From assembly GCA_022448525.1 (NCBI GenBank), contig JAKVCX010000004.1, forward strand, positions 687,403-751,402: 64,000 bases of DNA. The letters are read 5' to 3'. This document shows positions 1-64,000 of this stretch, piece by piece. The translations under genes and the position numbers were made by a program. A model generated the notes under the pieces. The model ran no database searches and was not told where the DNA came from. It worked only from the letters and a program-made list of their open reading frames with translations. Positions within the stretch are counted from its first letter, which is position 1. Each line of letters starts with the position of its first letter. The stretch comes from Tenacibaculum sp. Lineage in GTDB: Bacteria > Bacteroidota > Bacteroidia > Flavobacteriales > Flavobacteriaceae.

Positions 1-834
1 AACATCTTCAAAAGATTTGTTATCAATTTCTTTCTCTAAATTATTTTTAGCTCCTTCAATATCTACCGCAGAGATTCCAATTTTAACATAAACAGGTTCG
101 TTATTTGGGTTTTCAAAAACAAAACCAGCAATTTGTTCTCTATTTTTCGGAACTAAGTGATCTAGTTTACCTTCAATTGAATGCGAAAATTTAATATAGA
201 AGAATAATTTCTGATCGGTAGCCCATGCTTTTGAAAATCGATATCCAGATATTTCTTTATCAGAAATCATATTAATAACTCCACCCAATAATTCATCACG
301 ATGAATTAAATCGAGAATTACCACTTGGTTTTCACTAGAAGGAAACTGATATTTATGCACTCCACTTCGTTCTGAAACTGTTAATTCAACATCAATATTT
401 GTATCATTTAAATGAACTTTATAATAACCTGCCTCTGCAACTTCTTTTTTATGAGAGAACTTTGATCGATAACCTTTTTTACCATCCGAACCATTATTAA
501 AAATAATATCGTTTGTGGGCATTAATAAAACATCACCATAATCTGAAACTCCAGTTCCACTTAAATGTGTATGAGAAAATCCATAAATATATTCATCGGA
601 ATAATGATATCCAGAACATCCATCCCATCCATCTAATCGAGTATCAGGACTTAATTGCATCATTCCAAATGGCATTGTAGCTCCAGGATAAGTATGTCCG
701 TGACCACCTGTTCCAATAAAAGGATTCACATAAGAAATTAAAGGTTTGGTAATTTTAGCGGGAGTAATTGGTTTGTTTTTACAACTATACAGTAATAATC
801 CTATTAAGAAAAGGAATATTGTTTTAAGCTTCAT
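1..834 (-). CDS. GH92 family alpha-mannosidase, N-terminal part (cut by the left window edge)
   Basis: The frame stays open from an ATG at 832-834 to the first base, so about 278 N-terminal residues are visible and the catalytic C-terminal half is missing. The start is a lipoprotein signal peptide (MKLKTIFLFLIGLLLYSC), which suggests an exported lipid-anchored enzyme. It is followed by VNPFIGTGGHGHTYPGATMP and, after a short gap, QLSPDTR. This block is characteristic of glycoside hydrolase family 92, whose members are calcium-dependent exo-alpha-mannosidases acting on N-glycans or mannan. It is divergent from the GH20 gene at 875 across 40 bases, so the two probably share a control region and act together on host or algal glycoproteins. 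Linkage specificity cannot be inferred from this half. Confidence 0.9.
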   Translation of the reverse strand, partial: MKLKTIFLFLIGLLLYSCKNKPITPAKITKPLISYVNPFIGTGGHGHTYPGATMPFGMMQLSPDTRLDGWDGCSGYHYSDEYIYGFSHTHLSGTGVSDYGDVLLMPTNDIIFNNGSDGKKGYRSKFSHKKEVAEAGYYKVHLNDTNIDVELTVSERSGVHKYQFPSSENQVVILDLIHRDELLGGVINMISDKEISGYRFSKAWATDQKLFFYIKFSHSIEGKLDHLVPKNREQIAGFVFENPNNEPVYVKIGISAVDIEGAKNNLEKEIDNKSFEDV

Positions 835-874
835 TTGGTTTAGATTCTTATTTTTAGGATTCTAATATACTAAA

Positions 875-3136
875 ATGAAAATTTTAAAGTACTTCATTCT
901 TCTTCTATTAACATTTACACAGTGCACAAAAAAGATTGAGAAACCAATTCAACCAAGTATAATTCCTTTACCTAATTTCCAAAACATAACTGAAGGAGTT
1001 TTCTTACTTTCAAATAACACTCATATTAAGGGAGATCAAGAACTATCTATAGTTATAGATTACTTTGAATCACATTTAAAAACAAATCTTCGAATTTCTC
1101 CAAACTCACTTCAAAAGAAAACTCAAATACTTTTTTCAATTGACAAAGAGATTAATAATGATGAAGAATATCATTTATCAATTACAAAAAATGAAATTCG
1201 AATACAATCTAAAACAGCTAAAGGGGCTTTTTATGCGGTACAATCGTTAATACAATTATTACCAACAAATAATGATGCAACAGAAATTGCTATTCAATGT
1301 TTAGAAATTAAAGATAAACCTGAATTTGTTTATCGAGGAATGCATTTAGACGTTGCGAGACACATGTTTTCAGTAGCATTCATTAAAAAATACATTGACG
1401 TTATTGCCTCATTGAAATACAATACTTTTCATTGGCACTTAACCGAAGATCAAGGTTGGAGAATTGAAATAAAGAAATATCCTAAGCTACAAGAAATAGC
1501 CGCATTTAGAGATGAAACTTTAATTGGACATTATAACGATCAACCGCAACAATTCGATGGTAAAAAATATGGCGGTTATTATACACAAGAAGAAATAAAG
1601 GAAATTGTACAATATGCATCTGAACGCTTTGTAGAAATTATTCCCGAAATAGAAATGCCTGGACATTCACAAGCTGCAATTGCCGCTTATCCAGAATTAG
1701 GATGCACTGGAGAAAAAGTTGAAGTAGCCATAAAATGGGGAGTTTTTGATGAAGTGTATTGTCCTTCGGAAACAACTTTTAAGTTTCTTGAAGATGTAAT
1801 TGATGAAGTTGTTGAACTATTTCCTGGCAAATACATTCATATTGGCGGAGATGAAACTCCCAAAACAAAATGGAAAAACTCAGCCTTCTGTCAAGAATTA
1901 ATCAAAGAGAAAAACCTAAAAGATGAAAATGGATTACAAAGCTATTTTATCTCTAGAATGGAAAAATATATCAACTCCAAGGGGAAACAAATTATTGGTT
2001 GGGATGAAATTTTAGAAGGAGGCTTAGCTCCAAATGCCACAGTAATGTCTTGGCGTGGAAATGAAGGTGCAATTAAAGGAGCAAAAGAACATCATAATGT
2101 GATATTAACTCCATTGTCTCATTGCTATTTTGATTATTATCAATCAGAAAATGAAAATGAACCTTTAGCTATTGGTGGTTTTTTACCACTTCAAAAAGTT
2201 TATAGTTTTAATCCTATTCCCGAAGAATTGACTAAAGAAGAATCTAAATATGTTTTAGGTGCTCAAGGAAACGTTTGGACAGAGTATATGAAAACTCCTG
2301 AAAAAGTTGAATATATGGCTTTTCCGAGAGCAATTGCACTAGCAGAAGTGCTATGGTCTAAACCTGAACATAAAAATTTTGACGATTTTAAAAATAGGTT
2401 ACTTCAATTTCAAGATAGACTAACATCTAAAAAAGTAAATTTTGCAAACCATTTATATGAGGTATCAGGAAATCTTGGAAGAAATGAAGATAACAAGCTT
2501 ATGTATTCTCTTTCATCTGCTACCAAAGACGCACAAATTAGATATACTTTAAATGGTAACACTCCAACAGAAAACTCCAATGTATATACAACGCCAGTAG
2601 ATATTAATGAAACAACCACAATCAAAGCAGCTAGTTTCAAAGGAAAAAATCAAATAAGTAATATCCATCAAAACACAATTAACTTACACAAAGCCGTTGG
2701 AAAAAACATTACACTAAGTGTAAAACCAAACGAATCTTATAACGCGGGAGGAAAACAAGCTTTAATTAATGGAATTTCAGGAAGTAATAAACGTTACGGA
2801 GATAAAGAATGGTTAGGTTTCTTTGGTGATGATGTAACTGTAACTATCGATTTAGATAGTGAAACGACAATCAACTCAATTAAAACAAGGTTTTATAATG
2901 GAAATGGTCAGTGGATTTATGCCCCTAAAAAACTATCTATAAAATTTGACAATACCGAAAAACAAACATTCAATATCAATAGTGAAGGAATATTAGTGGA
3001 TTTCCAGGCAAACTTTAAAAATGTAAAAGCCAAAACGATTAAAATTGAGATTCCTAATTTTGGTGTTATTCCTAAAGGAAGACAAGGTGGTGGTTACCGA
3101 GCTTGGACATTTATTGATGAAATACTTATTGAATAA
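875..3136 (+). CDS. GH20 beta-N-acetylhexosaminidase, lipoprotein
   Basis: This enzyme removes terminal beta-linked GlcNAc or GalNAc from glycans or chitin oligomers. The 753-residue protein starts with a lipoprotein signal peptide ending at Cys17. An N-terminal GH20b-like domain (about 25-145) precedes the GH20 TIM barrel (about 150-510). The barrel carries HIGGDE at 322-327, where Asp326-Glu327 are the substrate-assisted catalytic pair, and HWHLTEDQGWR upstream. A chitobiase C-terminal-type domain (about 535-600) and a terminal beta-sandwich resembling a carbohydrate-binding F5/8 type C module (about 620-753) follow. Its stop codon overlaps the cutC start by one base (TAATG), so the two are translationally coupled. 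With the divergent GH92 gene it forms a small glycan-degrading locus. Confidence 0.95.
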   Translation: MKILKYFILLLLTFTQCTKKIEKPIQPSIIPLPNFQNITEGVFLLSNNTHIKGDQELSIVIDYFESHLKTNLRISPNSLQKKTQILFSIDKEINNDEEYHLSITKNEIRIQSKTAKGAFYAVQSLIQLLPTNNDATEIAIQCLEIKDKPEFVYRGMHLDVARHMFSVAFIKKYIDVIASLKYNTFHWHLTEDQGWRIEIKKYPKLQEIAAFRDETLIGHYNDQPQQFDGKKYGGYYTQEEIKEIVQYASERFVEIIPEIEMPGHSQAAIAAYPELGCTGEKVEVAIKWGVFDEVYCPSETTFKFLEDVIDEVVELFPGKYIHIGGDETPKTKWKNSAFCQELIKEKNLKDENGLQSYFISRMEKYINSKGKQIIGWDEILEGGLAPNATVMSWRGNEGAIKGAKEHHNVILTPLSHCYFDYYQSENENEPLAIGGFLPLQKVYSFNPIPEELTKEESKYVLGAQGNVWTEYMKTPEKVEYMAFPRAIALAEVLWSKPEHKNFDDFKNRLLQFQDRLTSKKVNFANHLYEVSGNLGRNEDNKLMYSLSSATKDAQIRYTLNGNTPTENSNVYTTPVDINETTTIKAASFKGKNQISNIHQNTINLHKAVGKNITLSVKPNESYNAGGKQALINGISGSNKRYGDKEWLGFFGDDVTVTIDLDSETTINSIKTRFYNGNGQWIYAPKKLSIKFDNTEKQTFNINSEGILVDFQANFKNVKAKTIKIEIPNFGVIPKGRQGGGYRAWTFIDEILIE

Positions 3137-3840
3137 TGAAATTAGAGATTTGTGCAAATTCATATCAATCGGCATTAAATGCAGAACAAGCTGGAGCTCA
3201 TCGAATAGAATTGTGTTCTGAATTGAATTCTGGAGGAATTACGCCTTCTTATGGATTGATTCAAAAGGTGACTTCGGAATTATCCATAGAAACCTTTGTT
3301 CTAATTCGACCAAGAAGTGGGAATTTTGTGTACTCCGAAGCTGAATTCGATATTATGAAACAAGACATAGTTAAATGTAAATCATTAGGTGTAAATGGGA
3401 TTGTTTCAGGTGTTTTAATGAAAGATAATACAATTGACATAGAAAGAACTAAAGAATTGATTTCATTAGCTTATCCTCTTCCTTTTACTTTTCATAGAGC
3501 ATTTGATTTGGTTACGAATCCAACTGAAAGTATCCAGCAATTAATTGATTTAAAAGCAGATCGAGTTTTAACTTCTGGTCAAAAAAACAAAGTTTTAGAT
3601 GGAATAATGTTGTTAATAGATCTAAAGGAAAAATTTAGCAATCAGATTATTATTTTACCTGGATCTGGAATAAACTCAAACAACGTTGGTGATTTCAAAA
3701 AAGCTGGTTTTACTGAAGTTCATGCTTCAGCTTCAGTTACAATTGAAGAAAGTACTGCTTTGAATTTTGACGAAATATCTCAAACGGTTTCTGACTCAGA
3801 AGAAATAACGAGGATTTTAAACGTTATTCAGAACTTTTAA
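3136..3840 (+). CDS. cutC: CutC family protein (copper homeostasis protein homologue)
   Basis: This is a 234-residue TIM-barrel protein of the CutC family. Family signatures visible are LEICANSYQSALNAEQAGAH at the N-terminus, then RIELCSEL, GGITPSYG, RPRSGNF, TFHRAFD, DRVLTSGQ and LPGSGIN, with length typical of the family. CutC was named for copper tolerance in E. coli, but its enzymatic role is unresolved. The ATG overlaps the GH20 stop codon (TAATG). That tight coupling suggests a glycan or amino-sugar related job here rather than metal homeostasis, but this is inference. Its 3' end overlaps the convergent glycosyltransferase gene by 17 bases. Confidence 0.93.
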   Translation: MKLEICANSYQSALNAEQAGAHRIELCSELNSGGITPSYGLIQKVTSELSIETFVLIRPRSGNFVYSEAEFDIMKQDIVKCKSLGVNGIVSGVLMKDNTIDIERTKELISLAYPLPFTFHRAFDLVTNPTESIQQLIDLKADRVLTSGQKNKVLDGIMLLIDLKEKFSNQIIILPGSGINSNNVGDFKKAGFTEVHASASVTIEESTALNFDEISQTVSDSEEITRILNVIQNF

Positions 3841-4783
3841 ATAAATAAGATTTTAAGAATCCTAAACCGTAACCATAAAATTGAGTAAGTGTCGTTATAA
3901 TACTCAAATAAGCAACTTTAATACTTTTGTTTTGTAGTAAAGAATCTAAAAACAAAACTGCAAAATACAGGACATAACATATTAAAAATTGCCAATAACC
4001 AAATAAAGCCAATATCAAAAACACATCTATTCCTAAGATAAAAACACTTGGAAACCAATAGGTAATTTTCTTTGTACTTGGAAATCTTCTATTTAATTGT
4101 GGTCGTGCAGTTCCAAAAGAAAAGGTTTGTTTAAAAAATTGTTTGATACTTGTTCTTCGCTTGTGATACACATAAGCATCAGAAATTAATTGGGTTTCGT
4201 AGTCTTCTCTCCATAATCGGAACGATAAATCGATGTCCTCTCCTACTTTGTAATGATTGAATCCTTTTGTTTTTTCGAAAGCTTTTTTGGAAATTCCCAT
4301 ATTGAAACTTCTTGGTTGAAATTTTCCGACACTTTTCTTTTTGCCTCGAATTCCTCCAGTCGTAAAAACAGAAGTCATAGAATAATTAATTGCCTTTTGT
4401 AAAGGAGTAAAACTCTCATGAGCTTTATCCGGTCCACCAAAAGCATCTGTAAAATTATTCAACAAAGCATATTTTACACTTCTTAAATAAGTATTTGGTA
4501 AAATAACATCAGAATCTAAAATGATGAAGTAGTTTCCTGTTGCCCTCTCCATTCCAAAATTACGGGACATTCCAGCTCCAGAATTTTCTTTATAATAGTA
4601 CTTAATGTTTAGGCTTGAAGAATACCTTTCAACCATTTCTTCCGAAGAATTATCAGAACCATCTTCCACAATTATTATTTCATACGCATCCTCAAAGTTT
4701 TGATTTGTCAAACTAAAAAGTAACTCATCAATCTCTTTTGGACGATTATAAACCGGTACAATTATGGAAAATGCTAAATTCAT
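3824..4783 (-). CDS. Family 2 glycosyltransferase, membrane-associated
   Basis: The 319-residue protein begins with a GT-A nucleotide-sugar binding fold: FSIIVPVYNRPKEIDELLFS at the N-terminus, IIVEDGS, then ILDSDVI as the DxD-like metal/nucleotide site near residue 95. It has GEDIDLSFRLW near 180, matching the ED-type acceptor/catalytic motif of GT2 enzymes. Two or three hydrophobic segments lie at about 240-305, so it is probably anchored at the inner membrane. Related enzymes act in exopolysaccharide, O-antigen or lipid glycosylation; donor and acceptor cannot be read from the sequence. It starts immediately after the stop of the DUF3050 gene and is likely co-transcribed with it. Confidence 0.88.
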   Translation of the reverse strand: MNLAFSIIVPVYNRPKEIDELLFSLTNQNFEDAYEIIIVEDGSDNSSEEMVERYSSSLNIKYYYKENSGAGMSRNFGMERATGNYFIILDSDVILPNTYLRSVKYALLNNFTDAFGGPDKAHESFTPLQKAINYSMTSVFTTGGIRGKKKSVGKFQPRSFNMGISKKAFEKTKGFNHYKVGEDIDLSFRLWREDYETQLISDAYVYHKRRTSIKQFFKQTFSFGTARPQLNRRFPSTKKITYWFPSVFILGIDVFLILALFGYWQFLICYVLYFAVLFLDSLLQNKSIKVAYLSIITTLTQFYGYGLGFLKSYLFKSSE

Positions 4784-5563
4784 TTATACTAACGTAGACT
4801 CATTAATTTCCTTAGTAATTCCATTCCAAAGGTGAATTCTCATTTTAAGTGCTTTTTTCGCATAGAATAACACATCTTCCCATTTTTGTTGATCATCTCC
4901 GCATAATTCTTCAATCATTTCTAATGATAGCGGACCATGCTCATCTCCATCCAACTCAATGTGCCTTTTTAAATAATACGTTAACTTACTGTAATTAACA
5001 CGGCTTTCTTCTTCTGTATTTTTTACAATTTCTAAGAACATATCAGGAATTAAATCCTCACGACCAAAAGTAAAAACAGATGCAATTAAATGAGCTTCAT
5101 TTGTTTTAATAACTTCAAAAGTAAACGATACAAAGTCCTTAACAGCTTCATTTACATTACTTTTTTGAAGAGCTTCTTCTATAACTGTTCCGTCATAAAC
5201 TTCAGAAATAAAATTAGCTATTGATGAAGTACTAGCGCCAACTTGCTTCATTGCATCCACATACATTTCGAAATGACTCTTAGGTTCTCCTAATTCATTT
5301 ACATCAGTTTCTTCTCCTAAAACGATTTCGTTTATAAAACGAGCCGTTTTTGTATTTACTTTTGGAAACCAAGGCAAACTCACACAAGTTAACTCTCTTT
5401 GCAAAGCTTTCAAAAGTGACATAAAATCCCAAACCGCATAGACATGAGATTCCATAAAAGTTTTTACGTCATCTATGTTTTGAAGCGAAGCATATAACTT
5501 ATGTTCTCTTAATTCTATTCTTAATCCTTCTAACTCTTCTTCTATGAAAGAAATACTACTCAT
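4784..5563 (-). CDS. DUF3050 family protein (heme oxygenase-like fold)
   Basis: The 259-residue protein matches the DUF3050 family by its N-terminal half: [20 protein letters not shown], then [19 protein letters not shown] and LPWFP. It is predicted all-helical, with conserved His and Glu positions ([30 protein letters not shown]) that resemble metal ligands of the heme-oxygenase-like diiron superfamily. No signal peptide or membrane segment is seen, so it is cytosolic. Biochemical function is unknown. It is directly followed by the glycosyltransferase gene with no intergenic base and is separated from fabI upstream by a strong terminator, so the two form their own unit. Confidence 0.85.
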
Positions 5564-5577
5564 AAAATATAAACAAT

Positions 5578-5605
5578 AAAAAATGCAAATCTAAAGATTT
5601 GCATT
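5578..5605 (-). terminator. Rho-independent terminator downstream of fabI
   Basis: An 11-base inverted repeat, AATGCAAATCT (5582-5592) and AGATTTGCATT (5595-5605), is followed on the minus strand by a run of T. It lies just past the fabI stop at 5637 and upstream of the DUF3050 gene. Confidence 0.85.
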
Positions 5606-5636
5606 CTTGTATTTTGATTCTTGTAATAAGAAATTT

Positions 5637-6449
5637 TTATTCTTCGATAAAACGTTCCATTACTGCATCACTTACTCCCATGTTTGAGAATCCACCATCG
5701 TGGAATAAGTTTTGTAATGTTACTTTTTTAGTTAAGTCAGAGAACAATGAGATTGTATAATCTGCACACTCTAATGCTGTAGCGTTTCCTAATGGAGACA
5801 TTTTTTCTGCGTAACTAATAAATCCATCAAATCCTTTAACTCCTTGACCAGCAGTTGTTGGAGTTGGAGATTGAGAAATTGTATTTACACGAACTTTATG
5901 GTCTCTTCCGAAGAAATAACCAAAACTACGAGCAATAGATTCTAAATATGCTTTGTTATCAGCCATATCATTATAATCTGGGAAAACTCTTTGAGCTGCC
6001 ATATAAGTTAAAGCTACGATACTTCCCCACTCATTCATTGCTTGTTTGTTGTATAAAACATTCATTGTTTTGTGAAAAGATACAGCAGAAACATCCCATC
6101 CTTTTGTTGTGAAATCGTACTTAGGATCTGTGTAATGTTTTCCTTTACGAACATTTACAGACATTCCAATTGAGTGTAAAACAAAGTCTAATTTACCTCC
6201 TAAAATTTCCATAGATTTTTCAACTAAATTAGTTAAATCTTCCATAGAAGTAGCATCGGCAGGAATCACTTGCGATCCAGTTTTCTCAGCTAATTCATTT
6301 AATTGCCCCATTCTAAGAGCAATTGGCGCATTAGTTAATACAAACTCTGCTCCTTCTTCATGAGCTCTTTCTGCAACTTTCCAAGCGATTGAATTTTGAT
6401 CTAACGCTCCGAAAATAATTCCTTTCTTACCTTTTAATAAGTTATACAT
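5637..6449 (-). CDS. fabI: Enoyl-[acyl-carrier-protein] reductase (NADH), FabI type
   Basis: This enzyme catalyses the last, NAD(P)H-dependent reduction in each cycle of type II fatty acid elongation. The 270-residue protein is a short-chain dehydrogenase-fold ENR. It shows the FabI nucleotide-binding start KKGIIFGALDQNSIAW (8-23) rather than the GxxxGxG of ordinary SDRs. The FabI active site is seen as Tyr149, Tyr159 and Lys166 (YNDMADNK), the Y-x6-K spacing of FabI, and SQSPTPTTAGQGV corresponds to the flexible substrate-binding loop. It sits 18 bases after the TPR gene and ends at a strong terminator. A second enzyme resembling the unrelated ENR FabK is encoded at 57557-58489. Confidence 0.96.
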   Translation of the reverse strand: MYNLLKGKKGIIFGALDQNSIAWKVAERAHEEGAEFVLTNAPIALRMGQLNELAEKTGSQVIPADATSMEDLTNLVEKSMEILGGKLDFVLHSIGMSVNVRKGKHYTDPKYDFTTKGWDVSAVSFHKTMNVLYNKQAMNEWGSIVALTYMAAQRVFPDYNDMADNKAYLESIARSFGYFFGRDHKVRVNTISQSPTPTTAGQGVKGFDGFISYAEKMSPLGNATALECADYTISLFSDLTKKVTLQNLFHDGGFSNMGVSDAVMERFIEE

Positions 6450-6467
6450 GTTTTAGTGTTTATTTTC

Positions 6468-6983
6468 CTATTGGTTAATTAATCTTAAGCGTTGCATTAA
6501 GGTCATTTTTCTTTTTACCCTATTTACAGACGCATATATCGAGTCTAATGTTTTGTTGTTTAATGTTTCCTGAATCGACAACTTATAATACTTATGAGCA
6601 CTCTTTAAATCTTTCTTTAATTCAAAAGCTTGTCCCATTTTGTTATAAATTGTTGATTTATCTACAACAGAACTATTTATGACCTTGTTGCCAAATGTAA
6701 TCATTTCATCATTAAGATTCATATCAATTAACAAATATGCATAATTACTATAGGCCGCATGATAATCTGGTGCGAACTTAATGGCTAATTCTAAATGTTT
6801 TTTTGCTTTTGGATAATTATTAAACTTCAAATTATATAACCATCCTAAATGATTATGAGCTCTTCCATAATCAGGAAACTCTTCCAATAAATCGTATAAT
6901 CTTTCTTTAGCCTCAACTATTTGGTTCTCCTCAATCATTTGATCTGCTTCGAAAAATAAATCTTCCGCTCTGTTATCACTCAT
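6468..6983 (-). CDS. Tetratricopeptide repeat protein
   Basis: The 171-residue protein has no signal peptide and contains about three TPR units: around 25-60 (LLEEFPDYGRAHNHLGWLYN), 60-95 (AIKFAPDYHAAYSNYAYLLI) and 110-145 (NKMGQAFELKKDLKSAHKYY). TPR solenoids mediate protein-protein contacts; the partner is unknown. It lies 6 bases downstream of recN and 18 bases upstream of fabI, so it is almost certainly co-transcribed with them. Confidence 0.85.
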   Translation of the reverse strand: MSDNRAEDLFFEADQMIEENQIVEAKERLYDLLEEFPDYGRAHNHLGWLYNLKFNNYPKAKKHLELAIKFAPDYHAAYSNYAYLLIDMNLNDEMITFGNKVINSSVVDKSTIYNKMGQAFELKKDLKSAHKYYKLSIQETLNNKTLDSIYASVNRVKRKMTLMQRLRLINQ

Positions 6984-6989
6984 AACCTT

Positions 6990-8642
6990 TTAATTTAATA
7001 GTTCTTTCGCGTGTGTTAATGCACTATCTGAAATGTCCTTTCCGCTTAACATTTCAGCAATTTCAACAATTCTCTCATCTGTTGAAAGTAATTTTAAATT
7101 AGATGCAGTTTTTCCGTTTTTATCTTCTTTAAATACTTTATAATGAGATTTTCCTTTTGAGGCAATTTGAGGTAAATGCGTAATCGCTATTACTTGCATA
7201 TATTGACTCATTTGTTGCATTATGTTGGCTATTTTATTAGAAACTTCACCCGAAACTCCAGTGTCAATTTCATCAAAAATAATAGTTGGTAGTTTTGTGT
7301 TTTCTGAAAGTATTTTCTTTATGGAAAGCATAATTCTTGATAATTCACCTCCCGAGGCAACTTTTTTCAGTTCTCCAAAATTCCCTCCTTTATTTGCTGA
7401 AAACAAAAATGCTAATTCATCCTTCCCATTTGTGTAATATTGTTCTGAAGGAGTTACTTCAATAGAAAAACGAGCATTTGGCATTCCTAATTCCGATAAC
7501 AAAAACTCCAATTCCTTCTTTAATTTCGGAATTGCCTTATTTCTCTGATTTGAAATTAATAATGCAACATCATCTAATTTCTTGGCAACATCATCTACTT
7601 CTTGTTGTTTCTTATCTATAATTTCTGAAGCATTCTCAACTCCACCTACCCTTTCAGCTAATTGTTGGTGAATTACAGCCAACTCTTCTAACGAACCAAC
7701 TTGATGTTTTTTTTGTAAAGAATAAATTAATTGTAATCGTTCGTTAACAATTTCTAATTCATTCGGATTGAAATCAACTGTCTCGTTTGAACGTTCAAGC
7801 TCAACAACAACATCATCTAATTCTATTTTTATGCTGGCAACACGATTATACAATTCTTGATATTCCTTTGAAAATGTACTTACTTTTTGCAAAGTATTTT
7901 CGAGAGAGTACAACAAATTTTGTGCTCCAACTTCTTCATTAGTTGTTATTTGTAAAGCTTCAGATAAACTAGTTTTAATATCCTCCACATTATTTAAAAC
8001 ATCTAACTTTCCTTCTAATTCTTCTTGTTCCTTTTCTTTTAAATCAGCTTCTTCTAACTCTTTGAATAAATGTAAATTGTATTCATATTGCTGATTCTCA
8101 TTCTCCTGATTTTCTTTTAATAATCGTAGTTCCTTTAAAAGTTTATTGTATTTCTTCAATCCTCTTTTATATGAGGCTACTCGCTTATCATTTTTAGCTA
8201 AAGCATCAATCACAGAAAACTGAAATAACGCATCAGAAATTTGTAATGTTTGGTGTTGTGAATGAATATCGACTAATTTCGACTTTAATTCACTTAATGA
8301 ACTTAAGTTTACAGGAGTATCATTTACAAAGGCCCGTGATTTACCAGATGGTAAAATTTCTCTTCTAATGATTGTTTTATCTTCATAATCCAAATCATTT
8401 GCTTCAAAAAAATCTTGAAGTACATAAGCCGTTAAATCAAATTCGGCTTCAATTATACATTTAGATTCGTTGTTCTTTAAAGAACCTAGATCTGCTCTAT
8501 TACCAAGAACTAATCCTAAAGCTCCTAAAAGAATTGATTTTCCCGAACCTGTTTCTCCAGTAATAATAGATAATCCATCAGAGAAATTGATAGATAACTC
8601 ATCTATTAAGGCGTAATTTTGTATTGATAAATGATGTAACAA
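6990..8642 (-). CDS. recN: DNA repair protein RecN
   Basis: This SMC-like ATPase acts early in recombinational repair of double-strand breaks. The 550-residue length fits RecN. Walker A is GETGSGKS (29-36). A long coiled-coil region spans about 150-370, and the C-terminal ATPase half has SGGELSRIMLSIK (ABC-type signature) and TIIFDEIDTGVSG (Walker B). The start MLHHLSIQNYALIDEL is the classic RecN N-terminus. It belongs to the minus-strand block with porD, coaBC, rpoZ and bamD upstream; an 88-base gap to porD may hold a separate promoter. Confidence 0.96.
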   Translation of the reverse strand: MLHHLSIQNYALIDELSINFSDGLSIITGETGSGKSILLGALGLVLGNRADLGSLKNNESKCIIEAEFDLTAYVLQDFFEANDLDYEDKTIIRREILPSGKSRAFVNDTPVNLSSLSELKSKLVDIHSQHQTLQISDALFQFSVIDALAKNDKRVASYKRGLKKYNKLLKELRLLKENQENENQQYEYNLHLFKELEEADLKEKEQEELEGKLDVLNNVEDIKTSLSEALQITTNEEVGAQNLLYSLENTLQKVSTFSKEYQELYNRVASIKIELDDVVVELERSNETVDFNPNELEIVNERLQLIYSLQKKHQVGSLEELAVIHQQLAERVGGVENASEIIDKKQQEVDDVAKKLDDVALLISNQRNKAIPKLKKELEFLLSELGMPNARFSIEVTPSEQYYTNGKDELAFLFSANKGGNFGELKKVASGGELSRIMLSIKKILSENTKLPTIIFDEIDTGVSGEVSNKIANIMQQMSQYMQVIAITHLPQIASKGKSHYKVFKEDKNGKTASNLKLLSTDERIVEIAEMLSGKDISDSALTHAKELLN

Positions 8643-8730
8643 AAGCTATCTTTTATAGCCTGTAAAAATAAGGAATTTTGTAAAAAAAGAAGTAAACAAT
8701 TTGATTTACGTAAAAACTTTTAACTTGAAA

Positions 8731-9630
8731 TTAAAGCTTTATTTCCTTCCACTTACTATTTTGAGTAGGTGCAATACGTTCTAACGTTTCTTTTAATTTT
8801 AATTCGCTACCAGAAGATTTTCCGTTTGAAAAAATATTTATAATCTCATCCGACTTGGCATCTAGGAAAATACGAATCATGTAATTACCTACCGTAATAT
8901 TAAAAAGCTTTTCTAAGTCTATCAAACTATCAGCAATAACTTTCTTGGCTTGAGCTTCTTTCTCAATAAAAGTATCCATCCCTTTACGATGGTAGTTGTA
9001 ATAAATAGTTCTTAAAACACTAAACTTAGCCGATAATAAATTATCTATCAACGTAAATCTATTTTGTTCACCAACATTATTCTGCCATGCTGCATCACCA
9101 CTTTGTTGAGCTTGTAGCATCACATTTTGAGCTTGTTTCAAATAGTTATCACCACCTTTTAAAGCAAAAGTATCTGCATCTACTCCTAGAATTGTATACA
9201 CATAAAATACAATTACTGAAATCAAATTAGAATCAAAACTATTCGGATTGAAGATTAATGGCTCAAATTCGTTGTACTGAAAGCTAAAATTTGTGTCGTT
9301 AATGTTTAATAACGTAGATTCATAAGAAGCATTATAAACAGGTCTTGCAGATTGCACTTGAATACTTCCTGTGAAGTTATTCCCATTTTGTTCGTTTATA
9401 ATAATCGTAAAAGCACAGTTTATTCTCTCTTGTGGAAGCACCTTCTTATTAGTCCATCTTGTTTGATTGATGAATTCTGTTATTGATTGTTCCAAAGTAG
9501 TATAAACCTGTTTGTTTGTACTTTGTACTCTATCTGCATTAACAACTACAATAGCATTCAACTCTTCTTGAGCTAAACTAACTTGTATCGATCCAACTAA
9601 AACAAGAATAAAAAAGGCTAATTTACGCAT
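8731..9630 (-). CDS. porD: Type IX secretion system protein PorD (DUF4835)
   Basis: The 299-residue exported protein has a signal peptide of about 20 residues ending VSLAQ. The body matches the Bacteroidota DUF4835/PorD family: LNAIVVVNADRVQSTNKQVY, then LEQSITEFINQTRWT, ERINCAF and SFQYNEFEPL. PorD is a component linked to the type IX secretion machinery that exports proteins across the outer membrane and drives gliding in related bacteria. Its start overlaps the coaBC stop by 8 bases. The order bamD-rpoZ-coaBC-porD-recN is common in this phylum as far as I recall. A T9SS substrate (subtilase) is encoded at 59332-60963. Confidence 0.9.
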   Translation of the reverse strand: MRKLAFFILVLVGSIQVSLAQEELNAIVVVNADRVQSTNKQVYTTLEQSITEFINQTRWTNKKVLPQERINCAFTIIINEQNGNNFTGSIQVQSARPVYNASYESTLLNINDTNFSFQYNEFEPLIFNPNSFDSNLISVIVFYVYTILGVDADTFALKGGDNYLKQAQNVMLQAQQSGDAAWQNNVGEQNRFTLIDNLLSAKFSVLRTIYYNYHRKGMDTFIEKEAQAKKVIADSLIDLEKLFNITVGNYMIRIFLDAKSDEIINIFSNGKSSGSELKLKETLERIAPTQNSKWKEIKL

Positions 9631-10834
9631 TGATTCTTTTAATAATTTCGTTAATTATATCCACAGCTACTGCACTCTTTGATTTCAAAGCATACACCGT
9701 TTCATTAAAATCTGAATCAATAATAGTGATTTTATTTGTATCTCCAGCAAAACCAGCACCTTTATCTCTTAAAGAATTAAGAACAATAATGTCTAGATTT
9801 TTACTTTCGATTTTCTTTTTAGCATTAGAAACTTCATCATTTGTTTCTAGAGCAAAACCAACTAAAAATTGATTCTTTTTTGCCTTACCTAGAGATTTTA
9901 AAATATCTTGAGTCGGCTCTAATTCTATAACTAACGAAGCATCTTTCTTTTTTATTTTCTGGTCTGCAATATTTTTTGGTCTATAATCAGCAACAGCAGC
10001 TGATAGTATTGCAATATCAACTTCATTATAATACTTATGACAAGCATCATACATTTGCTGAGCCGAAGTCACATCAATTCTATGAATTAAAGAATGTTTT
10101 GCACTTTGATGAGATGGTCCTGAAACTAAAAACACTTCTGCACCTAAACGTGCAGCAGCCTTTGCTATTTCAAAGCCCATTTTACCAGAGGAATGATTTC
10201 CAATAAAACGAACAGGATCAATGGCTTCATAAGTAGGACCTGCGGTTAACAATAACTTCTTACCTTTCAGTGGTAATTTTGAAAGTATATCACTTTCAAT
10301 AAAATTAACAATATCTTCAGGTTCAGCCATTCTTCCTTCACCAACCAATCCACTAGCTAATTCGCCAGAAGTTGCAGGAATCATGATGTTACCAAAACTT
10401 TGTAAACTTTCTAAACTGTTTTTAGTAGACTGATGTTTATACATGTCCAAATCCATAGCAGGTGCAAAATAAACTGGACATTTCGCTGACAAATAGGTTG
10501 CTAACAATAAATTATCACAAACACCATTGGTCATTTTTGATAACGTATTTGCTGTAGCTGGGGCAATTAACATGATATCTGCCCAAAGACCTAATTCAAC
10601 ATGATTATTCCAAAGTTCATTTTCATCCTCTTGATCATAAAAAGTAGAATGAACAGGATTTTTTGAAAGTGTAGAAAGTGTTAGAGGTGTTATAAAATCT
10701 TTAGACGCAGGAGTCATAATTACTTTGACTTCTGCGCCTGATTTTATAAATAAACGTACTAAACTAGCTGTTTTATAAGCTGCAATTCCAGCTGTAATAC
10801 CTAGTAGTACTTTTTTTCCTTGAAGTACAGACAT
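9623..10834 (-). CDS. coaBC: Bifunctional phosphopantothenoylcysteine decarboxylase/phosphopantothenate-cysteine ligase
   Basis: This protein makes 4'-phosphopantetheine in coenzyme A synthesis. The 403 residues comprise an N-terminal flavoprotein decarboxylase (CoaC, about 1-180: GKKVLLGITAGIAAYKTASL, APATANTLSKM and the APAMDLDMY substrate-binding motif). The C-terminal ligase (CoaB, about 185-403) has KLLLTAGPTYEAIDPVRFIG, NHSSGKMG, AAVADYRP and KIKKK. Length and domain order are normal. The gene lies 4 bases after rpoZ and overlaps porD by 8 bases, indicating one operon. Confidence 0.96.
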   Translation of the reverse strand: MSVLQGKKVLLGITAGIAAYKTASLVRLFIKSGAEVKVIMTPASKDFITPLTLSTLSKNPVHSTFYDQEDENELWNNHVELGLWADIMLIAPATANTLSKMTNGVCDNLLLATYLSAKCPVYFAPAMDLDMYKHQSTKNSLESLQSFGNIMIPATSGELASGLVGEGRMAEPEDIVNFIESDILSKLPLKGKKLLLTAGPTYEAIDPVRFIGNHSSGKMGFEIAKAAARLGAEVFLVSGPSHQSAKHSLIHRIDVTSAQQMYDACHKYYNEVDIAILSAAVADYRPKNIADQKIKKKDASLVIELEPTQDILKSLGKAKKNQFLVGFALETNDEVSNAKKKIESKNLDIIVLNSLRDKGAGFAGDTNKITIIDSDFNETVYALKSKSAVAVDIINEIIKRINA

Positions 10835-10838
10835 TTAA

Positions 10839-11159
10839 TTACTTATTGTCTGGAGATCTATGATAAACTCTGTCGTTTAACCATTCCTCAACAGCAATTG
10901 CCGTTGGCTTTGGTAAACGCTCATAAAATTTAGAAACTTCAATTTGCTCTTTATTTTCGAAAACTTCTTCTAAACTATCGTTGTAAGTAGCAAATTCATC
11001 AAGCTTATCAACTAATTCTTTCTTTAAATCAGAATTGATTTGAGTTGCTCTCTTTGCTATAATAGAAATCGCTTCGTAAATGTTATTAGTCGATGCTTCT
11101 ATGGCTTCTCTATCGTAAGTTACCGTTGTAGCAGCTGCCTTCGTTTCTTTATAATTCAT
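10839..11159 (-). CDS. rpoZ: DNA-directed RNA polymerase subunit omega, Bacteroidota type
   Basis: The 106-residue protein matches the omega subunit form found in Bacteroidota, with an N-terminal stretch NIYEAISIIAKRATQINSDL that corresponds to the conserved omega core. The C-terminus (LPKPTAIAVEEWLNDRVYHR) is phylum-specific. Omega stabilises the beta' subunit and assists polymerase assembly. It sits 2 bases after bamD and 4 before coaBC, the same operon. Confidence 0.9.
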   Translation of the reverse strand: MNYKETKAAATTVTYDREAIEASTNNIYEAISIIAKRATQINSDLKKELVDKLDEFATYNDSLEEVFENKEQIEVSKFYERLPKPTAIAVEEWLNDRVYHRSPDNK

Positions 11160-11161
11160 AT

Positions 11162-11992
11162 TTAACTTTTACTATTAACTATTAATTGCTCTATTTTTTT
11201 TTGCTCTGTATTAAGAGTAGAAACCATTACTTCCGTTTCCTTTCCATACTTTGTTTCTGGAAAGTTACGCTTTAATTTCTCATATGCTTTTAAAGCACTT
11301 TTAATACGCTCTTCTTTTCTTCTTACTTTACTTTTCACAGCTAAATCGTGTGCTGCTTTAAATCGTAAGAATAAAGCTTCTTCTTTGTAACGAGTACCTA
11401 AATAATCCGTCAATAAATTATCGAAAGCAGTAATTGCCGCTCTATAATTTCTTGGATCTGTTTGTGCAGTTCTGTAATAACCTTTTGCTATCTCAAAAGC
11501 TTTGGTTTCCAATTTATACTGCAACTCATTGTAATATTTGTTTGCCTCACTTAAACGAGGAGAATCAGGATACGCATCAATAAAAGATTGAAAAGATTCA
11601 ATCGCTTTGTTTGTATCTGTTGGATCTTTACTATAAACTGGTGCAGCCTTATAGTAACTTAATGCAGATAAAAAATCAGCTTCCTCTTTTTTACTACTTT
11701 TCGGATAGTTTTGAGAAAAACGATTGAAATAATAACCTGCTATACTATAATTCTTTTCGTTAAAATTTGAATTAGCAACCATGTACTGTATTCTCTCCAT
11801 TTGAGGTTTGTTACGGTATGCTGGTGTAATTTTTTCAAATAAGCGTAACGCTTTACTGTACTTTTTAGCTTCGTACATTTTCACAGCCATCTTATACTGC
11901 TCTTCAATTGTACCTCTGTTCAATACTTTTTGGTACTCTCCACAAGAAACAAGTACTAGTAATGTTAAAACGAAATATATCTTCCTGTTCAT
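11162..11992 (-). CDS. bamD: Outer membrane protein assembly factor BamD, lipoprotein
   Basis: BamD is the essential lipoprotein partner of BamA in outer-membrane barrel insertion. From the chosen ATG the protein is 276 residues and starts with a lipoprotein signal (MNRKIYFVLTLLVLVSCGEY). It is followed by TPR-like repeats such as YKMAVKMYEAKKYSKALRLF and YYFNRFSQNYPKSSKKEEAD, and DAYPDSPRLSEANKYYNEL, as in BamD/ComL. An in-frame ATG at 11999-12001 would add three residues. I prefer 11992 because a TAATTTTG -7 element lies at 12006-12013 and the lipobox spacing is then typical, but either start is possible. It is the first gene of the bamD-rpoZ-coaBC-porD run. Confidence 0.93.
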   Translation of the reverse strand: MNRKIYFVLTLLVLVSCGEYQKVLNRGTIEEQYKMAVKMYEAKKYSKALRLFEKITPAYRNKPQMERIQYMVANSNFNEKNYSIAGYYFNRFSQNYPKSSKKEEADFLSALSYYKAAPVYSKDPTDTNKAIESFQSFIDAYPDSPRLSEANKYYNELQYKLETKAFEIAKGYYRTAQTDPRNYRAAITAFDNLLTDYLGTRYKEEALFLRFKAAHDLAVKSKVRRKEERIKSALKAYEKLKRNFPETKYGKETEVMVSTLNTEQKKIEQLIVNSKS

Positions 11993-12005
11993 TTTTTGCA
12001 TTTTG

Positions 12006-12013
12006 CAAAATTA
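12006..12013 (-). promoter_or_regulatory. bamD: Probable -7 promoter element of the bamD operon
   Basis: On the minus strand this reads TAATTTTG, a full match to the Bacteroidota -7 consensus TAnnTTTG. No clear TTG element is seen about 20 bases further upstream, so only half of the promoter is supported. It predicts transcription starting almost at the first bamD ATG (12001). Confidence 0.5.
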
Positions 12014-12112
12014 GTAATTAATTATGTATTATTAAAATGAATTCGTTATTACGAGTTCAAGTGCAATAACGCATAATTAAAGCTATAATGATATAAAACT
12101 TTTGTTAAATGT

Positions 12113-12622
12113 TTATTGTGGCGTATTTTCTTGACCTACCAATTGCTTAACATCATTATCAAACAAGTATAATCCACCTTTATCGTCTCCAATTAAATTA
12201 ATCTTATCTAAGATTGTTCTGGCTAAAGCTTCCTCTTCAATTTGTTCGGCAACATACCACTGTAAAAAGTTATGAGTAGCATAATCTCTTTCTTCCAAAC
12301 TAATATGTACTAAATCGTTAATTGACTTAGAAACCATTACTTCGTGATCAAATAAAGTTTGAAACATGTCTTTAAAAGAACCAAACTTAGGTGATGGGGC
12401 TTCTAACGCCGGAACCATTGCATGACCGCCTCTTTCGTTAATGAACTTTACTAACTTTAACATGTGCATACGTTCTTCATCAGAATGTGCATACATGAAC
12501 TGTGCAACTCCTTCAAAACCCTGAACCTCAGCCCAAGATGCCATTGCTAAATATACTTGTGATGATTGTGCTTCTATTTGTACTTGCTTATTTAAAGCAG
12601 ATTCTATTTTTTGTGATAACAT
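12113..12622 (-). CDS. Ferritin (non-heme)
   Basis: This is an iron-storage ferritin of 169 residues, the usual bacterial FtnA length. The four-helix-bundle diiron ligands are visible in helix A (SQVYLAMASWAE), helix B (AHSDEERMHMLKLVKFINER, with E-x2-H), helix C (SLEERDYATHNFLQWYVAEQ) and helix D (EEEALARTILDKI), carrying ExxH and QxxE type ferroxidase residues. No heme-binding Met typical of bacterioferritin is evident. It is monocistronic between bamD and dapA, with a terminator between it and dapA's 3' end. Confidence 0.94.
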   Translation of the reverse strand: MLSQKIESALNKQVQIEAQSSQVYLAMASWAEVQGFEGVAQFMYAHSDEERMHMLKLVKFINERGGHAMVPALEAPSPKFGSFKDMFQTLFDHEVMVSKSINDLVHISLEERDYATHNFLQWYVAEQIEEEALARTILDKINLIGDDKGGLYLFDNDVKQLVGQENTPQ

Positions 12623-12651
12623 AATTCTATATTTTTCTATAACAAAGATGC

Positions 12652-12683
12652 AAAAAAGCTCATAATTCTAGACTATGAGCTTA
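12652..12683 (-). terminator. Rho-independent terminator downstream of dapA
   Basis: Perfect 9-base arms AAGCTCATA (12657-12665) and TATGAGCTT (12675-12683) flank a 9-base loop, followed by six T on the minus strand. It lies just past the dapA stop at 12711. Confidence 0.85.
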
Positions 12684-12710
12684 ATTTATTTTCTTATGAA
12701 AGTATTGTAT

Positions 12711-13586
12711 TTATTGATGATCAATAAAGTCTGAAATTTGTGTTTGTAATTCTTCCGAAGCTTTCACTAAAGGTAATCTAACCTCGTCTTCACAAATCCC
12801 TAACTTTTGTAACATAGATTTTATTCCTGCTGGATTTCCTTCTGCAAAAATTAAATCAATACTATCAGCAACATTATAATGTAATTCGTAAGCCTCTTGA
12901 GGCTTTCCTTGCAAACCAAGTTGTATTAACTTCGAGAACTTTTCAGGTAAACCTTGTGCAATTACACTAATTACGCCTGCTCCACCAGCTAAAACCATTG
13001 GAAGCGCAATCATATCATCACCTGAAATAACTAAAAAGTCTTTTGGAGCATGCTGAATTATTTTCATTGCTTGCACTATATCACCTTTTGCCTCTTTCAC
13101 TGCGATAACGTTTTCGAAATCGTTTGCCAAACGAACAACGACTTCAGGTGACATATTTGAAGATGTTCTCCCAGGTACGTTGTATAATATGATAGGTTTA
13201 TCAGTCGACTCGGCAACAGCTTTAAAATGCTGATAAATTCCTTCTTGAGTTGGTTTATTATAATAAGGCGAAACGGAAAGAATAGCATCAAAACTCGATA
13301 AATCAGTAGTTTTAATCTCTTCAACTACAGCTGCGGTATTATTTCCTCCAATTCCAAGAACTAGTGGTAATCTTCCGTTGTTAACTTCAATTATTTTTGT
13401 TTTTACAGCTTCCTTCTCTTCTTTAGTTAAAGTTGCTGGCTCTCCAGTTGTTCCTAAAACAACCAAATAATTTATTCCATTATCTATTTGATAATTTACT
13501 AATCTCTCTAATCCATTAAAATCAACAGAACCGTCTTCAAAAAAAGGAGTTACCAATGCAACTCCTGTCCCTTTAAATTTTTGCAT
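12711..13586 (-). CDS. dapA: 4-hydroxy-tetrahydrodipicolinate synthase
   Basis: DapA condenses pyruvate with aspartate semialdehyde, the first committed step toward diaminopimelate and lysine. The 291-residue TIM barrel shows the family motifs [13 protein letters not shown] (45-57), [11 protein letters not shown] (134-144) with Tyr135 of the catalytic triad, and VKEAKGD with Lys164 as the Schiff-base lysine. [11 protein letters not shown] follows near residue 210. It is monocistronic, flanked by terminator and promoter regions. The later pathway enzyme dapF is at 23676. Confidence 0.96.
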
Positions 13587-13777
13587 TACTCTTTTAAAAT
13601 TTGAGGATAAAATTACTGCTTTATTTCATAAGTAATTAGGTTTGTTTATAGAATATACAATTTTTTTTATGCTGTTAAATTTTATTGATTTTAATCGTTT
13701 CGTTGAATAATATTAACTTTTCTTTCTTCTATATTATCGTACTTTAGCCCAATAATTCTCAACAAATATTACAATTA

Positions 13778-14524
13778 ATGAAAAAAGTTCTTTTTTCTTT
13801 TTGCCTACTTTTCCTTTTCAGCTGTAAAGAAGAGAAAAAGTCATTGGTAAAAATTACAGCGAAATCAATTAAGGTTGATTCTACGTTAACTTCAGATGAA
13901 AACATTGAAAATGTAATTGCTCCTTTTAGAGATAAAATGCAAGCTTCAATTAATACCGTTATTACTTACACTAAAAAAGATTTGGTTAGAACCGATGGTG
14001 AATTAGAAAGTAGTTTAGGAAACCTTATGGCAGATTTATCTTTTGAAAGAGCAAATCCAATTTTTACAGAAAAAACTAATAAAAACATAGATTTTGCCAT
14101 GTTTAATTATGGAGGAATTCGTGCTGGAATTCCTGCAGGTGAAGTTACCAATAAACATGCTTTTGAGTTAATGCCTTTTGAAAACAGTTTGGTTGTTGTT
14201 GAACTTACGCCGGAAAAAATTGAGGAATTGGTGGTTTATCTGATTAAAAACAACAAAGCCCATCCTTTATCAAAGCAGATAAAACTTAATGTAAAAAATG
14301 AAGATTATTCATTATCAATAAATGGTGTTTCTTTTGATAAAAGTCGTAATTATTTCGTTTTAACTTCAGATTATTTACAAAGCGGTGGCGATAAAATGGA
14401 TTTCTTTAAAAATCCAGTAAACTTATACAAATTAGATTATAAAGTTAGAGACGCGATTATCGATTACTTCAAGAGTAAAGATACATTGGAAAGTAATTTA
14501 GATGGACGATTTAAAAAACAGTAA
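13778..14524 (+). CDS. 5'-nucleotidase C-terminal domain lipoprotein (separate half of an UshA-like enzyme)
   Basis: The 248-residue protein starts with a lipoprotein signal ending FLFSC at Cys16 and contains only the substrate-binding C-terminal domain of the 5'-nucleotidase/UshA family. Visible motifs are LESSLGNLMADLSFERAN, FAMFNYGGIRAGIPAGEV (family NxGGIR), FELMPFENSLVVVELT and VLTSDYLQSGGDKM. The N-terminal metallophosphatase domain is absent and is encoded by the next gene, in the reverse of the usual domain order. The two halves probably form a periplasmic or surface complex that hydrolyses nucleotides. Base composition is like the neighbours, and no frameshift joins the genes. Confidence 0.9.
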   Translation: MKKVLFSFCLLFLFSCKEEKKSLVKITAKSIKVDSTLTSDENIENVIAPFRDKMQASINTVITYTKKDLVRTDGELESSLGNLMADLSFERANPIFTEKTNKNIDFAMFNYGGIRAGIPAGEVTNKHAFELMPFENSLVVVELTPEKIEELVVYLIKNNKAHPLSKQIKLNVKNEDYSLSINGVSFDKSRNYFVLTSDYLQSGGDKMDFFKNPVNLYKLDYKVRDAIIDYFKSKDTLESNLDGRFKKQ

Positions 14525-14525
14525 A

Positions 14526-15440
14526 ATGGATAGAAGAAAATTTTTAAAACAAACTACTGCAGCTTCTGCATTCACGGCTTTAGGCGGATTAACTTTACCT
14601 AGTTTCACGACTAAAAAGCAAACGAAAATCACCATTTTACATACAAACGATACGCATAGTCATATCGACCCTTTTGAGGCTTCTCATTACAGGTATGCAA
14701 ATCAAGGTGGCGTAGCAAGAAGAGCTTCTGTTGTTACTGAAATTAGAAAAGAAAACCCTAATACTTTGCTTTTAGATGCAGGAGACATCTTTCAAGGAAC
14801 TCCATATTTCAATTATTTCGGTGGTGAATTAGAATTCAAGTTGATGAGTATGATGAAATATGATGCTGCAACAATCGGAAATCATGACTTTGACAATAGC
14901 ATCGACGGATTATACAAACAATTACCTCACGCAAAGTTTAGTTTTTTATCTGCGAATTACGATTTTAAAAATACTGTTTTAGATACTCACGTTAAACCTT
15001 ACGAAGTTTTTGTTCGTGATGGAATTAAAATTGGTGTTTTCGGGTTGGGAATTGAATTAACTGGATTAGTTGACCCGAAAATGTTTAAAGAAACTAAATA
15101 TTTAGATCCAGTTGAAATTGCTCAAGACATGAGTAGAATTTTAAAGGAAGAAGAACAATGTGATTTAGTTATTTGCTTATCTCACTTAGGTTATTATTAT
15201 AAAAGAAACCCTAATAAAATCTCGGATCTTAACCTGGCTAAAGCCACGAAAAATATCGATTTAATTATTGGCGGACATACGCATACATTCTTACCAAAAC
15301 CAACTTTAGTTAAGAATTTAGATGATGAAAATGTATTAGTAAATCAAGTAGGTGCTTACGGTGTAAATCTTGGTAGAATTGATTTCTATTTTGATGCTGA
15401 TAAAAACAAATCTTCAGAAGGAAAAGTGATAATCGTGTAA
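14526..15440 (+). CDS. Metallophosphatase with Tat signal (N-terminal half of an UshA-like 5'-nucleotidase)
   Basis: From the ATG at 14526 the protein has 304 residues and begins MDRRKFLKQTTAASAFTALG, a twin-arginine signal that implies folded export with metals bound. An earlier in-frame start at 14502 would overlap the previous gene and bury the Tat motif, so I reject it. The metallophosphoesterase motifs are HTNDTHSHIDP, DAGDIFQG, IGNHDFDN, CLSHLGYYYKRN and GGHTHTFLP, the full dimetal site of 5'-nucleotidases. The C-terminal substrate domain is missing and is encoded by the gene just upstream, only one base away. Together they reconstitute one nucleotidase. Confidence 0.9.
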   Translation: MDRRKFLKQTTAASAFTALGGLTLPSFTTKKQTKITILHTNDTHSHIDPFEASHYRYANQGGVARRASVVTEIRKENPNTLLLDAGDIFQGTPYFNYFGGELEFKLMSMMKYDAATIGNHDFDNSIDGLYKQLPHAKFSFLSANYDFKNTVLDTHVKPYEVFVRDGIKIGVFGLGIELTGLVDPKMFKETKYLDPVEIAQDMSRILKEEEQCDLVICLSHLGYYYKRNPNKISDLNLAKATKNIDLIIGGHTHTFLPKPTLVKNLDDENVLVNQVGAYGVNLGRIDFYFDADKNKSSEGKVIIV

Positions 15441-15482
15441 GTTAGAAAAGATTTAGCGTCTAAATCGTTAAATACTAATAAC

Positions 15483-15866
15483 ATGAAAAAACATTTACCC
15501 TTACTACTTAAGTTAATAGCAGCAGTTATCATGCTTCAAACGTTATTCTTTAAGTTTTCTGGAGCTCAAGAAAGTATTGATTTATTTACTAAAGTAGCTG
15601 GAGAGAACGAAAAATTAATGCGAATTGGAACAGGTGTTTTAGAACTCATTGCTTCAATTTTATTATTTGTTCCTAAAAGAGTTTGGCTAGGAGCTGGTTT
15701 AACCGTTGGTTTAATGAGTGGAGCTATTTTCTCTCATTTGACCAAAATTGGAATTGAGCACAATAATGATGGCGGAGTACTTTTCATTATGGCTGTAATT
15801 ACTTTAGTAGCTGGAGGAGTCTTATTATTTCAAAACAGAAAAGATATTCCGTTTTTAAATTTATAA
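15483..15866 (+). CDS. DoxX family integral membrane protein
   Basis: The 127-residue protein has four predicted transmembrane helices (about 6-25, 47-65, 70-90 and 97-116). DoxX-like features include LKLIAAVIMLQTLFFKFSGA and GTGVLELIASILLFVPKRVW. DoxX proteins are small quinone- or redox-associated membrane proteins, often of unknown role. It is 42 bases after the metallophosphatase gene and converges on the YhhN-like cluster with a 6-base overlap. Confidence 0.8.
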   Translation: MKKHLPLLLKLIAAVIMLQTLFFKFSGAQESIDLFTKVAGENEKLMRIGTGVLELIASILLFVPKRVWLGAGLTVGLMSGAIFSHLTKIGIEHNNDGGVLFIMAVITLVAGGVLLFQNRKDIPFLNL

Positions 15867-16544
15867 TTCGGATTTCAAGGATTTAGAAATTATGGCTTTA
15901 CAAATTAAATACTGAGCAACTATATATGTAACCATAATTATCACTCCTAAATCAGCCTCAATCAAATAAAACTTATTGATAGCAATTGTGCTATCAGATA
16001 AAATAAAAATAACAGCTCCAATAAGCAACCAAAGATTTTCGGTTGCTTTATTTTTTATATAGTTAATCAAAGCAAAAGTTCCAAAAGATGAAATTACTAA
16101 ACCGTATACGATAACTGGAATTAGTAATTCATTCAAATTATCTTTAATTAAGAAAATAATTGCTCCAAAATAAACTAAGAAAACAATACTATACTTTATA
16201 AATGTTGCAATGGATAAGTGTGAAAAGAAACTTTTTATAATCTTCATATAAATAAGGTGTGTTATTAGAAAAGATACTAATCCTAAAACGAAATATTTTT
16301 CAGGAAAAAGCAACATCACATCGCCCCAGAAAGAAAAGAACAAAGCAGAAATAAATAAAAAACTTGGTTTCTTAACAGAAACTAAATATAAAGCTGCTAA
16401 TGAAACCATTAACAGTGGTTTAAAAATAAATTCTAAAACTTCTTTTTTCTGATAAACTCCATTAAGTTCCATTACAGAAACTAATAAGAATAAAATTGAA
16501 AAAACTGCTACTTTTTTACTTTTCTGTTGATTTACTTGTTCCAT
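15861..16544 (-). CDS. YhhN-like membrane protein (lysoplasmalogenase family), copy 3 of 3
   Basis: The 227-residue protein has about eight hydrophobic segments and matches the YhhN/TMEM86 family: KPLLMVSLAALYLVS, FFSFWGDVMLLFPEKYFVLG (family WGDxxL site), VYGLVISSFGTFALINY and GAVIFILSDSTIAINKFY. The last two blocks contain the conserved SD and polar residues typical of these enzymes. Characterised members hydrolyse the vinyl-ether bond of lysoplasmalogens; whether this one does is unknown. It is the copy closest to the canonical family. Its start overlaps the previous gene's stop by one base, and its 3' end overlaps the DoxX gene by 6 bases. Confidence 0.78.
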   Translation of the reverse strand: MEQVNQQKSKKVAVFSILFLLVSVMELNGVYQKKEVLEFIFKPLLMVSLAALYLVSVKKPSFLFISALFFSFWGDVMLLFPEKYFVLGLVSFLITHLIYMKIIKSFFSHLSIATFIKYSIVFLVYFGAIIFLIKDNLNELLIPVIVYGLVISSFGTFALINYIKNKATENLWLLIGAVIFILSDSTIAINKFYLIEADLGVIIMVTYIVAQYLICKAIISKSLKSEL

Positions 16545-17215
16545 TAATCGATTAGTTTTTCTTCTCTTAAAATAAACGACTTATAAAATAAAAAACATGA
16601 AATTAACCATATTAATAACGATGCTAAGTCGTAATAAACATTTGATATATTAAAAATTACAACTGCATAAATACAGTCGGATATAACTCTCACGCCGATT
16701 GTAAAAAATAGCAATCCATTTGCAAAAATCATTTTATACTTGAAATTCAATAAACCGACAGTAAATAATAAAGACGTTGTTGCTCCATAGAAAAGTATAG
16801 AGAAATAACAATCACCTTTATCCTGAATTACGAATACAAATACAATTAAAAATAAAATAATAGATAAACAAAAATAAGCTGGGACTTCTTTTTTAGCTTC
16901 CTTCGATATTGTCTCGAACATCATTTTAACTAATAACAAGTTACTAATTCCATATATAAAGATTGCTAACCAAAACATATCCAAAGCAGAACTCACGATA
17001 TCTGCAATAACAATTAAAAGAAACATGGAGGTAATCAAAGGATCTCTTTTCCTACTCCCAAAACTATACATCAGTAATAAAATTAGAATCGGAATTGGCT
17101 TTGTTGAATTTCTCAGGATATTATTACTAGCCTCCACTGTACCGATCATATACAAATAGAGAAAACTTGTAAAAACAAAGCCTAACAGCAATACTATTTT
17201 AAAGAATAATCTCAA
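16544..17215 (-). CDS. YhhN-like membrane protein, copy 2 of 3
   Basis: The 223-residue polytopic protein is a divergent relative of its two neighbours, with the same order of about eight helices: STKPIPILILLLMYSFG, LIVIADIVSSALDMFW and FYGATTSLLFTVGLLNFKYK, then GVRVISDCIYAVVIFN. The ISDxIYA motif near residue 180 corresponds to the LSDSTIA site in copy 3 and ISDSIYA in copy 1. Its function is inferred only by family. Spacing to copy 1 is 31 bases and it overlaps copy 3 by one base, so all three are probably one transcript. Confidence 0.65.
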   Translation of the reverse strand: MRLFFKIVLLLGFVFTSFLYLYMIGTVEASNNILRNSTKPIPILILLLMYSFGSRKRDPLITSMFLLIVIADIVSSALDMFWLAIFIYGISNLLLVKMMFETISKEAKKEVPAYFCLSIILFLIVFVFVIQDKGDCYFSILFYGATTSLLFTVGLLNFKYKMIFANGLLFFTIGVRVISDCIYAVVIFNISNVYYDLASLLIWLISCFLFYKSFILREEKLID

Positions 17216-17246
17216 TAATTCAGAAAATTAATTAAACTCTTGAAAG

Positions 17247-17930
17247 TTATTTAAGTCGATCAAAAAAATCAGTGACTTTTTGTTCATTGAACAAGAAACC
17301 ACGATAAAACATAAAATTTGATATGAGCAAAGTACTCAAAGAGAAAATATCAAAATAAACATCTGTTTCACTAAACAAAACAATCGCATAAATAGAATCA
17401 GAAATTATACGAAAACCTATTGCAATCAACAATATAAAGTTAGCGTGCTCCATACTTTCAATGTAATTGATAAGAATGAAAGATGTTACCAAACAAATAC
17501 ATATACCGTAAAATATAATTGGTAGCATGGAGTTTCCAGGATCATTCAACACAAAAATGTAAACAACTGAAAATAAGAACCCAAACAGAATCAAATAAAT
17601 AATGAGCAACTTATAGGTTTCTTTTTTAATATATTTCCGAATTGCATTTACCAATAAAAGATAAGAAAGACCATAACTTATAATACCGGGATTAAAGCCA
17701 TAAGGAATAGAAGTTAACACATCTCCTATTAAACTCAGCAATAAAAAACCAATATAAGTTAATGTATATTTCTTTGTTTCAATTAGGTATAAAGTAACCA
17801 ATATTAAAGTTGGAAATGGCTTAATTTCAAACTTATACTTATGATTGATAATAATTAAATAGAAGCTAAGTGCACATATAAATCCATATAGTACAAAAAG
17901 TGAAAATTTTATGTTTTTTAACTTCAACAA
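17247..17930 (-). CDS. YhhN-like membrane protein, copy 1 of 3
   Basis: The 227-residue polytopic protein has about eight helices. It shares KPFPTLILVTLYLIETKKYT, LSLIGDVLTSIPYGFNPGII (the GDVL site of the family), FYGICICLVTSFILINY and GFRIISDSIYAIVLF with its neighbours. No signal peptide is separate from the first helix. It lies 5 bases after the ligA stop. The triplication of the same fold is unusual; the copies are too diverged to be a recent duplication. Confidence 0.68.
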   Translation of the reverse strand: MLKLKNIKFSLFVLYGFICALSFYLIIINHKYKFEIKPFPTLILVTLYLIETKKYTLTYIGFLLLSLIGDVLTSIPYGFNPGIISYGLSYLLLVNAIRKYIKKETYKLLIIYLILFGFLFSVVYIFVLNDPGNSMLPIIFYGICICLVTSFILINYIESMEHANFILLIAIGFRIISDSIYAIVLFSETDVYFDIFSLSTLLISNFMFYRGFLFNEQKVTDFFDRLK

Positions 17931-17935
17931 GTTTA

Positions 17936-20493
<2,558 letters not shown>

Positions 20494-20534
20494 CGTTTCA
20501 GTTTATAAAATTGGAAGTGCAATTTACTACTTTT

Positions 20535-20571
20535 AAACAAAAAAAATCCGAAGTTAACACCTCGGATTTTT
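20535..20571 (-). terminator. Rho-independent terminator downstream of gap
   Basis: Arms AAAATCCGA (20543-20551) and TCGGATTTT (20562-20570) flank a 10-base loop, with a long T run on the minus strand. It lies 24 bases past the gap stop. Confidence 0.85.
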
Positions 20572-20594
20572 AAAGTTGAAATAGTAGTTGTCTA

Positions 20595-22037
20595 CTAATA
20601 ATAAGTATATCGACGAACTTTTGCTATGTGCTTAGCCAAACGCATTACTTGGTGAGAATAACCATATTCGTTATCATACCAAACGTAAATTACAATTGTA
20701 TCTCCATCTACAATCGTAGCTTTACTATCAAAAATTGAAGGAGCAGTTGTACCAACGATATCAGAAGATACTAATTCATTGCTTAATGAGTACTTAATTT
20801 GCTCAACTAAATCTCCTTCTAAAGCATATTGCTTCATAATTGCATTAACTGCATCAACAGTAGTTTCTGAATTTAACTGTAAATTCAAAACAGCTAATGA
20901 TCCGTTAGGTACAGGAACTCTAATTGCATTTGAAGTTAATTTTCCTTCTAATGCAGGTAATGCCTTAGAAACTGCTTTTCCTGCTCCTGTTTCAGTGATT
21001 ACCATGTTTAAAGCTGCAGCTCTACCTCTACGGTATTTTTTATGCATATTATCTACTAAGTTCTGATCATTAGTATATGCATGAATAGTTTCTAAATGTC
21101 CTTTTTTAATTCCGAAGTTATCTTCTAACACTTTTAATACTGGTGTAATTGCATTTGTAGTACAAGATGCAGCAGAGAAAATATCAATAGAATCTGGATT
21201 GTTTTCTAAATGGTTTACACCATGAACAATATTTGGAATTCCTTTACCTGGCGCAGTTAATAAAACTTTACTAGCTCCCTTTGCCTGTAAATGACGACTT
21301 AAAGCTTCCTTATCTCTAAAAGCTCCTGTATTATCAATAACTAAAGCATCATTAATTCCATACTCTGTATAATCAATTTCTTCAGGTCCTCCAGCAGAAA
21401 TCATGTGTACAGTAGTTCCATTGATAACTAAAGCGTTGTTTTCCGCATCAATTTGAACAGTACCTAAGAAATCTCCATGAACAGAATCAATACTTAAAAG
21501 AGAAGCTCTTTTTTCTAATACAGATTGATCAATTTTACCACGAGTAACAATAGCTCTTAATCTTAATTGAGAACCTTTACCCATTTTAGAACTTAACTCT
21601 CTTGCTAATAAACGCCCGATACGACCAAATCCATAAAGAACTACGTCTTTTGGTTGGATAGCATTTGCATCAGTAGCGTCTTTTAATTGATTCTTTACGA
21701 AATCAACAGTATCTAAATCAGCATCTTCGATTAAATAGTACTCGTATGCTAATTTTCCGATATCTAATTTAGAAGCTGGTAAGTCAATTGATTGAATAGC
21801 TTTAGCAATGCTTAAAGCATCTTCAATTGTAATTGGCTTTGTAACAAACTCCTTAGCGTAATTTATTAAGTTTAAAACTTCACTAGCTCTTTTATCTACT
21901 AATGGATTTCTAAACAACACTAATTCAATTGATTTATCATACCATAAATCGTTTACAATATTGATAAATTCAGTAGTAGCTCTTCTTACCTGAGCCTGAT
22001 TTACCACTTCTTTTTCGTAATTTGTTATTGTTGACAT
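20595..22037 (-). CDS. gap: Glyceraldehyde-3-phosphate dehydrogenase with a long N-terminal extension
   Basis: This enzyme interconverts glyceraldehyde 3-phosphate and 1,3-bisphosphoglycerate. From the chosen ATG the protein has 480 residues, about 145 longer than a standard GAPDH. The extra helical stretch (about 1-130) precedes the NAD-binding GFGRIGR (about 136-142). The active site is ASCTTN with Cys292, followed by the YTNDQNLVD and RGRAAALNM region and WYDNEYGYSHQV. A longer in-frame start at 22073 is rejected because the -7 promoter box at 22071-22078 overlaps it. Extended GAPDHs occur across Bacteroidota; the extension has no known function. The NAD/NADP preference is not assigned. 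Confidence 0.95.
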   Translation of the reverse strand: MSTITNYEKEVVNQAQVRRATTEFINIVNDLWYDKSIELVLFRNPLVDKRASEVLNLINYAKEFVTKPITIEDALSIAKAIQSIDLPASKLDIGKLAYEYYLIEDADLDTVDFVKNQLKDATDANAIQPKDVVLYGFGRIGRLLARELSSKMGKGSQLRLRAIVTRGKIDQSVLEKRASLLSIDSVHGDFLGTVQIDAENNALVINGTTVHMISAGGPEEIDYTEYGINDALVIDNTGAFRDKEALSRHLQAKGASKVLLTAPGKGIPNIVHGVNHLENNPDSIDIFSAASCTTNAITPVLKVLEDNFGIKKGHLETIHAYTNDQNLVDNMHKKYRRGRAAALNMVITETGAGKAVSKALPALEGKLTSNAIRVPVPNGSLAVLNLQLNSETTVDAVNAIMKQYALEGDLVEQIKYSLSNELVSSDIVGTTAPSIFDSKATIVDGDTIVIYVWYDNEYGYSHQVMRLAKHIAKVRRYTYY

Positions 22038-22070
22038 AGTTGTGTTAACTAAATTTTTAAAAATTTGGTG

Positions 22071-22106
22071 CAAAAGTAGTTATTTCAAACGATTTCGTAA
22101 ACCAAA
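22071..22106 (-). promoter_or_regulatory. gap: gap promoter
   Basis: On the minus strand the -7 element TACTTTTG occupies 22071-22078 and a TTTG at 22103-22106 lies 24 bases upstream, one base longer than the usual spacing. It overlaps the longer gap start at 22073 and so supports translation from 22037. Confidence 0.6.
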
Positions 22107-22111
22107 AAACT

Positions 22112-22144
22112 AAAAAAACTCGATAATAAAATTATCGAGTTTTT
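22112..22144 (-). terminator. Rho-independent terminator downstream of the HtrA protease gene
   Basis: Perfect 14-base arms, AAAAACTCGATAAT (22114-22127) and ATTATCGAGTTTTT (22131-22144), flank a 3-base loop. Both ends are A/T runs, so it could work in both directions, but only the minus-strand gene ends here. Confidence 0.88.
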
Positions 22145-22159
22145 GGTTATTGAATTTAT

Positions 22160-23542
22160 CTAAAATTTATACTTCTCGAGTTCTCCGTCTAAATTAAGAA
22201 TTTCTAAATACATTCTATTAATCGAAACTCCATATTTATCTAGGATACTTGCAGCTTCTGAAGCACTACTTATATCTTTTCCATTAATTCTTGTAATAAT
22301 ATATCCTTCACCAACATTGTAATACTTAAAAGCTTTATTATTGGTAGCCACAATTTTTGCACCTCCTTTAATATCAAACTTCTCTTTATCTTTTTTAGAG
22401 ATATCTTTCAACTGGACTCCAAAATTAAACGCTGTATGTGTACTTTTCTTTCCTAACTTAACTGTTTTAGTCAAATCATCTCCAGCTCTATCAATAGTAA
22501 CATTTACAAATTCTCCAGGTCTTTTAGCGTTCAATTGACCTTTTAAATCAGAAATTTTACTAATCTTAACATTATTAATCTTTTTAATAACATCACCCTC
22601 TTTCAGTCCTGCAATATCTGCACCTTCACCCTCTGCAACAGAAATAATTTCAACACCTTCAACTTCATCACTGTCAGGTCTAAAGTTAATTCCAATAATC
22701 GCTTCTTGAACATTACCATACTCTAATAAATCGTCTATAATCTTTTTTGCAATATTAGAAGGAACAGCAAAAGAATATCCTATAAATGAACCTGTTCTTG
22801 AACTAATCGCTGTATTGATTCCAATTAACTCTCCTCTTGTATTCACTAAAGCTCCTCCACTATTTCCAGGGTTCACAGCAGCATCAGTTTGAATAAAAGC
22901 ATCAATATTAGTATTTCCTTGTAAATCTCTTCCTTTAGCACTTACAATTCCCGCCGTAACGGTCGAATTCAAATTATAAGGATTTCCAACTGCTAAAACC
23001 CATTCACCTATTTTTGCGTTATCTGAATTACCAAACGTTATATATGGTAAATCAATTTCAGATTCAATTTTTAATAATGCGATATCATTTTTATCGTCAG
23101 CACCAATTAATTGAGCTTTATATTTCTTTTTATTATTAAGTGTAACTTCTAAGTCGGTAGCTCCATCAATTACATGATTGTTAGTAACAATATAACCGTC
23201 AGATGATATGATTACACCACTTCCTGTTCCCACTCTTTCTTGTTTTCTTTTACCATTTCCTGTTCCAAAAAACTCTTCAAAAGGATTATAAACCTCTTTA
23301 ATGGCTGTATTTTTAACATGAACTACGGTATTCACTGTCTTTTCTGCAGCTTCTGTAAAATCTGTCGGTACCGAAGATGTATTTAATACAGCTGGTGTGT
23401 AATTAGAATTTACTGTTTGAAGTTCTGGTTCTACAGTTCTTTCAACAATAACTTGTGGTTTTTCAATAAAAGCTTTGTAAGCTCCTATAGATGAAACTCC
23501 TCCCAAAAATGCAATAGTCAATATTCCTAAAACTCTTTTCAT
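22160..23542 (-). CDS. HtrA/Deg family periplasmic serine protease
   Basis: Deg proteases degrade or refold damaged envelope proteins. The 460-residue protein starts with a signal peptide or signal anchor (about 1-22). A trypsin-like domain carries the triad His123 (VTNNHVID), Asp153 (KNDIALLK) and Ser228 (NPGNSGGALVN), with GTGSGVIISSDGYIVTNNH upstream. A PDZ domain covers about 283-375 (GLKEGDVIKKINNVKISKIS) and a degenerate second PDZ-like region about 385-460. A loop rich in Gly/Lys/Arg near 93-103 matches the regulatory LA loop position. It is monocistronic with its own promoter at 23566-23595 and terminator at 22112-22144. Confidence 0.95.
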   Translation of the reverse strand: MKRVLGILTIAFLGGVSSIGAYKAFIEKPQVIVERTVEPELQTVNSNYTPAVLNTSSVPTDFTEAAEKTVNTVVHVKNTAIKEVYNPFEEFFGTGNGKRKQERVGTGSGVIISSDGYIVTNNHVIDGATDLEVTLNNKKKYKAQLIGADDKNDIALLKIESEIDLPYITFGNSDNAKIGEWVLAVGNPYNLNSTVTAGIVSAKGRDLQGNTNIDAFIQTDAAVNPGNSGGALVNTRGELIGINTAISSRTGSFIGYSFAVPSNIAKKIIDDLLEYGNVQEAIIGINFRPDSDEVEGVEIISVAEGEGADIAGLKEGDVIKKINNVKISKISDLKGQLNAKRPGEFVNVTIDRAGDDLTKTVKLGKKSTHTAFNFGVQLKDISKKDKEKFDIKGGAKIVATNNKAFKYYNVGEGYIITRINGKDISSASEAASILDKYGVSINRMYLEILNLDGELEKYKF

Positions 23543-23565
23543 ATTTATTAAATTTTTAAGCTAAT

Positions 23566-23595
23566 CAAATATACAATTTTAACATTTTAACACAA
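23566..23595 (-). promoter_or_regulatory. Promoter of the HtrA protease gene
   Basis: On the minus strand TTG (23593-23595), 19 bases, then TATATTTG (23566-23573) match the TTG-N17-23-TAnnTTTG consensus of Bacteroidota. The predicted leader to the ATG at 23542 is about 20 bases. Confidence 0.65.
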
Positions 23596-23662
23596 TCTGT
23601 TTAACTTCTCTTTAACGGACTTTAACCGCCATTTAACAATCCTTTTTTCCTATGTAAATACG

Positions 23663-23670
23663 TATATTTG
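23663..23670 (+). promoter_or_regulatory. dapF: -7 promoter element of the dapF-GNAT-mltG operon
   Basis: TATATTTG matches TAnnTTTG exactly and ends 5 bases before the dapF ATG at 23676, so the mRNA would have almost no leader. No good -33 TTG is seen at the proper distance. Confidence 0.5.
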
Positions 23671-23675
23671 CACTA

Positions 23676-24452
23676 ATGAATTTAGAGTTTTATAAGTACC
23701 AAGGAACAGGTAATGATTTTGTAATGGTTGATAATAGAACTTCTTTTTTTCCAAAAGAAAACAAAGAGCTTATCAACAAATTGTGTGATCGTAATTTTGG
23801 AGTCGGTGGAGATGGTTTAATCTTACTAGAAAATGACGAAAATACTGACTTTAGAATGGTGTATTTTAATGCAGATGGAAACCAAAGTACCATGTGTGGT
23901 AATGGTGGAAGATGTATTGTCGCTTTTGCAAATCAATTAAACGTTATTGAAAACCAAACAACTTTTATTGCAATTGATGGATTGCATCACGCAACTATTG
24001 AGAACGGAATTATTTCATTACAAATGATTGATGTGAATGAAGTTAAAAAAGAAAATGGGTTTGTTTTCACTGACACAGGGTCTCCTCATCATGTCGAAAT
24101 TGTAGAAAACATAGGTTCTTTCGATGTTTATAACAAAGGAAAACAAATTCGTAATGATGTTTACGGTACAAAAGGAAGTAATGTTAATTTTGTTGAACAA
24201 CTCAATTCAAATTCTTTTAGAATAAGAACCTATGAACGTGGTGTTGAAGACGAAACTTTAGCATGTGGAACTGGAGCTACAGCTGCTGCAATTGCCATGC
24301 ATAAAACTAATAAAACAGTAGATACCTATATTAATATTCAAGTAGAGGGAGGACAACTTGCTATTTCTTTTGATGTAGAAAACAATGTATATAAAAACGT
24401 ATTTTTAAAAGGTCCAGCGGAATACGTTTTTAAAGGACAAATTAAGATTTAA
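23676..24452 (+). CDS. dapF: Diaminopimelate epimerase
   Basis: DapF converts LL- to meso-diaminopimelate for peptidoglycan and lysine. The 258-residue protein has the two catalytic cysteines in MCGNGGRC (Cys74) and LACGTGATAAA (Cys197), plus KYQGTGNDFVMVDNR (7-21) and GVGGDGLIL. Length is slightly short but normal for the phylum. The stop overlaps the next ATG by one base (TAATG), coupling it to the acetyltransferase and to mltG, so precursor epimerisation and glycan-strand cleavage are co-expressed. Confidence 0.96.
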   Translation: MNLEFYKYQGTGNDFVMVDNRTSFFPKENKELINKLCDRNFGVGGDGLILLENDENTDFRMVYFNADGNQSTMCGNGGRCIVAFANQLNVIENQTTFIAIDGLHHATIENGIISLQMIDVNEVKKENGFVFTDTGSPHHVEIVENIGSFDVYNKGKQIRNDVYGTKGSNVNFVEQLNSNSFRIRTYERGVEDETLACGTGATAAAIAMHKTNKTVDTYINIQVEGGQLAISFDVENNVYKNVFLKGPAEYVFKGQIKI

Positions 24453-24979
24453 TGCAAACATTAGTCGGGCAAAACATAAGTTTAAGAGCTATTGAACCTG
24501 AAGATTTAGATTTTCTTTTTCAAATTGAAAACAATGAAATCTTTTGGGAAGTTAGTCATACACAAACTCCTTTTTCAAAGTTTTTATTGAAACAATATAT
24601 TGAAAACTGTCACTTGGATATTTATGAGGCAAAACAACTAAGATTAGTAATTGAAGAATCCTCTAATAAACAACAAATAGGTTTAATTGATTTATTTGAT
24701 TTTAATCCACAACATAAAAGAGCCGGAATTGGAATTGTACTTCATGAAAACTATCAACATAATGGTTTTGCAAGCGAAGCTTTAAGCATCTTGTTAAATT
24801 ATAGTTTTACAAATCTTAATTTACATCAATTATTTGCTAATATTGCTATCGATAATCAAAAAAGCATTTCGTTATTTAAAAAACATCACTTTAAACAAGT
24901 TGGAATTAAAAAAGACTGGTTATTTTCTAAAGGAGACTTTAAAGACGAATTATTATTTCAATTAATCAATGAAAAATAA
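24452..24979 (+). CDS. GNAT family N-acetyltransferase (RimJ/RimL-like)
   Basis: The 175-residue protein is a GCN5-related acetyltransferase. It starts ISLRAIEPEDLDFLFQIENN, with a central QIGLIDLFDFNPQHKRAGIG (beta-strand 4 and acetyl-CoA site), then HENYQHNGFASEALSILLNY and ANIAIDNQKSISLFKKHHF, the typical GNAT C-terminal half. RimJ/RimL-like enzymes acetylate protein N-termini or small amines; the substrate is unknown. It shares one base with dapF and overlaps mltG by 11 bases, a conserved-looking operon position. Confidence 0.9.
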   Translation: MQTLVGQNISLRAIEPEDLDFLFQIENNEIFWEVSHTQTPFSKFLLKQYIENCHLDIYEAKQLRLVIEESSNKQQIGLIDLFDFNPQHKRAGIGIVLHENYQHNGFASEALSILLNYSFTNLNLHQLFANIAIDNQKSISLFKKHHFKQVGIKKDWLFSKGDFKDELLFQLINEK

Positions 24980-26000
24980 AATCATCATAACTTTTGGAAT
25001 CTTACTTCTTATATCTGGAGCTGTAGGATTCTATTTTTACAACAAAATTTTTTCAACCGCAGTAATCAAAGAAGCTTCAATTTTAATTAAGTCTAACAGT
25101 ACAATGGATGATTTAAAAGCTTCATTACAAGATGTTGTTAATAATTACGAAGATTTCCTTTGGGTAGCTGATTTGAAAAAGTTCAATAAACCTAAAGGAG
25201 GAATGTACGTTGTGAAGAAAGGAATGAGTATGAATGACTTAGTTAATCTTTTTCGCTCTGGAAATCAAACAGCAATTAAAGTAACATTTAATAATCAAGA
25301 CACTTTAGAAAAATTAGCAGGAAGAATAGCTCAACAAATAGAAGCAGACAGTATTTCTTTATTAAATGCATTCAGAGAACCTCAATTTCTCCGAGATAAT
25401 GATTTTACCGAAAAATCAGTTCTTGGAATGTACATCCCTAATCAATATGAAATTTACTGGAATACATCTCCTGAGAGTTTCAGAAAAAAAATGCTCAACC
25501 AATACAACAAGTTTTGGAATAAATCGAGATTAGATAAAGCTAGTAAACTTGGTTTATCAGAAGATCAAGTAATTACTTTAGCTTCAATCGTTCAAAAAGA
25601 AACTGCACAAGTTTCAGAACGTCCTATGGTTGCAGGCTTATATTTAAACCGTTTTAAAAATAACTGGCCTTTAGAAGCTGATCCAACCATAATTTATGCG
25701 TTAAAACAAACTAACGGACAAGACTTTATTGTTAAACGTGTATTGTTTAGAGATATTGAGAACACTAAAAACTCTCCATATAATACTTATAAAAAAGTGG
25801 GCTTACCTCCTGCTCCGATAGCAATGCCAGATATATCATCAATTGAAGCGGTTTTATACCCAGCAAAGCACGACTACTATTTTATGTGTGCTAGTGTGGA
25901 TAAAATTGGTTTTCATGAATTTGCTAAAACCTTAGGTCAACATAACAGAAATGCTGCAAAATATCAGCGATGGATTAATAATCAAGGAATTAAGAGATAA
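24969..26000 (+). CDS. mltG: Endolytic murein transglycosylase MltG
   Basis: MltG is an inner-membrane lytic transglycosylase that cleaves nascent glycan strands and sets their length. The 343-residue protein has one N-terminal membrane helix (about 6-26), a LysM-like region (about 35-100) and the YceG catalytic domain. This has IPNQYEIYWNTSPESFRKKM and ASIVQKETAQVSERPMVAGL with catalytic Glu211, then LYLNRFKNNWPLEADPTIIY and NSPYNTYKKVGLPPAPI. It overlaps the GNAT gene by 11 bases. The next gene on the same strand encodes a lysozyme-like protein with its own promoter. Confidence 0.95.
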   Translation: MKNKIIITFGILLLISGAVGFYFYNKIFSTAVIKEASILIKSNSTMDDLKASLQDVVNNYEDFLWVADLKKFNKPKGGMYVVKKGMSMNDLVNLFRSGNQTAIKVTFNNQDTLEKLAGRIAQQIEADSISLLNAFREPQFLRDNDFTEKSVLGMYIPNQYEIYWNTSPESFRKKMLNQYNKFWNKSRLDKASKLGLSEDQVITLASIVQKETAQVSERPMVAGLYLNRFKNNWPLEADPTIIYALKQTNGQDFIVKRVLFRDIENTKNSPYNTYKKVGLPPAPIAMPDISSIEAVLYPAKHDYYFMCASVDKIGFHEFAKTLGQHNRNAAKYQRWINNQGIKR

Positions 26001-26143
26001 TTTTAACAAAAAATTATCTCTAATTTATATACCTTAATTTAGATAATTTAACAATAATCTCTTTATCTCTATTATTGTATTTTTAAAATTTACACTTTAA
26101 AAATATAAATTCAATAAAACCTATAATTATACGAAATTTCAAC

Positions 26144-26177
26144 TTTTGTTTTAAAGCGTATTTTTGTCATATATTTG
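26144..26177 (+). promoter_or_regulatory. Promoter of the lysozyme-like gene
   Basis: TTTTG at 26144-26148, 21 bases, then TATATTTG at 26170-26177 match both Bacteroidota promoter boxes. The transcript would start near 26181-26184, only about 20 bases before the proposed ATT start at 26203. This placement supports the gene beginning there and not at the internal GTG at 26536. Confidence 0.75.
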
Positions 26178-26202
26178 CGCCCGCTAAACAGAAAGTATAT
26201 TA

Positions 26203-26787
26203 ATTATCAGAAAATTAGGGGCATTTTTAATTTTTATTACACTATTCAGTTTTACAGATAAAAAGGGGAAAATATCTGAAAAAACGAAGCCAATAAACTA
26301 CAGCACTACTGTTACCAATACAGACCTGTTAATCCTTGAGAAAAATTTCATAGGTTTTAAAGAAGCATTAGCTTTCAAAGAATCTCAAGGAAGATATACG
26401 GTAGTTAATACATTAGGGTATTTAGGAAAGTATCAATTTGGAAAAGGAACATTACGTCGCTTTAAAATTTATGATACACAAAAATTCCTGAAAACCCCTG
26501 AGCTACAAGAAAGGGCTTTCACTGCTCTTTGTAAGGTGAATAAATGGATTTTAAGAAGGGATATTTCCCGTTTCGTCGGAAAACGTATTAAAGGAATTAC
26601 CATTACTGAATCTGGAATACTTGCTGCAGCGCATTTAGCTGGTGCAGGAAATGTTAAAAAGTTTTTACGTTCTTACGGTAATTTTGAGTTTAAAGACTCC
26701 TATGGAACTTCAATTGAATCTTATTTAAAGAAATTTGCGGGATACGATGTATCTCACATTAAGGCTGATAAAAAGGCTACTGTATAA
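26203..26787 (+). CDS. Exported lysozyme-like (SLT-type) murein lyase, apparently starting at ATT
   Basis: The open frame begins after the stop at 26185-26187. From ATT at 26203 it encodes 194 residues that start as a good signal peptide (MIRKLGAFLIFITLFSF if ATT is read as Met). The mature part has FKEALAFKESQGRYTVVN (52-69) with a probable catalytic Glu60, then GYLGKYQFG (72-80), typical of goose-lysozyme/SLT lytic transglycosylases. There is no in-frame ATG, GTG or TTG before GTG at 26536. Starting at 26536 would give an 83-residue stub lacking the signal and active site. Position next to mltG fits cell-wall remodelling. ATT starts are known for infC; a sequencing error is the main alternative. 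Confidence 0.75.
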   Translation: MIRKLGAFLIFITLFSFTDKKGKISEKTKPINYSTTVTNTDLLILEKNFIGFKEALAFKESQGRYTVVNTLGYLGKYQFGKGTLRRFKIYDTQKFLKTPELQERAFTALCKVNKWILRRDISRFVGKRIKGITITESGILAAAHLAGAGNVKKFLRSYGNFEFKDSYGTSIESYLKKFAGYDVSHIKADKKATV

Positions 26788-26816
26788 AATAGAAAATTAC
26801 TTATTAATTAATAGCA

Positions 26817-27521
26817 TTAGGCCTGTATGATGAAAATCGCAGGCCTTTTGTGTAAGTCTGGGTTTTCTAATTTCCATTTTGAAACAGGTAATGTTTTAAT
26901 GTATTCTGAAGGCAATGTAATATCACAAGCCACACACAATCTTGTATTCGCTTGTAATGTAGCTCTTAAATCATCTAACATTTTTCCATTACGATAAGGA
27001 GTTTCTATAAATATTTGGGACTGCTTTTTATCTCTAGACAATCTTTCAAGCTCTTTAATAGCTTTTTTCTTATCTGATTTATCAATTGGTAAGTAACCAT
27101 TAAAAGCAAAATTTTGTCCGTTCATTCCAGAAGCCATCATAGCTAATAAAATTGAAGAAGGACCTACCAAAGGAATGACCTGAATTCCTTTTTCATGAGC
27201 TTGTTTAACAATTGTTGCACCAGGATCCGCCACTCCAGGAACCCCAGCCTCAGATAAAACTCCCACAGAAATTCCTTCCTGGCAAACATCAAGATAGTTT
27301 CTTGTTTCCAATTCGTGTGAAAATTTATCAATTTTCATGAAATGCAACTCTGATTGCACTTTGCTAGGTGTAATTCTTTTAATATATCTCCTTGCCGTTT
27401 TCTCATTTTCAACAATAAAATGATCTAACGACTCAATTACTTTCTTTACAGAAATTGGCATAACCTCTAAAGGTTCAGTATCCCCTAAAGTTGTTGGAAT
27501 TAAATACAGTTTACCTAACAT
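26817..27521 (-). CDS. SAM-dependent methyltransferase, RsmI-like tetrapyrrole methylase fold
   Basis: The 234-residue protein belongs to the tetrapyrrole methylase/RsmI superfamily: LYLIPTTLGDTEPLEVMPIS, VGVLSEAGVPGVADPGATIV (nearly identical to the RsmI signature), then IPLVGPSSILLAMMASGMNG and FIETPYRNGKMLDDL. RsmI 2'-O-methylates C1402 of 16S rRNA. This is the shorter, divergent Bacteroidota relative, lacking the C-terminal extension, so the exact target is uncertain. It lies 7 bases after the phosphatase gene. A plus-strand terminator for the lysozyme-like gene is embedded in its last codons. Confidence 0.9.
   Translation of the reverse strand: MLGKLYLIPTTLGDTEPLEVMPISVKKVIESLDHFIVENEKTARRYIKRITPSKVQSELHFMKIDKFSHELETRNYLDVCQEGISVGVLSEAGVPGVADPGATIVKQAHEKGIQVIPLVGPSSILLAMMASGMNGQNFAFNGYLPIDKSDKKKAIKELERLSRDKKQSQIFIETPYRNGKMLDDLRATLQANTRLCVACDITLPSEYIKTLPVSKWKLENPDLHKRPAIFIIQA
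26819..26849 (+). terminator. Terminator of the lysozyme-like gene, embedded in the 3' end of the RsmI-like gene
   Basis: Perfect 7-base arms AGGCCTG (26819-26825) and CAGGCCT (26840-26846) flank a 14-base loop and end in four T. It lies 32 bases past the stop at 26787 and falls inside the last ten codons of the convergent gene. Confidence 0.65.
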
Positions 27522-27528
27522 AAATTAT

Positions 27529-27978
27529 CTATTGAATTTTTGAAGCTATATTATCACAAGCTTCATCAAGCATTCTAAAAACATTATCAAATCCTTTGTC
27601 ACCGCCATAATATGGATCAGGAACATTTAAGTTTTCTTCTGGATTTGATTCATTTAAAATCATTTTAACCTTACATTCATCATCGCTATTTCTAGCAATA
27701 TCTAAAATATTTTGATAGTTGCTTTGATCCATCGCATAAATTAAATCAAAATTATCAAAATCAGCAACTTTGAATTTACGTGATCTTTGATCTGTAATAT
27801 CTATTCCGTTTGATTTTGCCACAGCAATTGATCTTGGATCAGGTAATTCACCTTCATGTAAACCTGAAGTTCCAGCTGAATCAATAGTTACAGCATCAGT
27901 TAAAATTTTGGATCTTAGAATACCTTCTGCCAATGGCGAACGACAAATATTCCCCAAGCATACCATAAGTATTCTCAT
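27529..27978 (-). CDS. Low molecular weight protein-tyrosine phosphatase
   Basis: The 149-residue cytosolic phosphatase has the P-loop CLGNICRSP (7-15) with nucleophile Cys7 and Arg13 at the N-terminus and the general-acid Asp in VPDPYYGG near residue 118. DSAGTSGLHEGELPDPRSI is the family's second conserved block. Such enzymes dephosphorylate protein tyrosines, for example in capsule regulation, or phosphoarginine. No partner kinase is visible here. It lies 16 bases after dnaA and 7 bases before the RsmI-like gene. Confidence 0.94.
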   Translation of the reverse strand: MRILMVCLGNICRSPLAEGILRSKILTDAVTIDSAGTSGLHEGELPDPRSIAVAKSNGIDITDQRSRKFKVADFDNFDLIYAMDQSNYQNILDIARNSDDECKVKMILNESNPEENLNVPDPYYGGDKGFDNVFRMLDEACDNIASKIQ

Positions 27979-27994
27979 TTAAATATGTGTTTTA

Positions 27995-29419
27995 TTAGAA
28001 TGTTAACTTCTTAGTTAAGTCTTCAACGTACTTTCTAAATTGCTTATCAGTTTCAGTTAAGTTATCAACTGTTTTACAAGCATGTAATACGGTGGCATGA
28101 TCTCTTTGTCCAATTTGACTTCCAATACTAGCTAAAGAAGACTTTGTCATACGTTTTGCGAAATACATTGCTAACTGTCTTGCTTGAACAACATGACGTT
28201 TTCTAGTTTTTGATTGAAGCGTTGCAACATCCATATCAAAATACTTAGACACCACTTTCTGAATGTAATCAATAGAAACCTCTTTCTTGGTATTCTTCAC
28301 AAACTTGTCAACTATTTGTCTAGCCAACTCTAATGTAAATTCCTTTCTATTGAAAGATGCTTGCGCGATCATTGAAATAATAACTCCTTCCAACTCTCTT
28401 ACATTCGATTTTACATTTTTAGCAATATACTCAACAATATCCTCTGGCATCTCTACCCCATCTCTAAACAACTTACGTTGTAAAATTGAAATACGAGTTT
28501 CATAATCTGGATTTTGCAATTCTGCAGATAATCCCCATTTAAAACGAGATAATAAACGTTGTTCAATATCTTGCATATCTACAGGTGCTTTATCTGAAGT
28601 TAAAATCACCTGTTTTCCATTCTGATGTAAATGGTTGAAAATATGGAAGAACACATCTTGGGTTCCTGCTTTACCCGATAAAAACTGAACATCATCAATA
28701 ATTAACACATCAATCATTTGATAGAAATGAATAAAATCATTTCTAGTATTTGACTTTACAGAATCAATAAATTGTTGAGTGAATTTCTCAGATGATATAT
28801 ATAAAACAGTTTTATCTGGATATTTATCTTTTATATCAACACCGATAGCATGAGCTAAGTGTGTTTTACCTAATCCTACTCCACCATAAATTAATAATGG
28901 ATTAAATGAGGTTCCTCCTGGTTTATTAGCAACAGCGATTCCTGCGGAGCGAGCAAGTCTATTTGAATCTCCTTCTACAAAGTTTTCAAAATTGTAATTA
29001 GGATTTAATTGAGATTCAATTTTAACTTTTTGTAAACCTGGAATTATAAACGGATTTTTAAGCTCTCGTTTAGATTCTAAAGGAACTGTAACTTTTTGTG
29101 GTTTTAAAGGATTTCTATTAGAACTAGGAATCTTTACTGTCTGAGGGCTATTACTACTATAAGTATTCTCCATGCGAACATCATAAATTAACTTCGCATG
29201 CTCTCCCAATTCCTTAATAAGAGCTACTCTTAACAACTTGATATAATGCTCTTCTAACCATTCGTAAAAAAACTTACTAGGAACTTGTACAGTTAATGCC
29301 TCTCCAGACAACTTAACAGGTTTTATAGGTTCGAACCATGTTTTGTAAGCCTGAGGTTTAATATTGTCTTTTATAAAAGACAAGCAATTTAACCAAACTA
29401 ATTCAGCAGATTTATTCAT
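27995..29419 (-). CDS. dnaA: Chromosomal replication initiator protein DnaA
   Basis: DnaA binds DnaA boxes and opens the origin. The 474-residue protein has domain I (1-85, LVWLNCLSFIKDNIKPQAYK), a variable linker, and the AAA+ domain with Walker A GGVGLGKTH (179-187), VLIIDDVQFLSGKAGTQDVF and the arginine-finger box RLLSRFKWGLS. The C-terminal DNA-binding domain carries IGQRDHATVLHACKTVDNL. It heads a minus-strand unit with the phosphatase and RsmI-like genes. One consensus DnaA box lies 92 bases upstream, consistent with autoregulation. No dnaN follows. Confidence 0.97.
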   Translation of the reverse strand: MNKSAELVWLNCLSFIKDNIKPQAYKTWFEPIKPVKLSGEALTVQVPSKFFYEWLEEHYIKLLRVALIKELGEHAKLIYDVRMENTYSSNSPQTVKIPSSNRNPLKPQKVTVPLESKRELKNPFIIPGLQKVKIESQLNPNYNFENFVEGDSNRLARSAGIAVANKPGGTSFNPLLIYGGVGLGKTHLAHAIGVDIKDKYPDKTVLYISSEKFTQQFIDSVKSNTRNDFIHFYQMIDVLIIDDVQFLSGKAGTQDVFFHIFNHLHQNGKQVILTSDKAPVDMQDIEQRLLSRFKWGLSAELQNPDYETRISILQRKLFRDGVEMPEDIVEYIAKNVKSNVRELEGVIISMIAQASFNRKEFTLELARQIVDKFVKNTKKEVSIDYIQKVVSKYFDMDVATLQSKTRKRHVVQARQLAMYFAKRMTKSSLASIGSQIGQRDHATVLHACKTVDNLTETDKQFRKYVEDLTKKLTF

Positions 29420-29510
29420 TTAAGTTTTTCAGAAAAAAAAATTACGCTCGCAACTATAAAAATTGCGAAAAAAAATATGTTTAATTACCCTCCCTACGGG
29501 CGAACAAAAG

Positions 29511-29519
29511 TGTGAATAA
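29511..29519 (-). promoter_or_regulatory. DnaA box upstream of dnaA
   Basis: The minus strand reads TTATTCACA, a full match to TTATNCACA. Only one box is seen in the 173-base gap between dnaA and the thioesterase gene, which otherwise holds A/T tracts. It is a likely autoregulatory site and not an origin by itself. Confidence 0.5.
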
Positions 29520-29592
29520 AATTCAGTAAAAAAAAATCAAATTGGTATTGATTTTTATTTTTTTTTTACGTAAGATTCCCTAAAAAAACTAA

Positions 29593-29997
29593 ATGACAAT
29601 TACACACAATTCAATTGTAAGGGTTCGATACGGCGAGACTGATCAGATGGGGGTAGTTTATCACGGAAATTACGCGCAATACTTTGAAATTGGTCGAACA
29701 GAATGGCTGCGTTCCCTTGGGATTACATACAAATATATGGAAAAAACAGGAATAATACTTCCCGTAATTTCATTGAATTGTAACTTTAAGAAATCAGCTT
29801 ATTATGATGATGAATTAACCATTACAACAATACTTAAAAGGAGTCCTGGTGTTAAAATAGAATTTGATTATGAGATTAAAAATCAACATCAAGAATTAGT
29901 ATGCACAGGAAATACGATTTTGGCATTTCTGAATGGTGAAACTATGAGACCAATGAGATGTCCTGAATTTATTCTAGAAAAGCTAAAAGTTTCTTAA
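29593..29997 (+). CDS. Acyl-CoA thioesterase, 4HBT hotdog fold (YbgC-like)
   Basis: The 134-residue protein is a 4-hydroxybenzoyl-CoA thioesterase-type hotdog: RVRYGETDQMGVVYHGNYAQ with the catalytic Asp in the DQMGVVYHGNY motif (17-27), then FEIGRTEWLRSLG. It hydrolyses acyl-CoA thioesters; YbgC homologues work with the Tol-Pal system or on short-chain acyl-CoA. Here no tol genes are adjacent, so the physiological substrate is open. It is divergent from dnaA and is followed 64 bases later by the adenosyltransferase gene. Confidence 0.92.
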   Translation: MTITHNSIVRVRYGETDQMGVVYHGNYAQYFEIGRTEWLRSLGITYKYMEKTGIILPVISLNCNFKKSAYYDDELTITTILKRSPGVKIEFDYEIKNQHQELVCTGNTILAFLNGETMRPMRCPEFILEKLKVS

Positions 29998-30061
29998 ACC
30001 GAAAGTAAATAATGAAGAAAATTAATATCTTCATCTTATCAAAAAAGATCAAACCGAATTA

Positions 30062-30634
30062 ATGAAAATTTATACAAAAACTGGCGATAAAGGAACTACA
30101 GCTTTATTCGGAGGAACAAGAGTTCCCAAATATCATTTAAGAATAGAAAGCTATGGAACCATTGATGAACTGAATTCTTACATCGGGCTTATAAGAGATC
30201 AAGATATCGATGATATTTCGAAAAGCGCGTTGATAAAAATCCAAGACGAATTATTCACTTTGGGAGCTATGCTTGCAACTCCACCAGAAAAAGAAGTCTT
30301 AAAAAACGGAAAGGAAAGATTAAACATTCCTAAAATCGATGCAAGTTCAATAGAATTTCTTGAACAAGAAATGGACACTATGAACGAACAGCTTCCACAA
30401 ATGACCCACTTCATTTTACCTGGTGGTCATCAAACCGTGTCATTCTGTCACATAGCACGCTGTGTATGCAGAAGAGCCGAGCGTTTAAGCGTTGCTTTAA
30501 ATGAAGAAGAACCTATTGATGGAAGTATTTTAATGTACCTTAACCGACTTTCTGACTACCTTTTTGTATTGGCACGAAAGTTGACTTTGCTATTAAAAGC
30601 GGACGAGGTAAAATGGATTCCTAAGAAGCTTTAA
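30062..30634 (+). CDS. Cob(I)yrinic acid a,c-diamide adenosyltransferase, PduO type
   Basis: This enzyme attaches the adenosyl group of ATP to cob(I)alamin to make coenzyme B12. The 190-residue protein has the PduO-type N-terminal ATP motif YTKTGDKGTTALFGGTRVPK, then YGTIDELNSYIGL and the C-terminal CRRAERLSVAL and YLNRLSDYLFVLARK helices. No other cobalamin genes are in the window, so it probably serves uptake or salvage. It may be co-transcribed with the thioesterase. Confidence 0.94.
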   Translation: MKIYTKTGDKGTTALFGGTRVPKYHLRIESYGTIDELNSYIGLIRDQDIDDISKSALIKIQDELFTLGAMLATPPEKEVLKNGKERLNIPKIDASSIEFLEQEMDTMNEQLPQMTHFILPGGHQTVSFCHIARCVCRRAERLSVALNEEEPIDGSILMYLNRLSDYLFVLARKLTLLLKADEVKWIPKKL

Positions 30635-30675
30635 AAGTTCTTTTTTTATTAACTTTTACATTTTCAAAAAAAAAC

Positions 30676-30705
30676 TTGACTTTTTCAGTTTAAATTTTAT
30701 TTTTG
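30676..30705 (+). promoter_or_regulatory. Promoter of the DUF2795 gene
   Basis: TTG (30676-30678), 19 bases, then TATTTTTG (30698-30705) match both Bacteroidota boxes. The leader to the ATG at 30729 would be about 20 bases. Confidence 0.7.
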
Positions 30706-30728
30706 CAGAACACTAAAAACATTTAGAA

Positions 30729-30950
30729 ATGTATTGGACACTTGAATTAGCATCTTATTTAGCAGATGCACCTTGGCCAGCTACTAAAGATGAGTTAATC
30801 GATTACGCAATTCGTACCGGTGCTCCGTTAGAAGTGGTAGAAAATCTACAGGATATCGAAGATGAAGGTGAGATTTACGATTCCATCATAGAAATTTGGC
30901 CAGATTATCCTACCGAGGAGGATTATCTTTGGAACGAAGATGAATATTAA
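30729..30950 (+). CDS. DUF2795 family small acidic protein
   Basis: The 73-residue cytosolic protein matches DUF2795: LASYLADAPWPATKDELIDY, then AIRTGAPLEVVENLQDIED and EIYDSIIEIWPDYP. Such proteins are short helical units with a DELI(D)YA block; function is unknown. It has its own promoter and terminator, is strongly acidic at the C-terminus (EEDYLWNEDEY), and stands alone between the adenosyltransferase and secA. Confidence 0.85.
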   Translation: MYWTLELASYLADAPWPATKDELIDYAIRTGAPLEVVENLQDIEDEGEIYDSIIEIWPDYPTEEDYLWNEDEY

Positions 30951-30961
30951 AACATAAATTC

Positions 30962-30990
30962 AAAGAGTCTCTATTAGAGGCTTTTTTTTT
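30962..30990 (+). terminator. Rho-independent terminator after the DUF2795 gene
   Basis: Imperfect arms AAAGAGTCTC and GAGGCTTTTT (ten pairs including two G-T) flank a 5-base loop, and the 3' arm runs into a T tract. Confidence 0.75.
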
Positions 30991-31057
30991 GCTTACTTTT
31001 AAGCACCAAATAACTAATTTACACACTGAATTTAATTCAGATTAAAACATACTCAAA

Positions 31058-34000
31058 ATGAGCATTTTAAACTCTTTTATTAAACTTTTTGTTGGAGACA
31101 AACAACAGAAAGATTTAAAATCACTACAACCAATTGTGGATAAAGTGAAATCTTTTGAAGATCAGATAGCTAGCCTTACCAATGATCAACTAAGAGATAA
31201 AACAATTGAATTCAAGTCAAAAATTAAAGAGGCAACTCAACAATTTGATGATGAAATTTCAAAATTAGAAAAGGAAGTTAAGACTGCTGATATTGATCGT
31301 CAAGAAGCAATTTATAATGAAATTGACAAACTTAAAGACGACGCTTACAATGCTTCAGAAGCAGTTTTGGCTGAGATTATGCCAGAAGCATTTGCTGTAG
31401 TTAAAGAAACTGCTAAGCGATTTGCAAATAATGAAGAGGTTGAAGTTACTGCAACCCCTTTTGATCGTGAACTATCTGGATCGAGACCACATATTACTTT
31501 AGAAGATGACAAAGCCTATTGGGCAAATTCATGGGATGCTTCTGGAAAGGAAGTTACTTGGGACATGGTACATTATGATGTTCAGTTAATTGGTGGTTCT
31601 GTTTTACATCAAGGTAAAATCGCAGAGATGATGACTGGAGAAGGTAAAACATTAGTTTCTACTCTTCCGGTTTATTTAAATGCTCTTTCTGGAAAAGGAG
31701 TTCATGTAGTTACAGTAAACGATTACTTAGCAAAGCGTGACCGCGCTTGGATGGCTCCTATTTTTGAATTCCATGGACTATCAACAGATTGTATTGATTT
31801 TCACCAACCAAATTCTGAAGAAAGAAGAAAAGCTTATAACGCAGATATTACATATGGAACAAACAATGAGTTTGGTTTCGATTATTTAAGAGATAATATG
31901 GCTTCTTCGAAAGAAGACTTAGTACAAAGAGCACCAAATTATGCTATTATCGATGAGGTTGATTCTGTATTGATTGATGATGCTCGTACTCCATTAATTA
32001 TTTCTGGTCCAGTACCACAAGGTGATCTTCACGAATTCAATGAGTTAAAGCCTTTAGTAGCAGATTTAGTTTCTTTACAGAATAAATATTTAGTTGGTGT
32101 TTTAGCGGAAGCTAAGAAACTTTTAAAAGAAGGTAATACAAAAGATGGTGGATTCTTATTATTAAGAGTGTACAGAGGTCTTCCAAAAAATAAAGCCTTA
32201 ATTAAATTCTTATCTCAAGAAGGAATCAAACAAGTTCTTCAAAAAACCGAAAACTTCTACATGCAAGACAACAACAAGTTAATGCCTGAAGTAGATGCTG
32301 ATCTTTGGTTTACTATCGAAGAAAAAAATAATCAAATCAACTTAACAGATAAAGGTGTTGCTCATTTATCAGATAAAACTCAAAACAGTACATTTTTTGT
32401 ATTACCAGATATTAGTATCAAGATTGCTGAAATTGAGAACGCAGAAAGTACTCCTGAAGAAAAAGCGGAACTTAAAGAAGATTTATATAGAGATTTTAGT
32501 GTAAAAAGCGAAAGAATTCATACTATGAATCAGCTTTTAAAAGCATATACACTTTTTGAAAAAGATGTTGAGTATGTTGTTGTTGATAATAAAGTAATGA
32601 TTGTTGACGAGCAAACTGGTCGTATTATGGACGGGCGTCGTTATTCTGATGGTTTACATCAAGCAATTGAAGCAAAAGAAAATGTAAAAATTGAAGATGC
32701 TACTCAAACTTTCGCTACTGTAACTTTACAGAATTACTTTAGAATGTATCGTAAACTTTCTGGAATGACAGGTACTGCGATTACGGAAGCTGGAGAATTC
32801 TGGGAAATTTATAAGTTAGACGTAGTTGAAATTCCAACAAACAGACCTATCGCAAGAGATGACCGAGAAGATTTATTATACAAAACTACTCGTGAAAAAT
32901 ATAACGCTGTAATTGATGAAATTGTAAAATTAGTTGGTGAAAACAGACCTGTTTTAGTAGGTACAACTTCAGTTGAGATTTCAGAATTATTAGGAAGAAT
33001 GTTAGCAATGCGTAAAATTCCTCATAATATCTTAAATGCAAAATTACACAAGAAAGAAGCTGACGTTGTCGCTGAAGCAGGTAAGCCAGGACAGGTAACT
33101 ATTGCAACAAACATGGCTGGTCGTGGTACCGATATTAAATTATCTGATGAAGTCAAAGCTGCGGGTGGTTTAGCTATTATTGGTACGGAACGTCATGATT
33201 CTCGTCGTGTTGACCGTCAGTTACGAGGACGTGCTGGACGTCAAGGAGATGTTGGTTCTTCTCAATTCTTCGTTGCTTTAGATGATAACTTAATGCGTTT
33301 ATTCGGTTCTGATAGAATTGCAAAAATGATGGACAGATTAGGATTAAAAGAAGGAGAAGTAATTCAAGATCGTTTAATTACAAAGTCTATTGAAAGAGCT
33401 CAGAAAAAAGTAGAAGAAAATAACTTCGGTATTCGTAAGCGTTTATTAGAATATGATGATGTAATGAACTCTCAACGTGAGTTTGTTTATAAGCGTCGTC
33501 GTCATGCATTAGATGGTAAAAAGTTGCAGTTAGATATCGCAAATATGATCTATGATACTTGTGATGCTGTAGTTCGTCAAAATAAATTAAATAAGGATTT
33601 CCAAAACTTCGAATTCGAATTAATTCGTTTTTCTTCAATGACTTCTCCTTTCTCTGAAGAAGAATTCAATAGCAAAGATGAGCAAGTTTTAGTAGATGAG
33701 TTATATAAAATAGTTTCGGAAAACTATAAAAAAGACGCTGATAGAAATGCGGTTCAAGCATTCCCTGTAATCAAAAATGTTTTTGAAAATGAAGGGGATC
33801 GATATGAAAGAATTGTAGTTCCTTTTACAGATGGAACTAAAACTATTCGTGTCGTAACTAATTTAAAAGAAGCGTACGAGACAGAAGCTAAATCTTTAGT
33901 GAACGATTTCGAAAAGAATATCACATTAGCAATTATTGATGAGAACTGGAAAGATCATTTACGTAAAATGGATGAGTTAAAACAAACAGTTCAAAATGCG

Positions 34001-34408
34001 ACATACGAACAGAAAGATCCTTTATTAGTTTATAAGTTTGAAGCTTTCGAGCTTTTCCAAGAAACTATTGATAAAATCAACAAAGAGGTTCTTTCATTCT
34101 TATTCAAAGGAAAACTTCCTACTGAAGATGAGTCTCAGATTTCTGAAGCTCGTGAACAACAAAGAGAAAAGTTAGATTTACGTAAAGACGAAGTTCAAAA
34201 CTCAACTCAACAAGCATTTAGCAATGCTCGTAATCAACAAACACAAGAACAACAAGTTGTTGAAACAGTTGTAAGAGAACAACCAAAGATCGGACGTAAC
34301 GAACGCGTTACTATTAAAAATGTAATGTCTGGTGAAGAGAAAGAAGTAAAATATAAACAAGCTCTTCCTTTAATAGAAAAAGGGACTTGGGTTTTATACA
34401 ACAAATAA
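31058..34408 (+). CDS. secA: Preprotein translocase ATPase SecA, enlarged Bacteroidota form
   Basis: SecA drives protein export through SecYEG. The 1116 residues exceed the E. coli length of 901. Motifs include MMTGEGKTLVSTLPVYLNAL (Walker A), VDEVDSVLIDDARTPLI, the long insert typical of this phylum in the NBD1 region (about 325-500), and TNMAGRGTDIKLSDEV. RQLRGRAGRQGDVGSSQFF and ENWKDHLRKMDELKQ follow. The C-terminus ends in a glutamine-rich linker and a short KQALPLIEKGTWVLYNK tail; the zinc-binding SEC-C motif is absent. It is monocistronic with a strong terminator. Confidence 0.97.
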   Translation: MSILNSFIKLFVGDKQQKDLKSLQPIVDKVKSFEDQIASLTNDQLRDKTIEFKSKIKEATQQFDDEISKLEKEVKTADIDRQEAIYNEIDKLKDDAYNASEAVLAEIMPEAFAVVKETAKRFANNEEVEVTATPFDRELSGSRPHITLEDDKAYWANSWDASGKEVTWDMVHYDVQLIGGSVLHQGKIAEMMTGEGKTLVSTLPVYLNALSGKGVHVVTVNDYLAKRDRAWMAPIFEFHGLSTDCIDFHQPNSEERRKAYNADITYGTNNEFGFDYLRDNMASSKEDLVQRAPNYAIIDEVDSVLIDDARTPLIISGPVPQGDLHEFNELKPLVADLVSLQNKYLVGVLAEAKKLLKEGNTKDGGFLLLRVYRGLPKNKALIKFLSQEGIKQVLQKTENFYMQDNNKLMPEVDADLWFTIEEKNNQINLTDKGVAHLSDKTQNSTFFVLPDISIKIAEIENAESTPEEKAELKEDLYRDFSVKSERIHTMNQLLKAYTLFEKDVEYVVVDNKVMIVDEQTGRIMDGRRYSDGLHQAIEAKENVKIEDATQTFATVTLQNYFRMYRKLSGMTGTAITEAGEFWEIYKLDVVEIPTNRPIARDDREDLLYKTTREKYNAVIDEIVKLVGENRPVLVGTTSVEISELLGRMLAMRKIPHNILNAKLHKKEADVVAEAGKPGQVTIATNMAGRGTDIKLSDEVKAAGGLAIIGTERHDSRRVDRQLRGRAGRQGDVGSSQFFVALDDNLMRLFGSDRIAKMMDRLGLKEGEVIQDRLITKSIERAQKKVEENNFGIRKRLLEYDDVMNSQREFVYKRRRHALDGKKLQLDIANMIYDTCDAVVRQNKLNKDFQNFEFELIRFSSMTSPFSEEEFNSKDEQVLVDELYKIVSENYKKDADRNAVQAFPVIKNVFENEGDRYERIVVPFTDGTKTIRVVTNLKEAYETEAKSLVNDFEKNITLAIIDENWKDHLRKMDELKQTVQNATYEQKDPLLVYKFEAFELFQETIDKINKEVLSFLFKGKLPTEDESQISEAREQQREKLDLRKDEVQNSTQQAFSNARNQQTQEQQVVETVVREQPKIGRNERVTIKNVMSGEEKEVKYKQALPLIEKGTWVLYNK

Positions 34409-34427
34409 AATCATAAAATATAATTTT

Positions 34428-34457
34428 AAAGCTCGGATATTTATCCGGGCTTTTTTT
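34428..34457 (+). terminator. Rho-independent terminator after secA
   Basis: Eleven-base arms AAAGCTCGGAT and ATCCGGGCTTT (one G-T pair) flank a 4-base loop, followed by a T tract. It is followed by TACTTTTG at 34470-34477, the likely -7 box of the next gene. Confidence 0.88.
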
Positions 34458-34497
34458 ATAAGATTTTTTTACTTTTGCCGCATTAAAAAATTATACT

Positions 34498-35337
34498 ATG
34501 AAGAAATTATACCACTTAACTTTTATATTATCTATTTCTTTTTTCTCTTGTACTAATGAAAAGAATTTATCTGATGACACAAGTAATACTAGAACATTAC
34601 TAAAAACTATTACCTATTACGGAGAGGAAGATATTAATAACGAAAAGATCATTACTATTTACGAAAACAACAAGCCTAAAAAACTTTTAACATACACGAC
34701 CAACGATGAACTATGGGAAGAAATAGAATATTTCTACAATGATAAAGGACTCATTGAAAAAGTTAAAGGACTTTATAACAATCCAAATAGCAATACCGAA
34801 TTTGATCAATTTATTTTTGAATATGATGATGAAAATAGACTTAAAAGACAGTATAACGATGATTTGAATTTTGAATTTACTTATACCTCAAATTCTGTCA
34901 CTAGAGTTATTACTCCTTCGGTTGTTCCCCTTGAATTAACATATTATTTTGAGAATGATAAATTGACTAAATATAATTACAATGGAATAAACGATGTTCC
35001 AATAAACTATGTAAGTGATGATTTTATTACTCATGGAGGTATTGAATTTAGTTACGAGAACGACATTAAAAACGATGATTTCTTTGGAATTAATACTATC
35101 ACCAATATTTACGGAAATATAACCAATCATGTTATCGATAAGTATTCTAACCTACCTGAGCTTGAAATGTATCTTCAGAAATATCTTGTAAAAGAACATA
35201 ACCTCAATCAATCCTACTATTACACTTATGAAAATACATTTGATGAGAAAGGTTATATAACTGAACAAAAAATATATTATCATACTCAAAGTAACAGTAA
35301 ACAACTTGACGTTACTACGAAGTTTTATTCAGAATAA
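34498..35337 (+). CDS. Lipoprotein with YD-like repeats, function unknown
   Basis: The 279-residue protein has a lipoprotein signal with lipobox FFSC (Cys18) and a body of repeated short segments such as ITIYENNKPKKLLTYTTND, EEIEYFYNDKGLIEKVKG, FIFEYDDENRLKRQY and YYYTYENTFDEKGYITEQKI. The YxxxG/N-Y pattern resembles the beta-solenoid YD/RHS-type repeats seen in Bacteroidota surface lipoproteins. I do not recognise a defined family. It is Asn/Tyr/Glu rich and has no nearby partner gene; a -7 box TACTTTTG at 34470 suggests its own transcript. Confidence 0.75.
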   Translation: MKKLYHLTFILSISFFSCTNEKNLSDDTSNTRTLLKTITYYGEEDINNEKIITIYENNKPKKLLTYTTNDELWEEIEYFYNDKGLIEKVKGLYNNPNSNTEFDQFIFEYDDENRLKRQYNDDLNFEFTYTSNSVTRVITPSVVPLELTYYFENDKLTKYNYNGINDVPINYVSDDFITHGGIEFSYENDIKNDDFFGINTITNIYGNITNHVIDKYSNLPELEMYLQKYLVKEHNLNQSYYYTYENTFDEKGYITEQKIYYHTQSNSKQLDVTTKFYSE

Positions 35338-35358
35338 CATTATTTAATTAAAATAACT

Positions 35359-35387
35359 TAGCCCAGGTTTTTTATCTGAGCTTTTTT
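35359..35387 (+). terminator. Probable terminator after the lipoprotein gene
   Basis: Arms AGCCCAG and CTGAGCT pair with one mismatch around an A/T-rich loop and run into seven T. It is weaker than the other terminators listed. The rest of the gap to 35563 shows nothing else I can assign. Confidence 0.5.
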
Positions 35388-35563
35388 TGTTTACATACAA
35401 TTTACAAAACTTACATTCTCTTTAGCTTTTTATAACAATCTATTAATTAAGGTTTTACAAAATCATTAAACTATAGACATACTTTAGTACAAATTAATTA
35501 CCCAAATGATGTTTTCAAAAGGAATCTTCCTTAATTCAATTTGAAAACATACATAACTAAAGC

Positions 35564-36442
35564 ATGAAAAAAAGTAAAAAACGTAAGTTAGATATTGCTG
35601 TAATATCAGATGTTCATTTAGGAACTTTTGGTTGTAGAGCAACAGAACTTCACAATTATTTAAAAACCATTAATCCGAAAACTTTAATTCTTAATGGTGA
35701 TATTATAGATATCTGGCAATTCAATAAGCGTTACTTTCCAAAAGCTCATATGAAAGTAATTAAGCAATTAATGTCTTTTATTACTTCTGGAACTAAGGTT
35801 TACTACATCACAGGAAATCATGATGAAATGTTACGAAAATTCAAAGGTTTTCGATTGGGAAGTTTTGAAATCGTGAACAAAGTTGTACTCGATATTGATG
35901 GTAAAAAAGGTTGGTTTTTCCATGGAGATGTTTTCGATGTTACCATGCAGCATTCAAAATGGCTAGCAAAACTTGGAGGAATCGGTTATGATTCTTTGAT
36001 AATGTTAAACACTGCTGTTAACTGGATTAGTGAAGCTTTAGGATACAATCGTTTATCATTTAGTAAAAAGATTAAAAACAGTGTTAAAAGCGCTGTTAAG
36101 TTTATCAATAACTTCGAGACTACCGCTTCTGAAATTGCAATTGATAATGGTTATGAATATGTTGTTTGTGGTCATATTCATCAGCCAGAAATGCGAGTTA
36201 TAAAAAATGAACAAGGAGAAACATTGTATTTAAATTCAGGTGATTGGATTGAAAATTTGACTGCGTTAGAATACAGCAATAAAGAATGGAAATTATATGA
36301 ATATGAAAAAGATGAATTAGCAAAAAGAGTCCCTGAAACTATTGAAGTATCAGACGTAGAACTTGTAAAAGCTGAACAAACTAATAGTCAGCTTTTTGAA
36401 GATTTACTTATGGAATTCAATATTAAAAAATCCTTCAAATAA
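35564..36442 (+). CDS. LpxH-like metallophosphoesterase (UDP-2,3-diacylglucosamine diphosphatase family)
   Basis: The 292-residue protein is a calcineurin-like phosphoesterase with the dimetal motifs AVISDVHLGTFGCRA, LNGDIIDIWQF, TGNHDEMLRKFKG, FFHGDVFDV and VCGHIHQPEMRV. The HDE pair and the C-terminal GHIH match LpxH-type UDP-2,3-diacylglucosamine hydrolases that release lipid X in lipid A synthesis. Whether it is the true LpxH or a relative acting on another envelope intermediate cannot be settled. The stop overlaps the next ATG (TAATG), coupling it to a glycosyltransferase. Confidence 0.85.
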   Translation: MKKSKKRKLDIAVISDVHLGTFGCRATELHNYLKTINPKTLILNGDIIDIWQFNKRYFPKAHMKVIKQLMSFITSGTKVYYITGNHDEMLRKFKGFRLGSFEIVNKVVLDIDGKKGWFFHGDVFDVTMQHSKWLAKLGGIGYDSLIMLNTAVNWISEALGYNRLSFSKKIKNSVKSAVKFINNFETTASEIAIDNGYEYVVCGHIHQPEMRVIKNEQGETLYLNSGDWIENLTALEYSNKEWKLYEYEKDELAKRVPETIEVSDVELVKAEQTNSQLFEDLLMEFNIKKSFK

Positions 36443-37458
36443 TGAGAATACTATACGCAATCCAAGGAACAGGAAATGGACACGCAAGTAGAGCGTTAGA
36501 AATTGTTCCGTATTTACAAAAACGGGCTGATGTTGACATTTTAGTCAGTGGATATCAATGTGAATTAAAATTTCCGTTTGAGATAAAATACAAACTTTAT
36601 GGTTTGAGTTTTATTTTCGGTAAAAAAGGCGGTGTAGATTTGTGGGAAACTCTGAAAAAGACAAAATTCAGAAAACTTTGGAAAGAAATTAAATCTTTAC
36701 CTATTAAGGAATATGATTTAGTAATTAATGATTTTGAGCCTGTTTCTGCATGGGCTTGTAAACTGAGGAATGTTCCTATTATTTCATTAAGCCATCAAAA
36801 CGCAGTAGCCGATGAAAAAGCTCCTAAATATGGAAGTTTCAAGTTTGAAAAGCTAATCTTGAAATATTACGCCCCGGCTAAAAATAAATTCGGTTTTCAC
36901 TTTAAAACCTACTCTTCTGCAACTTTCTTACCGATTATCAGGAAAGAAATCCGACATAAGAATATTACAAAAAAAGAACATTACACCGTGTATTTACCTG
37001 CTTACGGTGACAAAAAGCTAATTAAGATACTTTCTCAATTCAAAAAAGTAAAGTGGGAAGTATTTTCAAAACACACCAATCAATTTCAGTTACATAATAA
37101 TGTAATTATTCGTCCGATTGACGGAAAAGAATTCATAAAAAGTATTGCCTCCTCACGTGGCATATTATGTGGCGCGGGATTTGAAACACCGGCAGAAGCT
37201 TTGTTTTTACGTAAAAAACTAATGGTTATTCCAATGAAAAACCAATATGAACAACAATGCAATGCTTTGGCATTAAAAGAAATGGGAGTTCCTGTATTAA
37301 AAAAACTCAACAAAAAACAATTACCAAAAATTGAGAAATGGATCAAGTCTGATAAAATAGTAGAAGTAAATTATCCTGATGTAACAGAAGATATATTAGA
37401 TGCAATTACACTTCCCTATTACAATCAAACAATTTTACCTCAAATTGCAATGGAGTAA
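36442..37458 (+). CDS. GT-B fold glycosyltransferase (MurG/family 28-like)
   Basis: The 338-residue protein starts with the GT-B motif MRILYAIQGTGNGHASRALE, has DLVINDFEPVSAWACKLRN, and in the C-terminal domain GILCGAGFETPAEALFLRKK followed by VIPMKNQYEQQCNALALKEM. This is the donor-binding pattern of MurG and related glycosyltransferases. It is one base overlapped with the LpxH-like gene, which suggests that the two modify the same lipid or carrier. Donor and product are unknown. Confidence 0.82.
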   Translation: MRILYAIQGTGNGHASRALEIVPYLQKRADVDILVSGYQCELKFPFEIKYKLYGLSFIFGKKGGVDLWETLKKTKFRKLWKEIKSLPIKEYDLVINDFEPVSAWACKLRNVPIISLSHQNAVADEKAPKYGSFKFEKLILKYYAPAKNKFGFHFKTYSSATFLPIIRKEIRHKNITKKEHYTVYLPAYGDKKLIKILSQFKKVKWEVFSKHTNQFQLHNNVIIRPIDGKEFIKSIASSRGILCGAGFETPAEALFLRKKLMVIPMKNQYEQQCNALALKEMGVPVLKKLNKKQLPKIEKWIKSDKIVEVNYPDVTEDILDAITLPYYNQTILPQIAME

Positions 37459-37587
37459 AATTAAAAACTAAATTTTCTTATTACCTAAATAACATTTCTT
37501 ATACCCAAAAAATACACTCTCATAGTTTTAAAGAATAACTTCTTTTGTGAAATCAATAAGTTTGATTGAATTTAAAAGTTATTCAAA

Positions 37588-38517
37588 ATGAAAAAAATTA
37601 CCAATATTCTAACATTTTATTGCTTTTTGTTTTTGTGTTGTTTTAGTGGACAATCACAAAACAATTACGACGTAAATAATACTGGATATGTAAGTTTTAG
37701 TATCGCGAACAGCACATTACCTCATAAAAGTAAACAACAAATTTCATTGTATGGCTGTAACACCAGCATTATCATCGATAGTGGTAAAATTGTTAGTCCG
37801 AGATATAAAGACGGTACAATTTCAGTAAAAAAACAGAATGGTTTTAGCTGGAATACTAAAAACCAAGAAGTCTCTGGAATTCCTTTTGGACATCAAAAAA
37901 GTAAATCTGAAAAAAAGAAGTTTAAAGACTTCTACGTTTCTAAGTATTATATCGCATCTCCTCCAGTTGTAAAAAAATCGAAGACTGGTAACAAAGATGA
38001 CGATTTATATGATATTGGATTAATTACTCCTGACAACTTCACATTTGACGGTGTTAAACCAAATCAGCTTGTGTATCTTGATTATTCCATTCTTAAAGAA
38101 ACACATATTGATTACATTCCTGTGCATTATGATGATTCATTCGATAAGTTAAACGTTTATTTAATTCCATTTAAAGTGGAATCTCCCGACTTTCCTTGGA
38201 GGAACACTAAAATTATAAAAAACGCGCAAGGTGCTACTGGAGTTGGAGCGTTGAATAAAAGAGATAGTATCAATAAATTATTCTTACCATACAATTATGT
38301 AAATAATAAAAAGAAGCATTTACAATTCAAAGTAACTATTCTGAACGATATCTTACTTGATCATAAAATATTTTTTATGGTCGATGGAAAAAAAAGAGAA
38401 ACTCTCAACCTAAATAAATATTACAAAAAGTATGGTAAAAAGAAAATAGTCTTAAAAGTAGTCAGGCGGAAAAAACCTCCATGTGGATGTTTACCTCCAA
38501 AAGCTAAAAAACACTAA
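37588..38517 (+). CDS. Secreted protein of unknown function with a Cys-Gly-Cys tail
   Basis: The 309-residue protein has a signal peptide (about 1-24, FLFLCCFSGQSQ) and no recognised family. It is lysine-rich, has a repeated beta-like texture (YVSFSIANSTLPHKSKQQIS), and ends in RRKKPPCGCLPPKAKKH with two cysteines spaced by one glycine. It lies alone between a glycosyltransferase gene and ung. The CxC element could be a metal, cross-link or anchoring site; there is no T9SS C-terminal domain. Confidence 0.7.
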   Translation: MKKITNILTFYCFLFLCCFSGQSQNNYDVNNTGYVSFSIANSTLPHKSKQQISLYGCNTSIIIDSGKIVSPRYKDGTISVKKQNGFSWNTKNQEVSGIPFGHQKSKSEKKKFKDFYVSKYYIASPPVVKKSKTGNKDDDLYDIGLITPDNFTFDGVKPNQLVYLDYSILKETHIDYIPVHYDDSFDKLNVYLIPFKVESPDFPWRNTKIIKNAQGATGVGALNKRDSINKLFLPYNYVNNKKKHLQFKVTILNDILLDHKIFFMVDGKKRETLNLNKYYKKYGKKKIVLKVVRRKKPPCGCLPPKAKKH

Positions 38518-38521
38518 TACT

Positions 38522-39187
38522 TTACCAATTTATAACCAATATTTTTTTGCGAGACAAGATCTCATTGGTTTGCGAAAAATGTTTATTTCCAAACCAATAA
38601 CCTCGATTTGCACTTAAAGGCGAAGGATGACCTGAAGTTAACACATGATGTTTTTTCTTGTCAATCTTCGCTCCTTTTTTCTTAGCGTAACCTCCCCAAA
38701 GTAAAAATACTACATCTTCTTTTTGCTGAGAAATAGAAGCGATTACAGCGTCTGTAAATTGCTCCCAACCTTTCTTTTGATGACTTCCCGCTTCATGAGC
38801 TCTTACTGTTAATGTAGCATTAAGTAATAAAACTCCTTGTTTTGCCCAACGAGATAAATCTCCAGATTCTGGATAAGCAATTCCCAAATCAGTTTCAATC
38901 TCTTTAAAAATATTAATTAAAGAAGGTGGATGTGAGATTCCATCATGAACTGAAAAACAAAGTCCGTTTGCTTGACCAACTCCGTGATAAGGATCTTGCC
39001 CAATGATAACCACTTTCACATCATCAAATGAACAGAAATCAAAAGCAGCAAATACATTCGATTGTTCTGGATAACAAGTAAAATTTGCATACTCTTCATT
39101 AACAAATTCTGTTAAGTTTTGAAAATAAGGCTTTTCAAATTCTGGCTGTAAAATATGTTTCCAACTTTCCGCGATATTTCCTTGCAT
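38522..39187 (-). CDS. ung: Uracil-DNA glycosylase
   Basis: Ung excises uracil from DNA to start base-excision repair. The 221 residues carry the catalytic VVIIGQDPYHGVGQANGLCF (water-activating Asp in GQDPYH) and LLLNATLTVR. SGHPSPLSANRGYWFGNKHF forms the HPSPLS leucine-insertion loop. I start at the ATG 39185-39187. A longer TTG start at 39211 would add eight residues absent from the family and leave only 10 bases to mutS2. It is divergent from mutS2, and the two repair genes may share a promoter region. Confidence 0.95.
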   Translation of the reverse strand: MQGNIAESWKHILQPEFEKPYFQNLTEFVNEEYANFTCYPEQSNVFAAFDFCSFDDVKVVIIGQDPYHGVGQANGLCFSVHDGISHPPSLINIFKEIETDLGIAYPESGDLSRWAKQGVLLLNATLTVRAHEAGSHQKKGWEQFTDAVIASISQQKEDVVFLLWGGYAKKKGAKIDKKKHHVLTSGHPSPLSANRGYWFGNKHFSQTNEILSRKKILVINW

Positions 39188-39221
39188 TCTTGTTATTTTT
39201 GTTCTTCTCAAAAATAGGAAA

Positions 39222-41426
39222 TTGAAAAAAAATATATCAGAAAAAACATTACAAGATTTAGAGTTTGCAACCGTTTTAGAACAGGTAAGTGAGTTTTGTA
39301 TTTCAGAACTTGGTAGAAATGCTGTTTCTAATATTGCACCATATGGAGATACTGAGGAATTGTTTTTTGAACTACAGCTAGTTAATGAATATTTGGCTTC
39401 GTTTCAAAATGAGAATAGAATTCCAAATCATGGTTTCGATAACATTACAGAATCTATAAAAAGACTCAATATTGAAAATAGTTATCTAGAACCAGAAGCT
39501 TTCTTAAAAATTGCTTCTGTTACTGAAACTGTGAATGAGCAAAAGAAATTCTTGAAAAAATTCAAAGAATATTATCCTTCTCTTTTCAATTTAAGTGAAG
39601 AAATTGAATTCACCACTTTTGTTTCAGATGCAATTGGAAAAATAATCACTTCTTATGGAGAAATTGCTGATAACGCCTCTCCTACTCTAAAACAGATTAG
39701 AAAAGATATTAATTCTGTAAGAGGAAAAATATCAGGTAGTTTTTCTAAAGCTTTAGGAAGCAGTTTAGCAAATGGTTATTTAGATGATATTAAAGAAACA
39801 ATCATTGATAATCAGCGTGTTTTAGCCGTTTTAGCAATGCATCGTAGAAAAGTAAAAGGAAGTTTATTAGGATCTTCGAAATCAGGAAATATAGTTTATA
39901 TAGCTCCACAAGCAACTCTTTCTTTTAGTAGAGAATTACAAAACCTGCTTTACGAAGAAAAGCAAGAAGTAATTAAGATTCTAAGAGCTTTAGCTGAAGA
40001 GATTAGACCATTTACACCTTTATTAGAAGAATATATATCATTTCTAATTCATTTAGATTTAGTTGCTGCGAAAGCAAAATATGCGCAAGCTATAAACGGA
40101 TTATTACCTAAAATTACAAAAGAAAAGAAAATCTATTTTCGAGATGCATATCATCCAATATTATGGAGAAAGAATAATGAGCAAGGAATTGATACTATTT
40201 CTCAAACGTTAGCTTTAAATGAAAAACAGCAAATCATTGTAATTTCTGGTCCGAATGCAGGTGGAAAAAGTATTACATTAAAAACCATTGGATTATTACA
40301 AGTAATGCTTCAAAGTGGAATATTGATTCCGGTTCATGAAAGAAGTGAAACTACTTTGTTTAGTACTATTTTAACTGATATTGGAGATAACCAATCGATC
40401 GAAAACCAATTAAGTACTTACAGTTATCGATTAAAAAACATGCGTTATTTCTTACGAAAGTGTAACGATCGTACTTTATTCTTAATTGATGAATTCGGAA
40501 CTGGTTCTGATCCAGAATTAGGAGGAGCTTTAGCTGAGATATTTTTAGAAGAATTTTACAAGCAAAAGTCATTCGGAATTATAACTACGCATTATGCTAA
40601 TCTAAAGGTATTAGCGAATGAATTGGAAAATGTAACGAATGCAAATATGCAGTTTAATGAACGTACGTTAGAACCAATGTATAAACTATTTATTGGTCAA
40701 GCTGGAAGTTCATTTACTTTTGAAGTTGCACAGAAAAACGGAATTCCATATAGCTTAATTAATAGAGCAAAAAAGCGAGTTGAAAGTGAAAAAGTTCGTT
40801 TAGATAAAACCATTTCTAAACTTCAAAAAGAACGAAATAGACTACAAAAAACTTCTGATACACTTGAGAAACAGAAATCTAAAGAACAAGAACATTTAGA
40901 AAGTTTACAAGAAAAAGAACTTAAGATTAGAGAAAAACTAGAAGGTTTTCAAGAGTTATATGATAACAACCAACGTATGTTATCTTTAGGAAGAAGACTT
41001 AACGAATTGTTGAATAAATACTTCCAAACGAATAATAAAAAGGAATTATCTACAAATTTCTTTAAATGGGTGGCTGCTGAAAAAACGAAATACACGAAAC
41101 GTAATCCGCCTAAAAAGAAAACGAAAACAGAGAAAGTAAAAGAAAAAGAAATCGCTGAAAAACAAAAAGAAGCGATTAAAAAAGTAGAGCAAGAAGTTTT
41201 ACAAAAAGTTGTAAAAGTAAGAGAAGAGAAAAAACAAGAAGCGAAGAAAATCGCCAAGGCAAAAGCAGAATATATTTTTAAAACTGGAGATCGAGTTCGA
41301 TTAGTGGATGGAAATGCCGTTGGAACAATTGATAAAATCGAAAAGAAAAACGCTTTTATCAATTACGGTTTATTCACTACAAAAACTTCAATTGAAAAAT
41401 TAGAATTAGTTCAGAGAGCGAAATAA
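39222..41426 (+). CDS. mutS2: MutS2-family ATPase without the Smr domain
   Basis: The 734-residue protein is a MutS2-type ATPase: NISEKTLQDLEFATVLEQVS at the N-terminus, then the clamp region. Walker A is GPNAGGKS (343-350), FLIDEFGTGSDPELGGALAE is Walker B, and ITTHYANLKVLANELENV follows. A long coiled coil (about 525-690) ends in a KOW-like FKTGDRVRLVDGNAVGTIDK segment. The C-terminal Smr nuclease domain of classical MutS2 is absent. The start is TTG (39222); no in-frame ATG fits the family N-terminus. MutS2 proteins suppress recombination or resolve stalled ribosomes; without Smr the mechanism is uncertain. Confidence 0.92.
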   Translation: MKKNISEKTLQDLEFATVLEQVSEFCISELGRNAVSNIAPYGDTEELFFELQLVNEYLASFQNENRIPNHGFDNITESIKRLNIENSYLEPEAFLKIASVTETVNEQKKFLKKFKEYYPSLFNLSEEIEFTTFVSDAIGKIITSYGEIADNASPTLKQIRKDINSVRGKISGSFSKALGSSLANGYLDDIKETIIDNQRVLAVLAMHRRKVKGSLLGSSKSGNIVYIAPQATLSFSRELQNLLYEEKQEVIKILRALAEEIRPFTPLLEEYISFLIHLDLVAAKAKYAQAINGLLPKITKEKKIYFRDAYHPILWRKNNEQGIDTISQTLALNEKQQIIVISGPNAGGKSITLKTIGLLQVMLQSGILIPVHERSETTLFSTILTDIGDNQSIENQLSTYSYRLKNMRYFLRKCNDRTLFLIDEFGTGSDPELGGALAEIFLEEFYKQKSFGIITTHYANLKVLANELENVTNANMQFNERTLEPMYKLFIGQAGSSFTFEVAQKNGIPYSLINRAKKRVESEKVRLDKTISKLQKERNRLQKTSDTLEKQKSKEQEHLESLQEKELKIREKLEGFQELYDNNQRMLSLGRRLNELLNKYFQTNNKKELSTNFFKWVAAEKTKYTKRNPPKKKTKTEKVKEKEIAEKQKEAIKKVEQEVLQKVVKVREEKKQEAKKIAKAKAEYIFKTGDRVRLVDGNAVGTIDKIEKKNAFINYGLFTTKTSIEKLELVQRAK

Positions 41427-41442
41427 TTTTACAATAAAAGCA

Positions 41443-41470
41443 TAAAAAAAGCTGCCCAAATTGGGCAGCT
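41443..41470 (-). terminator. Rho-independent terminator downstream of the TonB receptor gene
   Basis: A perfect inverted repeat, AGCTGCCCAA (41450-41460 region) and TTGGGCAGCT (41461-41470), has its T run on the minus-strand side (41443-41449). It ends the receptor/GLPGLI unit. The plus-strand side lacks a T tract, so mutS2 is not clearly terminated here. Confidence 0.82.
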
Positions 41471-41521
41471 ACTTAGGCCTGAGTTTTCATTAATTCAAAT
41501 AAATAAACCAATATTTTTAGT

Positions 41522-44236
41522 TTATAAGTTATAAACAAACCTAAATGTTATAAATCGGGGTTGGATGAATGTTTCAGAACTAAATACTGAAATATTATTC
41601 GCACTATTTCGCACCTGGGAATCTATATCTAATAAGTTGGTGGCTTTGATTTCATATTCCCATTTTGCGTCTCTATCTTTCCTGTACGATATGGTTGCAT
41701 CCCAATTTTGGAATGACTGTGAGTTTCCGTCTCCTAAATCTTGATTTGTATACGTATAATTTGTTCTAAACGTTACAGATTTCCATAAATAAGCATCAAA
41801 TTCAACCGAAGGAGCATTCGTTATAAAAGTAGTTTTTCTACTTCCTTGGTTGTTATTAGTAATACTGTATCTATATCTGAAACTTACATTAGGAGCTTCT
41901 AAATAATTTGTTCTTACTCCAGGTGTATAAGTTTGTGTAAATCCTTCATTTAACGACTGAATACCTTGAATGAACTGATTGATTTTACTATAGTTCAAAT
42001 TAACATTCAAACTTGTTCTAAATTTTCCAAATGTTCTTTGTACTCTACCAAAAAGATTTACATTTTCATCTGCAAAGTTCGAGTTGAAAAATGTACTTGT
42101 TCGAATTACATTTTCAAAGGTTGTTAAACTTCTAATTTGATCGATATTACTTGAATAAGAAGCTCGAGCAAAAACATTTGTATAATTAAACAAATTAAAA
42201 CTACTGTAGAATAAACTTAAATTATGAGATAATGCATTCTGTAATTCTGGTTCTCCAAACTGAATACTATTGAAGTTGTTAAAAACCAAAGCTTCTGCTA
42301 AACGAGTAACATCGGTAAACTGATTTCTCATTTCATATCTAAAAGTTAATGCTTCACTTTTCTTAAACTGAATTCTCGTTTCGAAATCAGGTAAAATTCT
42401 AAAGAAATCCTCTCCAAATTCTTGACCAAATTGTGTATTTGTATTTCCATAAGCATGCAATGAAAAACCTGGAGTTAATGTGAATTTACCGGCTTTTAAT
42501 CGATAATGCACTCCTAAATAAATATCACTAAAATTATACTCGATATCGTTTACAATCTTCGAATCATTGATTGTTGGTGTTGGATTGAAGGTTGTTCCGT
42601 CATTCAAAAATTGAAAAATATTAGAATTGAATTTTTGACTACTTATAATAGTTCCAAATGTTAGATTAATATTACTCTTCGTATTGATCAAATTGTAATA
42701 ATCCAACTTCGCATCTAATTGGTTAGATTTGATTCTTCTATTTTGATTAATATTATAATTATCCTGAGTAGTGTCTAATCCTAGAGCATCTGCTGTAGAA
42801 TCGAAAGGATCTGTATTTCCTGCTGTATTAGTTAAAACTGCATTATAAAATGGATCTTCATTTTTGAATAAATGCTGAGCTTCAAAAGCGAAAATATTAT
42901 TCTCATCTAATGTATAGTAATAATTCAAATTCTGATTAATACTGTAAGGAGTAACCTCATCCAACTGAGCAGTCGTTCCGATAACTGATGAAAATAAATT
43001 TTGATCTTGTGTATCTTTTGAAATTCTACCAATTACATCATAATCTACTTGATTGTTTACATTTGGTTTATATGAAGCACTAAATTTCACTAAACCTTGA
43101 TCCGATCTCTCTGTACTTGATTGATCTGTTTGTTCATCAGGAATTCCTAATTCTTGATTTGTGTATTGAACAAAACTCGTTTCTCTAGATAAAATCTTAC
43201 TATTATTATAAATAACAAATCCGCTTAAGTCTAAAGTTGATTTAGGAGAATAACTAAAATTTGCAGTTGCCAAATTATTCTCAATCTTTAAAGCGTTGTT
43301 TTGACTTGTTAGAAAGTTTAAACTGTTATCTCCAAGGTTTATACTTGTTCCACTACTTCTACTCGGAGCTCTAAATCCACCACCAAATCCACGAATATCA
43401 CGTCTATTTAGAGCTACTTCTCCTATATTATTTACATCTCCAATAAAATTAATACTGTATTTCGGACTGTAATAAAAGAGTTTTGGTTGTACTAAGTATA
43501 ATCCTTCATCCGGAGAAGAACCTCCTCCAACAGTAACATTTCCAAACCAAAAGTTTTCTTTACCTTTTTTCAGTTTGATATTTAAAGCGACATTATCTTG
43601 ATTATTTCTTACGCTACTTAATTGTCCAACTTCTGCATAATTTCGAAGTACTTGAATTTTATCTACAGCGTTTGATGGAATATTTTTGGTAGCAAGTTTA
43701 GTATCACCGTCGAAAAAGTCCTTACCATTTACCATAAGCTTATTCACAACCTTCCCTTCTACTTCGACTTGTCCGTCCTCATTAATTTCAACTCCAGGTA
43801 ATTTTTCAAGAACATCTTCAAGTTTTCGTTCTGTTCCGTTTTTGAAAGAATCTGCATTATAAATTAGAGTATCTCCTTTAATGGTTACGGGCATTTCATA
43901 AGTAATCTCAACCTCGTCTAATGAATTGTCTGGCTGTAAAACAAAATCTTTCATAAGATTCACATCTTTTACAGAAATAACCTGTTCAAAGGTTTTCATT
44001 CCGATGTAGCTTATTTGAATCTTATAACTTTCATTCTTTTTAAGTTTTAAAGAATAAGCACCTTTTCCATCAGTAATCCCATAAGATTCTAAAACACTTG
44101 TTTCTTGATTAATAGCAATGATATTCGCTAAGTCTAAAGGATTTTTAAGTGTATCTCTAACAACTCCTTTCATTGTTATCTGACCGAATATGCTATTCAA
44201 TGCAAGAAAGCAAAGTAGCAACGTAATTTTTTTCAT
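41522..44236 (-). CDS. TonB-dependent receptor-like outer membrane beta-barrel protein
   Basis: The 904-residue exported protein has a signal peptide and an N-terminal carboxypeptidase-like regulatory domain (about 20-105: ITMKGVVRDTLKNPLDLANI). A plug-like region contains LEDVLEKLPGVEINEDGQ and KLMVNGKDFFDG. A large Asn/Phe-rich beta-barrel (about 230-904) ends in FRFVYNL with a terminal aromatic/Leu typical of barrels. It is of the OMP_b-brl_3 type, without the SusC-length N-terminal extension. The GLPGLI gene lies 37 bases upstream in the same unit, the usual pairing. Ligand unknown; peptide or metal transport is possible. Confidence 0.88.
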   Translation of the reverse strand: MKKITLLLCFLALNSIFGQITMKGVVRDTLKNPLDLANIIAINQETSVLESYGITDGKGAYSLKLKKNESYKIQISYIGMKTFEQVISVKDVNLMKDFVLQPDNSLDEVEITYEMPVTIKGDTLIYNADSFKNGTERKLEDVLEKLPGVEINEDGQVEVEGKVVNKLMVNGKDFFDGDTKLATKNIPSNAVDKIQVLRNYAEVGQLSSVRNNQDNVALNIKLKKGKENFWFGNVTVGGGSSPDEGLYLVQPKLFYYSPKYSINFIGDVNNIGEVALNRRDIRGFGGGFRAPSRSSGTSINLGDNSLNFLTSQNNALKIENNLATANFSYSPKSTLDLSGFVIYNNSKILSRETSFVQYTNQELGIPDEQTDQSSTERSDQGLVKFSASYKPNVNNQVDYDVIGRISKDTQDQNLFSSVIGTTAQLDEVTPYSINQNLNYYYTLDENNIFAFEAQHLFKNEDPFYNAVLTNTAGNTDPFDSTADALGLDTTQDNYNINQNRRIKSNQLDAKLDYYNLINTKSNINLTFGTIISSQKFNSNIFQFLNDGTTFNPTPTINDSKIVNDIEYNFSDIYLGVHYRLKAGKFTLTPGFSLHAYGNTNTQFGQEFGEDFFRILPDFETRIQFKKSEALTFRYEMRNQFTDVTRLAEALVFNNFNSIQFGEPELQNALSHNLSLFYSSFNLFNYTNVFARASYSSNIDQIRSLTTFENVIRTSTFFNSNFADENVNLFGRVQRTFGKFRTSLNVNLNYSKINQFIQGIQSLNEGFTQTYTPGVRTNYLEAPNVSFRYRYSITNNNQGSRKTTFITNAPSVEFDAYLWKSVTFRTNYTYTNQDLGDGNSQSFQNWDATISYRKDRDAKWEYEIKATNLLDIDSQVRNSANNISVFSSETFIQPRFITFRFVYNL

Positions 44237-44273
44237 GTTGTTTAGTTTGATGATTCCGAGTATTAATTTTTAG

Positions 44274-45104
44274 TTACCTTCTTCTTCTACCTCGGTTATT
44301 TCTCATTTCAATCATCTTTCCTTTGATAACTTCTTGGTATGCTACTTTTGTAATTTCTTTACCTTTTTCTGGTGCTATTATTTCTATTTTATCCTTTGGA
44401 TTGATAACCACTTTAGAACATAACATTACTCGGTTTCCTGCAGTAACTTCTAGGATTAATCCTGGTAATCCCCAATATTCACTTGGTCCATGACTTACAG
44501 GGATTTGCGGTGTGTACCAAGCCTCCACAGTAGTCATTTCTATTTTTGGTTCAATATCATTTCCTAAAGAATCTTTTTTTACTTCTGATTTTCTCAAATC
44601 GCTCCATGAAAAATCATACCATGTTAATTCTTTCGTGGGTACAACAGCGGTTGCTTTGAAACATAAATAATTTCCTATTTTTTTTGACTCTTTTTCTATT
44701 TTCCAATCAATCTTCTGTAACTCATCTTTTACTAAAAATCGTTTTCCATAAAACTCTTGACTTTGAATCAATTCATTATCCTGAACGTTTTTGTACTGAT
44801 CTCCTTGAGAAAAATTCTTACCCCAAGAGTCAGTTGCACCTGAAATTGCATCAATTTTTTCTTCTTCCTTGAAAAAAGACTCTTTTTTGTTGAAGTTTAA
44901 AACATATTCTTTCTCCAGTCTATTTTTTAAACGGGCTTTGATTTGTTTTTTTTGTGCTTCGCTCATTCTTGCTCCCCATCTACCTAACTCCATCTTAGCT
45001 TTTGAAAAATAAACAGCTTTACCTTGAAATTGTTGTACTTCTTCCGGTTTTGTGAACCCTAAAACAAGCAGAACGGCAAGGGATTTTAATAGTAAAGATT
45101 TCAT
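44274..45104 (-). CDS. GLPGLI family protein
   Basis: The 276-residue exported protein carries the family-defining YWGLPGLILEVTAGNR (about 209-224) and a signal peptide at the start (MKSLLLKSLAVLLVLGF). The body is lysine-rich and ends in RRGRRRR-like basic residues (MRNNRGRRRR). GLPGLI proteins are Bacteroidota-specific, commonly beside TonB-type receptors and proposed to cooperate in envelope transport; function is unproven. It is the first gene of the unit with the 904-residue receptor downstream. Confidence 0.88.
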   Translation of the reverse strand: MKSLLLKSLAVLLVLGFTKPEEVQQFQGKAVYFSKAKMELGRWGARMSEAQKKQIKARLKNRLEKEYVLNFNKKESFFKEEEKIDAISGATDSWGKNFSQGDQYKNVQDNELIQSQEFYGKRFLVKDELQKIDWKIEKESKKIGNYLCFKATAVVPTKELTWYDFSWSDLRKSEVKKDSLGNDIEPKIEMTTVEAWYTPQIPVSHGPSEYWGLPGLILEVTAGNRVMLCSKVVINPKDKIEIIAPEKGKEITKVAYQEVIKGKMIEMRNNRGRRRR

Positions 45105-45246
45105 ATTTTGTTAGTTTTGTTTAACAAATATATATATTAAGTAAACAAAAACAGTTTTTTTTATTAAAGTTTTAACATTCTCTTAGTTAGGGTTAACAAT
45201 TTTAATCCTCGGTTAAAAAAATTATATTCGCATAAACAATCAACCA

Positions 45247-46503
45247 ATGGAAAACTCTGAAAAAGCAAAATCTAAGCTATGGTTACAACGTTTAAAGGAT
45301 GAAAGCTGGGAAGCAGAATTACTAGTATCTGCCGTAGCCATATTTGGTACATTCAAGTTATTTGGAATTATTAATTGGATAACAAATGTCTTTATAAATA
45401 TTCTTAACCCTGAATTATATTCTTTTGCTTTCCTAATTGTATTTTTTGGATTATTTGGAATTAGCATCTTGGCCGCAATGTTTGTGATTCATTTTTGTCT
45501 TAGGGCTTATTGGATAGGATTGGTTGGTTTAAACTCTGTATTTCCTGATTACAGTATTGAAGACAGTGCATATTCTAAAATTTACACTGAAAAAATAGTT
45601 TCTGTTTTACCTAAGGTCAAAGACTCAATTGAAAAAGTTGACGAGTTATGTAGTGTAGTATTTTCAGCAGCGTTTACATTTCTTTTAATTTATACAAATG
45701 CCGCTATCATATTTAGTATATACTTGTTCATCTATAATGGCTTGGTAGATTCAGTTCCTTCATATTTGTTACTAATACCTGTTTACGGATTTATTGCAGT
45801 GTTAATAATACAAACCGTTATTGGAATTATAGCAAATCTTAAGATTAATCATAATAAAGCTAAACTTCAAATGATAGCTTTTAAAACGAATAATATAGCT
45901 TCAATTTTAATGTTCGGACCGTTATATAAGTCTATACTTCAAATTAGTATGGTTTTTGGCTCTAACTTTAAAAAGAAAAAAAAGCTTGTTTATCTTTTAA
46001 TGGTCTTTTTAATTATGGGAAGTTTCGTTGCGAGTTACCAAAAAAACGAAACTAACATTGATTATCTTGCTAATAATTCTAGATATTTTAAGAAAACCAT
46101 TGTTTCACCTTCTTTCTATAAAACCAATAATAAGAATAACGGTTATTTACTTAATCCGGAAATTGATGCTGATATTATTAATAAGAAATTAATGAAAGTT
46201 TTCATTCCAATGTTTAAGTATGAGAATAAAATATTAGCTAAGTTTTGTGATTACAGTAATAAAAAATTAAGTAAAGCTGAAAGAAACGAAGCTAATAGAA
46301 GTTGCTACACCGAATATTTGACTATAAAGGTTAACGAAAATATCATTTCTCCTGATTATATAAATGTTAAACATGACAGAACAAATCAACTAGGAGCTAT
46401 TTTTTACCTAGAAACAGACAAATTCAAAGGAGGAAAAAACATGATTTCGATAGCTAAAAAAGATAGTCATTCTTGGGAATTTCCATTCTTTTTAGAAAAA
46501 TAG
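45247..46503 (+). CDS. Integral membrane protein of unknown function
   Basis: The 418-residue protein has about six membrane helices between residues 30 and 265 (IFGTFKLFGIINWITNVFIN, FLIVFFGLFGISILAAMFVI, FTFLLIYTNAAIIFSIYLF, VYGFIAVLIIQTVIGIIANL, LLMVFLIMGSFVAS). A 150-residue soluble C-terminal domain follows (KNETNIDYLANNSRYFKK). The cytoplasmic start SKLWLQRLKDESWEAELLVS is charged. I do not recognise a family. Its stop codon lies inside the TetR operator at 46501-46516, so the regulator may affect readthrough from this gene. Confidence 0.72.
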   Translation: MENSEKAKSKLWLQRLKDESWEAELLVSAVAIFGTFKLFGIINWITNVFINILNPELYSFAFLIVFFGLFGISILAAMFVIHFCLRAYWIGLVGLNSVFPDYSIEDSAYSKIYTEKIVSVLPKVKDSIEKVDELCSVVFSAAFTFLLIYTNAAIIFSIYLFIYNGLVDSVPSYLLLIPVYGFIAVLIIQTVIGIIANLKINHNKAKLQMIAFKTNNIASILMFGPLYKSILQISMVFGSNFKKKKKLVYLLMVFLIMGSFVASYQKNETNIDYLANNSRYFKKTIVSPSFYKTNNKNNGYLLNPEIDADIINKKLMKVFIPMFKYENKILAKFCDYSNKKLSKAERNEANRSCYTEYLTIKVNENIISPDYINVKHDRTNQLGAIFYLETDKFKGGKNMISIAKKDSHSWEFPFFLEK

Positions 46504-46516
46504 ACAGACTTGTCTA
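46501..46516. promoter_or_regulatory. TetR operator at the tetR promoter
   Basis: Arms TAGACA (46501-46506) and TGTCTA (46511-46516) form a 6-4-6 inverted repeat. Its core AGACAGACTTGTCT recurs exactly at 47111-47124. It is immediately upstream of TATCTTTG (46526-46533), the -7 box, so binding would block transcription of tetR. Confidence 0.7.
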
Positions 46517-46534
46517 TTTTTATTATATCTTTGT

Positions 46535-47092
46535 ATGGTGAAACGAGATGTACGACAACATATTATTATTACAGCTTCTACTCTATTCTATAAAAATGGA
46601 TATAACTCTACAGGTATTAATGAAATAATTTCTGAATCAGCAATAGCTAAAGCTACCTTGTATAATCATTTTAAATCTAAAGAAGATATTTGTCTTGCTT
46701 ATTTAAGGTATAAACATGCCAAATTCACTTATGACATCAAGGAATTCTGTTTATCCAAAACAAAAGGTAAGGATCAAGTATTAGCAGTATTCGATTTTTT
46801 AGGTTTATTCTTTAAAGAAAAAGATTTTAATGGGTGTTGGTGTATCAAAACAGTTTCTGAAATCCCTAAAGAAAATGAAAGAATAAGAACTGAGATTCAA
46901 ACTCAGAAAAATCAACTTATTGATTTTATAGCTGACCTGATTGGGGATAATCTAGACCTTTCTAAAATTGAAACAGAAACATTAGCTAAACAAATCTATT
47001 TATTATATGAAAGCGCTGTTGCGGAAAGTCACTTACACCAAGATCAATGGCCAATAGATCAAGCTAAAGGAATTTGCGAAAAAATAATTTAA
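46535..47092 (+). CDS. TetR/AcrR family transcriptional regulator
   Basis: The 185-residue repressor has an N-terminal HTH (about 8-52: [40 protein letters not shown]) and a helical ligand domain with Cys-rich [25 protein letters not shown] -7 box ends 1 base before the ATG at 46535, so the mRNA may be leaderless, perhaps starting at GTG 46538. Two copies of one operator flank the gene, so it very probably controls itself and the SDR/amine-oxidase genes. The inducer is unknown. Confidence 0.9.
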
Positions 47093-47110
47093 AAAAATTT
47101 ATAACAAAAA

Positions 47111-47124
47111 AGACAGACTTGTCT
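47111..47124. promoter_or_regulatory. TetR operator upstream of the SDR gene
   Basis: This 14-base sequence AGACAGACTTGTCT is identical to the core of the operator at 46501. The repeat continues as ACAGAC, TT, GTCTGT (47113-47126). It sits 27 bases before the SDR start at 47152. Confidence 0.7.
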
Positions 47125-47151
47125 GTTCGTTTATTAATTAAATACAAACAC

Positions 47152-47898
47152 ATGAAGAATTTTCAAAATAAAGTGGCCATCGTTGTTGGTGGTACCAGCG
47201 GAATTGGTTATGCAACTACTCAACAATTACTTAATGATGGTGCCACAGTGCATATCGTAGGAAGAAGTATTGATAAAGTGGAGAATCAAAATAACTTAGT
47301 AAAACACAAAGTTGATATTACTAATAGAACTGAGGTTTCTCAACTAGTAGCGACAATTAATGAACTTGATAATGTTGACTTTCTAGTTAACGCTTCAGGA
47401 ATATTTGGACCAAAACCTTTCTTAGATCACACTGTAGAAGACTATGATTCATATTTAGATTTGAACAGAGGCTTCTTTTTTATTACTCAAGCGGCGTCTA
47501 AAAAAATGAAAGAAACAAATGGAGGTGCAATTGTAAATGTTGGTTCTATGTGGGCAAAACAAGCCGTTAAGGCTACTCCTTCTTCTGCATATTCCATGCA
47601 AAAAGCAGGTTTACATTCATTAACTCAACATTTAGCCATGGAACTGGCAGATTACAATATTCGTGTAAATGCTGTATCTCCTGCTGTTGTTCAAACACCA
47701 GTTTATCATGGAGTATTTGGAAGTAAAAGTGCTGCTGATGAAGCTTTAGAAGGATTTAATGCCTTCCACCCTATTGGAAGAAATGGTTTAGCTGATGATG
47801 TTGCCAATAGTATTACTTTCTTATTATCTGATAAATCTTCTTGGGTAACAGGAGCTATTTGGGATGTTGATGGTGGTGTTATTGCAGGAAGAAATTAA
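47152..47898 (+). CDS. Short-chain dehydrogenase/reductase
   Basis: The 248-residue NAD(P)-dependent oxidoreductase has the cofactor motif [11 protein letters not shown] (GxxxGxG), NASG, the catalytic Ser in [12 protein letters not shown] and the YxxxK motif [21 protein letters not shown] and [10 protein letters not shown] follow near the C-terminus. I start at the ATG 47152: a longer frame from a TTG at 47074 would overlap tetR and span the operator. The substrate is not evident. Regulated by the TetR operator just upstream, and probably co-expressed with the amine oxidase. Confidence 0.92.
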
Positions 47899-47963
47899 AT
47901 ACAAATCATCAGTCATAATAGGTTGAGTTAAATAAACTAACTTAACCTATTTATAAAATTATT

Positions 47964-49025
47964 ATGAATAAACGAATTGTAATTATTGGCGCTGGATTAT
48001 CTGGTTTAGTGACTGCTCACTTATTGAAAAAACAAGGGTTTTCATCAGTAAAAATTCTGGAAGCTAATGCTCGAATAGGTGGTAGAATTTATACAAAGAA
48101 AATAGGTTTTTCTCCTATTGAACTCGGTGCTACTTGGTTGTGGAAATACAATACCCAACTTTTAAAGTTATGTAAAGAATTTGGTATTGAATTGTTTGAA
48201 CAAAAAATGGATGGAGAAGCACTTTTTGAAGCAATGAGTATGAATCCTGTTCAAAGGTTTCAATTACCTCCAAACCAAGAAATAAGTTATCGTATTGTAG
48301 GTGGTACAGCACAACTCATTAATAAAATATCTTCATCACTATCAAGTGAAACAATTCAGTTAAACGAAAAAGTCGAATTGATTGAGCATAAAGGTTCTGA
48401 AAATTGTATCATTATCAGAACAACTAAAAATACGTATCAAGCAGATATTGTCATTTCAACTATCCCACCAAAGTTACTTTTACATTCCATTCGTTTTATT
48501 CCAGAGCTTGATAATGAACTTAAAGAAATAGCTAAAAAGACACATACATGGATGCGAGATTCAATTAAGTTTTCAGTTGTTTTTAAAACTCCTTTCTGGC
48601 GAAAACAAGGATCATCAGGAGTCGCATTTAGTAATGTTGGTCCGTTTACTGAATTATATGATCATTCATCTGCAAATGACAAAGGATATGCCTTAATGGG
48701 CTTTATTAACAACTCTCTAAACTCATTAAATACGGAGCAACGTAAACAAAAAGTTTTAGAACAATTAACTAAATTTTTTAATGATTTTTCTTCCGAATTT
48801 ATCTCATATGAAGAAAAGGTTTGGAAAGAAGAAGTTCTTTTAACTGTTAAGGATAACCAGTTTATTGTTCCTCACCAAAATAATGGTCATCCAATATTTC
48901 AAAAAAACTATTACCAAGGAAAATTGTTCATTTCAGGAAGTGAGACTTCTACCGAATATGGCGGATATATGGAGGGTGCTGTACGAAGCGCTTTCAATAC
49001 AGTAAATAAAATTAAAAATATATAA
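47964..49025 (+). CDS. FAD-dependent amine oxidase (flavin monoamine oxidase family)
   Basis: The 353-residue flavoprotein starts with the Rossmann FAD motif IVIIGAGLSGLVTA (5-18) and LEANARIGGRIYT (about 31-43). GATWLW, RIVGGTAQLINKI and the C-terminal SGSETSTEYGGYMEGAVRSA (FAD-binding) are the amine-oxidase/desaturase pattern. No signal peptide is present. It is 65 bases after the SDR gene and is probably part of the TetR-controlled unit. Substrate unknown. Confidence 0.9.
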   Translation: MNKRIVIIGAGLSGLVTAHLLKKQGFSSVKILEANARIGGRIYTKKIGFSPIELGATWLWKYNTQLLKLCKEFGIELFEQKMDGEALFEAMSMNPVQRFQLPPNQEISYRIVGGTAQLINKISSSLSSETIQLNEKVELIEHKGSENCIIIRTTKNTYQADIVISTIPPKLLLHSIRFIPELDNELKEIAKKTHTWMRDSIKFSVVFKTPFWRKQGSSGVAFSNVGPFTELYDHSSANDKGYALMGFINNSLNSLNTEQRKQKVLEQLTKFFNDFSSEFISYEEKVWKEEVLLTVKDNQFIVPHQNNGHPIFQKNYYQGKLFISGSETSTEYGGYMEGAVRSAFNTVNKIKNI

Positions 49026-49065
49026 ACTACGTTCTACTTACTGGGGGAAAAGTGAGTGTAAAAAG

Positions 49066-49097
49066 AAAGGTTAGATTATAAAAATCTAACCTTTTTA
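49066..49097. terminator. Bidirectional terminator between the amine oxidase gene and the 74-residue protein
   Basis: Perfect 12-base arms AAAGGTTAGATT (49066-49077) and AATCTAACCTTT (49083-49094) surround a 5-base loop, with A and T tracts on both sides. It can end both convergent transcripts. Confidence 0.88.
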
Positions 49098-49098
49098 T

Positions 49099-49323
49099 TT
49101 ATTCAAGTCCTTCCATTTCTGAGTCATAAAACTTTCCTGCTTGATCTATCAAACTTTCAAGCTCATTTGCTAATTCTTGTTCATTCTCTCCTTCTAAGTC
49201 CTCAAACCATTCTACTGAATCATCTTTCAAATTGATTAAAAAACGAGGATATTCAGTGTGTAATACAAAAATATCTTCTGGATGATTGCTATTATCAGCT
49301 AATAAAAATTTAGGTAAGTTCAT
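49099..49323 (-). CDS. Small acidic conserved protein, function unknown
   Basis: The 74-residue protein begins MNLPKFLLADNSNHPEDIFV and has a strongly acidic middle (WFEDLEGENEQELANELESL). It has no signal peptide, cysteine or membrane helix. It overlaps the MATE gene by 14 bases, so the two are translationally linked. I recall similar small proteins next to MATE genes in Flavobacteriaceae, but the family has no assigned role. Confidence 0.78.
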   Translation of the reverse strand: MNLPKFLLADNSNHPEDIFVLHTEYPRFLINLKDDSVEWFEDLEGENEQELANELESLIDQAGKFYDSEMEGLE

Positions 49324-50698
49324 TATGTTTAGTATTAATCAATTTTCTTGTTAAATAATTAAAGCGCAAAAATAGTAATATTGACGCAGATGTTAATCCT
49401 GCTAACAGTCCTAACCAAATTCCGAAGCTTCCATAAGCATCTTCTTTGCCTAAGAAATAACTCACAGGGAATCCTATTAACCAATATGCAATAAATGTAA
49501 TAACTGTTGGAATTGCCACATCTTGTAATCCTCTCAAAGCACCTAACACCATAACCTGTATACTATCACTAATTTGAAAAAAAGCTGCAGCTATTAAAAG
49601 ATTTGCCGCAATCTTAACAACTTCCATGTTATCAGCAAAATTTTTTGCATCACTTAAATCGACATATATATTTGGTAAACTTCTATGAAATAAAAAGAAA
49701 ATAATCGCAAATCCTATGGCTAAAAGCACACCTAGAAAAAAAATCGAAAAAGCAATTCGTCTTAATTCAATGTAATTCTGAAGTCCCTTTTGATTTCCTA
49801 CTCTTACCATTGCTGCAACACTCAATCCCATAGCAACCATAAATGTCATAGAAGATAAGTTTAATGCTATTTGATTAGCAGCTTGTGGATTCTTTCCTAA
49901 CAATCCGCTCAACCAAATTGCTGCAGTAAAAATAGCCACCTCAAAAAACATTTGCATCGCACTTGGAGCTCCTAAATTTATGATCTTTTTGAGCATCTTA
50001 CTTTCTAAAACAAATATTTTAATGTTTGTTACCAACTTTTGTGTTCTCTCTTTCTTTGTTAATAACCACCATAAATAAATGACCATTATAAATCGCGATA
50101 ATAAGGTACCATAAGCTGCACCAACAATTCCTAATTCTGGAAATCCGAATTTTCCAAAAATCAACAAATAATTCAAGACAACATTGGCTACGTTAGCAAC
50201 AATAGTTGCATACATAGGATAACGTGTCATCGACATTCCATCACTAAATTGTTTAAAAGCCTGAAAAACTATTAAAGGAATTAGAGAAAAAGCAACCAAA
50301 TTCAAATATGGAATGGCTAGCTCAACTACCTCATCAGGTTGCTTCATAAAATATAATAGTGGCTTTGAAAAAAATACCATTAAAAACATGAGAATTCCTA
50401 ATGTTGTACATAAAAACAAACCATGTTTAAAAGTAGATTTTGCCTCATTAAAATTTTCTGCGGCATCCGCTTCTGCAATTAACGGAGTAATTGCAGTAGA
50501 AAAACCAATTCCTAAAGACATTGCTATGAACATAAAACTATTCCCCAAAGAAACCGCAGCTAACTCTGCTGTTCCAAGTTGACCTACCATAATGTTGTCA
50601 ATAAAACTCACAAAAGTATGTCCTAACATTCCCAGCATCACAGGAGCTGCCAATTGCCAATTATACTTAAATTCAGATGTGTAGTTTGCTAAATTCAC
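49310..50698 (-). CDS. MATE family multidrug efflux transporter
   Basis: The 462-residue protein has twelve predicted membrane helices in two homologous halves. The N-terminal half has NWQLAAPVMLGMLGHTFVSF and DNIMVGQLGTAELAAVSLGN, and the second half has NLGAPSAMQMFFEVAIFTAA. This is the NorM-like MATE pattern for Na+ or H+ coupled drug or metabolite export. Its stop lies within the start of the 74-residue gene. Substrate unknown. Confidence 0.94.
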   Translation of the reverse strand: MNLANYTSEFKYNWQLAAPVMLGMLGHTFVSFIDNIMVGQLGTAELAAVSLGNSFMFIAMSLGIGFSTAITPLIAEADAAENFNEAKSTFKHGLFLCTTLGILMFLMVFFSKPLLYFMKQPDEVVELAIPYLNLVAFSLIPLIVFQAFKQFSDGMSMTRYPMYATIVANVANVVLNYLLIFGKFGFPELGIVGAAYGTLLSRFIMVIYLWWLLTKKERTQKLVTNIKIFVLESKMLKKIINLGAPSAMQMFFEVAIFTAAIWLSGLLGKNPQAANQIALNLSSMTFMVAMGLSVAAMVRVGNQKGLQNYIELRRIAFSIFFLGVLLAIGFAIIFFLFHRSLPNIYVDLSDAKNFADNMEVVKIAANLLIAAAFFQISDSIQVMVLGALRGLQDVAIPTVITFIAYWLIGFPVSYFLGKEDAYGSFGIWLGLLAGLTSASILLFLRFNYLTRKLINTKHNELT

Positions 50699-50758
50699 AG
50701 AATAGTTCTTTCGTTGTAATAAGTAAGCGAAGATAGGCTAAAGTTGGTATATTTTAGT

Positions 50759-50766
50759 TATTTTTG
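50759..50766 (+). promoter_or_regulatory. tpx: -7 promoter element of the tpx operon
   Basis: TATTTTTG matches TAnnTTTG and lies 23 bases before the tpx ATG. I see no well-placed -33 TTG, so the assignment is partial. Confidence 0.45.
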
Positions 50767-50789
50767 AGTAGAATAAAAAATCAAAAAAC

Positions 50790-51287
50790 ATGGCTACAGT
50801 AACACTCCAAGGAAGTGAAATCAATACAAACGGAACATTACCAAACGTTAATTCTAAAGCTCCAGATTTTAAATTAGTTGCTACGGATTTATCTGTAAAA
50901 TCATTAAGCGATTACCAAGGACAAAAATTAGTTTTAAACATTTTTCCAAGTGTTGATACTGGCACTTGTGCAACTTCAGTTAGAAACTTTAATAAAGAAG
51001 CTGCTGAATTAGAAAACACAAAAGTACTTTGTATTTCCAGAGATTTACCTTTTGCACAAGGTCGTTTTTGTGGAGCGGAAGGAATTGAAAATGTTGAAAT
51101 GTTATCTGACTTTGTTTCTGGTGATTTCGGTAAAAATTATGGATTAGAATTTGTTGACGGGCCGTTAAATGGTTTACACTCTCGTTGTATCGTTGTAATA
51201 AATGAAAACGGTGAGATCACTCATACAGAACAAGTTCCTGAAATTGTTGACGAACCTAACTATGAAGCAGCTTTAAAAGCTTTATAA
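50790..51287 (+). CDS. tpx: Thiol peroxidase Tpx
   Basis: Tpx is an atypical 2-Cys peroxiredoxin that reduces hydrogen peroxide and organic hydroperoxides with thioredoxin. The 165 residues include VDTGTCATSVRNF with peroxidatic Cys60 and LPFAQGRFCGAEGIENV with resolving Cys94, the E. coli spacing. It opens a plus-strand run; the next ATG begins directly after its stop. Confidence 0.96.
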   Translation: MATVTLQGSEINTNGTLPNVNSKAPDFKLVATDLSVKSLSDYQGQKLVLNIFPSVDTGTCATSVRNFNKEAAELENTKVLCISRDLPFAQGRFCGAEGIENVEMLSDFVSGDFGKNYGLEFVDGPLNGLHSRCIVVINENGEITHTEQVPEIVDEPNYEAALKAL

Positions 51288-51671
51288 ATGAATGACACTA
51301 AAAATGGTTTTATAAAAAGAAGGCTTAAAGGAGTTAAATACGCTCTCAAAGGAATTCTTATACTTGCAACCACTGAAGATAGTATTAAAGCCCAATTTTT
51401 TATTGGGCTTTTTGCCGTTATCTTGGGATTTATTTTCAATATTTCCGCAACAGAATGGATGATTCAATTAGCGGTTACAGGACTTGTTTTAGTTGCTGAA
51501 GCTTTAAATACAGCTGTTGAAAAAATTGCCGATTTTATTCATCCTGAGTATCATAACAAAATTGGAACTATAAAAGATGTTGCTGCGGGAGCGGCAGGTT
51601 TTGCAGCAATAATTTCCTTAATTGTGGGTTCTATAATATACATTCCAAAAATAATCGCGTTATTTTTGTAA
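51288..51671 (+). CDS. Diacylglycerol kinase family protein (DgkA/UdpK-like)
   Basis: The 127-residue membrane protein has three helices (about 40-57, 63-78 and 98-122) and the family core EALNTAVEKIADFIHPEYHN, then KDVAAGAAGFAAI with the Mg-ATP residues (EAxNTAxE, KDxAAGA). Family members phosphorylate diacylglycerol or undecaprenol; Gram-negative DgkA recycles diacylglycerol made by membrane-glycan synthesis. It starts at the base after the tpx stop. Confidence 0.9.
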   Translation: MNDTKNGFIKRRLKGVKYALKGILILATTEDSIKAQFFIGLFAVILGFIFNISATEWMIQLAVTGLVLVAEALNTAVEKIADFIHPEYHNKIGTIKDVAAGAAGFAAIISLIVGSIIYIPKIIALFL

Positions 51672-51708
51672 TATTTCTATATTTACCAGTCTAATTTTTT
51701 TCAATTAA

Positions 51709-54144
51709 ATGGCTAAAAAAAGCGTTTCAAAAAAGACAAAAAAAGTAACTAAACCTTCTGTTTTTAAACAAGTTTCAGAATTCTTTAAAAACAGACAAAC
51801 ACAAACCATTCTAGGAGCATTTTTTATTCTATTTGCTGCTTTTCTGTGTATTGCTTTTATTTCTTTTTTCTTTTCATGGGAAGATGACCAAAGTATTCTT
51901 ACCGAATTTTCTAATAAACAAATAAAAGCTAAAAACCTTTTAGGTAAAATTGGTTCTAATTTAAGTCATATTTTTATTTACAATGGTTTTGGGTTAGCTG
52001 CGTTTATTCTTCCTTTTCTTATTTTCTTGACTGGTTTAAGTTTTTTATTACAAACCGGAATTAAAAGCATGGTTTCTAAATGGAATTGGGGACTATTCAA
52101 TATGCTTTGGATTTCTGTTGCCATAGGTTTTGTTGAAAAGAAATACGCGCTTCTTTCTGGAGTTGTTGGTTTTGAATTAAACGAATATATCAGAACATTT
52201 ATAGGTAGAACTGGATTGGCTATCGTTTTAGCTTTCTTTTTGATTATGTATTTGGTTGTTCGCTTTAAACTAACACCAGAAGGAATTAGTGAACGATTAA
52301 AACGTCCAGAAAAAGAAGAAGTTGAAACTCCTAATCAAGTTGATAATACCACCATTATTGAAGAACCTACAAAGGAAAATATAACTACAGAAAAACCTTT
52401 AGAGGATAAATCTGAATTCGAGTTATCTGTAGAAAACCTGCAGCCAACCATTAGTAATCATTCAAATATTCCTAACGAAGAAGAGAATAAAGCAAAAGAA
52501 CAGGATATTTTACTAGATATAAAGAAAACCGAAAAACCTAAAGAAGAAGAAACAGAGGTAGCCATTGCAATTGAGCAAGTTGCTGAAGAAAAAAGTGTTA
52601 CAGAAAATTTATCTGATCAATTGGTTAAGGATTTTGGAGAGTTTGACCCTACGCTCGAATTAGGTCAATTCAGATTCCCTACGTTTAATTTACTGAAACA
52701 GTACAATGATAGTATTTCTATCGATCCTGAAGAGTTAGAGGCCAATAAGAATCAAATTGTTGAGACTTTAAAGAATTACAAAATTGGAATCGCTCAAATT
52801 AAAGCAACTGTTGGTCCAACGATTACATTATATGAAATAGTACCAGAAGCTGGTGTTAGAATTTCTAAGATTAAAAACTTAGAAGATGATATTGCTCTTT
52901 CATTATCCGCATTAGGAATTCGTATTATAGCTCCGATTCCTGGAAAAGGAACCATAGGTATTGAAGTTCCAAATAAAAAAGCAACCATTGTATCTATGCA
53001 CTCTGCGATTACTTCTAAAAAGTTTCAAGAGAGTCAAATGCAATTGCCTTTAGCATTAGGTAAAACAATTTCAAACGAAACATTTGTAGTTGATTTAGCT
53101 AAAATGCCACACTTATTAATGGCCGGTGCAACTGGTCAAGGTAAATCGGTTGGTTTAAATGCGATTTTAACTTCACTTTTATATAGAAAACATCCTGCTG
53201 AAGTTAAGTTCGTTTTAGTTGATCCAAAGAAAGTAGAACTTACTTTATTTAATAAGATTGAACGTCATTATTTAGCTAAACTTCCTGATAGCGAAGAAGC
53301 TATTATTACTGACACCTCAAAAGTTGTAAACACATTGAACTCTTTGTGTATTGAAATGGATAATCGTTACGACTTGTTAAAAGCCGCAATGGTTAGAAAT
53401 ATCAAAGAATATAACACTAAGTTCAGAGCAAGAAAGTTAAACCCGGAAAACGGACATCAGTTTTTACCATACATTGTATTGGTAATTGATGAATTCGCTG
53501 ATTTAATTATGACCGCGGGTAAAGAAGTAGAAACACCGATTGCACGTTTAGCACAATTAGCCAGAGCAATTGGAATACATTTAATTGTTGCAACTCAACG
53601 TCCTTCTGTAAATGTAATTACTGGTATTATTAAAGCTAATTTCCCAGCTCGTATTGCCTTTAGAGTAACTTCTAAAATTGATAGTAGAACTATTTTAGAT
53701 GCACCAGGAGCAGATCAACTTATTGGACGAGGAGATATGCTTTATTCAGGAGGAAACGATATAACACGTATTCAATGTGCTTTTGTAGATACACCTGAAG
53801 TTGAAAAAATCACAGATTTCATTGGTTCTCAGAGAGCTTATCCTGAAGCACACTTATTACCAGAATATGTTGGTGAAGAAGGTGGCACAAATCTTGATAT
53901 AGACATCGCAGATCGTGATAAACTGTTTAATCAAGCTGCCGAAGTTATCGTTACAGCACAACAAGGTTCGGCCTCTTTATTACAAAGAAAACTGAAATTA
54001 GGTTATAATAGAGCTGGTAGATTAATCGATCAATTAGAAGCCGCAGGAATTGTAGGTCCGTTTGAAGGAAGTAAAGCGAGACAAGTTTTGGTTCCAGATT
54101 TATTAGCTTTAGAACAATTATTAGAAAACGAGAAAACTAAATAG
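51709..54144 (+). CDS. ftsK: DNA translocase FtsK
   Basis: FtsK pumps chromosomal DNA at the division septum and activates XerCD. The 811-residue protein has four N-terminal membrane helices (about 33-185), a variable acidic/Lys linker (about 190-310) and the motor. The motor has GATGQGKSVGLNAI (Walker A), VKFVLVDPKKVELTLF, VLVIDEFADLIMT (Walker B) and HLIVATQRPSVNVITGIIKA. The C-terminal gamma winged helix (about 735-811) carries LLQRKLKLGYNRAGRLIDQL. The linker is short relative to E. coli, as in many Bacteroidota. Confidence 0.96.
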   Translation: MAKKSVSKKTKKVTKPSVFKQVSEFFKNRQTQTILGAFFILFAAFLCIAFISFFFSWEDDQSILTEFSNKQIKAKNLLGKIGSNLSHIFIYNGFGLAAFILPFLIFLTGLSFLLQTGIKSMVSKWNWGLFNMLWISVAIGFVEKKYALLSGVVGFELNEYIRTFIGRTGLAIVLAFFLIMYLVVRFKLTPEGISERLKRPEKEEVETPNQVDNTTIIEEPTKENITTEKPLEDKSEFELSVENLQPTISNHSNIPNEEENKAKEQDILLDIKKTEKPKEEETEVAIAIEQVAEEKSVTENLSDQLVKDFGEFDPTLELGQFRFPTFNLLKQYNDSISIDPEELEANKNQIVETLKNYKIGIAQIKATVGPTITLYEIVPEAGVRISKIKNLEDDIALSLSALGIRIIAPIPGKGTIGIEVPNKKATIVSMHSAITSKKFQESQMQLPLALGKTISNETFVVDLAKMPHLLMAGATGQGKSVGLNAILTSLLYRKHPAEVKFVLVDPKKVELTLFNKIERHYLAKLPDSEEAIITDTSKVVNTLNSLCIEMDNRYDLLKAAMVRNIKEYNTKFRARKLNPENGHQFLPYIVLVIDEFADLIMTAGKEVETPIARLAQLARAIGIHLIVATQRPSVNVITGIIKANFPARIAFRVTSKIDSRTILDAPGADQLIGRGDMLYSGGNDITRIQCAFVDTPEVEKITDFIGSQRAYPEAHLLPEYVGEEGGTNLDIDIADRDKLFNQAAEVIVTAQQGSASLLQRKLKLGYNRAGRLIDQLEAAGIVGPFEGSKARQVLVPDLLALEQLLENEKTK

Positions 54145-54170
54145 ACCATTTTAACGAAAGGAAAATACAT

Positions 54171-54824
54171 ATGAGAAAAATAGGATTATTATTAATCGCA
54201 TTGATAGTAGGAATAAATGTAACAGCGCAAGACACTTCTTCAAAAGCTAAAACGTTATTAGATGAAGTATCTTCTAAAATGGGAGCTTACAAAAATATGA
54301 CGATTGGCTTTACCTCTACTCTAGTCAATGAAGAAGCCGGAATTACAAATGATCCACCAATTCGTGGAAATATTACAATTGCTGGAGAAAAATATAATTT
54401 AGATTACTTAGGTAACAATTTTGTATTTAATGGTAAAAAGCTTGTTGTTATTAATAAAGAAGAAAAAGAGGTAACTATTACTGATGGAGATTTAGAAGAA
54501 GAAGACGGTTTTATTTACCCTTCTAAATTGTTAACTTTTTATAAAGAAGGTTATAGTTATGCAATGGGTACCATTAAAAATAACAAAGGACGTAAAGTAC
54601 AGTACGTTGACCTTACTCCTATTGATAGTAATTCAGACATTATAAAAGTACAATTAGGAGTTGACGCTAAAACCAAACACATTTATAAACTAATCCAAAT
54701 TGGTTCTAACGGAGCAGTTACTACTTTTACGATAAACAAATTTAAAAGTGATCAGCCAATTTCAGAAAACTTGTTCTCTTTTAATAAAACGAAATACGAA
54801 AAATTAGGTTATTTAATAGATTAA
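54171..54824 (+). CDS. lolA: Outer membrane lipoprotein carrier protein LolA
   Basis: LolA shuttles lipoproteins through the periplasm. The 217-residue protein has a signal peptide ending NVTAQ and the LolA-like fold (KAKTLLDEVSSKMGAYKNMT, IRGNITIAGEKYNLDYLGNN, GDLEEEDGFIYPSKLLTFYK). It is 26 bases after ftsK. No LolB is visible nearby, as is usual for Bacteroidota. Confidence 0.88.
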   Translation: MRKIGLLLIALIVGINVTAQDTSSKAKTLLDEVSSKMGAYKNMTIGFTSTLVNEEAGITNDPPIRGNITIAGEKYNLDYLGNNFVFNGKKLVVINKEEKEVTITDGDLEEEDGFIYPSKLLTFYKEGYSYAMGTIKNNKGRKVQYVDLTPIDSNSDIIKVQLGVDAKTKHIYKLIQIGSNGAVTTFTINKFKSDQPISENLFSFNKTKYEKLGYLID

Positions 54825-54883
54825 CCACTTATCAAATACATTAACAAAGTTTTGTTGATAGCTTTTTAGGCAATTAACAAAAC

Positions 54884-54918
54884 TTTTGTGTTTATTATAA
54901 TTAAGCTCATTACCTTTG
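54884..54918 (+). promoter_or_regulatory. Internal promoter for the LptF/G-like gene and ribBA
   Basis: TTTTG (54884-54888), 22 bases, then TACCTTTG (54911-54918) match both boxes. The -33 box contains the GTG that would otherwise be read as the start of the downstream gene, and the -7 box ends 5 bases before GTG 54924, so 54924 is the likely start. Confidence 0.75.
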
Positions 54919-54923
54919 TAACT

Positions 54924-56372
54924 GTGAAGAGACTCGATAAGTATATATTAAAAAGTTTTTTAATTCCTTTCTTAGCAACCTTCTTTATCATACTTTTTGT
55001 TTTGGTAATGCAAGCTCTTTGGCTAGCTTTTGATGATTTAGCCGGAAAAGGAATTAGTATTGGTATTATTTTAAAATTTTTATGGTACACTACGCTTATA
55101 GTTGCACCTCAGGCACTACCAATTGGAGTTTTGCTATCTTCCATTATGACATTGGGAAGTTTGTCTGAAAACTATGAGTTCGCAGCAGCAAAATCAGCTG
55201 GTGTTTCTTTACAAAGAATGGTTCGTCCTCTTGTATTCTTTGCCTTTATTATGAGTGGATTAAACTTCGTTTTCCTAAACTATGTATATCCATACGCAAT
55301 TTTAAAACAAATCAATCTTAAAATTAATATTCGTAAAAAGCAACCAGCTCTTGCTTTGGTTCCTGGAAGTTTTAATGCCGATATTCCTAATTATCAAATT
55401 AAATTTGATGAAAAGTACGGTAAAGAAAATAACCTATTGAAGAAAGTTTTAATTTATGATTTATCTGCAAAAAAGGGAAATAACAAAATCATTACTGCCG
55501 AAAACGGTGAATTAGTTTCTGAAGAAGGAAGCCGTTATATGACCTTAAAACTATATAATGGTCATTTTTATGAGCACCATGTAAATGATAAAACAGCTTA
55601 TAAAGATCGATTTAGAATGAAAGCTTCTTATGCCGATTTTGACGAGTATGAAATGAATATCGATATGGCGGCTCTTCAAGATGATGATTTATCTAAAATT
55701 CAACATACTAAAAACTTTAATATGTTGAGTCTAAAGCAGCTTAAAGATACTCTTCCAAATTTAAAAGTTGGATATGACGATTATGTGAACTCTAGAGCAA
55801 AAAGTTTATACCGAAATAGCGAAGCAGAAGAACTTCATCAATTACCTGATTCCTTAATAAACAAAAAGCTTTCAAGTAACATTCTAGAGAATTTTGAATT
55901 ACTAAAACAACGAGATGTTATTAATTCTGCAATTTCAAAAATTGATAGAACCATTAATAATTTTACTGCCAACAAGAACTCTTTTAAATACAGAAGAAAA
56001 GTATTAAACTTATATGACATTGAGTTTTATAACCGAGTCGCATTTTCATTATCCTGTTTAATTCTTTTCTTTATTGGAGCTCCATTAGGTTCCATAATAC
56101 GAAAAGGTGGAATGGGACTACCAATGATACTTGCTATTGGTATTTATGTATTGTACTTCTTCACAAATACTTTCGGTAGAAACATGGCTGAAGAAAGTAC
56201 TTTATCTGCCGTTGCAGGATCTTGGTTAGCTGTGACTATTATGTTACCTTTGGCATTAATTTTAACGATTAGAGCAACACAGGATAAAGGATTATTCGAT
56301 ATCAATGGTTTATTCGTAAAAATTAAAAACTTTTTTATAAAAATACTTCCTATTAAAAGGAAAACATCATAA
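54924..56372 (+). CDS. LptF/LptG family lipopolysaccharide permease
   Basis: LptF/G form the inner-membrane pore that extracts LPS for the Lpt bridge. From GTG 54924 the protein has 482 residues and starts MKRLDKYILKSFLIPFLATF when the GTG is read as Met. There are three helices in the N-terminal third (about 8-115), a large periplasmic beta-jellyroll region (about 130-375), and three helices at the C-terminus (about 385-470: VAFSLSCLILFFIGAPLGSI). A longer GTG start at 54888 is rejected because it sits in the -33 promoter box. It is 6 bases before ribBA. Confidence 0.88.
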   Translation: MKRLDKYILKSFLIPFLATFFIILFVLVMQALWLAFDDLAGKGISIGIILKFLWYTTLIVAPQALPIGVLLSSIMTLGSLSENYEFAAAKSAGVSLQRMVRPLVFFAFIMSGLNFVFLNYVYPYAILKQINLKINIRKKQPALALVPGSFNADIPNYQIKFDEKYGKENNLLKKVLIYDLSAKKGNNKIITAENGELVSEEGSRYMTLKLYNGHFYEHHVNDKTAYKDRFRMKASYADFDEYEMNIDMAALQDDDLSKIQHTKNFNMLSLKQLKDTLPNLKVGYDDYVNSRAKSLYRNSEAEELHQLPDSLINKKLSSNILENFELLKQRDVINSAISKIDRTINNFTANKNSFKYRRKVLNLYDIEFYNRVAFSLSCLILFFIGAPLGSIIRKGGMGLPMILAIGIYVLYFFTNTFGRNMAEESTLSAVAGSWLAVTIMLPLALILTIRATQDKGLFDINGLFVKIKNFFIKILPIKRKTS

Positions 56373-56378
56373 CAAACC

Positions 56379-57521
56379 ATGACAACACAAACTAAGCAAA
56401 AGATTCAATTAAACACTATTGAAGAAGCTATCAATGACATAAGAGCTGGTAAAGTAATTATTGTAGTTGATGATGAAGATAGAGAAAATGAAGGAGATTT
56501 TTTAGCCGCTGCTGAAAAGGTAACTCCTGAAATGATCAACTTTATGGCAACGCATGGTCGAGGATTAATTTGTACACCTCTTACAGAGAAAAGATGTAAA
56601 GAACTGGAGCTAGGTATGATGGTTAACAACAATACCGATCCTATGGAAACTGCCTTTACAGTTTCTATTGATTTAAGAGGAAATGGTGTTACTACAGGAA
56701 TTTCTGCCTCTGATAGATCTAAAACTATAGAAGCTTTAGTAAATAAAGACACAAAGCCTTTTGATTTAGCTCGACCTGGACATATTTTTCCTTTAAAAGC
56801 TAAAGAAGGTGGTGTTTTACGAAGAACTGGACACACAGAGGCTGCTATAGATTTTGCTCGTTTAGCTGGGTTACAACCTGCCGGTGTTATTGTAGAAATC
56901 ATGAATGAAGATGGAACAATGGCCCGTTTACCTCAATTAATCGAAGTAGCCAAAAAGTTTGATTTAAAAATTGTTTCTATTGAAGATTTAGTTGCCTACA
57001 GAATGGAACATGATTCTTTAATTGAAAAGAAAGAGGATTTTAATGTTCAAACACGTTTTGGTGAATTTAGATTAAGAGCTTATCAGCAAACAACAAACAA
57101 TCAAATTCATATTGCTTTAACGAAAGGAACTTGGAGTAATAATGAACCTATTTTTACGCGAGTAAATTCAAATTTAGTTAATAACGACATCCTAGGAACT
57201 TTAACTAACGACGCTGATAAAAAATTAGACAGAATGTTTAATGTGATTAATGAGGAAGGTCGTGGAGCAATTTTATTTATAAACCAACAAAACCAATCTT
57301 TAAATCTTTTAAACAGATTAAAAGGACTGAAAGAAAATCAAGAAAACGGAGAAATGAAAGCTCCAGGTATTGCCTTTGATAATAAGGATTTCGGTATTGG
57401 AGCTCAAATTTTACATGATCTAAATATTCACAAACTAAAACTTGTATCAAATACCAAACAAGAAAAACGTGTTGGTATGATTGGGTACGGATTGGAAATT
57501 GTAGATTACATAAACTTCTAA
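56379..57521 (+). CDS. ribBA: RibBA-like protein: intact DHBP synthase, degenerate GTP cyclohydrolase II domain
   Basis: The 380-residue protein has an N-terminal 3,4-dihydroxy-2-butanone-4-phosphate synthase (1-205) with all motifs intact: VVDDEDRENEGDFLAA (29-44), ATHGRGLICTPL (57-68), ISASDRSKTI, and RRTGHTEAAIDFARLAGL. The C-terminal GTP cyclohydrolase II domain (from about 222) has lost its zinc site: positions normally CxxGD...CDC read LVNND (266-270) and NDAD (277-280), and the EGRGIGL motif reads QQNQSLNL (303-310). It therefore resembles RibBX proteins, and only the ribulose 5-phosphate branch of riboflavin synthesis is expected to be active. It follows the permease gene by 6 bases. 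Confidence 0.9.
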   Translation: MTTQTKQKIQLNTIEEAINDIRAGKVIIVVDDEDRENEGDFLAAAEKVTPEMINFMATHGRGLICTPLTEKRCKELELGMMVNNNTDPMETAFTVSIDLRGNGVTTGISASDRSKTIEALVNKDTKPFDLARPGHIFPLKAKEGGVLRRTGHTEAAIDFARLAGLQPAGVIVEIMNEDGTMARLPQLIEVAKKFDLKIVSIEDLVAYRMEHDSLIEKKEDFNVQTRFGEFRLRAYQQTTNNQIHIALTKGTWSNNEPIFTRVNSNLVNNDILGTLTNDADKKLDRMFNVINEEGRGAILFINQQNQSLNLLNRLKGLKENQENGEMKAPGIAFDNKDFGIGAQILHDLNIHKLKLVSNTKQEKRVGMIGYGLEIVDYINF

Positions 57522-57525
57522 ACAC

Positions 57526-57558
57526 AAAAAAAAGAGCTTCAAATGAAGCTCTTTTTTT
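57526..57558. terminator. Bidirectional terminator between ribBA and the FabK-like gene
   Basis: Arms AAAAAAGAGCTTC and GAAGCTCTTTTTT (13 pairs) flank a 4-base loop, with the end overlapping the stop of the convergent gene by about 2 bases. Confidence 0.88.
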
Positions 57559-58489
57559 ATAAGTTATTTTTTACATCTGTATACTCAGATATTATTTCTT
57601 CTAACACTTGTTTAGCAGGTTTTATTTCATGAATTAAACCTGCAACTTGTCCGATTTCTAATTCACCTTCTTCTAAATCGCCTTCAAACATTCCTCTCTT
57701 TGCTCTAGCTCTTCCCAATAATGTTTTAAGATCTTCTACCGATGGACCTTTTTGATATAACTCTTGTACATCATTGAAAAACTTATTTCTTACTAAACGT
57801 ACTGGAGCTAATTCTTTTAATGTAAGGTATGTATCTCCATCTTTAACTTTTACAATTGTATCTTTAAAAAGATCATGTGCAGAAGATTCTTCAGTGGCAG
57901 CAAATCTACTTCCGATTTGAACTCCATCAGCTCCTAAAACCATTGCCGCTAACATTCCTCTTCCAGTTCCTATACCTCCGGCTGCGATAACAGGAATCTT
58001 AAGTTGTTCTTTTACCATTGGTATTAAAGTAAACGTAGTTGTTTCTTCTCTACCATTATGACCACCAGCTTCAAATCCTTCACAAACGACTGCATCCACT
58101 CCTGCTGCTTCAGCTTTTAAAGCAAACTTTACAGAGCTCACCACATGAACAACCGTAATTCCTTTTTCTTTTAGAAAATTTGTCCAAGTTTTAGGATTAC
58201 CAGCAGACGTAAAAACAATCTTTACTCCTTCCTCAACTATAATATCCATTATTTGTTCAATATCTGGATATAACATCGGAACGTTAACACCAAAAGGCTT
58301 GTTTGTTGCTTTTTTACATTTTTGAATATGCTCTCGAAGAATATCTGGATACATAGATCCTGCTCCAATTAATCCTAACCCACCTGCATTAGAAACAGCC
58401 GATGCTAATTTCCATCCTGATACCCAAATCATTCCGCCTTGAATAACTGGATATTCTATATTAAAAAGTTCTGTGATTTTATTACTCAA
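57557..58489 (-). CDS. FabK-like / nitronate monooxygenase family flavoprotein
   Basis: The 310-residue TIM-barrel FMN enzyme starts FNIEYPVIQGGMIWVSGWKL, with the conserved AGGLGLIGAGSM, NKPFGVNVPML and VVCEGFEAGGHNGREE (His/Gly cofactor site). IPVIAAGGIGTGRGMLAAMV and GVQIGSRF complete the pattern. It fits both FabK-type enoyl-ACP reductases and nitronate monooxygenases; the EAGGH block and overall alignment favour FabK-like, but the functional call is open because a FabI is encoded at 5637. It stands in a minus-strand run with the 256-residue membrane protein. Confidence 0.82.
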   Translation of the reverse strand: MSNKITELFNIEYPVIQGGMIWVSGWKLASAVSNAGGLGLIGAGSMYPDILREHIQKCKKATNKPFGVNVPMLYPDIEQIMDIIVEEGVKIVFTSAGNPKTWTNFLKEKGITVVHVVSSVKFALKAEAAGVDAVVCEGFEAGGHNGREETTTFTLIPMVKEQLKIPVIAAGGIGTGRGMLAAMVLGADGVQIGSRFAATEESSAHDLFKDTIVKVKDGDTYLTLKELAPVRLVRNKFFNDVQELYQKGPSVEDLKTLLGRARAKRGMFEGDLEEGELEIGQVAGLIHEIKPAKQVLEEIISEYTDVKNNL

Positions 58490-58499
58490 TGTTCAAATT

Positions 58500-59270
58500 T
58501 TAATGAATTAAATATAAAAAAAGTAACAGAACTGACAGAGATAAAAAGCAGAATATAAATATCGGTACTTGTACTATTTTAAACGAAAAATTGACAAAGC
58601 TCTCTAAAGTATCTGAAACCGAATTAATTGTATTAACATAAGAACTTAATACTTCATTCTTTGGATGATCTGGATTATTAACAAAATCATTAATCTTATC
58701 CTCTGAAAATTCTAATCTATCAGAAATTACAATTAATATTCGTTTGATTACACTACTTATTATAAATCCTATTAATGGAATTCGCCTTGCTATAACTTCA
58801 CAAAATAATGGAATGGTAACAATATGTATAACACCTTTAAATAATAAAGAGAGAACTTCTTTTTTATTTTCCTCATTAATTTGGCCATTTACTTTGGATA
58901 CATCTGATATTGATTGTTTTAAAATATCAAGAGAATAATCTGTTATTCCCCAAATGTCTTTTTTCATTTTAAAAATTAGCAATACCAATCCAAATAAAAT
59001 ACCAAAAAATAGAAAAAGAACAAAACCAATAGTTGCATATATAACATATTCAACATGAACTAAATCAAAAATTTTAAAACCACTGAAATAAATAAACAGA
59101 ATAAAAATTATTGGACGGATTACCCATGAAACTACATATTGAGGCAACAATATTAATTCTGCAAAATTCTCCGCTACTTCTTCATTTCTATACTCACTTA
59201 CATCAATACCAAGTTCAGTCTTTATTTTTTCTTGTAATGCAACGACATCTTTTTTACTTCTAATCTTCAT
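58500..59270 (-). CDS. Membrane protein of unknown function
   Basis: The 256-residue protein begins with a charged soluble part (SKKDVVALQEKIKTELGIDV) and has about five hydrophobic segments: VIRPIIFILFIYFSGFK, YATIGFVLFLFFGILFGLVL, VIHIVTIPLFCEVIARRIP, LIGFIISSVIKRILIVIS and a C-terminal VQVPIFIFCFLSLSVLLLFL. No family is recognised. It lies 10 bases upstream of the FabK-like gene and is probably co-transcribed. Confidence 0.7.
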   Translation of the reverse strand: MKIRSKKDVVALQEKIKTELGIDVSEYRNEEVAENFAELILLPQYVVSWVIRPIIFILFIYFSGFKIFDLVHVEYVIYATIGFVLFLFFGILFGLVLLIFKMKKDIWGITDYSLDILKQSISDVSKVNGQINEENKKEVLSLLFKGVIHIVTIPLFCEVIARRIPLIGFIISSVIKRILIVISDRLEFSEDKINDFVNNPDHPKNEVLSSYVNTINSVSDTLESFVNFSFKIVQVPIFIFCFLSLSVLLLFLYLIH

Positions 59271-59331
59271 AACTTTCCTTTACAGAAAACTTTAATTTAC
59301 TAGTAATTCTAAACACCAATTATCTTAATAA

Positions 59332-60963
59332 TTATCTTTTAACAAGCTTTATCACCTTTTTACTATTTCCATTCGATAAACTCAACAGATAAATTCCACC
59401 ATTAAGTGAAGAAACATTTATTAAGTTAGTTTGAGTATTATCAAACTTTAATACTTCTTTTCCTAAAATGTTATAAATTGAAATACTATAATCTTTAATA
59501 TTACTATTGGCTATATCAATTGTCAAATTATCTTCTACAGGATTCGGAAAAACTGAAAAACCATCTAACTCAAATTCATCGTTAGAAAGTGTTACGTTAA
59601 AAGCAGCCTCAAAATCTGGAACACCATATCCATAGTGATCTGTTGGGTTTGAATATCTATCAGCTGATTTTCTAACAATATCCATTATTTCCATATTTGT
59701 TTTATTAGGAAAAGCTTGCCAAAAACAAGCAATAACACCACTCATTACTGGAGAAGAAAATGAAGTACCATTTGACAATGCATTATTTCCTGAGATATAA
59801 TTTACAATATAAACGTTTTGTCCTTGACCCAAAACATCCGGTTTAACGCGACCATCAGCAGTTGGTCCGTACGAACTAAATGAAGCAATAGTTTCAACAG
59901 AATTTACAGCTCCAACAGTAAATACAGAATTAGCGTCGGCTGGTGCACTTATGTATTTCCAGGGACTGTTTCCTGAATTACCGGCAGAAGTTACCAATAA
60001 CATTCCTCTACTCGATCCAATCACGGCTCCTCTAGTGATAAATGTAGTTTCACCATTCATATCGCTGTAAGAATAATTATAATTTGAGTTATCAAAAGTT
60101 GTATAACCTAATGACGTATTAATTATATCAACACCTAAACTATCTGATCTTTCCGCTGCTTCTACCCACAAAGTTTCTTCCAATGGTGTTTCACTAGCCG
60201 CATCTTCTGTTCTAAATAAATAAAAAGATGCATCTGGAGCAGTTCCAATAAAATCGTTTTCTTTATAAGCAGCTATATCAGATAGTACATGTGTTCCATG
60301 AGAATTACCCGTGTAAAAATTAGTACTTCTATTTACAAAATCGTAACCACCTAAAATTTGATTATTCTTTCGTAAACCTGAAAAAGCTCCAAGTGTATTT
60401 ACATTCGGAAAACCTGCATCAATAACTGCGATATGAATTCCTGCACCTGTGTATCCATTTTCATGTAAGAAATCTCCACCTAGCATTTCTATTTGGTTAG
60501 TAGCATCTCCATAATTATATGTTGGCTTTCCACTTTGGAATTTACTCTTATGGTTGTTAAATACTTCCTTATTCTTTTTGATATGAACAGTTTCTTTTGC
60601 ATTTAAAGAACGATTTGCGAAATCAATCCTATCAATAAATGTAAAACTCGTGCTTAAGTTATTTATATCATTAATTTGACCAATTACATGAATAGCGTTA
60701 AGCCATTTTGATTTTCCAACTACAGTAATTCCAGTAGCTGATTTTATTTGATTGTAGTACGAAGCTTCAATAGGAACATCTTTATTGTCGAGGGAAATTC
60801 CTTGTTTAGTTCGTCGATCTAATGCTCTTTGAGATAACATCATTAATGGCGACGTAAGATACGTTGCCTCACTTGGTTTATCTTTTAAATAAACCCAAGC
60901 ATGATCCTGAGCAAATAAGTTTGTACTTAATAGTAGTGGTAAAAAAAACAGTAACTTCTTCAT
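59332..60963 (-). CDS. Subtilisin-like (S8) serine protease with T9SS sorting domain
   Basis: The 543-residue secreted protease has a signal peptide ending LFAQ and an N-terminal prodomain (about 20-150). The S8 domain has triad Asp182 (AVIDAGF), His222 (SHGTHV) and Ser401 (GTSFSSP), plus oxyanion Asn329 (SAGNS). The C-terminus (about 470-543) is a type A T9SS sorting domain: SVFPNPVEDNLTIDI, GKEVLKFDNTQ and GIYLLSLSNGNSKKVI, so it should be exported by the type IX system and attached or released. PorD of that system is encoded at 8731. Confidence 0.94.
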   Translation of the reverse strand: MKKLLFFLPLLLSTNLFAQDHAWVYLKDKPSEATYLTSPLMMLSQRALDRRTKQGISLDNKDVPIEASYYNQIKSATGITVVGKSKWLNAIHVIGQINDINNLSTSFTFIDRIDFANRSLNAKETVHIKKNKEVFNNHKSKFQSGKPTYNYGDATNQIEMLGGDFLHENGYTGAGIHIAVIDAGFPNVNTLGAFSGLRKNNQILGGYDFVNRSTNFYTGNSHGTHVLSDIAAYKENDFIGTAPDASFYLFRTEDAASETPLEETLWVEAAERSDSLGVDIINTSLGYTTFDNSNYNYSYSDMNGETTFITRGAVIGSSRGMLLVTSAGNSGNSPWKYISAPADANSVFTVGAVNSVETIASFSSYGPTADGRVKPDVLGQGQNVYIVNYISGNNALSNGTSFSSPVMSGVIACFWQAFPNKTNMEIMDIVRKSADRYSNPTDHYGYGVPDFEAAFNVTLSNDEFELDGFSVFPNPVEDNLTIDIANSNIKDYSISIYNILGKEVLKFDNTQTNLINVSSLNGGIYLLSLSNGNSKKVIKLVKR

Positions 60964-61007
60964 GATTGAAAGTTACTGTTTTTATTTAATTATTAAATCA
61001 AAAGTTC

Positions 61008-62195
61008 TTATGAAATCACTCCCGACCCTAAAAGTTCTTCATTCTTGTACCAAGCAACGAATTGCCCTTCTTGAATGGCTGATTGAGGGTTTTCAAACTC
61101 CACAAACAATCCATTTTCTACTTTATGTAATATTGCTTTTTCTAAAGGCTGACGATAACGAATTCTTGCTTCAACTTCCATTGTTTCATCATTAGCTAAA
61201 GCTAAATCTTCACGAACCCAATGCAATTCTTTATTCGAAACAAACAATACATTTCTATATAACCCTCTGTGATTTTTTCCTTCTCCTGTAAAAATTACGT
61301 TTTCTTCTACATCCGTTTCAATTACAAACAAAGGTTCTTTAGTTCCTCCTACTGCAAGTCCTTTTCTTTGTCCTTTTGTAAAATAATGAGCTCCTTGATG
61401 CTTTCCTACAACTTTTCCATCAGCTACAGCATATTCGAACTTTTTTGACTTATACGTTAATTCTGCCTGTTTATTTTCAAAACGTGGTAATGGTTTATTA
61501 TAAGCTTCAAAAGAATCTGGAACTTGGACAATTACTCCTTCTTTTGGTTGAAGTTTTTGTTGAAGAAAATCCGGTAAACGAACTTTACCAATAAAACATA
61601 ATCCCTGAGAATCTTTTTTCTCCGCAGTAATTAAATCTGCTTCTTTTGCAATTTCTCTTACTTCAGGTTTTGTTAATTCTCCAACCGGAAATAAAGCTTT
61701 GGATAATTGCTCTTGAGATAACTGACACAAGAAATAAGATTGGTCTTTATTTCCATCTTTCCCAGCTAATAATTTATAAACTGGTTTTCCGTCTATAATT
61801 TCCTCTTCTTTTCTACAATAATGTCCAGTAGCAACGTAGTCTGCACCTAAACTAAGCGCAATGTCCATAAAAACATCAAACTTAATTTCACGATTACATA
61901 AAACATCTGGATTTGGAGTTCTTCCTTTCTCATATTCATCAAACATATAATCAACAATACGTTCTTTGTATTGTTCACTTAAGTCAACTGTTTGAAATGG
62001 AATTCCTAATTTTTCAGCAACAATCATGGCATCATTGCTATCTTCTAACCAAGGACATTCATCAGAAATAGTAACAGAGTCATCGTGCCAATTCTTCATA
62101 AAAAGGCCAATCACTTCATACCCTTGTTCTTGTAATAAATAAGCGGTTACACTACTATCTACTCCTCCTGAAAGTCCGACCACTACTCTTTTCAT
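61008..62195 (-). CDS. mnmA: tRNA 2-thiouridine(34) synthase MnmA
   Basis: MnmA thiolates U34 of Lys, Glu and Gln tRNAs. The 395-residue protein has the PP-loop SGGVDSS (9-15), catalytic Cys100 ([10 protein letters not shown]) and Cys200 ([10 protein letters not shown]), with PNPD just before the first Cys. The C-terminal beta domain ends with [20 protein letters not shown]. Two TAAATTTG boxes on the minus strand at 62203-62210 and 62216-62223 are candidate -7 elements. It lies upstream of the T9SS protease gene with 44 bases between them. Confidence 0.96.
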
Positions 62196-62293
62196 ATTTT
62201 GCCAAATTTAGAGTGCAAATTTACGAATAAGAATCTGTTTATTTTATGGGAAAAATTGATAAGTACATAGAATGAATTTATGAAAGAAAAATA

Positions 62294-63007
62294 TTACTCT
62301 TCCTCCTCTTCTTTTGGTTTAGCATCATCTTTTAACATATTCTTTCTCGGTCTTCCTTTTGCAGAAACCTCACCATCGATGTAATATTCCCATTTCCCTT
62401 TTCTTGCACCATTTTCGTACATTCCTTTCTCCTTGATAACACCTTTTAAATCGTAATATTTACCTAAACCATTCAGTTTTCCATCAACATAAATTACATC
62501 TTCAATTAAAATTCCTTCTTCCGTATAAATTTTTGAAGTGCCGTGTTTCTTTCCTTCTTTATAGTAAGTCTCTTCGGTTACGTTACCATTATCGTAGTAA
62601 TTTTTAACAACTCCATCTAGAAGTCCATTCTTATAATTTTCTTCTGAAAAAACTCTTTGACCATCCGCGAAGTAATATATCCATTTACCAACGCGCTTTT
62701 TACCAACCATTTTACCTTTGGTTTTTACACGTGTTTTATTGTAAAATTTTACTGAAGCTGTATCTGAAGTATTAGAAAAAACCTTTACAATTGCTGGGTA
62801 AGATGAACCTTGATTATAAAAAGAAAACGTTCCTATTTCTTTTCCATTTTTAAATTCTCCCTCATATCTAATATCACCGTTTTCGTAATATTTCTTCCAA
62901 ATTCCAGTTCTTCTTCCTTGAGAATCTAACTTATTTATTTTTTGACCAAATGCAGTAAAAGAAGCTACTACAAAACTTAAGACAATTATCACGTTAACTT
63001 TGCTCAT
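62294..63007 (-). CDS. YwqK/MORN-repeat exported protein
   Basis: The 237-residue protein has a signal peptide (about 1-21, SFTAFGQ) and then repeats of the YENGDIRYEGEFKNGKEIG type: RRTGIWKKYYENGDIRYEGE, DGVVKNYYDNGNVTEETYYK, GLGKYYDLKGVIKEKGMYEN. The C-terminus is acidic (DAKPKEEEEE). Related YwqK proteins are annotated as antitoxins in toxin systems, but no toxin is visible here and this one is exported. Role unknown; possibly a surface scaffold. Confidence 0.82.
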   Translation of the reverse strand: MSKVNVIIVLSFVVASFTAFGQKINKLDSQGRRTGIWKKYYENGDIRYEGEFKNGKEIGTFSFYNQGSSYPAIVKVFSNTSDTASVKFYNKTRVKTKGKMVGKKRVGKWIYYFADGQRVFSEENYKNGLLDGVVKNYYDNGNVTEETYYKEGKKHGTSKIYTEEGILIEDVIYVDGKLNGLGKYYDLKGVIKEKGMYENGARKGKWEYYIDGEVSAKGRPRKNMLKDDAKPKEEEEE

Positions 63008-63071
63008 TGTTTCTCTCTTTTGTCCTTATATTTAGTTTTATAATTTGTAAAAGTACACAAACCATACCAAT

Positions 63072-63677
63072 ATGAGTATCGATTTTTTAATTTCTGTATT
63101 GAACAATATTGAAAACCCTAAAAAAGTAAATCGTATTAAAGCTTCAAATATTGTATTGAAACAACCAGAATTAATAAAACAACTGGTAGATTTAACATTT
63201 GAAGTGAACAATCCAATTTCGGTTAAAGCTAGTTGGATTTTAGAATGGATTTGTACACATCATGGAATTAACTATGTTTTACCATATTTAGATACTTTCA
63301 CAAAAGGATTATCTCATTTGCATTTTGATGGATCTCTGAGAACCTGCGCTAAAATTTGCGAACATTTAGCGAATAACTTTTCAAATAAGGAAGAAAACAA
63401 AACCAAACAGCTTCTCACCAACGATCATATCACGAGAATCATAGAAACTGGCTTTGATTGGTTAATGACTGATAAAAAAATAGCTGTAAAAGCTTATACT
63501 ATGACTACTTTATATGTATTTGGTAAATATCAAGACTGGGTTCATCCTGAGTTAGAACATATTATTAGAAGTAAAGTAATTCATGAAGGAAAAGGATGCA
63601 CGGCGCGTGGAAGAAAAGTTCTTGAACTACTTGAAAAAGATGCACAGTTGAAAAAATCAACGAATCAGAAACTCTAA
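63072..63677 (+). CDS. Helical-repeat (HEAT-like) protein of unknown function
   Basis: The 201-residue cytosolic protein is predicted all-helical: DFLISVLNNIENPKKVNRIK, LIKQLVDLTFEVNNPISVKA, SWILEWICTHHGINYVLPYL and WVHPELEHIIRSKVIHEGKG. The repeat pattern recalls HEAT/ARM repeats, and no catalytic motif is recognised. Proteins of this kind have sometimes been mislabelled as adenylosuccinate lyase, but no lyase signature is seen. It is followed 79 bases later by the GG-leader gene on the same strand. Confidence 0.72.
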   Translation: MSIDFLISVLNNIENPKKVNRIKASNIVLKQPELIKQLVDLTFEVNNPISVKASWILEWICTHHGINYVLPYLDTFTKGLSHLHFDGSLRTCAKICEHLANNFSNKEENKTKQLLTNDHITRIIETGFDWLMTDKKIAVKAYTMTTLYVFGKYQDWVHPELEHIIRSKVIHEGKGCTARGRKVLELLEKDAQLKKSTNQKL

Positions 63678-63721
63678 ACTACATTTCAGAAAATAGTACC
63701 ATTTTCAACATTGATTTCGAG

Positions 63722-63736
63722 ATACTTTTAAAGTAT
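63722..63736. repeat. Small near-perfect inverted repeat before the GG-leader gene
   Basis: ATACTTT, one T, AAAGTAT forms a 7-1-7 palindrome 20 bases before the ATG at 63757. It could be a regulator binding site; it lacks the T tract and loop of a terminator. Short A/T palindromes occur by chance, so this is tentative. Confidence 0.4.
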
Positions 63737-63756
63737 TAACCAAAAAATTTAAAATC

Positions 63757-64000
63757 ATGTCGAAAAACTTTTTAAACTTAAACAACGTTCAAAAACTGAG
63801 TACAGAAGAACAAAAAGAAATCAGCGGAGGACATTTAAGCGGAATTGGTGATAACAATCCATATGTTTCTTTTAAATGCTACAGAAATGACTCAGGAAAA
63901 AGATTCTTTATTTCGCCAATTGACTTAAGCTCAGCTACAACTGTATGCTATCCATTTGATCCAAACTATCAATTTGACGATTCAATCTCTGATCCTTTAG
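63757..64000 (+). CDS. Small double-glycine leader protein, candidate bacteriocin-like exported peptide (cut by the right window edge)
   Basis: The frame opens at ATG 63757 and is still open at the last base (81 residues visible). The N-terminal 25 residues end in Gly24-Gly25 and contain LNLNNVQKLSTEEQKEISGG (6-25), the Bacteroidota form of the double-glycine leader cleaved by C39-peptidase ABC transporters. The core that follows has two cysteines (Cys41, Cys64) framing KCYRNDSGKRFF and SSATTVCYPFDP. No transporter or modifying enzyme is in view; any such genes would lie beyond the edge. Function (antimicrobial, signal or other) is inferred from the leader only. Confidence 0.72.
   Translation, partial: MSKNFLNLNNVQKLSTEEQKEISGGHLSGIGDNNPYVSFKCYRNDSGKRFFISPIDLSSATTVCYPFDPNYQFDDSISDPL

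Follow-up and report, generated by a model that had tools for sequence, protein, structure and literature searches.

A short open reading frame, cut off by the right edge of a stretch of Tenacibaculum DNA, raised the question of whether it marks the start of a peptide-export locus and, if not, how its product would leave the cell. The window, by which we mean the whole stretch of 64,000 nucleotides that was analyzed, corresponds to positions 687403-751402 of contig C14 in a genome of 3.9 Mb (19 contigs, 99.83% complete). The reading frame, here called GG peptide 1 for its double-glycine (GG) leader, lies at window positions 63757..64000 on the + strand and runs past the window edge. Based on the window alone, the first-pass annotation had proposed a Bacteroidota-type GG leader and had expected further precursor copies, a C39-peptidase ABC transporter with an HlyD-like protein, or tailoring enzymes in the sequence beyond. 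All of these were sought in the stretch L008, in which positions equal window positions minus 60000, and precursors and C39 transporters also in the genome as a whole.

The window gene and its leader

Read to its stop at window-equivalent position 64017 (L008 3757-4017), the complete gene encodes 86 aa, of which residues 1-25 form the leader (MSKNFLNLNNVQKLSTEEQKEISGG) and residues 26-86 a core of 61 residues with two cysteines 23 residues apart; its predicted structure is poor (pLDDT 54.6). The gene is small and its homologues keep the leader, which sets it apart from a large known protein without a conserved leader, the outcome that the first-pass annotation had named as counting against its reading. 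Two of the anticipated precursor copies were indeed found beyond the window edge in L008, namely GG peptide 2 (4160-4423, + strand, 87 aa) and GG peptide 3 (6559-6819, + strand, 86 aa), and the three peptides belong to one family.

Leaders were scored with a hidden Markov model (HMM) built only from the ten precursors of an exporter locus on contig C2 (see below), with 23 residues each, one of which reads on to a later GG. GG peptides 1, 2 and 3 reached 13.0, 25.6 and 20.4 bits, GG peptide 1 being the lowest, while the best of 1000 shuffles per leader reached 9.2, 11.0 and 14.2 bits, respectively. The best of 447 start sites in the window scored 3.9 bits (355 were reported by the program), and the three lanthipeptide-type and two NHLP-type precursors of the same genome scored between -1.8 and 0.2 bits. 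Scoring above all its shuffles and the background, the leader on the window-edge reading frame is real, and its resemblance to the exporter's leaders is not chance. Judged by sequence, the three peptides share the leader type of the C2 exporter's own precursors. Genome-wide, the leader search returned 23 places at E < 1e-4. Ten belong to the exporter locus, eleven are further complete precursors, and two are truncated copies identical to each other; across the 21 precursors the median identity was 57% for leaders and 25% for cores. The truncated copies (L151, G000:C1:132742; L152, C13:5785) represent the same GG-leader gene on two contigs, identical over the printed stretch. Leader residues 10-25 also align with NF047798 (leader_Chryseo, "bacteriocin-like protein"), an 18-position leader-only model; GG peptide 1 scores 16.4 bits against it, below the cut-off of 23.5, and GG peptides 2 and 3 are unmatched.

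An exporter locus on another contig

No C39 place was found in L008, which extends to 16 kb past the gene, near the slot that holds the three peptides. Over the same distance, no transporter, HlyD or tailoring enzyme (LanM, radical SAM or other) was recognized by eye among the open reading frames. The expected C39 transporter and HlyD are present elsewhere in the genome. Four C39 places were detected in total, two of which adjoin each other on contig C2 (L010) and not on C14. The window gene is therefore not the start of an export locus; with the exporter on C2 and the gene on C14, it occupies a satellite precursor site. Of the other two C39 places, one lies in L011 and one in L009. L011 (G000:C14:222000-241999) reads as a class I lanthipeptide cluster with three near-identical 52-aa precursors, two LanC-like proteins, a LanB-like protein, a flavin-type oxidoreductase and a C39 transporter. 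L009 (G000:C17:262000-281999) reads as NHLP type and encodes two export ATPases and a split LanB-like pair, together with two precursors with VAGG leader ends. Both class labels were assigned by reading the open reading frames, with the transporter domains confirmed by Pfam.

The C2 locus encodes a 535-aa protein in which a C39-like domain is fused to VKOR and thioredoxin, a 728-aa C39 ABC transporter and an HlyD protein. Ten GG precursors lie nearby, with leaders that read roughly MKKSILNLGK..QK.I.GG, and no tailoring enzyme, ATP-grasp and SPASM enzymes included, was recognized by eye in L010. The N-terminus of the transporter has DCGPTC, NHY and DPAHG stretches, which correspond to the catalytic motifs of the C39 peptidase. 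In the fusion protein PF07884 and PF13462 score over cut-off, and all six redox cysteines (VKOR 196, 205, 272 and 275; thioredoxin 390 and 393) are kept in 31/31 homologues, our own protein excluded. The match of its C39-like domain to PF03412 begins only at profile position 22, and the DCGPTC of the transporter falls earlier; as aligned, the domain is without the catalytic segment. It has no cysteine in our own protein, and 18/31 relatives carry cysteines in it (17 have one, one has two), mostly at the position of residue 70 and, so far as can be judged from the alignment, outside the catalytic segment. On this count we dropped the description of the domain as cysteine-free, which had come from 14 usable rows (query included) out of 30 loci.

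The layout of VKOR fusion, C39 transporter, HlyD and 3-16 GG precursors recurred in 16/16 loci read (our own, 13 genus loci and 2 loci from other genera), all picked from VKOR-positive genomes. A C39 motif scan was positive in 19/30 short VKOR stretches, and longer stretches show the transporter in 16/16. Across the 13 other genus loci (L211-L223) the ABC transporter is unusually conserved, with 90-98% identity to our own, compared to 55-86% for the VKOR fusion and 68-89% for HlyD.

Export of GG peptides through C39 transporters is of a known kind. Class II bacteriocins, class II microcins and pneumococcal GG peptides all carry GG leaders and leave through peptidase-containing ABC transporters. 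The present system shares with them the GG leader, the C39 ABC transporter with HlyD, the short cores and the presence of several precursors per genome, but differs in the VKOR-thioredoxin/C39-like fusion, in the nearly always even number of cysteines and in having many precursors far from the exporter. In prochlorosins, a single modifying enzyme acts on many precursors with a common leader. Prochlorosins, treated in PMC6363468, resemble the present peptides in their conserved leader, divergent cores, shared machinery and GG cleavage; their thioether rings are made by ProcM, whereas the present leader was not seen together with a lanthionine enzyme and its cores are predicted to carry disulfides. 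PMC4555120 describes VKOR-thioredoxin disulfide enzymes that, like the fusion, combine VKOR and a C-terminal thioredoxin-like domain, with four VKOR cysteines and a thioredoxin CxxC. The N-terminal C39-like domain and the linkage to a GG-peptide exporter are additional here, and a term search of the main text of that paper gave no match to C39, peptidase, bacteriocin or fusion.

Cysteine counts and distribution

In our own genome, all 22 precursors have an even number of core cysteines (2-8) and cysteine-free leaders. They were hand-picked from 30 places and comprise 21 of the 23 strong places and the weaker L154 (E 0.045); left out were the two truncated copies, one repeat row, L155, L159 and L160 (without a precursor reading frame) and the weak L156 and L158. 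Among 191 leader-selected reading frames in 210 loci, 185 had an even, non-zero count, 6 an odd count and 0 were without cysteines. When the leader ended in GG by the model, 176/182 were even, and the remaining 9 were all even. Since related genomes are over-represented, a count by core cluster is fairer than one by reading frame: 90/96 clusters were all even, 4 all odd and 2 mixed. At 3-8 cysteines, even counts were found in 146/152 leader-selected cores versus 87/188 control reading frames of at least 150 aa (Fisher 7e-26), and 181/282 controls were even when 2-8 cysteines were allowed. Two other controls were dropped, namely all reading frames (0.84 even), a set that included the GG reading frames themselves, and 50-aa windows with at least two cysteines (206 even, 34 odd), a choice that favors two cysteines. 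Odd counts were found in 6/160 precursors at the 16 exporter loci. Even counts in nearly all cores are consistent with predicted disulfides.

Among 166 genomes of the genus, 35 match the peptide alignment (many in the leader only), 48 match the VKOR fusion (some as fragments) and 33 match both. A VKOR-fusion match was thus present in 33/35 peptide-positive genomes versus 15/131 others (Fisher 7e-21, uncorrected for ancestry), the two exceptions being G129, which is 67% complete, and G149. In 397 genomes of the family, searched with at most 14 candidates scored per genome, 25 match the larger peptide alignment, 22 of them outside the genus. Outside the genus, the VKOR fusion was matched in 19/22 peptide-positive genomes versus 33/372 others (Fisher 8e-16, likewise not corrected for ancestry); the exceptions G193, G234 and G427 are mainly leader matches. 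More generally, matches outside the genus lie mainly in the leader and, unlike those in the genus, all stop short of the model's end, which indicates that the leader and the exporter are widespread and the core family is not, as far as seen. Among genomes with an intact slot, VKOR is present in 22/24 with peptides versus 9/13 without (p 0.16). It hardly separates carriers there, and part of the genus-wide association therefore reflects shared ancestry. An alignment of 33 family peptides has two invariant cysteines, which in most peptides enclose an S..D or S..N stretch, although the peptides were selected by a model containing the cysteines and their invariance is thus not independent. Wherever the source gives a name, peptide matches come from Tenacibaculum, to which the genus is accordingly assigned. 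The window peptide belongs to a two-cysteine family of which full-length members were seen in this genus alone.

A variable slot and the possible role of its peptides

The three peptides sit in a slot whose left border is F7 (window 63072..63677, + strand), a conserved 201-aa protein, and whose right border is the convergent F3 (L008 6850-7692, - strand), of the fatty-acid-hydroxylase family; what lies between the borders varies among species. Neighboring genes read as mnmA and argS. Pfam gives no match over cut-off for F7; PADLOC matches its residues 94-189 weakly and in part to HamB (E 7.1e-6), which probably reflects a shared helical-repeat likeness. In 37 stretches with both flanks, drawn from 49 that had been chosen for carrying the peptide, the lipoprotein or adjacent flanks, 24 slots hold at least one GG peptide, 9 only other genes and 4 are empty, with gaps of 20-37 bp in these 4/37. 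Among the other cargo are a PF00144 serine hydrolase and an LRR-type protein. Recombination between the flanking sequences may move the slot cargo. About 7 kb past the slot, a lone GG precursor with four core cysteines was also noted (L008 13606-13800, - strand, 64 aa), a near-identical copy of which is found in L074 412-606.

Between GG peptides 2 and 3, the slot carries two lipoproteins, lipoprotein 1 (L008 4509-5456, + strand, 315 aa) and lipoprotein 2 (L008 5476-6438, + strand, 320 aa), which are tandem paralogues with 55% identity. Over L008 4509-6438, the last ~110 residues of both are nearly identical and the preceding parts divergent, a pattern that partial duplication or gene conversion might produce. 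PADLOC assigns the lipoproteins to no family, and no NCBIfam or Pfam family was found over cut-off for the peptides or lipoproteins submitted. Fold comparison returned lipocalin-like and ExbD/TolR (residues 116-208) rows amid many of similar Z, and for this reason no fold is firmly claimed. A family peptide is present in 9/19 lipoprotein stretches, and lipoproteins also occur alone. One genome, G067, carries four slot lipoproteins of two subtypes in tandem (L075 7088-11026), and one lipoprotein match is labeled Polaribacter in the source.

A hairpin followed by a T run can be read 3' of each of the three peptides. The terminator scan gave 6 sites versus a mean of 0.8 in shuffles, among them one on this strand for each of peptides 1 and 3 and one on the other strand for peptide 2. 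Hairpins after each peptide fit separate short transcripts. A sigma-70 scan showed no excess (18 sites versus 18.1 in shuffles). A shared promoter regulon was considered and rejected: with up to 3 mismatches allowed, the sequence preceding peptides 2 and 3 has two occurrences in the genome, and no wider regulon is thus visible. Against orthologues in G045 and G067, GG peptide 1 has a dN/dS of 0.07 and 0.04; over 8 orthologue comparisons of the three slot peptides, 2 of them for GG peptide 1, values range from 0.04 to 0.20 and the frame is kept. These are accordingly constrained coding genes under purifying selection, which does not look like an arms race.

In the explanation we favor, the window gene would encode a precursor from which a small secreted peptide, held together by one disulfide, is made. 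The C39 domain of the C2-locus transporter would cut after Gly25, and the core would leave through the ABC transporter and HlyD, with a putative outer-membrane channel. The VKOR fusion would hold the leader by its C39-like domain, so that VKOR and thioredoxin oxidize the cysteines of the core as it is exported. Once mature, the 61-residue peptide would act extracellularly, its most likely targets being competing relatives, with the slot lipoproteins protecting the producer and the slot exchanging its cargo between species. We consider it likely that the window gene is a satellite precursor of a disulfide-coupled GG-peptide exporter that serves it in trans, and export through the C39 transporter is about equally probable. 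An antibacterial role of the peptide is put at a little under an even chance, and the lipoproteins may confer immunity.

The alternative that holds up best accepts export as proposed and takes the peptides for signals, protease inhibitors or factors in host or prey interaction, with the lipoproteins as unrelated cargo. Purifying selection on the peptides, the lack of any bacteriocin family over cut-off, the lipoproteins seen without peptides and other cargo such as the PF00144 serine hydrolase all speak for it. On the other hand, genomes carry several divergent paralogues, the slot is variable and includes empty alleles, and a lipoprotein is encoded next door; these features resemble competition loci, none of them decisively, and we regard this alternative as a serious possibility that we nonetheless doubt. 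It is quite unlikely that the gene encodes a RiPP precursor of the graspetide, SPASM-modified or lanthipeptide kind that is modified by a tailoring enzyme from another locus. Precursors matching PF14406, TIGR04139 and TIGR04149 belong to ATP-grasp or SPASM loci of Bacteroidota (PMC8939145), and share with the slot peptides their phylum and a GG leader. The window leader weakly resembles PF14406 Bacteroid_pep (13.6 bits, E 0.087), one homologue, P0033, is labeled "Peptide modification target (TIGR041.." in the source, and the genome carries the lanthipeptide- and NHLP-type-reading clusters. However, the PF14406 score is far under the cut-off of 25, NCBIfam returned no TIGR04139 or TIGR04149 match, P0033 included, and neither an ATP-grasp/SPASM nor any other tailoring enzyme was recognized at the slot or the exporter locus. 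The even cysteine counts fit disulfides instead, and the lanthipeptide- and NHLP-type precursors are unmatched by the leader model. That the leader is a chance or decayed resemblance on a gene that is not exported is very improbable, since the leader, although it scores lowest of the three, outscores every one of its shuffles as well as the background, and orthologue dN/dS is 0.04-0.07.

Returning to the satellite precursor and its exporter in trans, no counterpart with the VKOR/C39-like fusion, the even-cysteine rule, the in-trans service and the variable slot was found in the literature searched, mostly outside subscription journals, and no paper joining VKOR with C39 was among the matches listed. 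A broader, and as a whole unlikely, generalization would be disulfide-coupled type I secretion across Flavobacteriaceae. A protease-dead C39 domain on VKOR-thioredoxin would hold GG leaders while cores are oxidized during C39 export. Many satellite precursors would be served in trans, some of them in a cargo-exchanging slot, where two-cysteine peptides would be paired with lipocalin/ExbD-like lipoproteins that give immunity by an action on Ton-type uptake. If the satellite-precursor reading is right, it would account for the short GG genes found dispersed in Flavobacteriaceae with no transporter beside them, as clients of one disulfide-coupled exporter. The even-cysteine rule would offer a simple genome-mining filter for disulfide-bearing secreted peptides, and the slot a natural allele series, empty alleles included, for probing peptide and lipoprotein function. 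Finally, the fused C39-like domain without a catalytic segment would provide a clear, testable claim on leader-guided disulfide formation.
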